51,303 bases of DNA from Deltaproteobacteria bacterium (GCA_016935665.1 JAFGQN010000209.1:1-51303); one strand, 5' to 3'; shown: positions 1 through 51,303, counted from the first letter of the stretch. Numbers and translations: made by a program. Notes: generated from the sequence alone by a model not told the origin.

Positions 1-23
1 CGTCCTTGCTTTCAATGACGGAC

Positions 24-43
24 AAAAAAATGGGACAGGTCCC
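24..43 (-). terminator. Putative terminator after the Ig-like protein gene
   Basis: On the minus strand, just past the TAA of the 46-774 gene, GGGAC and GTCCC form a short stem followed by ATTTTTTT. The stem is only 4-5 bp with a tiny loop, so it would be weak. The same GGGACAGGTCCC-type word is common in REP-like elements, which is an alternative reading. Confidence 0.4.
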
Positions 44-45
44 GT

Positions 46-774
46 TTATGCTTGACGGGGACCCTGTTCATGGGAGGTAATCATGAACAGATTGCCATTT
101 GTCTCATACAGGTAGTCCTGCGTGTTGGTATCTGACGCCAGTGAATACAGCTCGCCATTTTCTTCCCACAAAAAGTCAATGCTTAAAGGACTTAGTGTGA
201 TGGTGGTTTCGTCGATGGGAGCCGAAAAGGAAATAATCACTGTATCGTTGTTTTGCCACACATCCAGGACGTGAATAACCGGCGCCGTGGAAAATGAAAC
301 GGTGGACGGCACGGGCCTGGGCACTTTGAGATAAGGTCTAAGCGGATACAGGTCCAGTGTGTATGGCGTCCCGGAGTCCAGGGGCGCCGTTGGTACAATG
401 CGACTGGTGAAGCGCTTGACGGTGACGTTAAACGGAATTGTCGCCCCGTTGGTGGTTTTGAGCTGGATATTTTTGAGGGCATTGCGGGCCAGTTTTAGTG
501 CACCGGGATTCGGGGGGGCGCCAACTTTGTCTGCGACAAACCGCATGTCGCTGTTCCGGGTCACGACGGTGGGTGAATCCGAAAAATCATCCCAGCCAAT
601 GCGCAGGTCAATGGGCGTGGTCACCGCAACAGCGGTTTGTCCATCGAATATATTCTGTAAAACCCACGTGTCGTCAACCAACACATCTTCCTGTTGGGGC
701 GCCGATGTGGCCAGAGAGAAAAAGACGCCAATACCAAGCAACAGGAGTTGTCCAACATAGCCAAACCGTTTCAT
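46..774 (-). CDS. Exported protein with bacterial Ig-like (SbsA-type) region
   Basis: A 242-residue protein with an N-terminal signal peptide: a basic start, a Leu-rich core and an Ala-Thr-Ser-Ala cleavage region near residue 25. The rest is beta-rich, with a stretch around residues 120-165 (thresholds such as SGTPYTLDLYPL, then VSFSTAP) that resembles Big_5/SbsA Ig-like domains. It is probably periplasmic or surface-exposed; no enzyme motif is visible. Its ATG overlaps the TGA of the upstream propeller gene as ATGA, and a GGAGGT ribosome site lies inside that gene, so the two are translationally coupled. The pair probably forms a small exported module. Exact function unknown. Confidence 0.7.
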   Translation of the reverse strand: MKRFGYVGQLLLLGIGVFFSLATSAPQQEDVLVDDTWVLQNIFDGQTAVAVTTPIDLRIGWDDFSDSPTVVTRNSDMRFVADKVGAPPNPGALKLARNALKNIQLKTTNGATIPFNVTVKRFTSRIVPTAPLDSGTPYTLDLYPLRPYLKVPRPVPSTVSFSTAPVIHVLDVWQNNDTVIISFSAPIDETTITLSPLSIDFLWEENGELYSLASDTNTQDYLYETNGNLFMITSHEQGPRQA

Positions 775-2951
775 GGGGCCACCTCCTCCGTTGTTAAAAA
801 CGGGATTTCAAAGAGCATGCCATCCGTCGGACCGTTTGAAAACTGGAAACGCCGAATCCCCTGGTCGTTGTCTCCGACCAGCAACGTATAGGCCTGTGGC
901 GCCAGCTGTGTAGCAAAACCGTCACCGGTGGCAACGGTTTTTGCGTATGCCCCCGGCACGTGTAAAATCGAAAAAGTATATCGGTTGTTGTCGGTGGAAA
1001 GCACGTAGAGCTGATTGCTCAGGATGGCCATATCCCGATACAGGCCGTCTGGCAGAGTTACATCAGCCACTTTTTGCATCGCGCTGGTATTTTCAAACAG
1101 TTGAACACTGGCTTTTTGGTCTTCGTTGCTGGGACAAAGCAGGAAGATGTGCTGGTAGGTCACTCGAACTTTAGCTTTGGATTCATTAGCGCCGCTGTAG
1201 AAATCGTCGATTGCATAGTTTTCGCAAAGACCCACGTAGCGACGTTGCGCCAGAGGACCATTGTCGTGATCATATCGCAGCAGCTGACCCGTGATGGAGT
1301 TGTACGCCACAACCAACCTGCCATAAGCGGCGAGGCGACTGTTACCCCAGAACTGATTTTCTTCACAGGTCACTTGCCAGGCGCTGTCCGCTTCCGAATA
1401 CAGGAAAATACAGTCGCCTGTGGGACTGGCGTAAATGATTTCGCCTGTGGACAGCACGTCCAAATCCGTTGCATGGAGCATTTTGGGAAGTGTGTTCACG
1501 GTTCCATCTTTTGAAACCGTGTAGACGCGTCCGTTATCTTTGAGCAGAATGGCGAAACCGTCAGAAAACACGCCTCGTACAATGGCGCCCGGGAAAGACA
1601 CACTGGCTTTCAGTACCGGATTGGCGCCATTCTCTGTTTGAAAGACATCCAACATTTGATTGTTCCGCTGCCGTACGACCATGTCATTTCCCGTCGCCAT
1701 GAACGATGACTCTTCTGGTTGGCCCAAAGCGCCAATTTCGGTGAGTGCACCGTCTTCGTCGATGCGCATAATGCGAACCAGGCGCTCTCCCACCCAGCGG
1801 AAGTTGCCCAGTACAAACAGCGTATTGTCATGGCGGATGACATTGATAGGATCGCCGTACACGATTTGGGTGACGTTCATGGCCCGGGAAATTTGTGATG
1901 TGTGGAATTCAAAGGGACCGTCAATGATCAGTTCGTTTCCGGGTGTCTGTATGGGAGCCGCGGCGCCCGCTGCTGTGGACAGCGTCGAAATGTTGATGAC
2001 GCGAACAGATTCGTCTCCCGCCGCAATAAACACATTGTCATCCAGACTGGCGGCGCCATTGATATAGAACCCCTCCGCCTCCGGGTCCGCGTAAAAGCCC
2101 AGGGCGCGCGCTTCATAGGGAATGCTCACATCGAATGCAAACAGCGCTTCACCCGCAGAGACAAAGAGCAGATTGTTTTGAATGTTCACATCTTTGGCGT
2201 GACCGGTTTCCACCAGATACTGCTGTTGCAACACCGGCGCGTGGGGAATCGTCGCATCCACCACCTGGAAACTGCCGCATGCCGAGATATACACGTTGTC
2301 GTTTTGTACGGTCACGCCGTTTAAAAATCCGGACAAACTCAAATGCGACAGCACAGCGGTTTGCGCCGGGTCGGTTTGGGCGCCATCCAGAATGGTCAGG
2401 CCGTTGTTTCCCGCTACTGCATAGACGAGCTGATTGTTAAACGCAATATCCAGTACGTTGCCTTCCACTGAATGCTGTGCAATTAGCGTCGGCGTATCCG
2501 AATCGCGAGTATCCAGTTGCAGGATACCCCCGCTGCCTGCCGCCACCCACAGAGTGTGGATGTTGTCAGACGCGATAGCCACCGGTTCACCGGGCAGTCG
2601 AATCATCGACAGCCGGGTGGGCGCATCGAGATGGGTGATATCAATTGTCCACAAAAAACTGCCATCCACCAGGTAAAGCCGGTCGGCCACCGCCACCGCA
2701 TCGCGAAACATGGATGTGACAAATCGATTCATATACAACGGATCGTCCGTGTGGCCGCACTCTTCGTCCAGCACCACAAACCCGTTGATGTTGCCTTCCC
2801 CATCCGCCACAGGTTCCATGAATGTCCCCGTAACGGATTCGCCGCGGCTGGGAGCATCCGCCTGCCCACAAGCAGTTAATTGAAACGCCCAGATCAGGGC
2901 AAGCAGAATGGCGTGACGTTTATTGCAAACGTCCCATTGATTACATGACAT
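771..2951 (-). CDS. Lipoprotein with beta-propeller (LVIVD-like) repeats
   Basis: A 726-residue protein starting at the ATG preceded by GGAGG five bases upstream; the ATG 12 bases earlier overlaps that ribosome site and is less likely. The N-terminus is a lipoprotein signal ending in LTAC. The body repeats blocks of about 40-45 residues built as variable-variable-Asp-Ile/Leu-Asp followed by small hydrophobic strands (for example LYLVDGSFLWTIDITHLDAP and LVYAVAGNNGLTILDGAQ), as in LVIVD/WD40-like propellers. It is likely an outer-membrane or surface anchored scaffold. The following gene overlaps its stop codon. No catalytic motif is seen. Confidence 0.75.
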   Translation of the reverse strand: MSCNQWDVCNKRHAILLALIWAFQLTACGQADAPSRGESVTGTFMEPVADGEGNINGFVVLDEECGHTDDPLYMNRFVTSMFRDAVAVADRLYLVDGSFLWTIDITHLDAPTRLSMIRLPGEPVAIASDNIHTLWVAAGSGGILQLDTRDSDTPTLIAQHSVEGNVLDIAFNNQLVYAVAGNNGLTILDGAQTDPAQTAVLSHLSLSGFLNGVTVQNDNVYISACGSFQVVDATIPHAPVLQQQYLVETGHAKDVNIQNNLLFVSAGEALFAFDVSIPYEARALGFYADPEAEGFYINGAASLDDNVFIAAGDESVRVINISTLSTAAGAAAPIQTPGNELIIDGPFEFHTSQISRAMNVTQIVYGDPINVIRHDNTLFVLGNFRWVGERLVRIMRIDEDGALTEIGALGQPEESSFMATGNDMVVRQRNNQMLDVFQTENGANPVLKASVSFPGAIVRGVFSDGFAILLKDNGRVYTVSKDGTVNTLPKMLHATDLDVLSTGEIIYASPTGDCIFLYSEADSAWQVTCEENQFWGNSRLAAYGRLVVAYNSITGQLLRYDHDNGPLAQRRYVGLCENYAIDDFYSGANESKAKVRVTYQHIFLLCPSNEDQKASVQLFENTSAMQKVADVTLPDGLYRDMAILSNQLYVLSTDNNRYTFSILHVPGAYAKTVATGDGFATQLAPQAYTLLVGDNDQGIRRFQFSNGPTDGMLFEIPFLTTEEVAP

Positions 2952-3078
2952 ATGGCCCTCCATAATCGTTAATTTTTAAGAATATTGCGCCGAACTTTTA
3001 TAAAACACCCAGTGGGCGATGGATGGGAACATGGATGGATTACTTTTTGGCATGGAAGCGAATTGGCGGGAGAGGCGG

Positions 3079-3990
3079 TCAGCGGTTTGACGGGGTGGTG
3101 GCTCCTTTAAAAAAACCAACGCTCCAGATGAGCAGTCCAAGGGCGACCGCTGGGGAGACGCCCAGAAACATGGCGATATTTTTGAGGTCGGCGCCCATGA
3201 TGCGTCTGGCCAAAAGAGCGTATTTATACACGGGAACCAGTGGCAGTGAGCATGCCTGGACGGCCGGGTGAAACAACGCCTTTTTTAAACTGTCTTTGGT
3301 ATCTTCTTTTTTATATACCGCCACGTATTTGCCCAGTAAAAATTGATTGCTTCTAAATCGCTGCCATGAGTCACCGAAGATATGGTACACTTTTGAACCG
3401 GGCAAAAACCAAAAATCATAGTTCAGGCTGGCTTTCAGTCCGAATAGAACGTCTTCGCTGGCGCGAACCTCGGGAAATCCGCCCACATCCTCGAAAATGT
3501 CTCGGGCACAAAACAGATTGCAGGAAGGGGCAAACTTCTTTTGGCGGTCGTCTCCTGTGGGAATGAATTCATTGAACTGCAAAAAATACTGGGCAATGGC
3601 CAGAATGTTGCGCATCTGAAAATCCGGCAATGCGATGGCGCCGCCCCCCAGACGCCGACCCTTTAGGTATTGAGCCACAATCGTCTTGACCCACTTTGCA
3701 TCGGGAAAGGCATCGGAATCGATAAACAGAAATAAATCCCCGGTTGCCACTTTGGCGCCAATATTTCTGCCGATGGCCGGAATGGTTTTTTCTTTTAGAA
3801 ATACCGCTTTGACCAGTGGATACTGTTTGATCACTTCCGCCAGTTCCGTCTGTTGCGTTGGCGGCGATGAATCCACCAGTACAATTTCGTGGATGTCTTC
3901 TTTTTGTGAATCCAGATGCGCCAATGTCGATGTAACTGTCGCCAGGGAATTGTATGCGGGAATAATTACTGAAACGCGAGGGGACGTCAT
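3079..3990 (-). CDS. Family 2 glycosyltransferase
   Basis: A 303-residue GT-A enzyme. The N-terminus VSVIIPAYNS and the LVDSSPPTQ segment fit the nucleotide-sugar binding fold. FLFIDSDAFPD near residue 100 carries the DxD metal site, and a GGFPE block around residue 185 matches the acceptor region of GT2 enzymes. Two or three hydrophobic segments near the C-terminus suggest membrane association. I chose the start preceded by AGGAGAAG five bases upstream; a longer reading frame runs to 4038 but has no ribosome site. It stands alone rather than in a polysaccharide cluster, so the acceptor is unknown. Confidence 0.85.
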   Translation of the reverse strand: MTSPRVSVIIPAYNSLATVTSTLAHLDSQKEDIHEIVLVDSSPPTQQTELAEVIKQYPLVKAVFLKEKTIPAIGRNIGAKVATGDLFLFIDSDAFPDAKWVKTIVAQYLKGRRLGGGAIALPDFQMRNILAIAQYFLQFNEFIPTGDDRQKKFAPSCNLFCARDIFEDVGGFPEVRASEDVLFGLKASLNYDFWFLPGSKVYHIFGDSWQRFRSNQFLLGKYVAVYKKEDTKDSLKKALFHPAVQACSLPLVPVYKYALLARRIMGADLKNIAMFLGVSPAVALGLLIWSVGFFKGATTPSNR

Positions 3991-4114
3991 TTGCTTCTCC
4001 TGAATAATTGCCTTTTTTACATATATTTTCCGGGGCACTGTACCATTGACGGCGGCAGTTTGGCATCACAAATTGCGTTGATTTTGGATGATGCGGGTCC
4101 AGCCGGTCACTTCG

Positions 4115-5905
4115 TCATCCGTTGATAGGCAAGCCCACGGTAAATGTACTGCCTTCCCCTTCTTTGCTCTCCAGCGTCAGCGTCCCCCGGTGATCCTCAG
4201 CTACAATAAAATACGATACTGAAAGCCCCAGACCGGTGCCTTTGCCCACTTTTTTGGTCGTGAAGAACGGTTCAAAGGCGCGACGCCGGGTTTCCTTGTC
4301 CATTCCGGGGCCGTTGTCGGCGATGCGGATGTACGCTATCCCGTCTTTTTGAAAGGTTGAGATATGGAATGTGGACAACCCATCCTCGGCGTGCATGGCG
4401 GCCATTGCCTGAGTCCCGTTTTTTATGATGTTCAGGAGTACCTGCTGAATGCGCCCGGAATTGCAATTGACCCATGGCAGGTGGGGGTCATAATCCCGTT
4501 GGATTTTTATGCGTCGAAAATCGTACTGTCTGGCCAGATCGAAGTCGCTGCCCGCTATTTCAACCACCTCATCCATCAGTTTTCCAAGGTCGCACGGCGT
4601 TTTGCCATCGCCCCTTTTGCTGCTGAATGACACCATGTTGGCGACGACGCGTGCTGCAGCGCGCCCGGAATTATCCATATTGGCCAATACAGACAGAATT
4701 TCTCTTTTTTCCAGATAGGTTAAAATCCCGGTAATGGTTGTTCCTGCTTCCTCTGCCACTTTTGCGTTTTTGGTCATGGTGGGATCGAGGCGCTGACGAA
4801 TCACCTGAAGGCTCTGTAGAATTCCCCCCAGCGGATTATTGATTTCGTGGGCCATTCCCGCAGCAAGCCCACCCACGGACAGCATTTTTTCACTTTGCAC
4901 CATCATTTGTTCAAAGGCGACCTGGGCCGAAACATCATCCAGCCGGATAACCGCCCCCTGCTGCTGTCTGGGAACCAGTGGATAAACGGTAATATCAAAC
5001 AACGTTGCCTTTCCATCCGTGTCCAGGCTGATCTTTTTTTCCGCAAGTGGCTGGGCGCCGGAAATCACACCCAGAATCTGGTCGCGGCGGAAATCCAGAA
5101 GTGGAAATACATCGAACAGATTGTTGCCGATGGCGTTTTGGGACGGCGTCCCGCTAAGTCTGGCGGCCATGTCATTCCAACTGGTGACATGGCCGCGTTC
5201 ATCCACGCTGAACAACACCGATGGCATGGCATCCACAATGCGATTGAGCAGCTGACGTATTTTTTCCAATGCCAGGATTTCCCGCTGGGTTCGTTCCAGC
5301 GCTTTTTGACTGACCGTGTAAATCCCATAAGACGCAATCCCCACGAATACATAAGCGATTAGTGTATCGAGAATATAATCGTGCAGGTCCAGCGTGGGAA
5401 TACTTCCCCTGTGGGCTTCCAACAGGACAAAACCAATAAAAATCAGGGAGTTTATTCCAAAATAGACCGGAATGAGCCATCCCTTTTTGAGTACCAGCAA
5501 CGGGAGCATGCTCGATACCGCAAACGCGAATACAATGGTATTGGTGCGAATGAGCGGTGAGCCCTGGTCCGTAAACATAATGGCCCAGACGCCAGCCATA
5601 AAAGACCAGAAAAGCAGATGGGCGGCAATGATAAGTTTTCCTTTTCCCAGTAAAACCAGATTGAGTGTGGCAATGCAGAACAGAAGGCCAAGGGGCAGCA
5701 GCAACTCCAGATTGTAACCATCCAGAAACAGAAGATTGCCGGCGATAACGACCGGCACCACAAAAAACAGCGCCACATTCACGAATCGCAAATATCGCGC
5801 TCGCAGGTATGTGACGTAATCATCTCCCACATAGGGCGATACAATTAAATGAAAAAGCCGACGCACCGTTTGAATATAGTCCGGTGTATTATTTTCGCAA
5901 GCCAA
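4115..5905 (-). CDS. Membrane-bound PAS-domain sensor histidine kinase, orphan
   Basis: A 596-residue kinase. Residues 40-200 hold about six membrane segments, followed by a short coiled coil, a PAS domain at about 217-330 ([15 protein letters not shown]), a HisKA dimerisation helix with phospho-acceptor His353 in [11 protein letters not shown], and a HATPase domain with N-box ([10 protein letters not shown]), G1 (IADNGPGMD) and G2 (GTGLGLSV). It autophosphorylates on histidine and passes phosphate to a response regulator, but none is encoded nearby. Translation appears to start at TTG: an in-frame TGA directly precedes that codon and no ATG lies nearby. There is no clear ribosome site, so the start is uncertain. 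The signal sensed is unknown. Confidence 0.88.
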
Positions 5906-5989
5906 TCAGTTTGTGCAGTTTTTTTGTGGCAAACAGGCTGATTTCGTCATTGCTCTCAGCATAACAATGGTACGTTGTGCCGGGGACCC

Positions 5990-6625
5990 TTACATATTCT
6001 GGTGAATTTTCGATTCCTGATACTTTTGGGCAAGGCTGTTCACTGCGGCCTCAAAGGTGCTTTGATACATCTGTGACGTTTGCGCGATGTTGACCAGTGC
6101 AAAGGTCCCCAGTATTTTTTCAGAGAATGAGAGTAAATATTCTTCGTCGCTGTCTCTTTTTACGGCAATGGCCCAATCCATTGCACCAAAGACACGTCCG
6201 CCGGTAGCTGTGGCCCCGGTGGAACTCGTTGCCGTGATCATGTCTGCTTCCGGCTTCAGGCTGGCGATGGCCACATCCACAATGACGTAGTTGCTTTCGG
6301 GAAGTGCTGCTTTGTCGGAAATAACTTCAACGGAATTAAAATAATTACTGAAAAAATTTTTGATGTCTTTATTTACAAAGCTTCTTATCTCGTAAATTTT
6401 TGTTTCTCTTACTGTCTGCGCCGGATTAACAATCGTATCGGGGACTTTGTTCGGATCCAGCATAATAAAACAGGGAATATCCGATTTGTTCGCCACCGGG
6501 GCAAGACTGTAACTGAGATTCAGCTGAGATACATACACAGGTGGCATGGGGCCACACCCCGATAACATCACGGTCATCGCAATTGCTGCGACGACAACGG
6601 CAGCTTTATGGAGACTAATAATCAT
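5990..6625 (-). CDS. Lipoprotein of unknown function
   Basis: A 211-residue protein with a lipoprotein signal ending MLSGC (Cys24). The start is the ATG five bases after AAGGAG; a GTG two codons earlier sits in that spacing. The mature part mentions no known motif but has the look of small periplasmic lipoproteins that assemble on envelope complexes: a strand-rich first half (NYVIVDVAIASLKPEAD), a Gly/Ala/Thr linker and a strand-helix end. A 10-bp inverted repeat lies 20 bases upstream of the start codon, which may regulate it. Confidence 0.7.
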   Translation of the reverse strand: MIISLHKAAVVVAAIAMTVMLSGCGPMPPVYVSQLNLSYSLAPVANKSDIPCFIMLDPNKVPDTIVNPAQTVRETKIYEIRSFVNKDIKNFFSNYFNSVEVISDKAALPESNYVIVDVAIASLKPEADMITATSSTGATATGGRVFGAMDWAIAVKRDSDEEYLLSFSEKILGTFALVNIAQTSQMYQSTFEAAVNSLAQKYQESKIHQNM

Positions 6626-6644
6626 GGTCACTCCTTTTTATTCT

Positions 6645-6669
6645 GTTTGTTCAAGTTTTTTGAACGAAC
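6645..6669. promoter_or_regulatory. Inverted repeat upstream of the 5990-6625 lipoprotein
   Basis: Arms GTTTGTTCAA and TTGAACGAAC are complementary at 9 of 10 positions and separated by GTTTT. It sits 20 bases before the ATG at 6625, so it is either an operator or a 5-prime leader hairpin. The binding protein is unknown. Confidence 0.4.
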
Positions 6670-7041
6670 TTTTTGCTGACAAAAACGGTGCTGGTTAGGG
6701 TATTAAATCAAGTGTGAGGGCAATCTGGACGACGGCAAGGAAAAAGCACTGTTCCAGATGCGATTGCTTCGAAACGCTATTGCTCCCCGGAAGCTGCCCG
6801 TTTTCGATTTTGCCTGCGCGGCTGAAAGGCGATGTTTGGGAGTCCCCGTAAAGGTCCCCACTCGCCTCACATGAAAAGTTGTTTCCGTTGTTGATGAAGC
6901 GGGACTGGTAATAGTGTTCATTGCGTATGTGGGGCGAAGGTCACACCAGGGAGATACCTTCCACTGGGAGGGGCGTGGGGCGCCGCCGTCGCCGCCATGG
7001 ATGTGTATTGTGTCAAATACAGGTTCTCATAAAATCCATCC

Positions 7042-7066
7042 CATGTGTTTAAAACACGTGTACAAT
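7042..7066 (+). promoter_or_regulatory. Palindrome abutting a TACAAT -10 box
   Basis: CATGTGTTT and AAACACGTG flank a single A, complementary at 8 of 9 positions, and are directly followed by TACAAT at 7061-7066. This is a plausible operator overlapping the promoter of the lamin-tail lipoprotein gene at 7121. No good -35 box is visible, which would fit an activator-dependent promoter. Confidence 0.35.
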
Positions 7067-7120
7067 CGACGATGGTTGTATCGATGCTTAGCCCCTTTGG
7101 GATTAATATATGGAGGAACT

Positions 7121-10100
7121 ATGGATTCTGGCTTCCAGATATTCAAAGGAATTAAAAAATTAGTAATTACATTGTGTTATGTTGCTCTGTGCGGAATGGT
7201 ATTCATTCTGGGGTGTTCTCGCGACAAGGACGGCAATGGTGATGCCGGGGAATCGGACTCCGACGAACGCTCAACGGAATCCGCGTCAATGTTGGACAGC
7301 GATTCTGTATCCGATACCGAAAGCGAAACGTTTGCAAAGGTTGGGACGCTGGCGTTCAATGAGGTGATGAGCAAAAACGATGGTGTGGTGCTCGATGAAG
7401 CACTGGAAGCTGAAGACTGGATAGAACTCATTTGCACCGGGGACGAAGCCATCAATCTTTCGGATTACCAAATTGCCAAAGACGGTGGAACCCCCAACGC
7501 ATTGCCGGACTATAAGCTCAGTCCGGGGGAAACCGTCATTCTGTTTGCGGACAGGGAACCGACCCAGGGGCAGAGGCATTTAAACATCAAGATCAGCGCC
7601 GATGGAGAACAGCTGACATTGCTCAATGCCAACGAGGAAATCCTCGATACACTTGACGTGCCGCCCCTGGCTCCCAATGTGAGTTATGCCAGAATACCTG
7701 ATGGCGATGGGGATTTTGTCACATGTCGATATGCCACGCCGGATACGCCCAATGGCAGCGAATGCATTCCCCCTGCGCCCAAAGGTCTGGAAGAAGAATC
7801 ATTTGAAGAATACCAATGGCCCGATGATGCGCTGGCGCCGGAAGGACCGCTGGTGATTAATGAACTGTTGCTCAAGCCGGCAGCGTTCATCGAGATAGCC
7901 AATATTGGAAGCGAGGCTGTATCTCTTGAAGATTATTCTCTGACTATCTCCCCTCATTTTCCAGGGGTGCAATGGCCACAAGCGGGAGAGGGAACGGTTA
8001 TTTCTCTGGGGATGGGGGCGTTGCAGCGAGGGGAGTACCTGAGTGTGGCACTGGACAGTGCACATACCGAGGCACTGGCGGCGGATACTTTGTTTGAAGG
8101 GGTGGTCACTCTGTTTTATGCTTCAGAGGTGGCGGATCGGGTGGATTTCATGAGCTGGCCCGATGGCAGCGCATTGGCCCGGGAACCTGACGGCACCGGA
8201 TTATTCACGTATTGCCTCAACACCACACCGGATGCACCCAACAACTGTGAACAGACGGCCACTCGCGAAGTGGGTGATAGATTGCGCTATTTGAGAACCC
8301 CAACCGACTTTGACAAGCTGGCCGAAGGCGGCGCCAAACTGGGCATCGGCTCGGTGAAGTTTGTGGTGGATATGGACGCGGGCAACGCAGTGCATCTGCT
8401 TGGCGCGTGGGACTGGGACCTCCACTACACATTTGTGCGCGAAGTGATTGACGGCGATCCACCGCTGGATCGATGTGACGCATCGGAAAATGCACAGTTC
8501 AACCAGGGCTGGGGCACCTTTTCCTCTGAGAACTACTACACGGTGGAAGGCAGGCGTTACCTGCTGGGCACATTGTCTCACCACAGCAGTGCGGATTTGC
8601 GTTGCGTGGAGTACACCTTTGGCGACGAAATCAGTGCGCAGCAGATGAAGTTTGGGTATTACCAGGCGATTGCGCGAACCAATACACCCACGCAATGGGT
8701 GTTGAGACCGCAGGACGATATTCAGGTGGCGAAGGCCAGGAGCATTGAAGGACAGTTGCCCATTGTGGGCCCCACTGCGCCCTTTGCGAATGTGGTGTAT
8801 CAGACCCTCACCGAGGGCGTGGGCTATGGGACGCTGCGGTACATTCCCGCCACCGATTTGTCTGCTGCGGCGCTGGGCCCCAAAACCATTGTGGTGACCG
8901 ACGATGTGCCCAACGACATCCCCTATGTGGGGGGCCTCATCACCGAGGCGTTTCAGACGCCTCTGTCGCATGTGAATATTTTGAGTAAAAGTCGCAATAC
9001 GCCCAATATTGCCGTGAAAAACGCCCGCACGGACGAGCGTATTGCCCCGTTTATCGATGAACTGGTTAAACTCGAAGTGTTTCCCACCCATTTCGAAATA
9101 TCGATGGCAAATCCGGCAGAAGCCCAGACCCACTGGGAAAGTCTGGTTCCCGACGGCCCGATGCTGACACCGCTGCTGGATGACAGTGTGCGCGGCATTG
9201 TATCTCTGGGCAAGGATGTGGGCTTTGAACACCGGGGCAGCATCGGGGCCAAAGCTGCGCAACTGTCAGAGTTGACCCGCATTGCCTCGGGTTTTTCGCG
9301 CTGCGATACCGTTTTCCCACTGCCCACTCCCAAGGCGGCGTTTGCCATTCCGGTGGCTCATTATCTGGACCACTTTGAGAGCAGCGGCGCCAAAGCTGTT
9401 TTCGACGATGCAAAGCAGAATGCGGATTTTCAGAGCGATCCCGCCGTTCGTGCGGTGGAGCTGGCGCGCATGCGCGAATTGATTCTGTCCCATCCGGTGG
9501 ATGACGCATTGATGGCGGAGGTGGCGGGCGAAGTGGCCGACCGCTTTGGCAATGAACGCGTGCGGTTTCGCAGCAGTAGCAATACCGAGGATTTGCAGGA
9601 ATTCAACGGCGCCGGGTTGTACACGTCTCAAAGTGGCCAGCTCAATGATCCGGAGCGCTCCATCGATGACGCCATTCGGGTGGTGTGGGCCAGTTTGTGG
9701 AACGACCGCGCGTTTGATGAACGGCAATACGCCCGCATCGATCACAACGGCGTGGCCATGGGCATTCTGGTGCACGAGGCGTTTTTGTCGGAGGAAGCCA
9801 ATGGTGTGGCGGTGAGCCGCGACATTACTGATGTGACCCGGGGGGACAGATATTACGTGAATGCGCAGGCGGGGGAGGGGTCGGTGGCCAATCCTGCTCC
9901 GGGAGTGACCACTGAACAGGCCATTTATCAATGGCCGTCACGGTTGCCCACTCTGCGCATGATGGCCCAAAGCAGTTTGGTGCCCGACGCCGTGTTGTGG
10001 AACTCAAATACCCCGGATTCCAGTGAAATATATTTGCAGGGTGAGGTTTTGGGGGAGACCCGGGACGTGGTGCGCGCGCTTAGGGCCATTCACAATCATT

Positions 10101-10255
10101 TTGAAGCGCTGCTCGATCCCAACGATGAAGAACCGCTGTTTGCCATGGAAATTGAATTCAAGCTGGAACACGCCACGCGAAAACTGCTCATCAAACAGAC
10201 TCGGCCATACTCTTTTGGCGCTTTGCCTTTCCCTGCGGACTGCCGGGAGTTGTAG
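7121..10255 (+). CDS. Lipoprotein with two lamin-tail domains and a GWD/PEP-synthase-like dikinase unit
   Basis: A 1044-residue protein beginning at the ATG four bases after GGAGGA (upstream in-frame sequence has no signal peptide or ribosome site). The signal ends ILGC (Cys32), followed by an acidic Ser/Asp linker. Two lamin-tail domains follow at about 74-212 (WIELICTGDEAINLSDYQI) and 240-370. A phosphohistidine swivel-like segment follows, with His617 in TPLSHVNILSKSRN, and then a PEP/pyruvate-binding ATP-grasp-like domain at about 750-1030 (RFRSSSNTEDLQEFNGAGLY, VWASLWNDRAFDE, terminal LLIKQTRPY). The swivel-before-ATP-grasp order is that of glucan water dikinases, not of PEP synthase. 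The motifs look intact, yet the protein is predicted to be exported, where ATP is normally absent. Substrate unknown. Confidence 0.75.
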   Translation: MDSGFQIFKGIKKLVITLCYVALCGMVFILGCSRDKDGNGDAGESDSDERSTESASMLDSDSVSDTESETFAKVGTLAFNEVMSKNDGVVLDEALEAEDWIELICTGDEAINLSDYQIAKDGGTPNALPDYKLSPGETVILFADREPTQGQRHLNIKISADGEQLTLLNANEEILDTLDVPPLAPNVSYARIPDGDGDFVTCRYATPDTPNGSECIPPAPKGLEEESFEEYQWPDDALAPEGPLVINELLLKPAAFIEIANIGSEAVSLEDYSLTISPHFPGVQWPQAGEGTVISLGMGALQRGEYLSVALDSAHTEALAADTLFEGVVTLFYASEVADRVDFMSWPDGSALAREPDGTGLFTYCLNTTPDAPNNCEQTATREVGDRLRYLRTPTDFDKLAEGGAKLGIGSVKFVVDMDAGNAVHLLGAWDWDLHYTFVREVIDGDPPLDRCDASENAQFNQGWGTFSSENYYTVEGRRYLLGTLSHHSSADLRCVEYTFGDEISAQQMKFGYYQAIARTNTPTQWVLRPQDDIQVAKARSIEGQLPIVGPTAPFANVVYQTLTEGVGYGTLRYIPATDLSAAALGPKTIVVTDDVPNDIPYVGGLITEAFQTPLSHVNILSKSRNTPNIAVKNARTDERIAPFIDELVKLEVFPTHFEISMANPAEAQTHWESLVPDGPMLTPLLDDSVRGIVSLGKDVGFEHRGSIGAKAAQLSELTRIASGFSRCDTVFPLPTPKAAFAIPVAHYLDHFESSGAKAVFDDAKQNADFQSDPAVRAVELARMRELILSHPVDDALMAEVAGEVADRFGNERVRFRSSSNTEDLQEFNGAGLYTSQSGQLNDPERSIDDAIRVVWASLWNDRAFDERQYARIDHNGVAMGILVHEAFLSEEANGVAVSRDITDVTRGDRYYVNAQAGEGSVANPAPGVTTEQAIYQWPSRLPTLRMMAQSSLVPDAVLWNSNTPDSSEIYLQGEVLGETRDVVRALRAIHNHFEALLDPNDEEPLFAMEIEFKLEHATRKLLIKQTRPYSFGALPFPADCREL

Positions 10256-10532
10256 GCATCTTTTTTGATGTTTTGACCAGCAGAGGTCGCAGTCCTCGCC
10301 ACTGTTTTCACTCCGGACAATGCAACGGGAGATGCAATCAGCGTTGCGCCAAATGTGTGAATTCAATGTTGAATTTACTTTATACAGGCAGTATGTCAGG
10401 TGTGGCACAATATTTTGAGCACAAATTGTGCATGCAGATGGTCACGATATTTTTGTTTCGCGTGTTTAATAACCGGCTTTTCCACATGAACCAGTTTTTT
10501 GGACCACCTGACGCCTTGCATTGGAGATTGAA

Positions 10533-11759
10533 ATGAAAACGTTTGCCATTATCCACACATCATTTTGTTTTGTGCTGCTTATCCTGGGCCTTTGGGCGTT
10601 CTGTTTTACGGCGGGGTGCAAGGATAGCGCAAGTTTAGCCGGCGACGGCGATACCGACGCGGATACGGACGGTGGCGGTGACACGGACGGCGATAGTGAC
10701 ACGGACGGCGATAGTGACACGGACGGTGATAGCGACACGGACGGTGATAGTGACACGGATGGTGATAATGATACGGACGGTGATAGTGACACGGACGGTG
10801 ATAGTGACACGGACGGTGACAGCGATACGGACAGTGATAGCGGCACCGATGGCGATTCAGATACCGAAACGGACAATGACACGTTTACTGAAATCTGTGA
10901 CAATCTCCCCGATTTTCCTGCTCAGGCAACATTATACGGTTATGAGCGTATGGTCCCTGCTGAGGATTTCACATTCGATAAGGAAGGCAATATGGTTCAC
11001 GTCACCCGTACGCCGGAAAATATTCTTCGCAAATCAAAATATAATGGCGAATTTGAAATCATTACGCCAATAGAAGGAGAGTGGCCCCAGGGGACCCGAT
11101 TGTTGCCAGGCGGGGACATAATTATTACCAATGGGGATGGGGGTGAACTGCTGCGGGTTTATCCCAATGGCGCCGTGACGCCGTTTGCCACGGGATTGCC
11201 CTCTGCCAATGGCATTGCAGTGGACATGTCGGGCATCCTTTATGTCACCAGCTCCGAAGGGAAAGTGTTTCGCGTGGACCCCCGGGAAAATTCGTATGAA
11301 GCGGTAGTGGAAATGGAGCAGGCGTCATTCGATGGCATCACCTTCAGCCCGGACTACAGGACGCTGTACTTTAACCAGGAGGGAGGATGGATACATCAGG
11401 CGCCGGTGAAGGCGGATGGGTCTCTTGGAGATGTGTCCCTGCTGGCCGAAATCGAACTTCCCCTGGCGACAGGAGCGGAAATGCCCTATCTGGACGGTAT
11501 GACCACTGATATTTGCGGCAATGTGTATGCGGTGGTGATGCGCGGTGCATTGTGGCGCATCACGCCATCGGGTGAAAAAGAAGAGGTCATTCGGCTGGAC
11601 TACGATGTGGATGGCAGCGGATCACAGGCCATTACCGCGTTGAATTTTGGGTCCGGCGTCGGCGGATGGAAGGCAGATCATCTGTATGTTTCCAGTTTTT
11701 ACTACGGCATCTACGAGTTGAATGTGGGAGTGGTTGGTAAACCCGAACCCCATCTTTGA
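10533..11759 (+). CDS. Lipoprotein with Asp-rich repeat spacer and SMP-30/NHL-like propeller
   Basis: A 408-residue protein; the ATG follows GGAG by six bases. The signal ends FTAGC (Cys29). Residues 52-111 are ten six-residue DGDSDT-type repeats, a flexible, acidic, possibly calcium-binding spacer typical of surface lipoproteins in Myxococcota-like genomes. From about residue 130 a six-bladed propeller resembles SMP-30/gluconolactonase/strictosidine-synthase folds (LPSANGIAVDMSGILYVTSS, FSPDYRTLYF, DGMTTDICGNVYAVV). It may bind or hydrolyse a small ligand at the cell surface; catalytic metal ligands cannot be assigned by eye. Confidence 0.75.
   Translation: MKTFAIIHTSFCFVLLILGLWAFCFTAGCKDSASLAGDGDTDADTDGGGDTDGDSDTDGDSDTDGDSDTDGDSDTDGDNDTDGDSDTDGDSDTDGDSDTDSDSGTDGDSDTETDNDTFTEICDNLPDFPAQATLYGYERMVPAEDFTFDKEGNMVHVTRTPENILRKSKYNGEFEIITPIEGEWPQGTRLLPGGDIIITNGDGGELLRVYPNGAVTPFATGLPSANGIAVDMSGILYVTSSEGKVFRVDPRENSYEAVVEMEQASFDGITFSPDYRTLYFNQEGGWIHQAPVKADGSLGDVSLLAEIELPLATGAEMPYLDGMTTDICGNVYAVVMRGALWRITPSGEKEEVIRLDYDVDGSGSQAITALNFGSGVGGWKADHLYVSSFYYGIYELNVGVVGKPEPHL
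10686..10865 (+). repeat. Ten tandem 18-bp repeats
   Basis: Ten in-frame copies of an 18-base unit (type GACGGTGATAGTGACACG) encode the DGDSDT spacer of the propeller lipoprotein. Copies differ mainly at third codon positions; one reads DGDNDT and one DSDSGT. Copy number is likely to vary between strains by slippage. Confidence 0.9.
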
Positions 11760-11880
11760 TTTTCGGCAATATCCAATTCCGGCTTTTTTTGAAACATGTT
11801 TTTCTGGCATTGCGCCACCCAGTGGTTATTTTGGTGCGGTTTAAAAAGCGCCAAATGGCGCCCAGGCAGGAGAGTGTTGT

Positions 11881-13722
11881 TTGTCCGGAATGATTGATAA
11901 TACAACGAAACAGCTCGGTAGTGTGGCGATTAGTGCCCGGTCACTGACAAAGCGGTTTGGTCACAAAGTGGCGTTGGATGATGTGTCCCTCGATATTGAG
12001 CGGGGCAGTATTCATGCGCTGCTGGGACCGAATGGGGCTGGGAAAACCACGTTTGTTAAAATATTGTCAACGCTTCTTTCCCCGACTTTGGGAGAAGCGC
12101 GGATTCTGGGTAGCGATGTGCACCGTCATCCGGATGAAATCAAGGAACGCATCAGTCTCACCGGGCAGAGCGCCTCGGTGGATGAAGAGATGACCGGGTA
12201 TGAGAATGTGTACCTTCTGGCACGGCTTCTGGGGCTGCCCAAAAAAGACGCGCGGATGCGCACCCTGGAACTGCTGACGTTTTTTGAGCTTTTTGATGCG
12301 CAAAACAAACTGGTAAAATTTTATTCCGGCGGCATGCGTCGTCGGCTGGATATTGCGGCCAGCATTATCCGAAAGCCGGAAATTCTGTTTCTGGACGAAC
12401 CCACCACCGGTCTGGACCCGGGGAGCCGAAACAGATTGTGGCGCCTCATCAAAAACATTGCCCAGTCGGGGACCACCGTTTTGCTGACTACTCAGTACCT
12501 GGAAGAAGCGGACCAACTGGCGGACGAGATTTCGGTGATTGACAATGGACGTTTGATTTACAGTGGCACCGGCGACACATTGAAATCGTCTGTGGGCACC
12601 AATATGCTGCACATTTCCTGGTCGTCAACCAATGATGACGAAACCCAACGCGCCATTTCTGTGATTGAAGAACACATCACGGATTCGGCAAGGATAACCC
12701 TCAGTCCCCATGGCGCCGTGGTGTCGGTGACCAGTACACTGGAGAGCACACAGGTGCTTGCGGGATTGTCCCAAGCGGGAATTCCCGTTTTGTCGTATGC
12801 CCTTTCCCGTCCCACCCTGGACGAGGCTTTCCTGGCGTTGACCGGTAATCCCGCCGCCGAATCGGGGGACGCCCCGTCCGACGACATCATTCCAGACAAC
12901 ACTGCTGCATCTGCTTCAAACAAAGCGCCTTCGCTTGCATCACTGTCGCTGCCGGTGGTACATAGCGCAGGCGCACTCACCGATATTGTGATGTTGGGAT
13001 GGCGCAGTCTGGTGAAGATCAAGCACATTCCAGAACAGTTTACCGATGTTTTGGTCACTCCGGTGATGTTCATGTTTATGTTTGCATTTTTACTGGGGGG
13101 CGCGCTGGCGGGTTCTGTTGATGCGTATCTGTCGTTTCTGGTGCCGGGAATGCTGGTGCAGACGCTCACGTTCAATTCGGTATACTCGGGGATGAATATT
13201 CATACCGACATTCACAAAGGCATATTCGATCGATTCAAATCCATGCCCATCTGGTCCGCGTCGCCATTTCTGGGACTGTTTGTGGGCGATTGTCTCAGAC
13301 ACCTGATTTCCGGAGTGTTCCTCCTGCTGGTGTCCACTTTCATTGGCTTTCGATTTCAGACGGACATTTGGCATGTGGGCGGCGCCCTGCTGCTTATCGC
13401 TGTTTTTGCACTCAGTGTATCGTGGATATTCATTACTCTCGGACTGTTGATGCGAAGCATCTCCGCCGTGATGTCCACCAGCTGGATGATTTTAATGCCC
13501 CTTGTTTTTCTCTCCAACATTTATGCGGAACCGTCCACCATGCCAAACTGGCTGCAAACCTGGATTTCCATGAATCCCGTCACCTGGCAGGTGGATGCGG
13601 CCAGAGCATTGATGGGCGGCGACGTGGCGCTGCCGCTGGTGCTCAAAGCGTTGCTGGCGTCGGTCGTTTTCACGGGTGTGTTTGCACCACTGGTGGTTTT
13701 CATTTACCGGCGCGAACGGTGA
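11881..13722 (+). CDS. Fused ABC-2 type exporter (ATPase and permease in one chain)
   Basis: A 613-residue fusion. Residues 15-310 are a DrrA-type ATPase: Walker A GPNGAGKTT (49-57), signature YSGGMRRR, Walker B ILFLDEPTTGLD, and Gln in place of the usual switch His in LLTTQYLEEAD, as in the daunorubicin family. After a Ser/Ala/Asp-rich linker, residues 370-613 form an ABC-2 permease with about six membrane helices. Such pairs are usually separate drrA and drrB genes. Start is TTG at 11881, six bases after AGGAGAG; the ATG nine bases later is too far. It probably exports a lipid, glycolipid or drug. Confidence 0.85.
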   Translation: MSGMIDNTTKQLGSVAISARSLTKRFGHKVALDDVSLDIERGSIHALLGPNGAGKTTFVKILSTLLSPTLGEARILGSDVHRHPDEIKERISLTGQSASVDEEMTGYENVYLLARLLGLPKKDARMRTLELLTFFELFDAQNKLVKFYSGGMRRRLDIAASIIRKPEILFLDEPTTGLDPGSRNRLWRLIKNIAQSGTTVLLTTQYLEEADQLADEISVIDNGRLIYSGTGDTLKSSVGTNMLHISWSSTNDDETQRAISVIEEHITDSARITLSPHGAVVSVTSTLESTQVLAGLSQAGIPVLSYALSRPTLDEAFLALTGNPAAESGDAPSDDIIPDNTAASASNKAPSLASLSLPVVHSAGALTDIVMLGWRSLVKIKHIPEQFTDVLVTPVMFMFMFAFLLGGALAGSVDAYLSFLVPGMLVQTLTFNSVYSGMNIHTDIHKGIFDRFKSMPIWSASPFLGLFVGDCLRHLISGVFLLLVSTFIGFRFQTDIWHVGGALLLIAVFALSVSWIFITLGLLMRSISAVMSTSWMILMPLVFLSNIYAEPSTMPNWLQTWISMNPVTWQVDAARALMGGDVALPLVLKALLASVVFTGVFAPLVVFIYRRER

Positions 13723-13903
13723 CGAGAGCCTCTCATCTTTGTATTCTGCAAAGTTCACATGCCGAATTTGATTGGACAGCCTATTTTCTAATGTACAATT
13801 TCCGGTGTGGCGGTACGATAAACTGATTTGAAATTGGTTATGACAGGTTTTTCGATAATTGTGTCGAAACACACTGTCAACAGTGCAGGGTGAGGCTGTT
13901 TTT

Positions 13904-14908
13904 ATGAAGATTTCATCACTTCTCAATGCGTTGCGCGTTGAACTGGGGCTTGAACTTATCGCTGGAGCCGCGGGACTGGGGCGAAAAATTACTGGGCCGG
14001 GCATTCAAAAATCCGGATTGGCGCTGGCGGGATTCAACAAAATGGTAAACCCGGGTCTGATACAGGTCCTGGGGCAGACAGAGATAGACTATTTGTGGAG
14101 CCTGGCGCCGAAGCAGCGGCGTGAGGCGGCGGATAATCTGATTTTGCTGGGGCCGCCAGGCATTGTGGTATCCAGGAGTTCGGGCATTCCCGAGCAGTTG
14201 GTTCAAAGTGCCGATATGGGATGCATTCCGTTGATGAGTACGGGGTTGCGCGCCACGTTGCTCATTGATTCATTGCATAAGTATATGGCCAATCGCATGG
14301 CGCGGATTCGGTCCATTCATGGGGTACTGGTCGAAGTGTTCGGAATAGGGATACTGCTGATTGGCAAAAGCGGTATCGGCAAGAGCGAGTGTGCCATGGA
14401 ACTGGTCATGCGGGGACACAGGCTGGTGGCCGATGATGTGGTGGATGTGAACTACAATCCCCCATCTTCCATTGTTGGGGCGGGCAACGAACTTATTCGG
14501 CACAACATGGAGATTCGCGGTCTGGGAATCATCAACATCAAGGATTTGTTTGGCGTGTCCGCGATTTGCGAATCCAAAAAAATTGAGCTGGTGGTGAATC
14601 TGGAAGATTGGGACAACAGCAAAATGTATGATCGGTTGGGAATTGTGACCCAGGCTCATAATATACTGGGAGTCGCCATTCCACGAATTGACATTCCCGT
14701 GCGACCGGGCCGTTCGCTCACCTCGATTATCGAAGTCGCCGCCCGCAATCAGATTTTGAAAGTGATGGGGCATCATTCCGCCCTCGAATTTCAAAGCCGA
14801 ATCGATGCCAACGTGGCCGTGGCCCAGCGAAATTCCAGCGCGCCACCGGAACAGCCCTACAGACTTCCCGCGGGTATTATTGATGATAGTGTTGAAGATT
14901 CTTCATGA
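13904..14908 (+). CDS. hprK: HPr kinase/phosphorylase
   Basis: A 334-residue protein of normal family length. The N-terminal domain (1-130) is followed by the kinase core with SIHGVLVEVFG (His139), P-loop GKSGIGKS (154-161), the acidic pair in LVADDVVDV (177-178), the K3-loop-like EIRGLGIINIKDLFG and NLEDWD. In Firmicutes and some proteobacteria it phosphorylates HPr on serine with ATP or pyrophosphate. No HPr, EI or PTS gene is in the window. The start used is the ATG after GTGAGG; the reading frame extends upstream without a ribosome site. Confidence 0.9.
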   Translation: MKISSLLNALRVELGLELIAGAAGLGRKITGPGIQKSGLALAGFNKMVNPGLIQVLGQTEIDYLWSLAPKQRREAADNLILLGPPGIVVSRSSGIPEQLVQSADMGCIPLMSTGLRATLLIDSLHKYMANRMARIRSIHGVLVEVFGIGILLIGKSGIGKSECAMELVMRGHRLVADDVVDVNYNPPSSIVGAGNELIRHNMEIRGLGIINIKDLFGVSAICESKKIELVVNLEDWDNSKMYDRLGIVTQAHNILGVAIPRIDIPVRPGRSLTSIIEVAARNQILKVMGHHSALEFQSRIDANVAVAQRNSSAPPEQPYRLPAGIIDDSVEDSS

Positions 14909-14988
14909 TGTGCACGGCCGCCATCACCACCAGGGGATTTCTGAATTTCTGGTCGTGCGGTGACATGCGACTGGGGATTATGGATGCT

Positions 14989-15014
14989 GGAACACGTGTT
15001 CCGGAACGCTGTTC
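14989..15014. promoter_or_regulatory. Perfect 14-bp palindrome followed by a related half-palindrome
   Basis: GGAACACGTGTTCC (14989-15002) is followed directly by GGAACGCTGTTC (15003-15014). The first contains GAAC-N4-GTTC, the core of the Gram-positive type LexA box. It lies between convergent genes and touches the stop codon of the methyltransferase, so a promoter role is unlikely. It could be a hairpin of the two transcripts. Confidence 0.35.
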
Positions 15015-15777
15015 AATTCGTTTTCTGTAATACACACATAAAGTCATTGAATGGTCGAACAACGTCCTGGTGCGCCTTGATGCGAAATGTTGTGAGGGAC
15101 AGCGCCTGCAAATCGCTGAATATTTCAAGAAACCGGTCATAGGTAAAAACATTGCAATGGCAATCGTGATACGTTGTCATTGCGCGTTGACCAACACGCT
15201 GGGAATGTTCCAAATCGTGCGTATACGTCTGGCGGTCGAAGCTAAACGTGCCATTCCAGACATCAATCGGCTTTACTTTTTTGTGATATCTGTGTGTGTC
15301 AAACACATCTGCAAAGGACGGTTTTTTTTTGTGTGTGTGATAATGTTCGATAATCTGGCCCGTCGTGGATAGTGGGCGTCCAATATCAAACGTGTAGCGT
15401 TTGTCCGGAACAGCAAGAAAAATAACCCCTTTTTTATTTAAAAGCATTGCCATTTCATTCAACCAATCGATGATACTGGGCACATGCTCGATGACATGGG
15501 ATGCCACCACGTAGTCGAAGGTTTCGCTGACAACCTCGGTAAGCCGCTTTTCGTTTACCACATAATCAATATCCACCACTTCTTCCGGAATCCGGCCGGG
15601 TGCCTTCCGCTGTCGCAATTCGTCTGCAGTGAAATAATCAAGATACTTAATATCTCCCATATCCCTGTGCACGATTGGCCGATCGTACGGTCCCACTTCC
15701 AACCCTTTGCGTTTTGCAACGTTGATATGCTTCGTGAGGAATTTTCTGCGTCTTTCAATTTGCGGCGTCGAAATCAT
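15013..15777 (-). CDS. Class I SAM-dependent methyltransferase
   Basis: A 254-residue protein. GLEVGPYDRPIV (about 31-42) is a motif I-like SAM-binding loop, and FDYVVASHVIEHVPSIIDWL is the motif IV region typical of Methyltransf_11/23 enzymes; MLNKKGVIFLAVPDKRY-type strand follows. The C-terminal half is unusually His/Tyr rich. Similar proteins often sit in glycan or O-antigen loci, but no such cluster is present here. Start at the only nearby ATG; no clear ribosome site. Substrate unknown. Confidence 0.8.
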   Translation of the reverse strand: MISTPQIERRRKFLTKHINVAKRKGLEVGPYDRPIVHRDMGDIKYLDYFTADELRQRKAPGRIPEEVVDIDYVVNEKRLTEVVSETFDYVVASHVIEHVPSIIDWLNEMAMLLNKKGVIFLAVPDKRYTFDIGRPLSTTGQIIEHYHTHKKKPSFADVFDTHRYHKKVKPIDVWNGTFSFDRQTYTHDLEHSQRVGQRAMTTYHDCHCNVFTYDRFLEIFSDLQALSLTTFRIKAHQDVVRPFNDFMCVLQKTN

Positions 15778-15915
15778 AGATGCGTCATCGTTTCTGTCCT
15801 GAATGGTTCACGGAATGCGACAGTCGATGGATAATGTAATTCTGCAAAAAAAACCAGCACTGTGATGGCAGTGGGCACGACAAATACTGATTTTTCTGAT
15901 ATAGCAGCGGGCGTT

Positions 15916-16611
15916 ATGGCGACCCCCCGGAAAATCTCATCAAAAAAAATCAAAGAATCCGATTTGTATCCGCCCGTAAAAGCCCTGCTGATGCAACAGG
16001 GATATGAGGTCAAAGGCGAAGTCAAAGGGTGTGATGTGCTGGCGGTGCGCGACGATTTGCTTTTGGCGGTTGAATTGAAGCTCACGTTGAACCTGCTGTT
16101 GCTGCTGCAGGCCAACGAACGGGCCGAGTCTGTTGATTTTGTGTATATTGCCATCCTTAAGGAAAATTCGTTTTATAAATCCAACCGCCGCGCATTGCTC
16201 AAACTGCTGCGAAAGCTGGGATGCGGTCTGATAGTGGTCAGCAGTACATTTTGCAAAGCGGAAACGGTGCTCGACCCGGGCGTGTATGCCCCGCGCAAAC
16301 AACTGAAAAAACGGGGACGGTTGCTAAAGGAATTTCACGAACTGGTGGGCGATCCCAATGCGGGTGGCAGTGCCAGCAAAGTGAAACGCGTCACCGTGTA
16401 TCGCCAAAAAGCGGTGCGGATTGCCCGATACTTACTGCGGGAAGGCACATCCAAAGCCAAAGACGTGCGCGACGCCCTGCAGATTGAAAACGCCAGAGAC
16501 ATCATGTATCAAAACCATTACGGCTGGTTCGATGGGCAGGGCAAGGGGTTGTATGGATTGAGCGAGCGTGGGATGCGGGAGATGGTGGCGTGGAATGAGT
16601 TGGTTCAATGA
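15916..16611 (+). CDS. DUF2161 family protein (putative PD-(D/E)XK fold)
   Basis: A 231-residue protein. The N-terminal part (DLYPPVKALLMQQGYEVKGE, then CDVLAVRDDLLLAVELKLTL) matches DUF2161. The Gly-Glu-Val, Asp and Glu-x-Lys pattern (Glu/Lys of AVELKL) fits a PD-(D/E)XK nuclease-like core. The C-terminus reads like a winged-helix domain ending LSERGMREM. I chose the ATG of MATPRK because family members begin shortly before the DLYPPVK block; earlier GTG/ATG codons at 15862/15865 are possible. It faces away from the methyltransferase gene. Role unknown, possibly nucleic-acid processing. Confidence 0.75.
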   Translation: MATPRKISSKKIKESDLYPPVKALLMQQGYEVKGEVKGCDVLAVRDDLLLAVELKLTLNLLLLLQANERAESVDFVYIAILKENSFYKSNRRALLKLLRKLGCGLIVVSSTFCKAETVLDPGVYAPRKQLKKRGRLLKEFHELVGDPNAGGSASKVKRVTVYRQKAVRIARYLLREGTSKAKDVRDALQIENARDIMYQNHYGWFDGQGKGLYGLSERGMREMVAWNELVQ

Positions 16612-16644
16612 GTTGGCATGAACAATGGCCGATTCTGCCTGGTG

Positions 16645-17337
16645 TTACATCACTTGAAAAATGTAAGTCAAACAATAGTATCCACCCACCAGAATGAAAA
16701 CAACAGCGGTAATTCGCCGCATCCATGGCTCCACTTTTGCAAGGATATTGAACGCCCTGGAGACGCGATGGGTTGCGAATGCAATAAGAACCGAAAACAG
16801 CACTACCGGAAGCGCGGTACCAATTCCATACGTGACCGGCATCAATACACTGGATTCGTGTTTTACAGCCAGGGGGATAAGACTACCGAAAAAAAGTGCC
16901 GCGGAGACAGGGCAAAAAGTCAGAGCGAAAAGCACCCCCAGCAGTAGCGCTCCCCAGATGCCGTGGCGATTTACTTTTTCCTGCAGGCGCGCAGATATGC
17001 CGACGCCCCCGGTCCAGGGCCAAGGAATGAAGTCCAGCAACAGTGTCCCGGCGACAATGAGTATCGGTCCGAGAAACTGATTCATTTTGCTTTGCAGGAA
17101 CATGGCAACCGTCGGTGTGGAGACAATGCTTTTAATCGCAATAAACGCCACGACAAAATAACTGATAGTTCGACCCAGCGTATAGAGTTTACCAGCCAGC
17201 AGCACTTTAAGTGGCTTGTCGACTCGCTTGCCAATGTAAGAGACCGCAGCGATATTGGTCGCCAACGGACATGGACTGATGGACGTAAGGATGCCCAGCC
17301 ACAAGGCACTCCCCATGGCCAGAGACAAAGAATCCAT
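16645..17337 (-). CDS. arsG: ArsG-like / CcdA-family membrane permease
   Basis: A 230-residue protein with about six membrane helices. It belongs to the CcdA/DsbD-like family, with SISPCPLATN in the first helix and LTFCPVSAALFF in the fourth, each carrying a Cys-Pro pair that forms the transport or redox centre. The pairing with an upstream ArsF-like lipoprotein and an 81-residue thioredoxin matches ArsEFG-type organoarsenical loci, where ArsG is the efflux permease. A role in passing reductant across the membrane is an alternative. Its ATG overlaps the stop of the ArsF-like gene (TGATG) and follows GGGAG. Confidence 0.7.
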   Translation of the reverse strand: MDSLSLAMGSALWLGILTSISPCPLATNIAAVSYIGKRVDKPLKVLLAGKLYTLGRTISYFVVAFIAIKSIVSTPTVAMFLQSKMNQFLGPILIVAGTLLLDFIPWPWTGGVGISARLQEKVNRHGIWGALLLGVLFALTFCPVSAALFFGSLIPLAVKHESSVLMPVTYGIGTALPVVLFSVLIAFATHRVSRAFNILAKVEPWMRRITAVVFILVGGYYCLTYIFQVM

Positions 17338-17858
17338 CACACATTTCTCCCAATAAGGTCGAGCTGCTGCTGAATCACTTTTTCCACGTATGCCTTGAGT
17401 TCATCGGGCGAATGCGCGATATCCCATACCTTTTGGGCGTTTTCCCATTTCAGGGTGTTGCCTTTGGCTTCGGCGGCCACAATCATGGTGCTGAACGACA
17501 ACTGGTACTGTTGCACGTACTTTTTATTGGATTCATCCTCCATGTTCAGTTCGTGGAATTCCAGCATCCCCGCGTCAATATCCTTGCTGAACTTCCCGTT
17601 AATAACTTCTTCAATGCCCTTTTGTATGCCCATGCATGTGGGGCAGCGCCGTGTATTGTGGAAATAGTAAACAACTACTTTATCCACCCGTGCTGCGTCC
17701 GACGCCGCTGTTTTTGCGGATGTTTCGACCGACGTTTCTTCTTTCGCATCGGCTGTTTTGTTGCAGCCGACAATTGCCGCAAGAAGCATCATCATGACGA
17801 GGGATGGTAAAAATGACCATGTTCCCCTGGAAAACGGTTTCATATTCATCACCGTCAT
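17337..17858 (-). CDS. arsF: ArsF-like thioredoxin-fold lipoprotein
   Basis: A 173-residue protein with a lipoprotein signal ending AAIVGC (Cys32), an Ala/Thr/Glu spacer and a thioredoxin-like domain from residue 60 (VVVYYFHNTRRCPTC) with active-site C72-P-T-C75. It fits the ArsF family, named as a subunit for nitrophenyl compound reduction in organoarsenical resistance. It is likely anchored in the inner membrane facing the periplasm and works with the adjacent ArsG-like permease. Start ATG overlaps the previous TGA as ATGA. Whether arsenicals are the true substrate here is inference. Confidence 0.7.
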   Translation of the reverse strand: MTVMNMKPFSRGTWSFLPSLVMMMLLAAIVGCNKTADAKEETSVETSAKTAASDAARVDKVVVYYFHNTRRCPTCMGIQKGIEEVINGKFSKDIDAGMLEFHELNMEDESNKKYVQQYQLSFSTMIVAAEAKGNTLKWENAQKVWDIAHSPDELKAYVEKVIQQQLDLIGRNV

Positions 17859-18256
17859 TTCGCTGAAGCCCGTTGCTGTTTCAGGTTGTTTTTTAGAATA
17901 TCGAATGCGTTCTCAATATCCGCTTCGGTGGCGGACGCACCCTGTTTTTTTTCAAATCCCAGCGTCGACAGATCCATGTGCAGCACAGGAGAAATGTCGA
18001 GATGGTCGAATACCTTTTTGGCGCATTGCTTATCGCATCCGTCAATGGCAACCAGCGTTCGACAGGTCTGAGAGAGGGTCACAAAATCGTCCAAATGGGC
18101 ACCAACACCTGCGAGACACGACATCTGACCCACTTTTTCTCGCGCGGCCTTCACCGCAACGCCATTTGTAATTTGTCCCACATTTGAAGCGCCGGAACAC
18201 GCGAAAATCAATACGTTGGGGCGAATACTGCAATTACATGATTTTTTTTCAGTCAT
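17855..18256 (-). CDS. DGC-type putative zinc-binding protein
   Basis: A 133-residue cytosolic protein. It begins with CNC (7-9), then FACSGASNVG (Cys20), Cys47, Cys65 and the family signature Asp-Gly-Cys at 72-74 with Cys78 (IDGCDKQCAKK). These cysteines are the expected metal ligands of the DGC family, which often accompanies ars-type permease and small-thioredoxin genes. Start is the ATG six bases after GGAGG; one base separates it from the thioredoxin gene upstream. Probably a metal or thiol handling partner of the operon; reaction unknown. Confidence 0.75.
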   Translation of the reverse strand: MTEKKSCNCSIRPNVLIFACSGASNVGQITNGVAVKAAREKVGQMSCLAGVGAHLDDFVTLSQTCRTLVAIDGCDKQCAKKVFDHLDISPVLHMDLSTLGFEKKQGASATEADIENAFDILKNNLKQQRASAK

Positions 18257-18257
18257 C

Positions 18258-18503
18258 TCAATCCTCCAGTGCTGCATTAATCCAGTTCACCATTTCAGCG
18301 CTTCTGGGAATTTTGCCAGTGCTTTTCACTTCTTCATTCACCACCAACGCCGGGGTCATCATGACACCGTAGTTCAGGATGTCGTCGATACTCTCTACTT
18401 TTTCGAGTTCAACATCCTTACCCGATTCTGCAATGGCTTTTTCTGCCTCCTGATAGAGTCTTTTGCATTTTGGACAACCTGTCCCTAAAACTTTTACTTT
18501 CAT
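18258..18503 (-). CDS. Small thioredoxin-like protein (ArsE-like, redox-active disulfide type)
   Basis: An 81-residue single-domain thioredoxin fold with active site C10-P-K-C13 (KVLGTGCPKCKRLYQE), cis-Pro loop MMTPALVVN and the short beta-hairpin end GKIPRSAEMVNWI. This is the MTH895/redox-disulfide type, and its length matches the ArsE subunit of ArsEFG systems. AGGAGA lies seven bases before the ATG; the frame extends upstream without support. It probably shuttles electrons to the ArsF-like protein or to a bound metal(loid). Confidence 0.8.
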   Translation of the reverse strand: MKVKVLGTGCPKCKRLYQEAEKAIAESGKDVELEKVESIDDILNYGVMMTPALVVNEEVKSTGKIPRSAEMVNWINAALED

Positions 18504-18542
18504 GACAAATCTCCTGTGTTGGTTACTATGTTTGTTCAAAAT

Positions 18543-19712
18543 TCAAAAAAACGTTCCAAAAATTATTCCGGCTATGGTTGAAAGCACCACTACCAGCGTT
18601 ACAAACACCAGGGTCTTTTTAGTGCCCATCACACTGCGTATGACCAGCATATTGGGCAACGACAGCGCCGGTCCGGCCAGCAGCAGCGATAACGCCGGGC
18701 CTTTTCCCATTCCTGCGTTCAGCAATCCTTCCAGTATGGGTACTTCAGTGAGCGTTGCAAAATACATCAGCGCGCCTGCGAAGGATGCAAACAGATTGGC
18801 GCCAAAGGAATTTCCACCCACCATTGACGCAATCCAGGTGCCGGGAATAACACCCACGCCGCCATTCGGACCGCCCAGCAGGAATCCCGCAATCACCACA
18901 CCGGCCAGGAGTAACGGCAGTATCTGTTTGGCAAACGTCCAACTCGAATCCTTCCAGTCCACCAGTTCATCTTTTTCAAACCATCGCCACAAGGTGACTC
19001 CTAGCAGCACAACAAATCCCGCGCTAATCCACCATTTCATGCTGTGAATGGCAGCGAAAAATCCAGCGTCACCCTGGCCGGGGCTTCCCCAATTGGCGAA
19101 GATGAGAATGCCGAGCATGGCCGCAAAGTACAGACCATCCTGCCACAGAGGGCGCGCTTCTTCAATTTGAGGCATCACCACTTGACCTTCGGCTCTGTTT
19201 GATTCTTCTTTTCGAAATATCAAATGCATGGCCATCCCGATAATGACGGAAAACAAAACCGCGCCCACCGCCCGGGCAATGCCCAATTCTGCACCAAGCA
19301 CTCTCGCAGTAAGAATAATGGCTAGTACGTTAATCGCCGGGCCGGAATACAGGAATGCTGCTGCCGGACCGAGACCTGCGCCTCGTTTATGAATACTGGC
19401 AAACAGCGGTAAAATGGTACATGAACAGACCGCCAGAATAGTACCTGAAACAGCGGCGACCGGGTAGGCCACAATTTTTTTCGCACCTGGTCCCAGATAT
19501 TTCATTACAGCGCCCTGACTGACAAACACACTGATGGCGCCTGCAATAAAAAAAGCAGGCACCAAACACAGCAGCACATGCTCCTGCGCATACCATTTAA
19601 GCAGCTTCAGGCTTTCGCTGATGGCATTCATAAATATTTCGTTATGTACCGGCAGAAACCATGCAGCAGCGAATATCGAAACCATCAGCAGCAATTTTGT
19701 ACGTTCTCTCAT
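18543..19712 (-). CDS. UPF0718 permease (ArsP-like)
   Basis: A 389-residue permease with about eight to ten membrane helices in two halves, separated by a charged cytosolic loop near residues 167-185. The hallmark is AVCSCTILPLFASI (Cys96, Cys98) after AGAISVFVSQGAV, as in the YraQ/ArsP family, whose Cys pair binds trivalent organoarsenicals in ArsP. Other members are linked to metal export or cysteine/thiol handling. Position directly behind arsR and before the ArsE/F/G-like genes supports metalloid efflux. GAGAG precedes the ATG by eight bases. Confidence 0.8.
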   Translation of the reverse strand: MRERTKLLLMVSIFAAAWFLPVHNEIFMNAISESLKLLKWYAQEHVLLCLVPAFFIAGAISVFVSQGAVMKYLGPGAKKIVAYPVAAVSGTILAVCSCTILPLFASIHKRGAGLGPAAAFLYSGPAINVLAIILTARVLGAELGIARAVGAVLFSVIIGMAMHLIFRKEESNRAEGQVVMPQIEEARPLWQDGLYFAAMLGILIFANWGSPGQGDAGFFAAIHSMKWWISAGFVVLLGVTLWRWFEKDELVDWKDSSWTFAKQILPLLLAGVVIAGFLLGGPNGGVGVIPGTWIASMVGGNSFGANLFASFAGALMYFATLTEVPILEGLLNAGMGKGPALSLLLAGPALSLPNMLVIRSVMGTKKTLVFVTLVVVLSTIAGIIFGTFF

Positions 19713-19734
19713 ATGCGACTCTCAGGTAAATGGC

Positions 19735-19756
19735 AATATGGCCATAATGCCAAAGT
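19735..19756 (-). promoter_or_regulatory. Second ArsR-type operator, before the permease gene
   Basis: This site lies in the 58-bp gap between arsR and the permease gene. It matches the arsR operator at 15 of 22 positions: AATATGGC is identical in one half and the other half agrees at six of eight. A second perfect repeat, ATGCCAA-N2-TTGGCAT, overlaps it at 19747-19762. It would let the regulator also control the permease genes from an internal promoter. Confidence 0.55.
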
Positions 19757-19770
19757 TGGCATAAAATTTT

Positions 19771-20061
19771 TTATCTTCGGTCTGTGATCACCTGGCTGGC
19801 GCACGAAAAAAAGTTTAAAACGCAGGGTGTCAGCAATGTATAGAATACGACGTTGCCCTCACGTCGGTCTTCCACTATTCCATGGGAACGGAGCACTGCC
19901 AGATGCTTGGACACCGTTGACTGATCTGAACCAATCATTTCTGTTAACTCGCTGACAGAGCACTCTCCGCGACTCAGCCGATCGACAATCATCAATCTGG
20001 ATTCATTGGCCAGCGCCTTGAGTACTTTTGCCTGCTGTTTAAAAATGGAACGGTTCGTCAT
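19771..20061 (-). CDS. arsR: ArsR-family transcriptional repressor
   Basis: A 96-residue winged-helix protein. LKALANESRLMIVDRL opens the fold, and SVSELTEMIGSDQSTVSKHLAVLR (35-58 region) is the recognition helix-turn-helix followed by the wing. Cys34 in the GEC segment and Cys80/Cys87 in the C-terminal TPCVLNFFSC tail are candidate metal(loid) ligands; this tail is typical of regulators beside ArsP-like permeases. It is first in the operon and its own promoter contains a perfect operator, so it is probably autoregulated and released by a soft metal or arsenical. GAGAGG precedes the ATG. Confidence 0.88.
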   Translation of the reverse strand: MTNRSIFKQQAKVLKALANESRLMIVDRLSRGECSVSELTEMIGSDQSTVSKHLAVLRSHGIVEDRREGNVVFYTLLTPCVLNFFSCASQVITDRR

Positions 20062-20082
20062 CGTTAACGCCTCTCAAAAAAA

Positions 20083-20111
20083 AGAATATGGCGACTTGGC
20101 CATATTGTCAA
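20083..20111 (-). promoter_or_regulatory. arsR promoter with operator in the -35/-10 spacer
   Basis: Read on the minus strand, TTGACA (20106-20111) and TATTCT (20083-20088) are 17 bases apart. A perfect 8-bp inverted repeat, AATATGGC-N6-GCCATATT (20085-20106), fills that spacer exactly, so repressor binding would exclude RNA polymerase. The ATG of arsR is 24 bases further on. Confidence 0.8.
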
Positions 20112-20277
20112 CTATTTGTTTGCACTTTTTTTGTGAGGATATTGCACCCTTTGTTGACGAAACAAATTCACTCGCAGATGCGTTGTGTTCACTAATCCAT
20201 AAGGTGGGGTGTTATAGTGAGAGAAAACCATTGGGGTAAAATGGATTCAAGGTTAATTTTTGCGATGGAGGTGCACA

Positions 20278-20547
20278 ATGCGAGTTCTTAGAACTTTGAT
20301 TAGTGGAACGGCGCTAATTTTTTTTGTTCTGGCAAATCCCGCCTGGTTCCTTTCCTGTGTGGGGGAAGAGGGGGAGGGCGAATTTTCATTTGGCGAAACA
20401 GAGATGCTGTCGCTGCTGGAGGATGTCAATCAGCAACAGTGGATGGCGGATGGATACATGGTTGAACTTTCGCTGCAGCAGGAAGGATTGGAACTCGCAA
20501 GGCAACGGACTCCCCATCCCACATTTGTTTCCAATGCGATCGTTTGA
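20278..20547 (+). CDS. Small putative lipoprotein
   Basis: An 89-residue protein starting at the ATG six bases after GGAGGT. Residues 1-27 form a hydrophobic signal ending AWFLSC, an acceptable lipobox. A Glu/Gly-rich stretch (GEEGEGE) and an amphipathic, Gln-rich helix follow. No family recognised. It lies between the divergent arsR promoter and the convergent helicase gene, with eight bases between its stop and that of the helicase. The good ribosome site and signal peptide argue that it is real. Confidence 0.5.
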   Translation: MRVLRTLISGTALIFFVLANPAWFLSCVGEEGEGEFSFGETEMLSLLEDVNQQQWMADGYMVELSLQQEGLELARQRTPHPTFVSNAIV

Positions 20548-20555
20548 ATCGTCAA

Positions 20556-22478
20556 TCAGTACGTTTGTTTCCACCAGGTTTTCAATTGCGTAAAATCATC
20601 CACAATGGGGGCGTTGGGTAGTGAGCGGATGAAGGATTGGGCGTAGCGTTTGGTGTGCAGGCGGCTGTCGAGAATGGTGACGATGCCCCGATCGTCGGCA
20701 GTGCGGATGAGGCGGCCGAATCCCTGCTTGAGGGTGATGGCGGCCTGGGGGACCTGGTATTCCATAAAGGCGTTGCGGCGCTGTTCGTTGAGATGGGCCA
20801 CGCGCGCGGCCACGATGGGATCCGCAGGTGAGGCGAATGGCAGTTTGTCGATGATAACCAGACGCAAACCACTGCCGGGAATGTCCACCCCCTGCCAGAA
20901 ACTGGTGGTGGCCACTAATACCGATGCGGGGTCGCTTTGGAACTGCTCGATGAGACTGAATTTTGGGGCGTCTCCCTGGCGCAGCACCGGCCCGAACCAG
21001 TTTTGTGAAATTGTTTCAAAAATGGCGTTCATGTTTTTGAACGAGGTGCACAGGACGAACGCGCCGCCATTGGTAAGGGCGATGAGTTGCAGAATTTCGT
21101 TGCAGGCATTTTCGGTGAATTTATCGTCGCGGGGATCGATGCCGTGGTTGGGAATGTATAACCTGGCCTGCTCGGGGTAGTTGAACGGGGCGTCCAGAAG
21201 CAGTTCTTCAGCATCAAAATCAATGCCCAAACGGGACTTGAAAAAACGAAAGTCTCCATCTGTGGACAGGGTGGCGCTGCAAAAGACAACGGTGTCCCGC
21301 TTGAACAGCACCTCGTTTCGAAAGTATTCGGAGACATCGATTGGAGAAGCCCCCAGAATGACTGACCGACGTCGGGTATCGGCCCAGTACACATACCGAT
21401 GATCATTGCGTTCCAGAATATCTCCCAGATCATCGCGGATGGCCGAAATGCGGTGGGCGCAATGATCCACTGTTTCTTCCAGACCTTCCAGATGCCTCAG
21501 GGTCAGTTCGAATGATTCGAGGGCGCTGTCCAGTTTGTGATAGTACTGACGATGGGCCGCGTCGATGCGGGTGCTGTCCAGATTGGCTCTGCCTTCGGCG
21601 CCACGGAACTGATCGAACAGATTCGACGAAAGCGATATGATTTGCCGACCCATTTTCTGTCGCTCGTTTTCGTAGGTATCATCTCGAAACTGGGCGGCAC
21701 TAATCGCGGCCAGCGCGTCGGTGATGGCGCGATCGGTGCGCAAAGAGGATACTTTAGTACTGAAAAACTCTGTGGCAATGTCTTCAATAAGGTGAGCTTC
21801 ATCAAAAATAACCGTCTCATGGCTGGGTAAAATGGCGCCTCCCTGCATGCGTGTGGCCAAATCGGCGAAATAGAGATGATGATTGACCACCACCAGATCC
21901 GCCGTCATGGCGACCCGCCGCGCGCGAGTGACAAAGCACTCCTCAAAAAAAGGACAGCGGGCGCCGATGCGCGTTTCCCGGGTGGAGTTCACTTCCCGCC
22001 AGATGGGATCATCGTCCGGCATATCCGCCAGTTCCATGCGATCACCGGTGTCTGTGAGGTTGGCCCATCGTGTGAGTTGGGAGACGTCGCTGGAGCGATA
22101 GGATAAACATTTGGGAGAATGGACAAACGCGTGCAGCCTGGTTTTGCACAGATAGTTTTCCTGCCCTTTCAGGTAGGCCTTTCGGATAGTGAGCCCCAGC
22201 GCGTCCATGAGGAACTCCAAATCGCGAAAGAAGATTTGTTCCTGGAGGTTTCGGGTGCCTGTGGAAATCACCATACGGTTGCCATTTAAAATCGCGGGAA
22301 CCAGATAGGCCAGTGTTTTGCCTGTTCCCGTGCCCGCTTCCCCCAACAGTACGCCCCCGTGTGCCATGGTGCGTTCCACCGCATCGGCCAGTTGCAGCTG
22401 AGAGTCGCGCTTTTCGTAACGGCCCAGTTTTTGCGCGATTGGGCCGTCAGTGGCAAAGGTTTTGCGTACGGTAATCAA
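20556..22478 (-). CDS. DinG/YoaA-type XPD-like DNA helicase
   Basis: A 640-residue superfamily 2 helicase. Q-motif-like YEKRDSQLQLADAVERT, Walker A GEAGTGTGKT (46-55), DEAH at 226-229, and C-terminal motifs VLVATTSFWQGVDIPG and GRLIRTADDRG are all present. It would unwind 5-prime tailed DNA, R-loops or damaged forks with ATP. The iron-sulfur region keeps Cys111, Cys175 and Cys181, but the second ligand of the usual C-x4-C-x5-C block is Arg170; Cys124 might substitute. Start is TTG, overlapping the stop of the small membrane-protein gene; no Shine-Dalgarno is seen, suggesting coupling. Confidence 0.88.
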   Translation of the reverse strand: MITVRKTFATDGPIAQKLGRYEKRDSQLQLADAVERTMAHGGVLLGEAGTGTGKTLAYLVPAILNGNRMVISTGTRNLQEQIFFRDLEFLMDALGLTIRKAYLKGQENYLCKTRLHAFVHSPKCLSYRSSDVSQLTRWANLTDTGDRMELADMPDDDPIWREVNSTRETRIGARCPFFEECFVTRARRVAMTADLVVVNHHLYFADLATRMQGGAILPSHETVIFDEAHLIEDIATEFFSTKVSSLRTDRAITDALAAISAAQFRDDTYENERQKMGRQIISLSSNLFDQFRGAEGRANLDSTRIDAAHRQYYHKLDSALESFELTLRHLEGLEETVDHCAHRISAIRDDLGDILERNDHRYVYWADTRRRSVILGASPIDVSEYFRNEVLFKRDTVVFCSATLSTDGDFRFFKSRLGIDFDAEELLLDAPFNYPEQARLYIPNHGIDPRDDKFTENACNEILQLIALTNGGAFVLCTSFKNMNAIFETISQNWFGPVLRQGDAPKFSLIEQFQSDPASVLVATTSFWQGVDIPGSGLRLVIIDKLPFASPADPIVAARVAHLNEQRRNAFMEYQVPQAAITLKQGFGRLIRTADDRGIVTILDSRLHTKRYAQSFIRSLPNAPIVDDFTQLKTWWKQTY

Positions 22479-22756
22479 AACAAAAATTTAATCGATAAAA
22501 ATAGAAGGACAAATAGCGTGATGCCAAAACCAACTGCCGCCACTGGATCAAACTCGATGGATTTTAAAATCTGACGGGCGGCGATTTTCTGGTCATCGGT
22601 GGATTCTTCGTTGTCCAATATTTGAGTTGCCGCATCGCGGGCCACTTTAAAATTCCCGGTAATATAGGCACTGTCGGCCACCTTGAGTTCTTTGTCCGCA
22701 CGGTTCATGAAACGGAGTGTATGCAATCGCAAAGAAACAGGCAAATGGTTATTCAC
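22475..22756 (-). CDS. Small tail-anchored membrane protein
   Basis: A protein of up to 93 residues: a soluble helical part with TPR-like spacing (ADSAYITGNFKVARDAATQI, DDQKIAARQILKSI) and one C-terminal membrane helix (VGFGITLFVLLFLSIKFLF). The GTG at 22756 has no ribosome site; the ATG at 22708 (77 residues) is the alternative start and keeps all the features. Its TGA overlaps the helicase start. No family recognised; perhaps a scaffold at the inner membrane. Confidence 0.6.
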   Translation of the reverse strand: MNNHLPVSLRLHTLRFMNRADKELKVADSAYITGNFKVARDAATQILDNEESTDDQKIAARQILKSIEFDPVAAVGFGITLFVLLFLSIKFLF

Positions 22757-22821
22757 CAGGTGTTTTAATCGGGGCGTATTGATGGCTCGACAACAATGAA
22801 AAGCGTCTTACATTTCCCCTT

Positions 22822-23709
22822 ATGAAATTTTTTATAACTGGAGCGACAGGATTTGTGGGTTCTGCCCTGTGTCGGCATCTGCTGGCCTCGGCGCACGAAG
22901 TGGTGGCGCTGGGACGTCGGGAGCATTCCGGTTTACCCCCGGTTGACGAGCTAACGTATGTGCGTGGCAATCCCATGTTGCCGGGGGACTGGCAATCTCA
23001 TATCGCAGGGGCAGATGTAATTATAAACCTGACAGGTGAATCCGTGATGCAGCGATGGACGGCTTTTAAGCGCAGTCGCATGTGGAAAAGCCGTGTCTAC
23101 ACCACGCGCAATGTGGTGACTCACATTCAGCCAGGGCAAACGCTCATCAATATTTCAGCCACGGGGTATTACGGTGATTGCGGCGCAACGCCGCTGAACG
23201 AAGAGAGTCCCCATGGCAACGGTTTTTTGGCGGAGGTATGCAAGGCGTGGGAACAGGCCGCCAGTGAAGCCCGGTTTAAGGGGGCACGGGTAATCATCCC
23301 CCGTTTGGGGGTAGTGCTGGGAAACGGGGGGGCGCTGGAAAAGATGCTGCCCTTATTTAGGCTGGGAATGGGGGGACGGCTGGGCAGCGGTCATCAGTGG
23401 ATGCCGTGGATACACATTGAAGATGTGGTGCGGGCACTGTTGGAGATGGCTGAAAACCAAGAAACGTCGGGGGTGTACAACCTGGTGGCGCCGAACCCGG
23501 TGACCAATCGGAAATTTACAGAAGTGCTGGGCAACGTACTGAGTGTCCGCACACCCGCCCCGGTTCCCAAAATGGTGCTGGGTATCATTTTTGGCGAAGC
23601 GTCCCGTGTCCTGCTGGATAGCCAGCGGGCGCAACCGGAAGCGCTGCTCGAAAAAGGTTTTTTGTTTCAGTATGGCGATTTGGAGGCGGCGCTGGCGGCA
23701 CTCGTTTGA
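22822..23709 (+). CDS. TIGR01777 family (YfcH-like) NAD(P)-dependent epimerase/SDR
   Basis: A 295-residue extended SDR. The N-terminus MKFFITGATGFVGSALCRHL has the GxxGxxG cofactor site, NLTGESV and ISATGYYGD (the Tyr of the active-site block) are family signatures, and the C-terminal domain contains WIHIEDVVRALLEM, GVYNLVAPNPVTN and the DUF1731-like end SQRAQPEALLEKGFLFQY. Substrate is not known for the family. It is divergently transcribed from the small membrane protein gene with 65 bases between them. Confidence 0.9.
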   Translation: MKFFITGATGFVGSALCRHLLASAHEVVALGRREHSGLPPVDELTYVRGNPMLPGDWQSHIAGADVIINLTGESVMQRWTAFKRSRMWKSRVYTTRNVVTHIQPGQTLINISATGYYGDCGATPLNEESPHGNGFLAEVCKAWEQAASEARFKGARVIIPRLGVVLGNGGALEKMLPLFRLGMGGRLGSGHQWMPWIHIEDVVRALLEMAENQETSGVYNLVAPNPVTNRKFTEVLGNVLSVRTPAPVPKMVLGIIFGEASRVLLDSQRAQPEALLEKGFLFQYGDLEAALAALV

Positions 23710-23935
23710 GAATGCGCCACCTGGCCGATGAGGCTGGATTGTCCCTTCATCATTTCCGGGTTATTCATGCGTTCAAATCGGAGAGCAACTGTTCTAGCTT
23801 TGATTAAAAAATTCAGTCAGAGGGAAATAGCGGATTGCATATTGCTTCAATTCGCAGCAACTGTTAGTATTCGCACGCATTTTAACAGTTTTAGTTGCTG
23901 GTTAAAGACGTAGTATTTGGACAGGAGACGATAAT

Positions 23936-24577
23936 ATGAAAAGCAAAATGATAAAATGGAGTCTTTTGGGAGTTTTGGTTCTTCTTGCAACCGGATGTGG
24001 CGGCAACGAAGGCTATAAAAAGCTGGTTGCCGGAACGATGCCGGAAATGGGCACATGGGATGGCGTCTATTTTTCAGAGGCCTATGGTCGCATGGAACTG
24101 AGCGACAACGGAAACGGCACGATTATCGGTCTTTACGAAGGTGAGCGTTTTCATGGTAAAATCGAGGGCGTTCCCGAAGGCGACCTGATGAATTTTCAGT
24201 GGACGCAGTGGAATGAGGATTTGAATGGCAAGAGCCGTCAAACCAAAGGGCATGGTTATTTCCGTTACACAGTTAAAGAAGAAGGCACCGCGGAAAAATC
24301 CCGCCTCACCCATTACATTGAAGGGGAGTGGGGATACCTTGATGCCAACTCCGGCAATGCATGGAGCTGCGTGAAGTTTCCTCAGAACACCAAGAAAATT
24401 CTCACCATGGATGGCAAAACCGCCGAAGAAAACGCGGCTGCGGCAGATCCGTTTGCTGGCGGCGGCGGTGGCGCGCCTGCATCTGATTCCGGTGACGCTG
24501 CTCCCGAAAGCGGCGGCAGTTCGATGGATTCAACCGGCGGCGGTGGTCTTTCTGACGATGTAAACGACCTTTTCTAG
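23936..24577 (+). CDS. Lipoprotein of unknown function
   Basis: A 213-residue protein with lipobox LLATGC (Cys21), preceded by GGAGAC before the ATG. The mature part is a beta-sandwich-like region of about 120 residues (YGRMELSDNGNGTIIGLYEG, YIEGEWGYLD) that resembles small lipocalin-like periplasmic folds, then a Gly/Ala/Ser/Asp-rich disordered tail with runs of glycine. No enzyme motif. It precedes coaE by 19 bases and may share its transcript. Confidence 0.7.
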   Translation: MKSKMIKWSLLGVLVLLATGCGGNEGYKKLVAGTMPEMGTWDGVYFSEAYGRMELSDNGNGTIIGLYEGERFHGKIEGVPEGDLMNFQWTQWNEDLNGKSRQTKGHGYFRYTVKEEGTAEKSRLTHYIEGEWGYLDANSGNAWSCVKFPQNTKKILTMDGKTAEENAAAADPFAGGGGGAPASDSGDAAPESGGSSMDSTGGGGLSDDVNDLF

Positions 24578-24596
24578 CACTTGACCTGAGCATCTC

Positions 24597-25229
24597 ATGA
24601 CATCATCTCTACGTGTAGTTGGATTGACCGGCGGTATCGCTTCGGGGAAAAGCGCCGTTTCCAGAATGTTGCGCAGTGCGGATATTCCCGTGCTGGATGC
24701 AGACAACCTGGGACATATGGTGCTGGAACCGGACACCGACACATACCATACGGTCATACGGGCATTTGGTGCGGATATTCTCAACGGGGATGGCACCATT
24801 AATCGGCAGCAACTGGGCAAAAAAGTGTTTGACAACGAGGTGGAACGAAAAAAACTCGAGGCCATTACACATCCGGCCATTGCCGACATGGCAAAGCGCG
24901 GCATGACGCTGATTGCTGCCAGAGGCGTTTCTTTTGCGGTGTACGAGGCTGCACTTCTGGTGGAGACAGGGATTTACAAAGGTATGGATGCGCTGATTGT
25001 TGTATCGTGCACGCTGGAAAATCAACTGATTCGACTGTGCAACCGGGATTTGCTTTCCAAAAAGGATGCGATAACGCGAATTGCCTGTCAGTTTCCCCTC
25101 GATCAAAAGTTGGCCGTAGCGGACTATGTCATAGAGAATAACGGGTCCTATACAGATTTGGAAACGGAAACGCAAAAAGTGATCGTCGCGATTCAGGAAC
25201 GCTTTGGCGTGGCAGGAGCTCAGGCGTGA
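24597..25229 (+). CDS. coaE: Dephospho-CoA kinase
   Basis: A 210-residue enzyme for the last step of coenzyme A synthesis, ATP-dependent phosphorylation of the 3-prime hydroxyl of dephospho-CoA. P-loop GLTGGIASGKS (9-19), the IPVLDADNLGHMVLEP block with the substrate-binding Asp, ITHPAI and LLVETG in the CoA-binding domain, and the lid-like RLCNRDLLSKKDA are present. Length is normal. The next gene starts with GTG overlapping its TGA. Likely essential. Confidence 0.93.
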   Translation: MTSSLRVVGLTGGIASGKSAVSRMLRSADIPVLDADNLGHMVLEPDTDTYHTVIRAFGADILNGDGTINRQQLGKKVFDNEVERKKLEAITHPAIADMAKRGMTLIAARGVSFAVYEAALLVETGIYKGMDALIVVSCTLENQLIRLCNRDLLSKKDAITRIACQFPLDQKLAVADYVIENNGSYTDLETETQKVIVAIQERFGVAGAQA

Positions 25230-26203
25230 GTTCCCGAGGCGCTGCATTGGTGCTGGGGTATCCCTCGGCTGTTTCGCAGTCGACGGCGATGGAACTGCTG
25301 GAGAACAATTGCACTGTTTATTTGCTTATTTCTCAGGACGAATATTCTCAGGCCGGAGTGCTTAAAAAGCGATTTGGCAAAAAGTTGCAATTGGTGGTGG
25401 GGCGTGGAGATGCACTGGATTTCGGGTTGACAGGCAAGGAATACCTGAAAATTGCAGGCGAAGTGGAGTTGGTCTTTTCGTTGTATGCAAAGTGGGAAGG
25501 ACTACGGGGCTCGGATTTTGAATCGCTGCATGTTCGAGAGTTGGTTGAAATCTGTAAAGTAGCGCGACGTGTGAAGCGACTGTTATACCTGAGCGATTTT
25601 TCATTCACCCATGGATTTGAAGGTATTGTGGCTGAGCACGACCTGGACATTCCATCAGCGTCGCTGCTTGAAAAAAATGCGCCATTTCGCATTGAAAGGG
25701 TGCTCTCCCGGTTTCGCAATACATTTCCCATCACCGTTGTGCGCGCTGGCACCATGGTGGGATGCGTCCAAACCCTTTTTCCCCTGATTTTAATGGCATT
25801 GGCGTATCCGGAGCAGTTTGGCAAGAGCAGCGGTTCGCTTCTGATGGCGGATGTGGAGTGGGTGGCACGCCTGGTGGTTGAGATTGCACGCCATTCGGAA
25901 CCGGGGCATACGTTCCATTTGTTTCAGCAAGCGTTTTCACCTGCGGAATTGGGCGTCAAACTCACTCATCTGGCGAGAGCGCAAGTGCCGGGAACCTACG
26001 ATTTGAGGGCTGCGGCGCGCAGAGCCCTGAAGTCCAAAGGAAATGTGCCAAAGCAACTATCTGCGGCGCAAATAGAGGCAAAAGTTGAAAACGCCTGGAC
26101 AAACAGCTATTTCAGAGCGCATAATTTTTTAAATTGCGATGTCGCTTTGAACTGGCAGCCACTGGTGGAAAATGAAGTGGAAAAATTGACCGGTTTTCGG
26201 TGA
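25226..26203 (+). CDS. Degenerate SDR/NAD-binding-like protein
   Basis: A 325-residue protein laid out like an extended SDR (strand ALVLG, then VELVFSLYAKW, LLYLSDFSFTHG, ITVVRAGTMVG and FHLFQQAFSP). It lacks the glycine-rich cofactor loop: the expected GxxGxxG reads LGYPSAVSQSTA, and the Tyr-x3-Lys active site is replaced in SLLEKNAPFRIERVL. It may have lost cofactor or catalysis and act as a binding or regulatory protein. Start GTG overlaps the coaE stop, with GGAG nine bases before, so it is coupled to coaE. Confidence 0.6.
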   Translation: MSSRGAALVLGYPSAVSQSTAMELLENNCTVYLLISQDEYSQAGVLKKRFGKKLQLVVGRGDALDFGLTGKEYLKIAGEVELVFSLYAKWEGLRGSDFESLHVRELVEICKVARRVKRLLYLSDFSFTHGFEGIVAEHDLDIPSASLLEKNAPFRIERVLSRFRNTFPITVVRAGTMVGCVQTLFPLILMALAYPEQFGKSSGSLLMADVEWVARLVVEIARHSEPGHTFHLFQQAFSPAELGVKLTHLARAQVPGTYDLRAAARRALKSKGNVPKQLSAAQIEAKVENAWTNSYFRAHNFLNCDVALNWQPLVENEVEKLTGFR

Positions 26204-26237
26204 GCGCAGTACATAGACACAGAAAAAGGTTCAATTT

Positions 26238-26702
26238 ATGACTGAAAACGTATTCATTGATCGGGACACAAATCAAAGTTACGAAACAGCTAAAGACCTT
26301 GTAAATGCCTATATTGAGCGTTTCGGTAAAGGGGTTTCCGCGGTCACCGGTACTGAAGTGCGCTTCGAACCGTTGGATGCGGATGGATTTACCCGCGTGA
26401 AACGCGGTTCGGCAACCGTCGGTATCAATGTGATGTCACAGGCGGATGCGCTCATTTTTGTGGCACGCATCATGAAAACGCCCGCCACCCGAACAGAGGA
26501 ATGCTATCGGCGGTTGCTGGAGTTGAACTATACCGCTACTTCTGAAGCGGCGTTTGCGGTGGAAAAATCAACCGATACCATTTGTCTGCGCGCACAGCGA
26601 ACCATATCCGGGCTGGATTACGACGAGTTCGAGGAAATGCTCAGCACGATTGCCACTGTGGCAGATGAGTGGGACGACCCATTGATTCGGGAATTTTCCT
26701 GA
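26238..26702 (+). CDS. YbjN/sensory-regulator-like protein
   Basis: A 154-residue acidic, cytosolic protein of the YbjN/type III secretion chaperone-like fold: helix (YETAKDLVNAYIERFGKG), three strands (SATVGINVMSQADALIFVA), a central helix with Arg-Leu-Leu-Glu-Leu-Asn-Tyr and a strand-helix end (DYDEFEEMLSTIATVADEWD). Such domains bind partner proteins; no enzyme site. It is the last gene of the run from 23936 and is followed by two candidate terminators. Confidence 0.65.
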   Translation: MTENVFIDRDTNQSYETAKDLVNAYIERFGKGVSAVTGTEVRFEPLDADGFTRVKRGSATVGINVMSQADALIFVARIMKTPATRTEECYRRLLELNYTATSEAAFAVEKSTDTICLRAQRTISGLDYDEFEEMLSTIATVADEWDDPLIREFS

Positions 26703-26726
26703 ATTTTTGAGTGAATGGGTTTGGTC

Positions 26727-26754
26727 GCGCTGTGGCGCTTGGCTGTTTTTTTTT
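26727..26754 (+). terminator. Possible terminator hairpin with T8
   Basis: GCGC-TGTG-GCGC is followed after seven bases by a run of T residues. The stem is short, so it would be weak. It ends the YbjN-like transcript 25-50 bases after the stop. Confidence 0.35.
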
Positions 26755-26777
26755 GGGTTTTGTCGTCCGTTGCACAA

Positions 26778-26808
26778 CGCACATCCTGATGTGCGCAATT
26801 CATTTTTT
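26778..26808 (+). terminator. Possible terminator: 8-bp perfect hairpin
   Basis: CGCACATC and GATGTGCG, separated by CT, form a perfect stem followed seven bases later by TTTTTT. The gap before the T-run is longer than ideal, so a regulatory palindrome is also possible. Confidence 0.4.
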
Positions 26809-27007
26809 GAGAAAATCGCTGTGATTCTCGCGCGTTGATTTGATTTAAACGACTCAAATGCATTATGTAACAACCCAGCGAAATTGAGTGCGTCGCCGGA
26901 TGTCCATTTTGAGAATTTTGCTGTAAGATGACCCATTCGCCAGGCTCAAAGGCACACAGGAAAGAACTGGTTTCTTTAAACCCCTGCAGAAAGGCGCACG
27001 CGATCCT

Positions 27008-28591
27008 ATGACACCATCGAGACCAAAACCGATTGCAAAGGGCAATTTTGCCAATACGCCATTTGCACACATACTGGTGTACATCCGCAATAAGCGGTTG
27101 CACGGCACCCTCGAAGTGCACGAGGGGGGACAGGAAATTTCCATTTATTTTAGAGAAGGGGCGCCGACGCGGGTCGCCAGCACGGAACCGGGAAAGCGGT
27201 TGGGAGAGGTACTGGCCGAGATGGGTCGGATTACGCCGCAGCAACTCCAGGAGAGTCTGGACGAAGTGCGACGCACGGGAGAACTGCACGGGCAGGCGCT
27301 GGTGCGGATGGGCTTTGTGGATGGTTCTGGACTTGTGGCGGGAATCACCGAGCAGATGATTTCCAAAATGACCTCCGCATTCGGTTTCACCCACGGGGAG
27401 TATGCCTTTTATCAAGGCGTGGATTTGATTCCACAGGGCCCATCGGAAATTATCAATATGCATTCGTGGGCGTTGTTGATGGCTGGCATCCGTCAGTATG
27501 CGGCACAGATGAATTTGTCGCCCTACCTCGCTGCCCTCGACGATAAATCCTTTTTTTTGGCGGATCCGGAACTTCTAAAGGATTTCAGATTAAATGGGGA
27601 GGAGAGAATGCTTTGCCGCAGGCTGCTGGAGAGACCACAGGATTTGATCTCTTTGAAAAAGTGGGATGCGGTGGACAGACATGTGGTGCTGGGCACGCTT
27701 TATGTGCTGTTGATTACCAAGACACTCAAAGTAATTGCGCCTGAGGAAGTGGAAAGGACTGAATCAATAATGCCTAAAAGCACGTTGGACTCTGTGGCGC
27801 CCAGAGAACAGCAGACGTCCTTTCCGCCTGAAATCCAGGAAATGCGTGATAGAATCCAGACTCGGGCCGCGCAAATATCCTCGCAGAACTATTACGAGAT
27901 GTTGGATGTAACCAGAGACGCAACCGCTGCGGATGTCCGCAAGGCTTTTTTTAAGCTGGCGAAGCATTTCCATCCCGATCGGGCCGCCAAAGCGGGGCTG
28001 GAGGATTTGCGGGAAACATTGGCATATTTATTTGCAAATCTGTCTGAGGCGCAAAACACGCTGGTGGACGAGGATGCCCGGGAAAATTACGATGCGTATC
28101 TGATCAGCTCGGGGGGAGCTGGCGACGTCGGTGGCAAGACCGATGAAACCGATGAGGAGCGACAGGTGCGTCTTGTTATCGAAGCGGACCGATTATATCA
28201 GAAAGCCCATGTGCTGATGCGCCAGCAGAAAAATGCCGAGGCTTTGGAAATGATGGAGGAAGCCTGCACCAATTGCCCCGAAGAAGGTGAATATATCGCC
28301 ACGAGGGCGTACCTGAAAATACAACTCGGGATGGATGAGACCGGCTCGACGCTGAACGATTTTCGAATCGCGTTGCAAAAGAATCCCAAATCGGAGCGGT
28401 GCCATTTCTATTTTGCGCAGGCGCTGAAAAATAACGGCCGAATTAACGAAGCGAAACAGCATTTTAAAATGGCGGTTGAAATCAATCCCCGAAATATTGA
28501 AGCGGCCAGAGAGATTCGGCTTATTGAGATGCGCAGCCGAAATACCGGGAAAAATCGTAAACCGGGTCTGTTTGGTAAGTTCCGGAAGTGA
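27008..28591 (+). CDS. PATAN (DUF4388)-J-domain-TPR protein
   Basis: A 527-residue multi-domain protein. Residues 10-150 are a PATAN/DUF4388-like region (ANTPFAHILVYIRNKRLHGT, YFREGAPTRVASTEPGKRLG, PQQLQESLDEVR), found in signalling proteins of Myxococcota-type bacteria. Residues 295-365 are a J-domain with the Hsp70-activating His-Pro-Asp at 322-324. From about 395 to 515, TPR-like helices follow (AHVLMRQQKNAEALEMMEEA, CHFYFAQALKNNGRINEAKQ), then a basic tail. It may recruit an Hsp70, such as that at 47711, to a complex. Ribosome site AAAGGCG is weak and rather far from the ATG. Confidence 0.8.
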   Translation: MTPSRPKPIAKGNFANTPFAHILVYIRNKRLHGTLEVHEGGQEISIYFREGAPTRVASTEPGKRLGEVLAEMGRITPQQLQESLDEVRRTGELHGQALVRMGFVDGSGLVAGITEQMISKMTSAFGFTHGEYAFYQGVDLIPQGPSEIINMHSWALLMAGIRQYAAQMNLSPYLAALDDKSFFLADPELLKDFRLNGEERMLCRRLLERPQDLISLKKWDAVDRHVVLGTLYVLLITKTLKVIAPEEVERTESIMPKSTLDSVAPREQQTSFPPEIQEMRDRIQTRAAQISSQNYYEMLDVTRDATAADVRKAFFKLAKHFHPDRAAKAGLEDLRETLAYLFANLSEAQNTLVDEDARENYDAYLISSGGAGDVGGKTDETDEERQVRLVIEADRLYQKAHVLMRQQKNAEALEMMEEACTNCPEEGEYIATRAYLKIQLGMDETGSTLNDFRIALQKNPKSERCHFYFAQALKNNGRINEAKQHFKMAVEINPRNIEAAREIRLIEMRSRNTGKNRKPGLFGKFRK

Positions 28592-28733
28592 TGAATGGCG
28601 AATTCGCAACATCGTTTCCCCAAAACACAGCAAAAAGCTCCTAAAGGAGATGTCAGCGCGTTTGAAGAGCGAGTTGTGTTGATGCGAATTGGGATTTTTA
28701 ACTGTTGTCGATGTTGTAATGGTATCTGTCTGG

Positions 28734-28763
28734 TTGACAATTCCTTTGAACTCTGAACATTTT
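28734..28763 (+). promoter_or_regulatory. Candidate promoter of the rnf operon
   Basis: TTGACA at 28734-28739 and CATTTT at 28758-28763 are 18 bases apart, in front of rnfC. The predicted start of transcription would lie within a few bases of the ATG at 28772, and no Shine-Dalgarno is seen, so the message could be leaderless. Confidence 0.45.
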
Positions 28764-28771
28764 TTGGACAA

Positions 28772-29767
28772 ATGAGTACTTTTTTTCTACAGCGGGGCAT
28801 ACGCCTGCCGGTTTCGATTCCGGCACATATCACTATTGGTCATATTGCGGATATGGCCGTTCAGACACCGCGGTCATCTTACTCGGATATTTCCAGCCGA
28901 CCGTCGGACCTGGTGCGAATGCGATTGCCATTGGCACAGCGGTTGAATCGCTTTGTTGCGGAAAGTGGCCGTCATGTGGTGCTGCGGCTGGCCGATGCGG
29001 ATCCCTTTTCAGAGGCACAGCGCGCAGAAACGCAACGTTTGCTGGGTGAAGCGTCTCTTGTGCAAAAAGCAGTGGCGCTTTTAAAAGAAAAATCGGGGGT
29101 ATCAAGGATATTTATAGCGGCTCACAAACGACAGCATATTGGTCCATTGGGTGAGCAGGGCGATGTGCTGCGCATCCATCATGCGCATTATCCGATGATG
29201 TCCGCTGCCTGTATCGCCCATAAAGTGCTGCCAGAGATACCGGTATTAACCAACGATCTGCTGGTTCGCGATTTGCTGGTGGTGGATGTGGGCGAATTGT
29301 GGTCACTGCTGGCGCCCTCGCGGCCATTCGTTGTGTCCGTCATTACCACAAAGGGTGCGACCAACATGCTGGTTCCGCCGGGAACCACGGTAAAACAGAT
29401 TCTGGAGGTGTTGCCGTCGTCCGTTGGCTCCGACCCCCATCAGGTCGTGTTGGGATCGCCTTTGCTGGGTGACATATGTGATGATATTGATTGTGTAGTG
29501 GACACCGATGCGCTCACACTGCTTTCGACCGAGGCACAGGGGTTCGAAAATCTGCCATGCTGCAACTGTGGCAAATGTGTAAAGGTCTGTCCAGCGCGAC
29601 TTTTGCCCGGGCTGCTTTCAAAGCATATCCATGCCGGCCAATACGGGGATGCGGGAAATTTGAGCGTGGCATCGTGCATTGAATGTGGCTGTTGCGCATA
29701 TGTGTGCCCGTCAAAGCGACCGCTGGTTCAGTATATGCGACGGGGAAAGGACGAGACTGCCAAATGA
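28772..29767 (+). CDS. rnfC: RnfC-like subunit, short and divergent
   Basis: A 331-residue RnfC homologue, first of seven overlapping genes. The C-terminus has two 4Fe-4S sites: CNCGKCVKVCPA (Cys264/266/269/273 region) and CIECGCCAYVCPSKRPLVQY (302-312), the latter the usual RnfC signature. The N-terminal two thirds align only loosely: the glycine-rich FMN/NADH loop (GxGGxGFPT), the ECEPY block and the NVGT block of normal RnfC are missing or read ADADPF and DVGELW. Normal RnfC is over 430 residues. It sits on the cytoplasmic side of the complex. I infer loss of NADH oxidation; electrons may enter elsewhere. Confidence 0.85.
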   Translation: MSTFFLQRGIRLPVSIPAHITIGHIADMAVQTPRSSYSDISSRPSDLVRMRLPLAQRLNRFVAESGRHVVLRLADADPFSEAQRAETQRLLGEASLVQKAVALLKEKSGVSRIFIAAHKRQHIGPLGEQGDVLRIHHAHYPMMSAACIAHKVLPEIPVLTNDLLVRDLLVVDVGELWSLLAPSRPFVVSVITTKGATNMLVPPGTTVKQILEVLPSSVGSDPHQVVLGSPLLGDICDDIDCVVDTDALTLLSTEAQGFENLPCCNCGKCVKVCPARLLPGLLSKHIHAGQYGDAGNLSVASCIECGCCAYVCPSKRPLVQYMRRGKDETAK

Positions 29768-30750
29768 AAAATCAGTTTTTCAGTTGGAATGGTATTCAGG
29801 GGGCGCCCCATTTTCACAGCGGTGTTACGATTCGCAAACTGATGTTTGGATTGGTGGTGGCCCTGCTGCCCCCATTGGGATTTGGCGTGTATCAGTACGG
29901 GATGGGGGCGCTGTTGCTTATTGGGGTCTCCGTGATATCGGCCGTATGCGTGGAGTTGCTGGTGGATGTGACAGCATACCGGCGTAAAACCAGGATTTTC
30001 AATTTTCATGCGGCGGTGGTGGGACTGCTGGTAGCGGCCATGTTGCCGCCGGGATGTCCCCTTGCCATCGCAATGGTGGGCGCGGGATTGGCCATTTTAT
30101 TGGGAAAGGCGCCGTTCGGGTCCCTGGGGGGCAGTTTTATCGCGCCCGCCATCCTGGGGATGCTGATTCTGTTTGTGTCCTGGCCCCAAAGCGCAAATCA
30201 GTGGCAATTTCCCCATGAGTCAGCGGACTACAACGGGAAATACGTCGCCGAATCGCCATTGCAGGCGGTGTATGCGGATCCGTCCGACGAATACGAGTAT
30301 TCTCCCATAAAAATGTTTCTGGGCGTAAATAATGTGGGACCAATCGGTGCCGGCAGCGGACTGGCTCTGTTGGTGGGGGCGCTGTGGCTTGTGTTCATGC
30401 GCATTACCCGCATGTATGCCACATTGGGGTATATGACTGGAGTGGTTATTGCCGCGGGGATTCTTGGGGCGATGTACCCGGAGGAACCCTCTGTCTGGTT
30501 TCATCTGGCCAGCGGTTATGCATTATTCGCGGCGGTGTTTCTGGTCAATGACATTCCAGCCAGTCCGGTGACAGAGCCGGGGATGGTGCTGTTTGGATTG
30601 TTGTCGGGCGCGCTGACTATTGTTCTGCGCTTTGCGGGCGTGGAGCTGGGGGCGGCGCTGTTTGCGGTGGCCTTCTCCAGTATGGCAGTACCTTTTTTTG
30701 ACAAACTTCAGGCGAAACCCGCGTTTAAAAGCGAGGTGCCCCATGCGTGA
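29764..30750 (+). CDS. rnfD: RnfD membrane subunit
   Basis: A 328-residue membrane protein with about eight to ten helices (for example MLPPGCPLAIAMVGAGLAILLGK, GSFIAPAILGMLILF). Normal RnfD carries FMN on a Thr in an S-x-A-T-P-L loop between helices; here the equivalent position reads VAESPL (residues 161-166), so the acceptor Thr is Ser164 and the rest of the motif is lost. It forms the transmembrane electron path with RnfE, RnfA and RnfG. Start ATG overlaps the rnfC TGA; the open frame extends upstream without signal. Confidence 0.9.
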   Translation: MKNQFFSWNGIQGAPHFHSGVTIRKLMFGLVVALLPPLGFGVYQYGMGALLLIGVSVISAVCVELLVDVTAYRRKTRIFNFHAAVVGLLVAAMLPPGCPLAIAMVGAGLAILLGKAPFGSLGGSFIAPAILGMLILFVSWPQSANQWQFPHESADYNGKYVAESPLQAVYADPSDEYEYSPIKMFLGVNNVGPIGAGSGLALLVGALWLVFMRITRMYATLGYMTGVVIAAGILGAMYPEEPSVWFHLASGYALFAAVFLVNDIPASPVTEPGMVLFGLLSGALTIVLRFAGVELGAALFAVAFSSMAVPFFDKLQAKPAFKSEVPHA

Positions 30751-31348
30751 CAAACTCTGGTACATGGTTTTGGTGCTGGGTTGCGTGGCGGCCGTTTTTG
30801 GTGGCGCCCTGGCGTTTGTCAATGCGCATACCCGCGACGTTATAGAAGAACGAACGTTTAGAGAAACGGTGTTGCCCACACTTGAAAATGTATTTGCGCC
30901 ATATAGGCCCACCAATGATTTCTTAAAGGATAAAAAATCTGAACGGGTGGGCGAGGACGCCATGGGCCGTCAAATTCGCGCGGATATTTACGTGGCCCAA
31001 AAAAATAAAATGCCGTTGGCCATGGCCACCATTCTGGACGGCCGAGGTTATGGCGGAATCATAAGAGTGATGGTGGCTGTGGATGTGAACAAAAAAGAGA
31101 TAATCGCCACCCGAACGCTACAGCAAACGGAAACCAGGGGCCTTGGGGATCAGATTGCCAATCCAGAGGAGCCTTTCGTAAAGCAGTTCAATGGGATGCG
31201 AATGGAAGCCAATCTGAAACTGACGTCCGAGGGTGGGCAGGTGGATGGGATGTCCGGCGCCACGGTGACCAGCACTGCCTACGCCAAAACGGTAAAAGCA
31301 GCCTGTCATTTGCTCTTGAATCAGATTTCGCAAAAGGGGGCGCCATGA
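30743..31348 (+). CDS. rnfG: RnfG flavoprotein subunit
   Basis: A 201-residue subunit with one N-terminal membrane anchor (8-28) and a periplasmic FMN-binding domain. The covalent flavin site is intact: DGMSGATVTSTAY, with Thr174 as the acceptor. ETRGLGDQI is the usual preceding block. It passes electrons on the periplasmic side and is the likely partner of the cytochrome at the end of the operon. It overlaps rnfD by eight bases, with GAGGTG as ribosome site. Confidence 0.92.
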   Translation: MRDKLWYMVLVLGCVAAVFGGALAFVNAHTRDVIEERTFRETVLPTLENVFAPYRPTNDFLKDKKSERVGEDAMGRQIRADIYVAQKNKMPLAMATILDGRGYGGIIRVMVAVDVNKKEIIATRTLQQTETRGLGDQIANPEEPFVKQFNGMRMEANLKLTSEGGQVDGMSGATVTSTAYAKTVKAACHLLLNQISQKGAP

Positions 31349-31974
31349 AACCCCTGTGGCAGGAATTCACCAAAGGGTTCAACGCGCAATTGCCGCCATT
31401 CAGACTGGTGTTGGGGTTGTGTCCCGCGCTGGCGGTGACCACCACTGTGGAAGGTGGGCTGGGAATGGGAATTGCCACACTCCTTGTGCTGTTGATGTCC
31501 AATCTGGTCATTTCACTCTTGCGCAATATCATTCCCAACTCTGTCCGTATAGCGGCCAACATTTCGGTCATCGCCGGTTTTGTGGTGATTGTGGAGTTGA
31601 TGATGAAGGCGTATACACCGACGCTGTTCAATATTTTGGGCGTGTTTATCTCGCTCATCGTGGTCAACTGCATTGTGCTGGGGCGTGCGGAGGCGTTTGC
31701 CAAAAAGAATGGCCCCGTGCGTTCGATGGTGGACGCGTTGGGCATTGGCAGCGGATTCACGGTGTCGCTGGTGATTCTGGGGCTGGTTCGAGAAGTGCTT
31801 GGCAGAGGCAGCATCACTCTTTTTTCAGAGGCCAATGTGAAATTCCAATTGCTGCCCCAAACGGACGGATACGTGTTTCGATTGGCAGTGGAGCCCGCGG
31901 GAGCGTTTATTTTTCTGGGGGTTATCCTGTTTGTGATTAATCTTCGGTCCAAAAAGGAGAAGGTGGCCCAATGA
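31345..31974 (+). CDS. rnfE: RnfE membrane subunit
   Basis: A 209-residue integral protein of about six helices, paralogous to RnfA. FTKGFNAQLPPFRLVLGLCP-type start and the conserved VNCIVLGRAEAFA (with the membrane Cys of the buried iron-sulfur site) match the family. With RnfA it forms the intramembrane iron-sulfur centre and ion path. ATGA overlaps with rnfG upstream and rnfA downstream show one transcript. Confidence 0.93.
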   Translation: MKPLWQEFTKGFNAQLPPFRLVLGLCPALAVTTTVEGGLGMGIATLLVLLMSNLVISLLRNIIPNSVRIAANISVIAGFVVIVELMMKAYTPTLFNILGVFISLIVVNCIVLGRAEAFAKKNGPVRSMVDALGIGSGFTVSLVILGLVREVLGRGSITLFSEANVKFQLLPQTDGYVFRLAVEPAGAFIFLGVILFVINLRSKKEKVAQ

Positions 31975-32546
31975 TGGAATACATTCTTCTTTTTATCGCA
32001 GCGGTATTTGTCAATAATATCGTACTATCTCAGTTTTTGGGGATTTGTCCCTTTGTGGGGGTGTCGGGCAAAGTGAGTACTGCGGCGGGCATGTCCATGG
32101 CCGTTCTGTTTGTCACCACCATTTCCTCCATGCTGACCTGGGTGGTGGTGAAGCATGTGCTTATTCCACTTGAAATAGAGTATTTGCAGACAGCCGTATT
32201 TATTTTAATCATCGCCACGCTGGTGCAGTTTGTGGAACTGTTCGTTCAAAAAGTATCGCCATCTCTGTTTCGAACTCTGGGGATTTATTTACCGTTGATT
32301 ACCACCAACTGTGCGGTGCTGGGAGTGGCCATCATGAATATTCGCAATGAGTACGATTTTATTCATACGGTGGTGCACGCATTTTCAACGGCGGTGGGAT
32401 TTGGACTGGCCATGGTCATTTTTGCGGGAATCCGCGAGCGACAGGCCCTTTGTGATATTCCAGGGCCTTTGCAGGGCACGGCGCTGGCGCTCATTACCGC
32501 GGGTATTCTGGCGCTGACGTTCACTGCGTTTCAGGAGGTGATGTGA
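31971..32546 (+). CDS. rnfA: RnfA membrane subunit
   Basis: A 191-residue protein of about six helices. FVNNIVLSQFLGICPFVGVS at 12-31 and ITTNCAVLGVAI (membrane Cys) are the RnfA signatures. It pairs with RnfE to coordinate the iron-sulfur cluster in the membrane that couples electron transfer to sodium or proton movement. Its gene lies between rnfE and rnfB with 4-base and 1-base overlaps. Confidence 0.94.
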   Translation: MMEYILLFIAAVFVNNIVLSQFLGICPFVGVSGKVSTAAGMSMAVLFVTTISSMLTWVVVKHVLIPLEIEYLQTAVFILIIATLVQFVELFVQKVSPSLFRTLGIYLPLITTNCAVLGVAIMNIRNEYDFIHTVVHAFSTAVGFGLAMVIFAGIRERQALCDIPGPLQGTALALITAGILALTFTAFQEVM

Positions 32547-33133
32547 TGGGGTTGTCCATTGCGCTCGCAGCGGGGGTCATGGGCGCGCTGGGGGTTATTT
32601 GTGCGATATGTCTGGGCATTGCCGGTCGGTTTCTGGCTGTGGCGCGAGATACGCGGGTGGATGAGCTGGCCCAGTTGTTTGGCGGCACAAACTGTGGCGC
32701 CTGTGGGTATGCCAGTTGCGTTGCGGCTGCCTGGGCGCTGGTGAAAGGCGAGGTTGAAGTCGATGTGTGTGTCCTTGGCGGAGGAGAGGTGGCTGCAAAG
32801 GCTGCAGTAATAACCGGTGTGTCCGCTAACGACGAACCACTGATTTCCGAGGAACTGGACGGCACGGATGTGTTGGCGCCAACGGCACCCAAAAAACGCA
32901 AACGGGAGTTGCCACTCCCCGTCGAGTTGAAGCCCGGAGAGTATCCGGTCATTGATACCGAAAACTGCATTGCCTGTGGTCTGTGCGTTCGGGTATGTCC
33001 CTCTGGCGCCATCGTTGGTGAACCCAAAACGATACCGGTATTGAATCTTGACGATTGTACGTACTGTGGCGCCTGCATTCCCTCCTGTCGCAAGGGATTT
33101 ATTCTGGTGGAAAACGGGGAGGATGCAAAATGA
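32546..33133 (+). CDS. rnfB: RnfB iron-sulfur subunit
   Basis: A 195-residue protein: an N-terminal membrane helix, a 4Fe-4S domain with Cys50/53/58/75 (FGGTNCGACGYASC), and a two-cluster ferredoxin domain with Cys141/144/147/151 and Cys171/174/177/181. All cluster ligands are present. RnfB is the cytoplasmic entry for ferredoxin electrons. The ATG at 32546 lies seven bases after AGGAGG, better than the GTG one codon earlier. Short like the enterobacterial RsxB. Confidence 0.94.
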   Translation: MGLSIALAAGVMGALGVICAICLGIAGRFLAVARDTRVDELAQLFGGTNCGACGYASCVAAAWALVKGEVEVDVCVLGGGEVAAKAAVITGVSANDEPLISEELDGTDVLAPTAPKKRKRELPLPVELKPGEYPVIDTENCIACGLCVRVCPSGAIVGEPKTIPVLNLDDCTYCGACIPSCRKGFILVENGEDAK

Positions 33134-33954
33134 GTCGTGAAAAGATGACGATCAACCGCGGTGGTTTTTGGATACCCTTATTGGGAAGCATCTGTTGTCT
33201 GCTGCTGGTCTCCTGTGGAAAACCGGAGTTAAAGGTGGAAAAGGAAAAGGTGTCGTTTCCGTATAAGCGTATCGCAAAGGGAGACGACAATCCCGGCGAC
33301 TATGGCCCCGATGACGAAACCGTGCTCAATGCCATCGATGGCAAGTATCCCCCTGTGCCGTTCAGCCATTTCACTCATTCGTCCAACGCCGACGATGGCT
33401 ATGGCATTGATTGCCTGGTATGTCATCACGATGCGCAGACAGCCGATGACGCCACCACCTGCACCGAGTGTCACGAGCCGGGAGACGGTGCCGACGAGGC
33501 GTTGCTGGGACCGGATGACAACCTGCGCCTCGAAATGAAACCGCAAACCATTACGTCCACACCGTTTTCCCATTACACCCACGCGTCGTTTCAGGAAACG
33601 GGATACAGGATTGGGTGCCATCGCTGTCACCATGTGGCGGGCGATTATTCACCTTGTGGCACCTGTCATAAAGAACTGGCGCTGCCCGGTGATGACGGTT
33701 TGACCATTCCCAAACTGAAGCGGGCGTTTCACATGCAGTGCCGCGATTGTCATATTCTGTCTAAAAACAAAAAAGCGCCCATTACCTGTGAGGGGTGTCA
33801 TCGGCCCATGAAATATATTAAATCCGAGGACGTATTGCCTCTCTCCCGCTCCTATCACGTGATGTGCATCAACTGCCACCAGCAGGTAAACGACAGCGCA
33901 GGCAAACACGCACCAGTTAAATGCATCGGGTGCCATGTGCCCCCCACCAAATAG
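33130..33954 (+). CDS. Octahaem c-type cytochrome lipoprotein, rnf-linked
   Basis: A 274-residue protein with a lipoprotein signal ending LLVSC (Cys29). Eight CxxCH haem-binding motifs follow: CLVCH, CTECH, CHRCH, CGTCH, CRDCH, CEGCH, CINCH and CIGCH. Surrounding His residues suggest bis-His, class III type haems. It is the seventh gene of the rnf operon, with its ATG overlapping the rnfB stop and GGGAGG seven bases before it. I infer that it exchanges electrons with RnfG on the periplasmic side. A related arrangement is known in Methanosarcina, where a multihaem cytochrome lies beside rnf. Confidence 0.92.
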   Translation: MSREKMTINRGGFWIPLLGSICCLLLVSCGKPELKVEKEKVSFPYKRIAKGDDNPGDYGPDDETVLNAIDGKYPPVPFSHFTHSSNADDGYGIDCLVCHHDAQTADDATTCTECHEPGDGADEALLGPDDNLRLEMKPQTITSTPFSHYTHASFQETGYRIGCHRCHHVAGDYSPCGTCHKELALPGDDGLTIPKLKRAFHMQCRDCHILSKNKKAPITCEGCHRPMKYIKSEDVLPLSRSYHVMCINCHQQVNDSAGKHAPVKCIGCHVPPTK

Positions 33955-33991
33955 CAGAATTGCTGTTTGTGACATCCTTTGCAAACCTGAC

Positions 33992-34020
33992 TTGCAGCGA
34001 GTGCGGAAAGCGGCTATTTT
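33992..34020 (+). promoter_or_regulatory. Possible promoter of the outer-membrane-like protein gene
   Basis: TTGCAG (33992-33997) and TATTTT (34015-34020) are 17 bases apart, 49 bases before the ATG at 34069. Both boxes are imperfect. Confidence 0.35.
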
Positions 34021-34068
34021 GTACGGGATCTTTAACAAAAGCGTTTCGGAAATCGAAGGAGTGTGCTC

Positions 34069-34686
34069 ATGAGAAAATTTGTTATTTCAGTCTGCGTTTT
34101 GTTGAGTGGTTTGGCCATGGCCAAAGCCAGTTACGCCGAACTGCCCGCCGGCAAGTTTCGTCTGCACATGTCGCAAACGTTTGTGGAGGTGGCGACCGGC
34201 GAAGTGAATCCGGATGGCCTGGACAATAGAGAATACGGCGGTCTGGAAATTGGCGTCGGTATGGATCGCATGGGATTTGGTTTTGGGTTTGCACTGGGCG
34301 GAAAACTGCTGCTGGGCGCCAAAGTCAGCCTTGGTCAGGAATCGGGCGATTGGCATCCGGGAAGTGAAGAGGACCATTTTCAGATTTCCGGCATCCCATA
34401 CCTGGAATTCGTTTTCCTCACCACACGCATTCGACCGTTTGCCAAGGTGATGCTGGGCATTGAAGGGGCGCGTTGGGAAGACGGTGGCGGATTTTGGGGA
34501 CTGGTGATGGGTGGTGGCGGTGGTCTGCACTTTTTTCTCGCTCCCAGCGTTTCCATCGATGCAGATTTGGAGCTGGGATTCCGATTTGGTACCGGACACT
34601 GGGACGAGTCCCCGGCGCCAGATCGGGACTTCAGTCACTGGCGCTTCAGCTTTGCCACGTTGGTAGGACTATCGGCATGGTTATGA
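34069..34686 (+). CDS. Secreted outer-membrane beta-barrel-like protein
   Basis: A 205-residue protein with a classical signal peptide cleaved near AKASYA (about residue 23); AAGGAG lies seven bases before the ATG. The mature part has alternating hydrophobic strands with aromatic and glycine residues (GFGFALGGKLLLGAKVSLGQ, PFAKVMLGIEGARW) and ends with aromatic-rich strands. It resembles an eight-stranded barrel or lipid A-type OMP, but no specific family is recognised. The last 41 bases overlap the 3-prime end of the hydrolase gene on the other strand. Confidence 0.6.
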   Translation: MRKFVISVCVLLSGLAMAKASYAELPAGKFRLHMSQTFVEVATGEVNPDGLDNREYGGLEIGVGMDRMGFGFGFALGGKLLLGAKVSLGQESGDWHPGSEEDHFQISGIPYLEFVFLTTRIRPFAKVMLGIEGARWEDGGGFWGLVMGGGGGLHFFLAPSVSIDADLELGFRFGTGHWDESPAPDRDFSHWRFSFATLVGLSAWL

Positions 34687-35452
34687 GCCCCTTTTTTACC
34701 TGCCTTAAAAATACTCGAATCCCTGAGGCGGTCTGATCCGGCGCCTCCAGCTGGGGCAGATGACCCACGCGTTCCAGACAAATCATTACGTTGTTGGGAA
34801 TGCCGTATTCCAGCAGGGCCATTTCTGTGGGCGGTGCGATGGTATCCTCGCGTCCGCAGAGAATAAGGGTGGGACATTGAATTTTTGATAACTCCTCCCG
34901 CATATCGAATGTGGTCGCTGCCTTGAGCAAGTCACCGTAACATCTGCCGCTGCCACTGTATTTGGCCTGCATGGCCACGGCGGCTTCAAACGCCGCTGTC
35001 TGCCGAAATGATTTGGCAACGCTCATTTCCATGTTTTTTAGCAACATCTCAAAAGCGCTGAGTCCTTTTATCTTTTCGAAAAGTGGTAAAATTCCAGGGT
35101 GCCCGTGGGCCCCGGAAGAAATGAGCACCATGGCGGGAACATCGTCCGGATAATCGATATGAAGGCGCAGGCTCACGAATCCACCCAGAGAATGGCCGAT
35201 AATGCATTGTGGCTGGATGTCGTTTTCGGTAAGCCAGGTGTGCACATCTGTTGCCAGAGCCTCAATGGTGCAGGCAGTGGCGTCCGTGCCGGCGGAATAA
35301 TCCAGACAGATGCATTGGTACTCGGGCGCGAAACGCGTTACGAGCTCGTCGAAAATGTGAATGTTTAATCCCAGACCCGGTAGCATGATAAGTGGCGGTC
35401 CATCGCCAATGATTCTGGAATTCAATTTTGAGTTATTCTCTGTTTCAGTCAT
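34646..35452 (-). CDS. Alpha/beta hydrolase
   Basis: A 268-residue hydrolase. LIMLPGLGLNIHIFDEL is the oxyanion region, GHSLGG holds nucleophile Ser88, REDTIAPP the acid Asp and VGHLPQLEAP the His. It likely hydrolyses an ester, lactone or thioester; substrate unknown. A longer frame starts at 35494, but the extra residues would be encoded by a perfect 11-bp inverted repeat, so the ATG at 35452 is preferred, though its ribosome site is weak. It is transcribed away from the MCE operon and converges with the outer-membrane protein gene. Confidence 0.85.
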   Translation of the reverse strand: MTETENNSKLNSRIIGDGPPLIMLPGLGLNIHIFDELVTRFAPEYQCICLDYSAGTDATACTIEALATDVHTWLTENDIQPQCIIGHSLGGFVSLRLHIDYPDDVPAMVLISSGAHGHPGILPLFEKIKGLSAFEMLLKNMEMSVAKSFRQTAAFEAAVAMQAKYSGSGRCYGDLLKAATTFDMREELSKIQCPTLILCGREDTIAPPTEMALLEYGIPNNVMICLERVGHLPQLEAPDQTASGIRVFLRQVKKGLITMPIVLPTWQS

Positions 35453-35468
35453 CGGAATTCTTTGGGCC

Positions 35469-35496
35469 AGATGCACATGAATCGACATGTGCATCT
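35469..35496. promoter_or_regulatory. Perfect 11-bp inverted repeat in a divergent promoter region
   Basis: AGATGCACATG and CATGTGCATCT are separated by six bases, a perfect 28-bp dyad just upstream of the hydrolase start and 86 bases before mlaE. It is a strong candidate operator for one or both divergent units. No regulator gene is adjacent. Confidence 0.55.
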
Positions 35497-35504
35497 CTGT
35501 AGTT

Positions 35505-35528
35505 CATTTATGTGATCTACCATAAATG
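35505..35528. promoter_or_regulatory. Second inverted repeat upstream of mlaE
   Basis: CATTTATG and CATAAATG are perfect arms with an eight-base spacer, nine bases after the larger repeat. The adjacent AT-rich TGATATAAAA could hold a -10 box for the MCE operon. Confidence 0.4.
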
Positions 35529-35581
35529 TGTGATATAAAAACAACGTTTCCTGGAATAATGAGCGAAAGCGAATCAAACCC

Positions 35582-36406
35582 ATGGACGTGTTGCAAAAAA
35601 CCGGACAGGCCGGTATCGGATTTGTAAAGTATCTGTTAACGCTGGTGGCCCTTTTTTATTTGTCCATTAAAGTGATTTGGACCAACCGCGATTTGGGCAA
35701 GCGTGAGCTGTTTCGTCAGATATTTTTGCAAATTTATTTCACAGGTGTTCAGGCCATTATCCCGGTATCGGTGGTGGCTCTGGCCGTGGGAACGTTTGCA
35801 ATCGTTAGCGGCATTGGCGGCGCCGGATTTCTGATGACCGGGTCTTCCAATATTGGGCGAATTGTGACCGTGGTGGTCATTCGCGAGATTGCGCCGCTAC
35901 TGACGGGCGGCATTGTGATTGTGCGCTCGGCCACCGCCATTGCGGCGGAGTTGGGCAGTATGCGGGTACAGCGTGAAATCGAGGCGCTGGAGGCGATGGG
36001 GATTTCGCCCGTATTGCAGCTGTTGACCCCGCGCATCTTTGGCGGTCTCATTTCTTTTGCAGGACTCAATGTGATATTCGATGCTGTGGCCCTGGTGTGT
36101 GGATTCGCCATTTCCCAGACAATGGTGTCCATACCCGCAGACGTGTTTTTTAAATCGGTATTTTCGGCGGTGACGCCTATTCATCTGGTGGGGTTGCTCA
36201 TCAAGGTGCTGGTGGGAGGCATTGGGATTTTCCTTATCGCCTGCTACCATGGCATGGCAGTGGGGCGTTCCTCGACGGAGGTGCCGGTGGCCGTGTCCAG
36301 AGCATCATTGAATGCGTTGGTGTTTCTGCTTTCCGTTGATTTGGCCGTGTCGTTTACGTTACTGCTGTATCATGATGCCAATAAATACCTGGGAGGCATG
36401 TTTTGA
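35582..36406 (+). CDS. mlaE: MlaE-type ABC permease
   Basis: A 274-residue integral protein of the MlaE/YrbE family with about five to six helices. IPVSVVALAVGTFAIVSG, REIAPLLTGGIVIVRSATAI and ELGSMRVQREIEALEAMGI are the family blocks; the last is the coupling helix that contacts the ATPase. It moves phospholipids or other hydrophobic molecules between the membranes, together with MlaF and MlaD. It overlaps the next gene by four bases. Confidence 0.92.
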   Translation: MDVLQKTGQAGIGFVKYLLTLVALFYLSIKVIWTNRDLGKRELFRQIFLQIYFTGVQAIIPVSVVALAVGTFAIVSGIGGAGFLMTGSSNIGRIVTVVVIREIAPLLTGGIVIVRSATAIAAELGSMRVQREIEALEAMGISPVLQLLTPRIFGGLISFAGLNVIFDAVALVCGFAISQTMVSIPADVFFKSVFSAVTPIHLVGLLIKVLVGGIGIFLIACYHGMAVGRSSTEVPVAVSRASLNALVFLLSVDLAVSFTLLLYHDANKYLGGMF

Positions 36407-37131
36407 CCACCGCGCTTCCTGTATTGCGATTGACCGATGGCATACGGTTTTTTTTCAGTCAGATTGAGTACAGTGTTGAGCGGTTGCGCTGTGACACCGG
36501 TCAGTGGGTGGCCTTTGTGCCCGCAGACGCGGATCCGGTGACGGATCCGTCGGGCACGTTGGCCAGAACGCTCATGACGTTGAGTCCCCCGGCGCAGGGA
36601 ACGGTGGAAATTTTTGGGATTGAAGGCTATAGCATTCCGTATCGGGATGTACAGCGGTTGCGATCGCGAATCGGGTTTGTCCAGGGCTTTGGGGGATTGC
36701 TTTCAAACCGAACCATTCGTGAGAACGTGGCATTGCCGGCAGCGGTGCACGGACGGTTTACAGTCGAAGAGGAGCGCCGCATGGTGGACGAACGCCTCCG
36801 AGAGTTTAAACTGCGTACCGTTCAGGATTTGTCTCCCCATCTGGTGGATGGATATACCCGCTGGCGGGCCTGCCTTGCCCGGGCGTTGATTCTCAATCCG
36901 GGATATGTGGTTCTGGAGGGCATTGGAGACTGGGAAATGGACTCTGGTCGCGGTGTGGCCTGGACCGGGATTCGGGCCTATCATGATCGGGGCGATAATC
37001 TTATTTGCATCTGCGCATCCCGTCGAAATCAGGGGTTCGAAACGTGGTTTCAGGAAAACGGTGGTATACTGGTCGAATACGTTGACCGAACAAACCGCAG
37101 ACAAACCCTGCCGGGAAATGATTCGTTTTAA
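36403..37131 (+). CDS. Degenerate ABC ATPase (MlaF-like pseudo-ATPase)
   Basis: A 242-residue protein in the place of MlaF. It aligns along the ABC fold and keeps the Q-loop block IGFVQGFGGLLSNRTIRENV (Gln94) and ARALILNP. The Walker A loop is gone: ADADPVTDPSGTLAR stands in its place. The signature LSGGQ reads LVDGYTR, Walker B plus catalytic Glu reads VVLEGIGD, and the switch His region reads CASRR. It probably cannot hydrolyse ATP. Start is TTG, six bases after GGGAGG and overlapping the mlaE stop. The gene is intact, with no stop or frameshift, so it is under selection as a protein. Confidence 0.75.
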   Translation: MTTALPVLRLTDGIRFFFSQIEYSVERLRCDTGQWVAFVPADADPVTDPSGTLARTLMTLSPPAQGTVEIFGIEGYSIPYRDVQRLRSRIGFVQGFGGLLSNRTIRENVALPAAVHGRFTVEEERRMVDERLREFKLRTVQDLSPHLVDGYTRWRACLARALILNPGYVVLEGIGDWEMDSGRGVAWTGIRAYHDRGDNLICICASRRNQGFETWFQENGGILVEYVDRTNRRQTLPGNDSF

Positions 37132-37161
37132 GGAGGGCGTCAGGCCCAGGGAGCAGTATCG

Positions 37162-38274
37162 GTGAAATTCTATCTCTCATATCGCGAGCGTGTCGCCGGC
37201 TTTTTTATTCTGGCCACCCTGGTGTTGATCACTTTGTTCGTGATTGGCGCTGCGGTTGAAAACCTGTGGTTCACCCCCAAGGAGAGTTTTTACGTGTACA
37301 TCGTTCGGGGCGATGGACTGGGCAAAGGATCGCCGGTGCTGCTGTCGGGGGTGGAAATTGGCGAAATTGGCGAGCTGCGCATTATGAAAGATGGACGGGT
37401 CAATGTGGAGTTGAAGGTGCAGCAAAAGCATGCGCACCGCGTGACATCGGCCACCCGCGCGGAAATTCGTCGCGCCATGGGAATTGGTGAAAAGCGCGTG
37501 GTGCTGTATGTGCCGCCGGACGCGGAACCCCACGCGTTGCCGTTGGGCCCCAACGCAGTAATACCTGCGGACGAACCTCGGGATTTGCTCGATGTGATGA
37601 CCACATTGGATTTGGGCAAGTATCTGGACACTATGGACAGGGCCGTGAATTCTCTGGATTTGCTGCTGCGTAAAATGGATGAGGAGGAACGGCTGGCGCG
37701 CATGGTGGAAGCGTTTGATAAACTGGGTCCCACTTTGGATATTATGCAGTCGTTTTTTACCGAAATTCAGGAACCCATGGTGACGCTGCTTTCAGACCCG
37801 GCCACCCGCGAGGCGTTTAAAGGGGGCGCCAAACTGTTTAACGACCCGAAGACACGAAAGCTGATTCACAAGCTGACAAAATCACTGGAAGATGAAAAGC
37901 TGGATAGACTTGTTGAAAAGAGTAACCAGCTTATTTCGTCGCTCAACGCAGTGCTGGCTGAAGATGGTCATATGCAGGGCACACTGGCGGGAGCCGACAA
38001 ATTGCTCAACAGTGGTCAATTGCAGCGTGTCATGTCGTCTATGGAACATTTGGCGGCGGACAAAAAGCTGGAGCAGCTTTTGCACAACATGAGCACGTTG
38101 TCGGTACAGATGGCCAAAATCGGGCCCGAAATTCCCGAAATGACGCAGGAGCTGAACGCCACCATGCGGGAGTTGTCCATTGTGCTCAAGGCGCTTCAGA
38201 AAACCTGGCTGCTGGATGAAGAGGCCGCCGAAGTCATTAAGAACATGAAGCAGGACAGAAAGAAAAAGAAATAA
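37162..38274 (+). CDS. mlaD: MCE/MlaD family lipid-transport protein
   Basis: A 370-residue protein with an N-terminal membrane anchor (11-33: VAGFFILATLVLITLFVIGAA), one MCE domain at about 40-120 (DGLGKGSPVLLSGVEIGEIG, VNVELKVQQKHAHRVTSATR, IGEKRVVLYVPP), and a long helical C-terminal part. It forms a periplasmic ring that binds lipid. The GTG start lies eight bases after AGGGAG. Third gene of the operon; MlaB and MlaC are absent. Confidence 0.9.
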   Translation: MKFYLSYRERVAGFFILATLVLITLFVIGAAVENLWFTPKESFYVYIVRGDGLGKGSPVLLSGVEIGEIGELRIMKDGRVNVELKVQQKHAHRVTSATRAEIRRAMGIGEKRVVLYVPPDAEPHALPLGPNAVIPADEPRDLLDVMTTLDLGKYLDTMDRAVNSLDLLLRKMDEEERLARMVEAFDKLGPTLDIMQSFFTEIQEPMVTLLSDPATREAFKGGAKLFNDPKTRKLIHKLTKSLEDEKLDRLVEKSNQLISSLNAVLAEDGHMQGTLAGADKLLNSGQLQRVMSSMEHLAADKKLEQLLHNMSTLSVQMAKIGPEIPEMTQELNATMRELSIVLKALQKTWLLDEEAAEVIKNMKQDRKKKK

Positions 38275-38286
38275 GCGGGCAATGGG

Positions 38287-39444
38287 CTACGCTTCTTTGT
38301 CGTTTTTTTTCGTTTCCATGCGTTTCACTTTTAGAGACAGTGCTTCGCATTTTTCTGCCAGTTGGGCGTATTCGGGCTGGTGGGGAAACAGGTTGGCCAC
38401 ACGCCGTGTGACCGTTGCCGCCGCATGAATCTGTCTGGTGTCGATTAGATATCTGGACTGGGCCTTGAGCAATAGTGGGTGTTCCCCAAAACGCTCAAGC
38501 GCGGTATCGAGAAGCGCGCCCATTTCGTCTATTTGCATTTCTTCTGCCAGGTGTTTAAGCAACTGCACATGGGCAAAAAGGGCTCCCGGATCCTCTGTGA
38601 CAGCACGTCGGAAAATGGCATCCGCACTTTCGGTGTTTCCCTGTCCCTTTTTTAAATTGCCCAAAAGAATTCTGGCCCGGGTGATACAGCTGGCCCGCTG
38701 ATTCATGGCATCCAGTTTTTCGAGGTGGGGAATTGCATCCAACGCACGCCCCAGTTGAATGAGCTGTGTGGCGTATTCCTCGATGGTCTGAGGATCATCG
38801 GGGTGTTCCTGATATTTCAGTTCCAGCAATCGCGTATAGCGTAAATTGCGTGAGCGGTTGTGCTTTTCCGAAATCACATATCCATAATGGTGAATGGGAA
38901 CGTTTAACGGAGATATATCGATGTGATTTCGTTTTGCGGAAGCGAGCACACTCTCATGGATGCGCTGTTCGAATTTCAAACCGCAATGCAAATCAAAGAA
39001 TTTGGTATTCTGCGCTTCAAAATAACCGATTTGTCCCCGCTCTTCTGTGGGAAACTCTCCAGGAACCGGCATCCACTGCACATGCTGCGGATTGCTGTAG
39101 TAGTTGCGTTGCGGCATGGTATAACAGCGTCGATGGTGTTGCGCCGCCTTCTTCAGCGCTTTGAAACTGCTGTGCGAAATGCGTTCATCCACATCGATAC
39201 ACAGGGCATATCGGGATGTGGCCAGGCGAAGGGACTCATTGCGTGCGGCTGAAAAATCATCACACCATTCAAAAAAAAACACTTTAGCTCCGGCCGTGCG
39301 GGCGATGGATGCTGTGCCATCGGTGGATCCGGTGTCCACCACGATGATTTCACGAACGAGAGGAAGATGGTGTGCGATAAATGCAGCGATGCGAGTGGCT
39401 TCGTTTTTGGCAATCACCGTCAGTGAAATGGAAGAAGAATTCAA
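38287..39444 (-). CDS. Family 2 glycosyltransferase with C-terminal TPRs
   Basis: A 385-residue protein. The GT2 core is at 5-180: ISLTVIAKNEATRI, VVDTGSTDGTASIA, EWCDDFSAARNESLRLA and the metal site CIDVDER. This is the group of SunS/YcbB-like enzymes that often glycosylate proteins. From about residue 205 helices of the TPR type follow (EEYATQLIQLGRALDAIPHL, GALFAHVQLLKHLAEEMQI). Start is TTG with AGGTGG six bases upstream. It converges with mlaD, 12 bases apart. Confidence 0.85.
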   Translation of the reverse strand: MNSSSISLTVIAKNEATRIAAFIAHHLPLVREIIVVDTGSTDGTASIARTAGAKVFFFEWCDDFSAARNESLRLATSRYALCIDVDERISHSSFKALKKAAQHHRRCYTMPQRNYYSNPQHVQWMPVPGEFPTEERGQIGYFEAQNTKFFDLHCGLKFEQRIHESVLASAKRNHIDISPLNVPIHHYGYVISEKHNRSRNLRYTRLLELKYQEHPDDPQTIEEYATQLIQLGRALDAIPHLEKLDAMNQRASCITRARILLGNLKKGQGNTESADAIFRRAVTEDPGALFAHVQLLKHLAEEMQIDEMGALLDTALERFGEHPLLLKAQSRYLIDTRQIHAAATVTRRVANLFPHQPEYAQLAEKCEALSLKVKRMETKKNDKEA

Positions 39445-39893
39445 TGTGCGCCACCTTTTGAAAAAATCTCATTCATGCAGATTAATATGGGCCCTGGACT
39501 TAAGTGCGCCAATGATGATGCATTTCTTTGATAAATCCGGAATCGTTTTTCATACATCCAATGAAAAAGATTTGCATCGGCAACTCACGCATTTTCCACG
39601 GGTGGAGGCTTCTTTTTTTGAACGCGGATGACTTTATTCAGATTCGCGTTCAGGGGGTGGCCCGTGAAATTGATGACACTGCGCTTCGCCCGAAAATTGC
39701 AAATACGCCGGGTCACGAGTTTTTGAGGCTATGGTTTGTAACGAAGGGCCTGGATTTGTCGAATTTTTAAGATTAAAAAGCGCCAGGCGGATATGTGGGT
39801 AATGGGCGTCAATTTTGACTACCCGCGACCCAAAATCGCTTTTACTGTCTCCCGTTGCCCTTGCGTTGGGTTGCGATGAATCCGTTGCCGCTA
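39445..39893. other. Intergenic region, 449 bp
   Basis: A stretch between the glycosyltransferase gene and the DUF438-like ORF. The plus-strand frame 39528-39770 (80 codons) lacks a ribosome site and recognisable content. No clear promoter or terminator is visible. It may contain decayed sequence. Confidence 0.4.
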
Positions 39894-40139
39894 TCAGTTG
39901 GAGCGATGGGACAGTTCACGGTGGAACAGTTGGTGGCGGGTCCATTTTTTGGCCCGTTTTCGAGGGACACCCTCGATAACCATCTGTTGTTTGATTTCCT
40001 CGCATTCCGTGGCATCCGCGCTGGAAATAACATCGTGAAACTGGTCAAACAGCGACGATGGCTCTTTGCCGCGGTGCAGTTCCAAAAGTATTTCCTTGAA
40101 CCTGGTCACATTTGATCTGTTTTCTATTACTTTGTTCAT
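39894..40139 (-). CDS. Short ORF resembling the N-terminal part of DUF438
   Basis: An 81-residue basic protein. SNVTRFKEILLELHRGKEPS followed by FDQFHDVISSADATECEEIKQ and MVIEGVP resembles the start of DUF438 proteins, which normally continue into a hemerythrin-like or PAS region of 300-400 residues. Here the protein ends with Lys/Arg-rich residues soon after the Val-Pro. GAGGAGG lies seven bases before the ATG, so it is probably translated. It could be a gene remnant or a small stand-alone domain. Confidence 0.5.
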   Translation of the reverse strand: MNKVIENRSNVTRFKEILLELHRGKEPSSLFDQFHDVISSADATECEEIKQQMVIEGVPRKRAKKWTRHQLFHRELSHRSN

Positions 40140-40572
40140 AAACGTCCTCCTCAAATTTGAAAACGTTGTAAGATTCAGTATCCGTTCAAAATCTCAATGT
40201 TGCTGTCATGGAACCAAATTAATGTCTGTCTGAGCCAGCGCAAGGGCTGTACGGCGTAAAAGTGGGACGGTATGCATTGGGTGGCGCTTTATTCAGAGGG
40301 AAATGGTTGAAATGAAAGGGACAGAGCCGGGCATGATGTGAATGGGACGGGGCATTTTTTTTTACGGCAGGCATGGCAGCGCCGACACACTTAGACAAAA
40401 AAAATCAGTATTCCCAAATAACTTGAGTGGCGTATGAAATCCTCGTGTAGGTGGGGAAGTGTTGAAGACGGCTTTTTAAAAGTGAAATGAGTTGTTGTGG
40501 CGACGGTGGTTCGGGACTGATGTTCCCTCGCCATTTTGGAAATTCCGTTCCGGGCATATGACTCTCTCTCTC
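40140..40572. other. Intergenic region, 433 bp
   Basis: A region between the DUF438-like ORF and the methylase gene with no convincing coding frame. It holds several GGGACRG words (40261, 40317, 40343), a T-run at 40356 and a CT-repeat at 40562-40575. The GGGACAG words recall REP fragments. No terminator with a good stem is seen. Confidence 0.4.
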
Positions 40573-41619
40573 TCAACTCCCCACTATGATAACTTCTCTG
40601 GATTTGGTGTTTTTGCTTAGCGCGTACACATACTGGCCACAATCTTCGATACGTACCCTCTTACCCGACTTTTTCAGCATTTCAGCGAGTTCATCAATGC
40701 CGGGAATGCCGTCGCAGCGGTAGGAGATAACAATGTGGGCATGCTCGCATTTTTTAATAATATTTTTGAAGGCGCCGGTAATTTTATCCGCTTTGGACCA
40801 CGGACTGGTGCCTCTGTCCGCGAGGGGTTTGTGCCTGTAGCGGTGAAGGAGTCGTTCTTCCCACCGGGCGTCATCTTCCAGACTGATGCCTTCCAGAAAG
40901 TGGTAGTAGTCCTGATAATCCACACTGCTGCCATTGGCCGACACATATGGGGGATCGAGGTACACCAAATCCGCTGTGGAAAAATCGGCCTCTTCAGCGG
41001 TTTGTTGCTGAACTGTTATCTTTTTGGGACTGGCAAAGCGGGCCAGCTGCAATTCTTCGGCGTATCGACGGATGAGCACCTCAAAAGGGGTGTCCCAGGT
41101 GGTTTTATTGCCAAAGCTGCGCTTCACTTCCTGCTGCCGCATGTACAGGTTGGCGCGATGAAAAAGGTTGTAGGGGCGCTTGGCCAGCGCTGCTTGAAAC
41201 AGGGCAAAAAAGGCACTGTTTTTAAGTGGACCGGGCCAGCGCCCGCAAACGCTGCGGAACTGATCAAGAAAACGATTTTCCGAGCGTAAAAAAAACAGAC
41301 CGTCAAATTGCTTTTCGATAAATCCTTCGGGGGCGGACGCGACAGGCAGTTGCGCCAGCGCGTTGTTCAGTGTCGGTAAAAATGCGGTGGTGTCATTGTC
41401 CAGCAGCGCACTGGTACAGCACGTATTCCATTGCATGGCATCGGAGGCCAGAACCTGGCAATTGAGAGACTTGAGCAGGTACGATACGGCGCCACTGCCG
41501 CAAAACGGATCCGCGGCAACGAAGAATTCCAGCGTTTCGAAAACAGCTTTCAATGCAGGCAACAGCTTGCGCTTTGAACCGAGGTAGCGTGTGGTTGGAA
41601 AAGCGTCCAATGGTTTCAC
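40573..41619 (-). CDS. D12 class N6-adenine DNA methyltransferase
   Basis: A 348-residue enzyme. Motif X TRYLGSKRKLLPAL (9-22), motif I ADPFCGSGAVSYLL for SAM binding and motif IV DLVYLDPPYV (DPPY) give the D12/Dam-like alpha class. No restriction endonuclease gene is beside it, so it may be an orphan, epigenetic-type methylase or a moron. The long non-coding stretch downstream is unusual in this dense window. Start codon GTG, 11 bases after the AgmX-like gene. Confidence 0.9.
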   Translation of the reverse strand: MKPLDAFPTTRYLGSKRKLLPALKAVFETLEFFVAADPFCGSGAVSYLLKSLNCQVLASDAMQWNTCCTSALLDNDTTAFLPTLNNALAQLPVASAPEGFIEKQFDGLFFLRSENRFLDQFRSVCGRWPGPLKNSAFFALFQAALAKRPYNLFHRANLYMRQQEVKRSFGNKTTWDTPFEVLIRRYAEELQLARFASPKKITVQQQTAEEADFSTADLVYLDPPYVSANGSSVDYQDYYHFLEGISLEDDARWEERLLHRYRHKPLADRGTSPWSKADKITGAFKNIIKKCEHAHIVISYRCDGIPGIDELAEMLKKSGKRVRIEDCGQYVYALSKNTKSREVIIVGS

Positions 41620-41630
41620 TGGTGTCCGTT

Positions 41631-42236
41631 CTATTCAAAAATAATGGGGTAGTGCACAATCATGTCCGGACCATTGAAACTGCGAAATCGGATGGCCTTG
41701 ACAATTCGGCGAAAACAGGCGCCGGTGTCGCCTTTAACCATGGCATTGGGACCCTTCAGGTTCACTTGTGTCACCGAACCATCGCCGGAAATGCTTATCC
41801 CAATCACCAGCTTTCCGGTGTTGGGCGCGTCCGGTGGCATGAGAGTGAGGCACCGCTGGATCCCATTGAATCGCTGGTCGATGGCATTTTCGATTTCGCC
41901 GTTGGAAAGCTGTTCTTCGCCACCGCCGCCCATGGCGACATTTCGCGTCCCCGCCTGCAATTCATCACCACTTTCTCCCTCTCCGGTTTCGTAACCCAAA
42001 TCGGATGCTGCAGGCGCCTTCTGGTTTTGGTAACGCCGCTTTCGTCGAATTCGTTTTTTCTTTTTGGGGGCCTCAACGGCGATGTCCACTTCGGTGTCGG
42101 GAACGAAAGGTGCAGTGACGATTTCATCTGAGGCCTGTGGCGGTTCAAATACTTCGATGAATCCCTGACTCTGGGCATACACCACTGTCAGCCATATAAA
42201 AGAAGAAATCGAAGCACCAAGTAGAAACAGTTTCAT
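41631..42236 (-). CDS. AgmX/PglI C-terminal domain protein
   Basis: A 201-residue exported or membrane-anchored protein. An N-terminal hydrophobic segment (MKLFLLGASISSFIWLTVVYA) is followed by a Pro/Glu/Lys-rich linker with a basic patch and then a TonB-C-like fold: EIENAIDQRFNGIQRCL, GKLVIGISISGDGSVTQVNL and CFRRIVKAIRFRSFNG. This is the AgmX/PglI type seen in gliding-motility and related proteins of Myxococcota. AAGGAT lies seven bases before the chosen ATG. Probably acts in the periplasm; role here unknown. Confidence 0.75.
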   Translation of the reverse strand: MKLFLLGASISSFIWLTVVYAQSQGFIEVFEPPQASDEIVTAPFVPDTEVDIAVEAPKKKKRIRRKRRYQNQKAPAASDLGYETGEGESGDELQAGTRNVAMGGGGEEQLSNGEIENAIDQRFNGIQRCLTLMPPDAPNTGKLVIGISISGDGSVTQVNLKGPNAMVKGDTGACFRRIVKAIRFRSFNGPDMIVHYPIIFE

Positions 42237-42332
42237 GCAAAATCCTTTTCGCCGCATTGCCATCTTAGCAGGCAGGTTTGGGCGAGGACATTTTATGCAC
42301 AATCTCCAGGATTCACAACCGTACAGGTGCGT

Positions 42333-43391
42333 TTAGCGAATAGATTCCGGTTCCACCCGATTGCGACCGTTTCGCTTGGCCGCATACAGCGCGTCATCAG
42401 CGCGTTTCAGGAATTCTTCCGGCGATTCCTGTGCATGGAGCACAGCGCAGCCGATAGATACGGTTTGATGGTATTGAACATCGGACAGGTCAATGGTTTT
42501 TTGAGCAATCTGCCGACGCATCCGTTCGCCAAGCATGTAGGCATCGTCTGTTCCGGTATTGCGGCACAGCACGACGAATTCTTCTCCGCCATAGCGAAAC
42601 ACCATATCGTCTTTTCGCGGAAAACTGCGAATGAGCTGTTTGCCCACTTCCTTGAGCACCGTATCTCCCGCCTGATGTCCGTAATTATCATTGACTTGTT
42701 TGAAGTGATCGAGGTCCAGCATGTACAGGGTTAATTCCATTGTCGATGCATTGGCAATGTCCACGGTCTGGGCAAAGGTGCTATCGAAGGCGCCGCGGTT
42801 CAATACTTCGGTCAGGGGGTCTCGTTTCATTTTGGATTGGGTTTGGATGAGTTCCGTTTTCATGGAGCGCAGCTGGCCGGATAATTCTTCGAGGCGTTCC
42901 TGATCCCGTTCCCGCTGAACAGCGACGATGTCTTTGATCTGGTGAACGGTCTTTGAGCATACCCGTCTTATGTCGTCCAGATTGCCCTCTTCCACCGCCT
43001 GTTCCATTTCGGAGAGCGATTTGACAATCTGCTCATCGTGTCCGCGGCGTTCTTCGAGAGATTTGCGCAATCCCGCCACGAGGTCGGCCACGATGATGCT
43101 GGCGCTTTGTCGGTGATGCGAATATTCCTCCGATTCCGCTTTGCGTTGCCTGCGAACGGCTTGCCGAACTTCCGCGTAGACTTTTTGCAGTCCTTTGCTG
43201 CCCAAATCGTCTTTTTCAATACCGGCGCTCACCAGAATTTTCCTGGCCAGCGATTCCATGGTGTTCTGAAAATCGGACGCCGCAATCTGTCTGGTGGGTA
43301 ACGCGAATTCCCCCAGAGTTCTCAGTATGGATGCCAGAGTGTCTTTTCCGTCATGGTCTTCTAATTGATTATTGGAGGCTTGTCGTGGCAT
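42333..43391 (-). CDS. Diguanylate cyclase (GGDEF)
   Basis: A 352-residue soluble enzyme that makes cyclic di-GMP from two GTP. The first 180 residues are helical with coiled-coil segments (no known sensor). The GGDEF domain follows, with DPLTEVLNRGAFD, LDLDHFKQVNDNYGHQ and active-site GGEEF. An RKDD inhibitory site (RxxD) lies five residues before GGEEF, so feedback inhibition is likely. Family start at ATG 43391; no strong ribosome site. Confidence 0.9.
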   Translation of the reverse strand: MPRQASNNQLEDHDGKDTLASILRTLGEFALPTRQIAASDFQNTMESLARKILVSAGIEKDDLGSKGLQKVYAEVRQAVRRQRKAESEEYSHHRQSASIIVADLVAGLRKSLEERRGHDEQIVKSLSEMEQAVEEGNLDDIRRVCSKTVHQIKDIVAVQRERDQERLEELSGQLRSMKTELIQTQSKMKRDPLTEVLNRGAFDSTFAQTVDIANASTMELTLYMLDLDHFKQVNDNYGHQAGDTVLKEVGKQLIRSFPRKDDMVFRYGGEEFVVLCRNTGTDDAYMLGERMRRQIAQKTIDLSDVQYHQTVSIGCAVLHAQESPEEFLKRADDALYAAKRNGRNRVEPESIR

Positions 43392-43479
43392 GGGACGTGG
43401 TGGAGTGTCGGTTGAATTGACGTTTTTTTTTTGTTGAAAAACATATACTGCTCCCCCGTGTCTAAACGTCGCTCTGCCG

Positions 43480-43508
43480 AAATACTTAACCGCAAGGAAG
43501 TATTTTTT
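43480..43508. terminator. AT-rich hairpin between PAP2 and GGDEF genes
   Basis: AAATACTT and AAGTATTT form a perfect 8-bp stem with a ten-base loop, followed on the plus strand by TTT. On the minus strand it lies 26 bases beyond the PAP2 stop, where it could act as a weak terminator or as an operator for the GGDEF gene. Confidence 0.35.
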
Positions 43509-43533
43509 GCTGTCTGAATTTCTTTTGGGGGGA

Positions 43534-44085
43534 TCAGACGGGCTTGTTTTGTCGTCTCAGGCGCGCCAGATTGAGCTTGAATGCCAATACCGCAAATCCG
43601 GCACCGATGACCGCACCCGCCAGAACATCGAGAGGAAAATGGACTCCCAGCGCGATGCGGGAAATTCCCACCAGCACGGCCAGCAGGATAAAAATCGGAG
43701 ACAGCATCGGATAGAGACAACTCAGATAGGTTGCCGTCACCACGGCGGTCTGAGTGTGCCCAGACGGAAACGAACGGCTCGTGGGCAGGCGTCCGGGTGT
43801 ATGTATCGGGATATCCTTTGCGGCAAAATATTCGGGAGGACGGGGACGGTTTACCGCCACTTTTATGCCGGATACCAACAGTCCGCTGACGACACTCGCC
43901 AGGATCAGTGCCGCCAGGTGAGACCTCAGTTTCTTTGGGCTCAATAAAAGCATGGCCGGCACAACAATGGCCACCTGTGTCCAGCCGTTTCCCAGATGCG
44001 TAATCTGCAGAAAAAAAGCGCTCGCTATCGGCGTTGAAAAAAGCGTGTTCAGAAACAGAAACAGGTTGGCGTCGGCTTCAATCAT
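43534..44085 (-). CDS. PAP2 family phosphatase
   Basis: A 183-residue membrane phosphatase with about five to six helices. All three active-site motifs are present: KVAVNRPRP, SFPSGHT and SRIALGVHFPLD. It likely dephosphorylates undecaprenyl pyrophosphate, phosphatidic acid or a related lipid on the outer face of the inner membrane. Length is normal for the bacterial UppP-type PAP2. It stands alone. Confidence 0.9.
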   Translation of the reverse strand: MIEADANLFLFLNTLFSTPIASAFFLQITHLGNGWTQVAIVVPAMLLLSPKKLRSHLAALILASVVSGLLVSGIKVAVNRPRPPEYFAAKDIPIHTPGRLPTSRSFPSGHTQTAVVTATYLSCLYPMLSPIFILLAVLVGISRIALGVHFPLDVLAGAVIGAGFAVLAFKLNLARLRRQNKPV

Positions 44086-44203
44086 TGTTTCTCCAATGCA
44101 TTTTGGACAGTATTTTTGCGGGGCGGGGCAGTGGCGTCTGTCTTGTCATGGACAATGGCATTGCAGGAAATGGCAAAAAGTGCAACTGTTCAAATGCGAG
44201 GCG

Positions 44204-44560
44204 TTACTGGTCAGTGTCGCCCACCGTGACCGAGACACTCTGGGACAGTTTATCCATCCGTTTAATCTGAATGAGAAGAAGGTCGTGATACTGGGCCCTG
44301 ATACGGGTTTCAAAGGAACCGTCATTCTCTACATCCGTCATGACTCCGTCCCCCGAATTGTCGTTGAACACCAGCGCAATGTCATCCAATCCGTAGCGAT
44401 CATCCGGTGAGCCACTGACGGTGACAAAACCGTCGGTGTCCGGAATGGTGGTTTGCACCGCTTGTGGTGGCGGCACAGGGACGGTGGGAGACGAGTTGCA
44501 TCCCACAGATGCGAGCCAGAATAATATTATCAGTGCGATTGGATTTGTATGTCTGGTCAT
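44204..44560 (-). CDS. Small lipoprotein
   Basis: A 118-residue protein with signal WLASVGC (Cys about 21), a Pro/Thr-rich linker and an Ig-like or carboxypeptidase-regulatory-like strand region (FVTVSGSPDDRYGLDDIALVF). GGAGA is six bases before the chosen ATG; the frame extends to 44596 without support. The carrier role is unknown. Confidence 0.65.
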   Translation of the reverse strand: MTRHTNPIALIILFWLASVGCNSSPTVPVPPPQAVQTTIPDTDGFVTVSGSPDDRYGLDDIALVFNDNSGDGVMTDVENDGSFETRIRAQYHDLLLIQIKRMDKLSQSVSVTVGDTDQ

Positions 44561-44936
44561 GATGGTCTCCTTGGTGTCGCTCCTAAATAATGGCATACAA
44601 GTATTATGCCTGTCTATTGGTGCCGAAGACAGCCGGTTTTTTCGAACCGTATCGGCGCTTTTTGCTATTTAAGGCAACTTGATTTCCTGGAGTGTGTCAA
44701 CCGAGTTGTCATGCTGGATGGTTAGTGTGCGGGGGGCAGCTGAGTATGATGCGGTATTGTTGTTTTTTTATCAGGAAATCGCGGGGCCGCAACGTTTCAT
44801 TCCGGTGTGTGCCCCCATGTTGCTCTATTTACATATTGTTATCATAAATAAATGAATCCTATTGACTATCTATGGTGAAACGGTACTGTACGTTTACTGA
44901 CCAGGTAACCACTGACTACATTTTAAGAAACGTGCT
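44561..44936. other. Divergent intergenic region before gyrA, 376 bp
   Basis: The region holds promoters for the lipoprotein gene and gyrA. No open frame looks real. One promoter-like pair is listed separately. Confidence 0.4.
44862..44889 (+). promoter_or_regulatory. Candidate gyrA promoter
   Basis: TTGACT (44862-44867) and TACTGT (44884-44889) are 16 bases apart, about 47 bases before the gyrA ATG. The -35 box is good, the -10 box is imperfect. Confidence 0.4.
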
Positions 44937-47609
44937 ATGACAACAGACGAAAAAAAATCCGGAACACATTCGAGTATAATCAACACCAGCGTAGAAACGG
45001 AAATGAAAAACGCCTACCTTGACTACGCCATGAGCGTGATCATTGGGCGTGCGCTTCCCGACGTGCGCGATGGCCTCAAACCCGTGCATCGGCGCATTCT
45101 ATTTGCCATGCATGATCTCAAGAACACATGGAATTCGTCGTACAAAAAGTCCGCCCGTGTGGTGGGTGACGTTATCGGTAAGTATCATCCGCATGGTGAT
45201 TCCGCCGTATATGACACTCTGGTGCGAATGGCTCAGAGCTTTTCCATGGGGGAACTGCTGGTGGATGGGCAGGGCAACTTTGGATCCATCGACGGTGACC
45301 CTCCGGCGGCCATGAGGTATACCGAGGTGCGCATGGCGCGTCTCGCCAGCGAGCTTTTAAAAGATATTGAAAAGAACACGGTGAATTTCACCGACAACTA
45401 CGATGGCTCGCTCAAGGAACCCACGTTGCTTCCCGCAGGATTTCCCAATCTACTGGTAAATGGTTCCAGCGGTATCGCAGTGGGAATGGCCACCAATATT
45501 CCACCCCACAATCTGGGTGAAGTTATCGATGCGGCAGTTATGGTCGCCCGCGATCCGGCTACAACCCTCGAACAGTTGATGACCGTCATTCCTGGGCCGG
45601 ATTTTCCCACCGGGGGCACCATTTGTGGGCGGGGTGGCATTTTCAAGGGATTTACCACCGGGCGTGGTTCGATTATTATCCGAGCCAGGACCCGCGTAGA
45701 GGAAATCAAGAGCAGCGGTCGTGAACAATTGATTGTTTACGAGTTGCCATACCAGGTTAACAAGGCGCGACTAATCGAAAAGATTGCCGAACTGGTCAAG
45801 GAAAAACGCATTGAGGGCATTGCCGCCCTCAGGGATGAATCCGATCGCAAAGGCATGCGCATTGTGGTGGAATGCAAACGGGATGCGTCGGCGCAAATTA
45901 TTGAGAATCAGCTTTTCAAAATGACGCCCATGCAGACGTCGTTTGGCATCAACACCCTGGCCATTCATAACGGTCGTCCCCATACATTTTCTCTTAAAGG
46001 GCTGCTGAAAGCATTTCTGGATTTCAGAGAAGAAGTGGTGCGGCGGCGCTGTATGTTTGAGCTCACAAAGGCCGCGGCGCGATTGCATATTCTTGAGGGA
46101 TTAAAAATTGCCCTCGATCATATTGATGAAGTGGTCAATCTCATTCGTAATTCCAAAGATCCGGACGAAGCGCGGTCTGGTCTGATGAGCACATTCAAGT
46201 TGACCGAAGTGCAGGCCAGAGAGATTCTGTCCATGCGGCTGCAACGCCTCACCGGTCTGGAACGCGATAAGATTCTCGAAGAGATGGACCAGTTGCGCGT
46301 TGTGATAGCACGCCTGGAAGAGTTGCTTTCCAATCGCGAGAAATTAATTGACCTCATTATAAAAGAATTGCTCGAAATCAAGGAACAGTACGCATCCGCA
46401 CGGCGAACCGATATCATTGATGATTATTCCGATATTGAAATGGAAGACCTTATCGAAGAAGAGGATATGGTGGTCACGGTGACCAGTCTGGGATACATCA
46501 AGCGAACCCAGACCACAGAGTATCGGGCACAGCATCGCGGTGGCAAAGGGTTGACAGGCATGGACACCCGCGAAGATGATTTTGTGGGAAATCTGTTCAT
46601 TGCGTCCACCCACGCCCACGTTCTGTTTTTCAGCGACAAGGGCAAAGTATACTGCAAGAAGGTGTATCAGATTCCGCAGGGTGGCCGTACCGCACGGGGG
46701 AAAGCCATTGTGAATTTTGTGGGCATGGATCCGGGCGAAAAGGTGGCGGCAGTGCTGCCGGTGCGCGAGTTCATCGAAAACAGTTATGTTATCACCGCCA
46801 CTCGGCGTGGATATGTGAAGAAAACGGATTTGATGGCGTACTCCCAGATTCGGCAAACCGGTATTATCGGCGTGGTTATTGACGAAGGCGATGCGCTCAT
46901 CGGTGCAGACATCCTCAATGCCGGCGACCATGTGATGTTGGGCACCAGCGGCGGTCAATCCATTCGTTTCGATGGAGAAACTCAGATTCGCCCCATGGGG
47001 CGTCAGAGCAGAGGGGTGCGTGGTATCGAAGTCCGACGTCCCGATGGCGAGGATGATGAAGTGGTGGGCATGGCCGTGGTGAAACCCGATACAGATGAAC
47101 AGTTGTTGACCATCACTGAAAACGGTTATGGAAAAAGAACGAGTTTTGATGAATATCGGCTCCAGAATCGCGGCGGTTCAGGTCTTTTGACTGTCAAGCG
47201 ATCTGAAAAAACCGGAAAAGTGGTTTCGGTGCTGCCTGTACACGAGAATGAACATCTGATGCTAATTACGACGGTCGGCAAAATTATTCGTCTGGAAGCC
47301 AATACCGTATCCACGTTGGGTCGAAATACACAGGGGGTCCGATTGATTCGGATGAACGATGGGGAGTTTGTCCTGTGTGTGGAACGACTCGCCGAAGACG
47401 ACGACAAAATGGCCAGCGAGGAATTGCTTGCGGCGTCCATTGATGCGGCCACCGAAACAGACGCTGAAACCGCGGATGAATCCACGCCGGACTCTACAGC
47501 AGAATCCAGTATGGATGAAGACGCGGGTGAAGACGTTGGTGAAAATGTGGGTGAAGACGCGGCTAATAGTTCGGAAGAAAACGTGCCATCGGAGTCCAAA
47601 GAGGAGTAA
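44937..47609 (+). CDS. gyrA: DNA gyrase subunit A
   Basis: An 890-residue topoisomerase subunit. The N-terminus [20 protein letters not shown], the quinolone region [11 protein letters not shown] with Ser89 and Asp93 intact, and the catalytic Tyr128 in MRYTEVRMA are typical. The GyrA box reads QHRGGKG. Beta-pinwheel repeats follow to about residue 815. The last 65 residues are an acidic, disordered tail rich in Glu, Asp, Ser and Thr. gyrB is not in the window. Only a weak ribosome site precedes the ATG. Confidence 0.96.
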
Positions 47610-47631
47610 GGTTCCTTTGGGGCTTTTTTTT
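47596..47631 (+). terminator. Putative gyrA terminator
   Basis: CCAAAG and CTTTGG form a six-base stem with a 13-base loop that spans the stop codon, followed by GGC and eight T residues. Termination would be partial. Confidence 0.4.
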
Positions 47632-47710
47632 AAATTTGGGAACTTTCAAAACGAAATGACGGATTATTTTCTCAGAGGTCTGACTCTCTTTTGATGCAAC
47701 TGGAGGCTCT

Positions 47711-50674
47711 ATGGGTGTTGCGGTAGGCATTGATCTTGGAACGACGAATTCTTGTGTAGCTATTGTCCAGGGCGATCAGGCCAGGATTGTTGAGAGTGTC
47801 TACGGCGACAGGATCCATCCATCCATTATCTGTTTTCATCCCTCGGGGGATGTTCTCGCGGGGCCACGTGCCAAAGAGCGTTTGGCGATTGATCCCGAAA
47901 ATACCATTTATTCGTTCAAGCGACTTTTAGGGCAGGATATTAAAGAGCCTGCCATTCAAAAACTGATGTCGCATCTGCCGTACAATGTAATCGAGCGCAA
48001 TGGAATTCCCGTGCTGCAAACCCGTCACAAGGAGGCCACGTTACCCGAGGTTAGTGCGCTGATGTTGAAGTACCTCAGGGAAATGTGTGAAGAAACCTTT
48101 GGGGTAAAAATTGATGAGGCGATTATCACAGTGCCCGCAAATTTTACTGATGTGCAGCGCGCGTCCACCAAAATCGCCGGTCGAATCGCTGGATTCAATG
48201 TGTTGCGAATCCTCAACGAGCCCACTGCCGCTGCGTTGGCTTATGGATTCGGCGGCGATAGGGAAGAGCGGATAGCCGTTTATGATTTCGGTGGTGGCAC
48301 GTTCGATATTACGATTATCGAGTTGCTGGACGATATTTTTGAAGTGCTGTCCACGGCGGGGGATAATTTTCTGGGCGGGGACGATTTCGATAACAAAATT
48401 GTGTTTGAGATGCTCACCCAGTTTAAAAAGAAACACGGGTTTTCCATTGAGGACAATCCCGTGGCCATGCAACGTGTGCGTTCGGTGGCGGAGCGGGCCA
48501 AGTGTCAGCTGTCCAGCATTAAGGAAGTCAATGCCACGCTGCGAGAACTGGTGACGGATAAACGCGGGCGCAAGATTGATTTTTCATTTACGCTTACGCG
48601 CGAACGCTTTGAGGCCCTGGCCAACGCTCTGGTGGAACGGACTCTGGCCACGTGTGAAGAAGCGCTTGAACTGGCGAAATTGAAACCCGAAGATCTTGAT
48701 AATGTGGTTTTGGTCGGCGGCAGTACGCGTATCCCTCTGGTTCGCCGGCAGGTGGAGGAATTTTTTAATCGGAAGCCTCGAACACAAATTAATCCCGATG
48801 AAGTGGTGGCCATTGGGGCTGCCATTAATGCGTTCAGTTTGACACAGGAAGCGCTGGATCCCAGTATTAAGGCACGAAAACGCGCCAATGTGAAAGTGGA
48901 TCCCTTTGCGTCCAGACCTGCGCCGCCTGCACAATCCAAGCGTGCAGGTGCGGCTTCCGATCCGTTTGCCACCAATAAATCGCCTTTGTCCGATATGGGG
49001 AATCCGTTTGTGGCAGGGGCGACGCCTGTTTCCTCCAAACCACCTAAAACAATAGGGAAAATAGAACTTGAGCACAAGCGCACAATGGACGGTCTGATGG
49101 AACCATCTCCCGCTTCCGTTGGGGCGAATTCTCCAGCATCCGCGTTAAAATCAGGGGGCGCTTCAGAGATGTCAGCGAAATCAGCGGGGCGGGTGGAAAA
49201 TGTGGATTTGCCCGGATTGCCGGACAAGCAATGGGATTCCCGTAAGAAGGGTGCTTCGCATCCTCCCCAAAGAGATGACAGTGACCTGGATTTGTGGGGC
49301 GGAGTTTCTGGTCAGGCGCGTTCATCCATGGCAGATGATCCCGATTTGCCAGTGCCCCTTGGACGTCCGTCGCGGATATCGGGGGGCAACATCGCTCCTT
49401 TGGCATCTGAAGTGGATTTACCGATTCCCGTTGGGCCGCCTGAAGGGGGCGTAGACTATCCCATTCCGGTCGATTCGTCGGAGAAAGGACTGGATTTGCC
49501 GGCTCGGCGCGAAACAGTGGATTTACCCACGCGCAAGGAAGTCACCGATTTGCCGGCGACCCGCGGTACAATTGATTTGCCTGCGCGCAAGGAAGTGACG
49601 GATTTACCGGACATACGTGGAAAGGTGGATTTGCCCACGACACCGGGGAAGACGGATTTACCTACGACTGCGGGCAAAACCGATTTGCCCGCTTACAGGG
49701 ACGAGGATTTGTCCATCCCTTTGGGGCCACCTAATGATATTGGGATGGACGACGATATTGACGTTGATGTGCCGCTTGCACCACCAATTATCGAAGCGGC
49801 CGGAATCCCAAAAAGACATGACAACACGTCATCGTTTGCTTCGGGACGACGGCGCAGTACAGATAACAGCAGCAGTGCAACCGATGGAGCGGAGGTGCTG
49901 AATGACGCCGATATTGAGGAATTGAAAACGGAGGAACTCAGGGCGTCCAGACCGTTGTTTGCAACACCACGAATGGCATCCTTTCAGCCGGCGCCACATC
50001 GTGCACCCCGGCAGATGGTTGCCGAAGAAACGCGACCTGTTGCCTTGCCGCCGGTGGATGCAGGGGCAGGAGCTTCCGAACATGTGTTTGCCAGAGGTTC
50101 CATCCCGCCAGAATTCGAGCCGGAAATTGAAGACGACTTTTCGGCGCAAAAACGACCCAGTTATCATCCCTATCACCCCCTGGATGAAGTGGTGGGAGAT
50201 GACGGCAGAGAGGTTCAACCGGAAACCCACGATGCGTTCGTTGTGCCGGTCCGAAATGCGACGCCGGCAGTTTTACTGGATGTTAGCCCGCGCGGTCTGG
50301 GCATCGCGACCGCAGGTGGATATTGCGATATCATCATTGAAAGGAACGCCGCTATTCCCATTGAGCAGTCCAGACATTTTTCCACGTCGAGAGACAATCA
50401 GACCGAGGTATACATTGATGTGTACCAGGGCGAAAGCCGACGCACTGAGGAAAATACGCAACTGGGTCGAATTGAAATGAGGGGATTGCGTCCCGCTGCC
50501 AGAGGTGAAATATCCATCATGATCACATTTGAGGTGGACACTGACGGCATATTGAATGTGCGTGCACTCAACGAGGAAACTAAAGAATCCCAGTCCACCC
50601 AAATCAAATTAACCGGTGGATTGGCAGACGACCAGGTTCAGGCCCTGGTGGAAAAGTATTCTGGAAATGCCTAA
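47711..50674 (+). CDS. Hsp70 (DnaK-like) with a long inserted linker
   Basis: A 987-residue Hsp70. Residues 2-385 are a complete ATPase domain (VGIDLGTTNSCVAIV, ILNEPTAAALAYGFG, YDFGGGTFDITI, VLVGGSTRIPLVR). An insert of about 460 residues, low-complexity and Pro/Asp/Ala rich, follows; it contains eight nine-residue DLP repeats. The substrate-binding beta domain returns at about 849-965 (VLLDVSPRGLGIATAGG, ITFEVDTDGILNVRAL); the helical lid is cut to a short helix. Normal DnaK has about 640 residues. Followed by an overlapping J-protein gene, so the two form a co-expressed pair. GGAGG lies before the ATG. Confidence 0.88.
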   Translation: MGVAVGIDLGTTNSCVAIVQGDQARIVESVYGDRIHPSIICFHPSGDVLAGPRAKERLAIDPENTIYSFKRLLGQDIKEPAIQKLMSHLPYNVIERNGIPVLQTRHKEATLPEVSALMLKYLREMCEETFGVKIDEAIITVPANFTDVQRASTKIAGRIAGFNVLRILNEPTAAALAYGFGGDREERIAVYDFGGGTFDITIIELLDDIFEVLSTAGDNFLGGDDFDNKIVFEMLTQFKKKHGFSIEDNPVAMQRVRSVAERAKCQLSSIKEVNATLRELVTDKRGRKIDFSFTLTRERFEALANALVERTLATCEEALELAKLKPEDLDNVVLVGGSTRIPLVRRQVEEFFNRKPRTQINPDEVVAIGAAINAFSLTQEALDPSIKARKRANVKVDPFASRPAPPAQSKRAGAASDPFATNKSPLSDMGNPFVAGATPVSSKPPKTIGKIELEHKRTMDGLMEPSPASVGANSPASALKSGGASEMSAKSAGRVENVDLPGLPDKQWDSRKKGASHPPQRDDSDLDLWGGVSGQARSSMADDPDLPVPLGRPSRISGGNIAPLASEVDLPIPVGPPEGGVDYPIPVDSSEKGLDLPARRETVDLPTRKEVTDLPATRGTIDLPARKEVTDLPDIRGKVDLPTTPGKTDLPTTAGKTDLPAYRDEDLSIPLGPPNDIGMDDDIDVDVPLAPPIIEAAGIPKRHDNTSSFASGRRRSTDNSSSATDGAEVLNDADIEELKTEELRASRPLFATPRMASFQPAPHRAPRQMVAEETRPVALPPVDAGAGASEHVFARGSIPPEFEPEIEDDFSAQKRPSYHPYHPLDEVVGDDGREVQPETHDAFVVPVRNATPAVLLDVSPRGLGIATAGGYCDIIIERNAAIPIEQSRHFSTSRDNQTEVYIDVYQGESRRTEENTQLGRIEMRGLRPAARGEISIMITFEVDTDGILNVRALNEETKESQSTQIKLTGGLADDQVQALVEKYSGNA
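49493..49708 (+). repeat. Eight tandem 27-bp repeats in the Hsp70 insert
   Basis: Eight in-frame, imperfect copies of a nine-codon unit beginning Asp-Leu-Pro (DLPARRETV, DLPTRKEVT, DLPATRGTI, DLPARKEVT, DLPDIRGKV, DLPTTPGKT, DLPTTAGKT, DLPAYRDED). The Asp-Leu-Pro codons are fixed while the tail of the unit varies. Related DLPxP motifs lie just upstream. Confidence 0.9.
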
Positions 50675-51185
50675 ACGGGACCCTGCTTTTGATGATTATG
50701 TCATCAAAATTCACCAGTTTTTGCCGCGTTTGGACTACTACCGGCTTCTTGGCGTAGGCCATGAGGCGGAAGTGGAGGAAATTCGGCATGCTTTTTTAAA
50801 AATTACCAAAAAATTTCATCCCGATCGTCACCGGGATGCCCCTGGAAAACTTCACGACGCCATCTATGATATTTTTAAACGGCTAAACGAAGCATATCGG
50901 GTGTTGTCCGATCCGGATAAACGAAAACTGTACGACCAGCAGCTTGTCACAGGTAAAACCCGTTTTTCCACCGATCTGCGAATGTCTATGATTCCCAAAA
51001 CCCCCGAACAGACGATTCATTCAAAAGACGCACGTGTGTTTTATCTCAAAGCGGTTGAATGTCTGGATGCGGGCAATATTTTGCAGGCGGAATTGCATGC
51101 AAAAATGGCAGCAACCCGCGAAAAGGATAATGACGCCATTCGAAAACTGATTGCCGATATTATTGAAGCCAAAAAGAAAAGATAG
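50667..51185 (+). CDS. J-domain co-chaperone
   Basis: A 172-residue cytosolic protein. The J-domain (23-90) has helices LDYYRLLGV and EEIRHAFLKITKKF and the His-Pro-Asp motif at 51-53; LSDPDKRKLYD closes it. The C-terminal part is helical and TPR-like (ARVFYLKAVECLDAGNILQA) with a Lys-rich end. Its ATG lies eight bases before the Hsp70 stop, so it is coupled to that chaperone and likely stimulates its ATPase. It lacks the Gly/Phe and zinc regions of DnaJ. Confidence 0.88.
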   Translation: MPKRDPAFDDYVIKIHQFLPRLDYYRLLGVGHEAEVEEIRHAFLKITKKFHPDRHRDAPGKLHDAIYDIFKRLNEAYRVLSDPDKRKLYDQQLVTGKTRFSTDLRMSMIPKTPEQTIHSKDARVFYLKAVECLDAGNILQAELHAKMAATREKDNDAIRKLIADIIEAKKKR

Positions 51186-51195
51186 GAATTGTCAC

Positions 51196-51226
51196 CACAT
51201 TTTCTTTGGTGCAACCCCAAAATGTG
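51196..51226 (+). terminator. Hairpin downstream of the J-protein
   Basis: CACATTTT and AAAATGTG are perfect 8-bp arms separated by 15 bases. It begins 11 bases after the J-protein stop. No T-run follows directly, so it could be a transcript-stabilising hairpin instead. Confidence 0.35.
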
Positions 51227-51303
51227 CCGAATTTCAGTTGTGAGACGTATCGGTTTTGTTTTGCACAAGAGATACAGCGATGTTGTAGATGGTTTTTTTT
51301 CTC

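What the first reader, a model, noticed from the sequence alone, without database searches (positions are those of the whole stretch)
28772..33954. Rnf operon ending in an eight-haem cytochrome lipoprotein
Seven genes, rnfC-D-G-E-A-B and a cytochrome, overlap by 1-8 bases, so the cytochrome is a fixed part of the unit. RnfB, RnfG and all eight CxxCH sites look intact. Known Rnf complexes couple ferredoxin oxidation to NAD reduction; the cytochrome-linked form is best known from Methanosarcina. A bacterial version with a membrane-anchored octahaem protein would connect ferredoxin to a periplasmic or extracellular acceptor.
Basis: partly seen in the sequence, partly recalled or inferred. Interest (0 to 1): 0.75.

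Follow-up and report, generated by a model that had tools for sequence, protein, structure and literature searches.

The report
Rnf pump rewired to a cytochrome
A bacterial membrane pump that normally passes electrons from ferredoxin to NAD has here lost its NAD-handling parts and carries instead its own eight-haem cytochrome outside the membrane, so it probably sends the electrons outward; the same change marks a large group of related pumps in sulfate reducers and their kin.

Summary
The operon is real: rnfC-D-G-E-A-B and a lipobox-bearing, eight-CxxCH class III cytochrome overlap by 4-8 bases (28772-33954). RnfC is only 331 aa: it lacks the barrel domain and the FMN/NADH motifs but keeps both [4Fe-4S] clusters. 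RnfD lacks the covalent-FMN motif. RnfB has no NAD(P)H domain. Only the RnfG FMN remains as a recognisable flavin site. The anatomy therefore favours ferredoxin -> RnfB -> RnfA/E -> RnfG -> periplasmic cytochrome (inferred, not shown).

The window lies in one strongly supported Rnf clade in which RnfC and RnfD have lost these motifs together. Multihaem cytochromes abut 34 of 53 such loci and 0 of 73 canonical ones. In the window's own family the cytochrome always follows rnfB (8 operons).

Much is known in outline: cytochrome-linked Rnf in Desulfovibrio and Methanosarcina, and a 'Tol2-type' Rnf with altered RnfC and RnfB. New here are the 3'-terminal octahaem lipoprotein, the smallest RnfC, loss of RnfB's NAD domain within one genus, and the clade-wide coupled loss of RnfC and RnfD flavin sites, which makes the question of what these complexes reduce testable. 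Verdict: new variant of a known kind.

The parts
28772..29767 (+). rnfC, 331 aa: short form without RnfC_N barrel and without FMN/NADH motifs; NuoF-like remnant, SLBB-like region and two [4Fe-4S] motifs (CxxCxxCxxxCP twice) intact
   Evidence: (TIGR01945 only at residues 185-328); AF2 model and Foldseek to RnfC 8ahx/9eri/7zc6
29764..30750 (+). rnfD, 328 aa from ATG 29764; the [ST]xATPL covalent-FMN motif is replaced by AESPL
30743..31348 (+). rnfG, 201 aa, covalent FMN site SGATVT intact
   Evidence: (best NCBIfam hit RnfG_DVU2794, 121.8 bits, below its cut-off of 205)
31345..31974 (+). rnfE, 209 aa, both membrane Cys motifs (GLCP, VNCIVLG) present
31971..32546 (+). rnfA, 191 aa, both membrane Cys motifs (GICP, TNCAVLG) present
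32543..33133 (+). rnfB, 196 aa: FeS domain plus a 2[4Fe-4S] domain; no GltD-like NAD(P)H/FAD domain, which congeneric G002 has (692 aa)
33130..33954 (+). octahaem class III cytochrome c lipoprotein, 274 aa, lipobox LVSC, 8 CxxCH, 8 invariant distal His

Best explanation
This is a derived Rnf complex that no longer handles NAD(H). Ferredoxin (or a like donor) reduces RnfB in the cytoplasm; the electron crosses the membrane through the RnfA/E [2Fe-2S] centre to the covalent FMN of RnfG on the periplasmic side. Instead of returning through RnfD flavins to RnfC and NAD+, it leaves to the membrane-anchored octahaem cytochrome and from there to other periplasmic cytochromes. Ion pumping would still be driven at the RnfB-RnfA/E-RnfG step. 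Shown here: operon, motif losses, retained clusters, clade-wide covariation, cytochrome linkage. Inferred: electron path, direction (ferredoxin to cytochrome under normal conditions; reversal possible), pumping and final acceptor. RnfC probably stays as a cytoplasmic cap and FeS relay beside RnfB.
For: RnfC: no Complex1_51K and no RnfC_N match; GGxxFP and NxxECEP loops absent, eight cluster Cys invariant. RnfD: SGATPL motif lost. RnfG SGAT kept. The same losses occur in all 44 rnfCDGEAB-order operons of an independent Desulfobacterota sample, while 4 ABCDGE-order operons there are intact; such loci form one clade of 54 rows, SH-aLRT 100, one change. Adjacent multihaem cytochrome: 34/53 such loci against 0/73 canonical. 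The cytochrome follows rnfB in all 8 family genomes that have it. Eight invariant non-motif His fit bis-His ligation of eight haems. The genome has seven POR gamma matches (ferredoxin donors), ApbE, cytochrome c assembly proteins and no haem-copper oxidase. NAD work can be done by a separate canonical Rnf in the same genome. The canonical path RnfG-FMN -> RnfD-FMN -> riboflavin -> RnfC -> NAD+ is from PMC12174285. M. acetivorans Rnf, which does not use NAD, gives the precedent RnfG -> cytochrome c (PMC4023990).
Against: In D. alaskensis, rnf genes matter for growth but dhcA mutants show almost no phenotype (PMC4215793), and M. acetivorans mmcA is dispensable on acetate (PMC6703419), so operon cytochromes need not carry the main flux. 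RnfC keeps both clusters perfectly, so it still seems to move electrons at the cytoplasmic side, which a pure RnfG exit does not need. RnfD may bind FMN non-covalently or keep riboflavin; sequence cannot tell. Many clade members have no adjacent cytochrome (19/53). Loci in one clade are not independent, so the 34/53 against 0/73 contrast is not a per-event statistic. No RnfG-cytochrome contact was shown.
Confidence: 0.6

Rival explanations
1. Reverse use: the cytochrome brings electrons from periplasmic donors and the ion gradient drives them inward through RnfG and RnfA/E to make reduced ferredoxin.
For: Rnf complexes are reversible (PMC12174285); the Desulfovibrio decahaem cytochrome has been proposed to feed Rnf (PMC4841214). 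Same parts list, so all structural evidence fits.
Against: Seven POR gamma matches in the genome suggest that reduced ferredoxin is already supplied; a canonical Rnf is present for reverse transport.
Confidence: 0.2
2. RnfC's retained FeS clusters hand electrons to an unknown cytoplasmic acceptor (not NAD), as proposed for Tol2-type Rnf; the cytochrome is an accessory.
For: All eight RnfC cluster Cys invariant in 49 clade members; PMC5109826 calls for an unidentified RnfC partner; 19/53 loci have no adjacent cytochrome; dhcA mutants are almost silent (PMC4215793).
Against: RnfD, the canonical bridge from RnfG to RnfC, has lost its covalent-FMN motif in the same loci, so the path to RnfC looks cut. 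The cytochrome is strictly retained in the window's family.
Confidence: 0.13
3. The window operon is decaying: RnfB lost a large domain, RnfC shrank and the branch is longer than that of G002.
For: Window end branch 0.38 against 0.20 for G002; RnfB 44% and RnfC 49% identity to G002 while RnfE/A are 77-78%.
Against: All seven frames are open and overlapping, all cluster Cys, SGAT in RnfG and eight CxxCH with eight invariant His are kept. The short RnfC is shared with G002, whose RnfB is full length, and RnfB ends in an intact 2[4Fe-4S] domain rather than a broken frame.
Confidence: 0.05

Closest known systems
Canonical Rnf (ferredoxin:NAD+ oxidoreductase; A. woodii 9eri, A. vinelandii 8ahx, C. 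tetanomorphum 7zc6)
   Same: Six subunits, RnfA/E Cys motifs, RnfG SGAT, RnfC 2[4Fe-4S], fold of RnfC
   Different: No RnfC FMN/NADH motifs, no RnfC_N barrel, no RnfD covalent-FMN motif; a cytochrome gene is part of the unit
D. toluolica Tol2-type Rnf (PMC5109826)
   Same: rnfCDGEAB order, RnfC without NADH-oxidoreductase domain, clade of loci with these traits; congeneric G002 has the ~700 aa RnfB
   Different: Window RnfB is 196 aa without NAD-binding domain; RnfC shorter still; octahaem lipoprotein at the 3' end
Desulfovibrio dhcA-rnfCDGEABF
   Same: Multihaem cytochrome in the operon; nearest NCBIfam RnfG model is RnfG_DVU2794; probable kin L207-L209 have a 10-haem gene upstream and RnfB without GltD
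   Different: Cytochrome first in the operon, decahaem, different sequence; here last, octahaem and lipobox-bearing
Methanosarcina acetivorans MmcA-Rnf (PMC4023990, PMC6703419)
   Same: NAD-independent Rnf with multihaem cytochrome; model RnfG -> cytochrome c
   Different: Archaeal, mmcA first in the operon; sequence kinship of MmcA to the window cytochrome was not tested
HmcA / TmcA class III cytochromes of sulfate reducers
   Same: Cytochrome sequence matches HmcA (1h29, E 1.7e-12) and TmcA
   Different: 8 haems against 16 or 4; far below the NCBIfam cut-offs; partner is Rnf, not Hmc/Tmc

Membership tests
Canonical ferredoxin:NAD+ Rnf | Six subunits RnfA-E,G encoded together | tested here: met
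Canonical ferredoxin:NAD+ Rnf | RnfC with FMN/NADH site (Complex1_51K; GGxxFP, NxxECEP) | tested here: not met
   18/18 canonical RnfC match PF01512
Canonical ferredoxin:NAD+ Rnf | RnfD covalent FMN (SGATPL) | tested here: not met
Canonical ferredoxin:NAD+ Rnf | RnfG covalent FMN (SGATxT/S) | tested here: met
Canonical ferredoxin:NAD+ Rnf | Two [4Fe-4S] clusters in RnfC | tested here: met
Canonical ferredoxin:NAD+ Rnf | Reduces NAD+ with ferredoxin | not testable with these tools
   needs membranes
Tol2-type / DVU2794-type Rnf clade | Groups with these Rnf in a tree of RnfD+E+A+G | tested here: met
   (SH-aLRT 100); the Tol2 and D. vulgaris proteins themselves were not in the tree
Tol2-type / DVU2794-type Rnf clade | RnfC without NADH site | tested here: met
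Tol2-type / DVU2794-type Rnf clade | RnfB ~700 aa with NAD-binding domain | tested here: not met
   196 aa; present in G002; not found as a split gene
Tol2-type / DVU2794-type Rnf clade | RnfG over the NF045876 cut-off (205 bits) | tested here: not met
   121.8 bits, best family hit
MmcA-linked Rnf of Methanosarcina | Multihaem cytochrome in the rnf operon | tested here: met
MmcA-linked Rnf of Methanosarcina | mmcA first, rnfCDGEAB after it | tested here: not met
   cytochrome last
MmcA-linked Rnf of Methanosarcina | Ferredoxin-dependent cytochrome reduction | not testable with these tools
   needs membranes
Class III cytochrome c | PF02085 over its cut-off | tested here: met
   72.6 bits against 22.9

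The most novel reading that the evidence does not exclude
The whole clade (Tol2-type, probably including Desulfovibrio Rnf) is a third class of the Rnf/Nqr family: ferredoxin:cytochrome c (or other non-NAD) oxidoreductases in which RnfC and RnfD lost their flavin sites together, so that any ion pumping must work without a covalent RnfD flavin. The window lineage is its most reduced form.
Probability: 0.4. Interest if true: 0.82.

Novelty: new variant of a known kind. Interest (0 to 1): 0.62.

Why it matters
Rnf complexes of sulfate reducers and their relatives are usually written as ferredoxin:NAD+ pumps, and a search of the 2025 Rnf/Nqr review (PMC12174285) finds no mention of any Desulfo- genus. 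If the NAD site and the RnfD covalent flavin are truly gone, energy budgets for these anaerobes change. The clade would also be a natural test of whether Rnf/Nqr ion pumping needs RnfD flavins or only the RnfA/E iron-sulfur switch.

Tried and rejected
First genome-contig scan with the window RnfC alone found nothing. A split-off GltD module in the own genome: only paralogues of at most 41% identity. AlphaFold2 of the cytochrome with four sequences was unusable (pLDDT 37), so no RnfG-cytochrome interface could be judged. The RnfC model (pLDDT 74, residues 1-50 unreliable) only confirms kinship to RnfC. Weak Complex1_51K matches persist in 38/49 clade RnfC: the fold is often kept and the motifs are lost; in the window's family even the profile match is gone. 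One paper search term was malformed, one alignment was mistyped and not used, and Pereira et al. 2011 is not held. The 5'/3' labels are unreliable on the minus strand; searches give the positions. The regular expression for RnfD was wrong and was replaced by the alignment.

Full report
OBSERVATION. The region holds seven + strand genes with 4-8 base overlaps: rnfC, D, G, E, A, B and a cytochrome. Pfam and NCBIfam identify them. The cytochrome (274 aa) has a lipobox (LVSC), eight CxxCH motifs and matches class III cytochromes (PF02085; HmcA 1h29, E 1.7e-12). Besides the eight motif His it has ten more, of which H80, 83, 100, 148, 151, 168, 201 and 243 are invariant among relatives: exactly one distal ligand per haem if all are bis-His (inference).

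RnfC is 331 aa instead of about 440. Pfam finds neither RnfC_N nor Complex1_51K, only the 4Fe-4S domains; TIGR01945 covers only residues 185-328. In alignment the FMN loop (GMGGATFPT in the canonical copy of the same genome) and the NGAECEPY loop are absent, while all eight cluster Cys stay. RnfD carries AESPL where canonical RnfD has [ST]xATPL, the covalent-FMN site. RnfG keeps SGATVT. RnfB has 196 aa with a 2[4Fe-4S] end.

THE FAMILY. In the same taxonomic family the same order rnfCDGEAB-cytochrome recurs (G003, G004, G007, G012, G013). There the cytochrome has 11-12 CxxCH, RnfC is 435-476 aa but still without a 51K match in the three members scanned, and RnfB is about 690 aa, fused to a GltD/NfnL-like Fer4_20 + Pyr_redox_2 domain. 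Congeneric G002 has the short RnfC (49% identity), the fused 692 aa RnfB and the octahaem cytochrome (59%), with identical flanks; its operon is split over two contigs. So the short RnfC arose in the genus, and the NAD(P)H domain of RnfB was lost only in the window's lineage; no split-off copy was found. Named relatives place the family among genomes labelled Myxococcota or Deltaproteobacteria (L058, L059). A search of 318 genomes of the class with the cytochrome found full-length homologues in eight genomes, all of this family and all next to rnfB or its GltD end.

THE CLADE. A second genome scan and motif tables gave further loci with the same coupled loss in RnfC and RnfD: Desulfarculus, Dethiosulfatarculus, Desulfacinum and others. 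As an independent sample, 297 genomes of the phylum of Desulfacinum were searched with RnfG_DVU2794 and 48 neighbourhoods read. All 44 rnfCDGEAB-order operons lack the RnfC loops (43 with RnfC on the contig) and the RnfD motif; the four ABCDGE-order operons keep both. A tree of RnfD+E+A+G puts all such loci in one clade (54 rows, SH-aLRT 100, one change of state). RnfC is not in that tree; the RnfD FMN-site columns are at most a handful of its 914 columns. Multihaem cytochromes lie against the cluster in 34 of 53 clade loci and 0 of 73 canonical ones; since this is one clade, the Fisher value (2e-17) should not be read as independent events. RnfB with the GltD domain was seen in 28 clade loci; a basal group and the decahaem group L207-L209 have RnfB of 270-333 aa without it. 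The latter match the Desulfovibrio vulgaris set in size and order (DhcA 27.8 kDa, RnfC 43.5, RnfB 30.9; PMC10920352); that Desulfovibrio Rnf belongs here is inferred, since the named proteins could not be fetched.

MECHANISM. In known structures electrons run RnfB -> [2Fe-2S] of RnfA/E -> FMN of RnfG -> FMN and riboflavin of RnfD -> RnfC clusters -> FMN -> NAD+ (PMC12174285, PMC9588780). Here the recognisable flavin motifs after RnfG are missing and a periplasmic cytochrome is added, so an exit at RnfG is the simplest reading; this is the model proposed for the NAD-independent M. acetivorans complex (PMC4023990). The own genome is ferredoxin-rich (seven POR gamma matches), has ApbE and cytochrome c assembly proteins, no haem-copper oxidase, and separate canonical Rnf and Nqr operons. 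The only other class III match is in a protein with at least 24 CxxCH on C180, a possible next carrier (speculation). Direction, pumping and acceptor are inferred.

PRIOR ART. Cytochrome-linked Rnf is known in Desulfovibrio (PMC4841214, PMC4287179) and Methanosarcina (PMC4023990). A Tol2-type Rnf with ~700 aa RnfB and RnfC lacking the NADH domain is described with an unknown partner (PMC5109826). D. vulgaris Rnf has been called a ferredoxin:cyt c3 or ferredoxin:NAD+ oxidoreductase (PMC10920352). PMC11434368 reports 'loss of rnfB' with an FAD-dependent oxidoreductase instead, which is probably the RnfB-GltD fusion (inference). I found no held paper reporting the coupled loss of the RnfD covalent-FMN motif, the clade-wide pattern, or the 3' octahaem lipoprotein variant; the library lacks most subscription journals.

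CAUTIONS. The D. alaskensis dhcA mutant is almost silent (PMC4215793), MmcA is dispensable on acetate (PMC6703419), and RnfC keeps its clusters; the cytochrome may be one exit among several. Non-covalent flavin in RnfD cannot be excluded by sequence. Weak 51K matches in 38 of 49 clade RnfC show that the fold, unlike the motifs, often persists.

Noticed in passing
window 36403-37131: MlaF-like ABC protein beside mlaE with degenerate ATPase motifs (Walker A place reads FVPADADPVTDPSGT, signature place DGYTRWRACLARAL); weak ABC_tran match. The same degenerate form is conserved in G002 (L147 7665-8453).
   Followed up: partly
window 27008-28591: DUF4388-DnaJ-TPR protein directly upstream of rnfC; kept in the same place in G001, G002 and G004.
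   Followed up: partly
window 6914-10255: 1113 aa ORF joining a Lamin Tail Domain with a PPDK_N ATP-binding domain.
   Followed up: no
window 34063-34686: Predicted secreted protein of 207 aa without Pfam match directly after the cytochrome, conserved in G002 (53%).
   Followed up: no
L051-L053: A second flavin-less Rnf in sister genomes G003, G012, G013: 8-haem cytochrome upstream of rnfC and RnfB fused to a GltD-like domain, RnfG of L051 over the RnfG_DVU2794 cut-off.
   Followed up: partly
L055 and L057: The window's genome also encodes a canonical Rnf (C167) and an Nqr (C210): three related pumps in one bacterium.
   Followed up: partly
L165 / L167 (G000:C180): Frame of about 1100 aa with at least 24 CxxCH motifs in the part read; the only other class III cytochrome match in the genome.
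   Followed up: no
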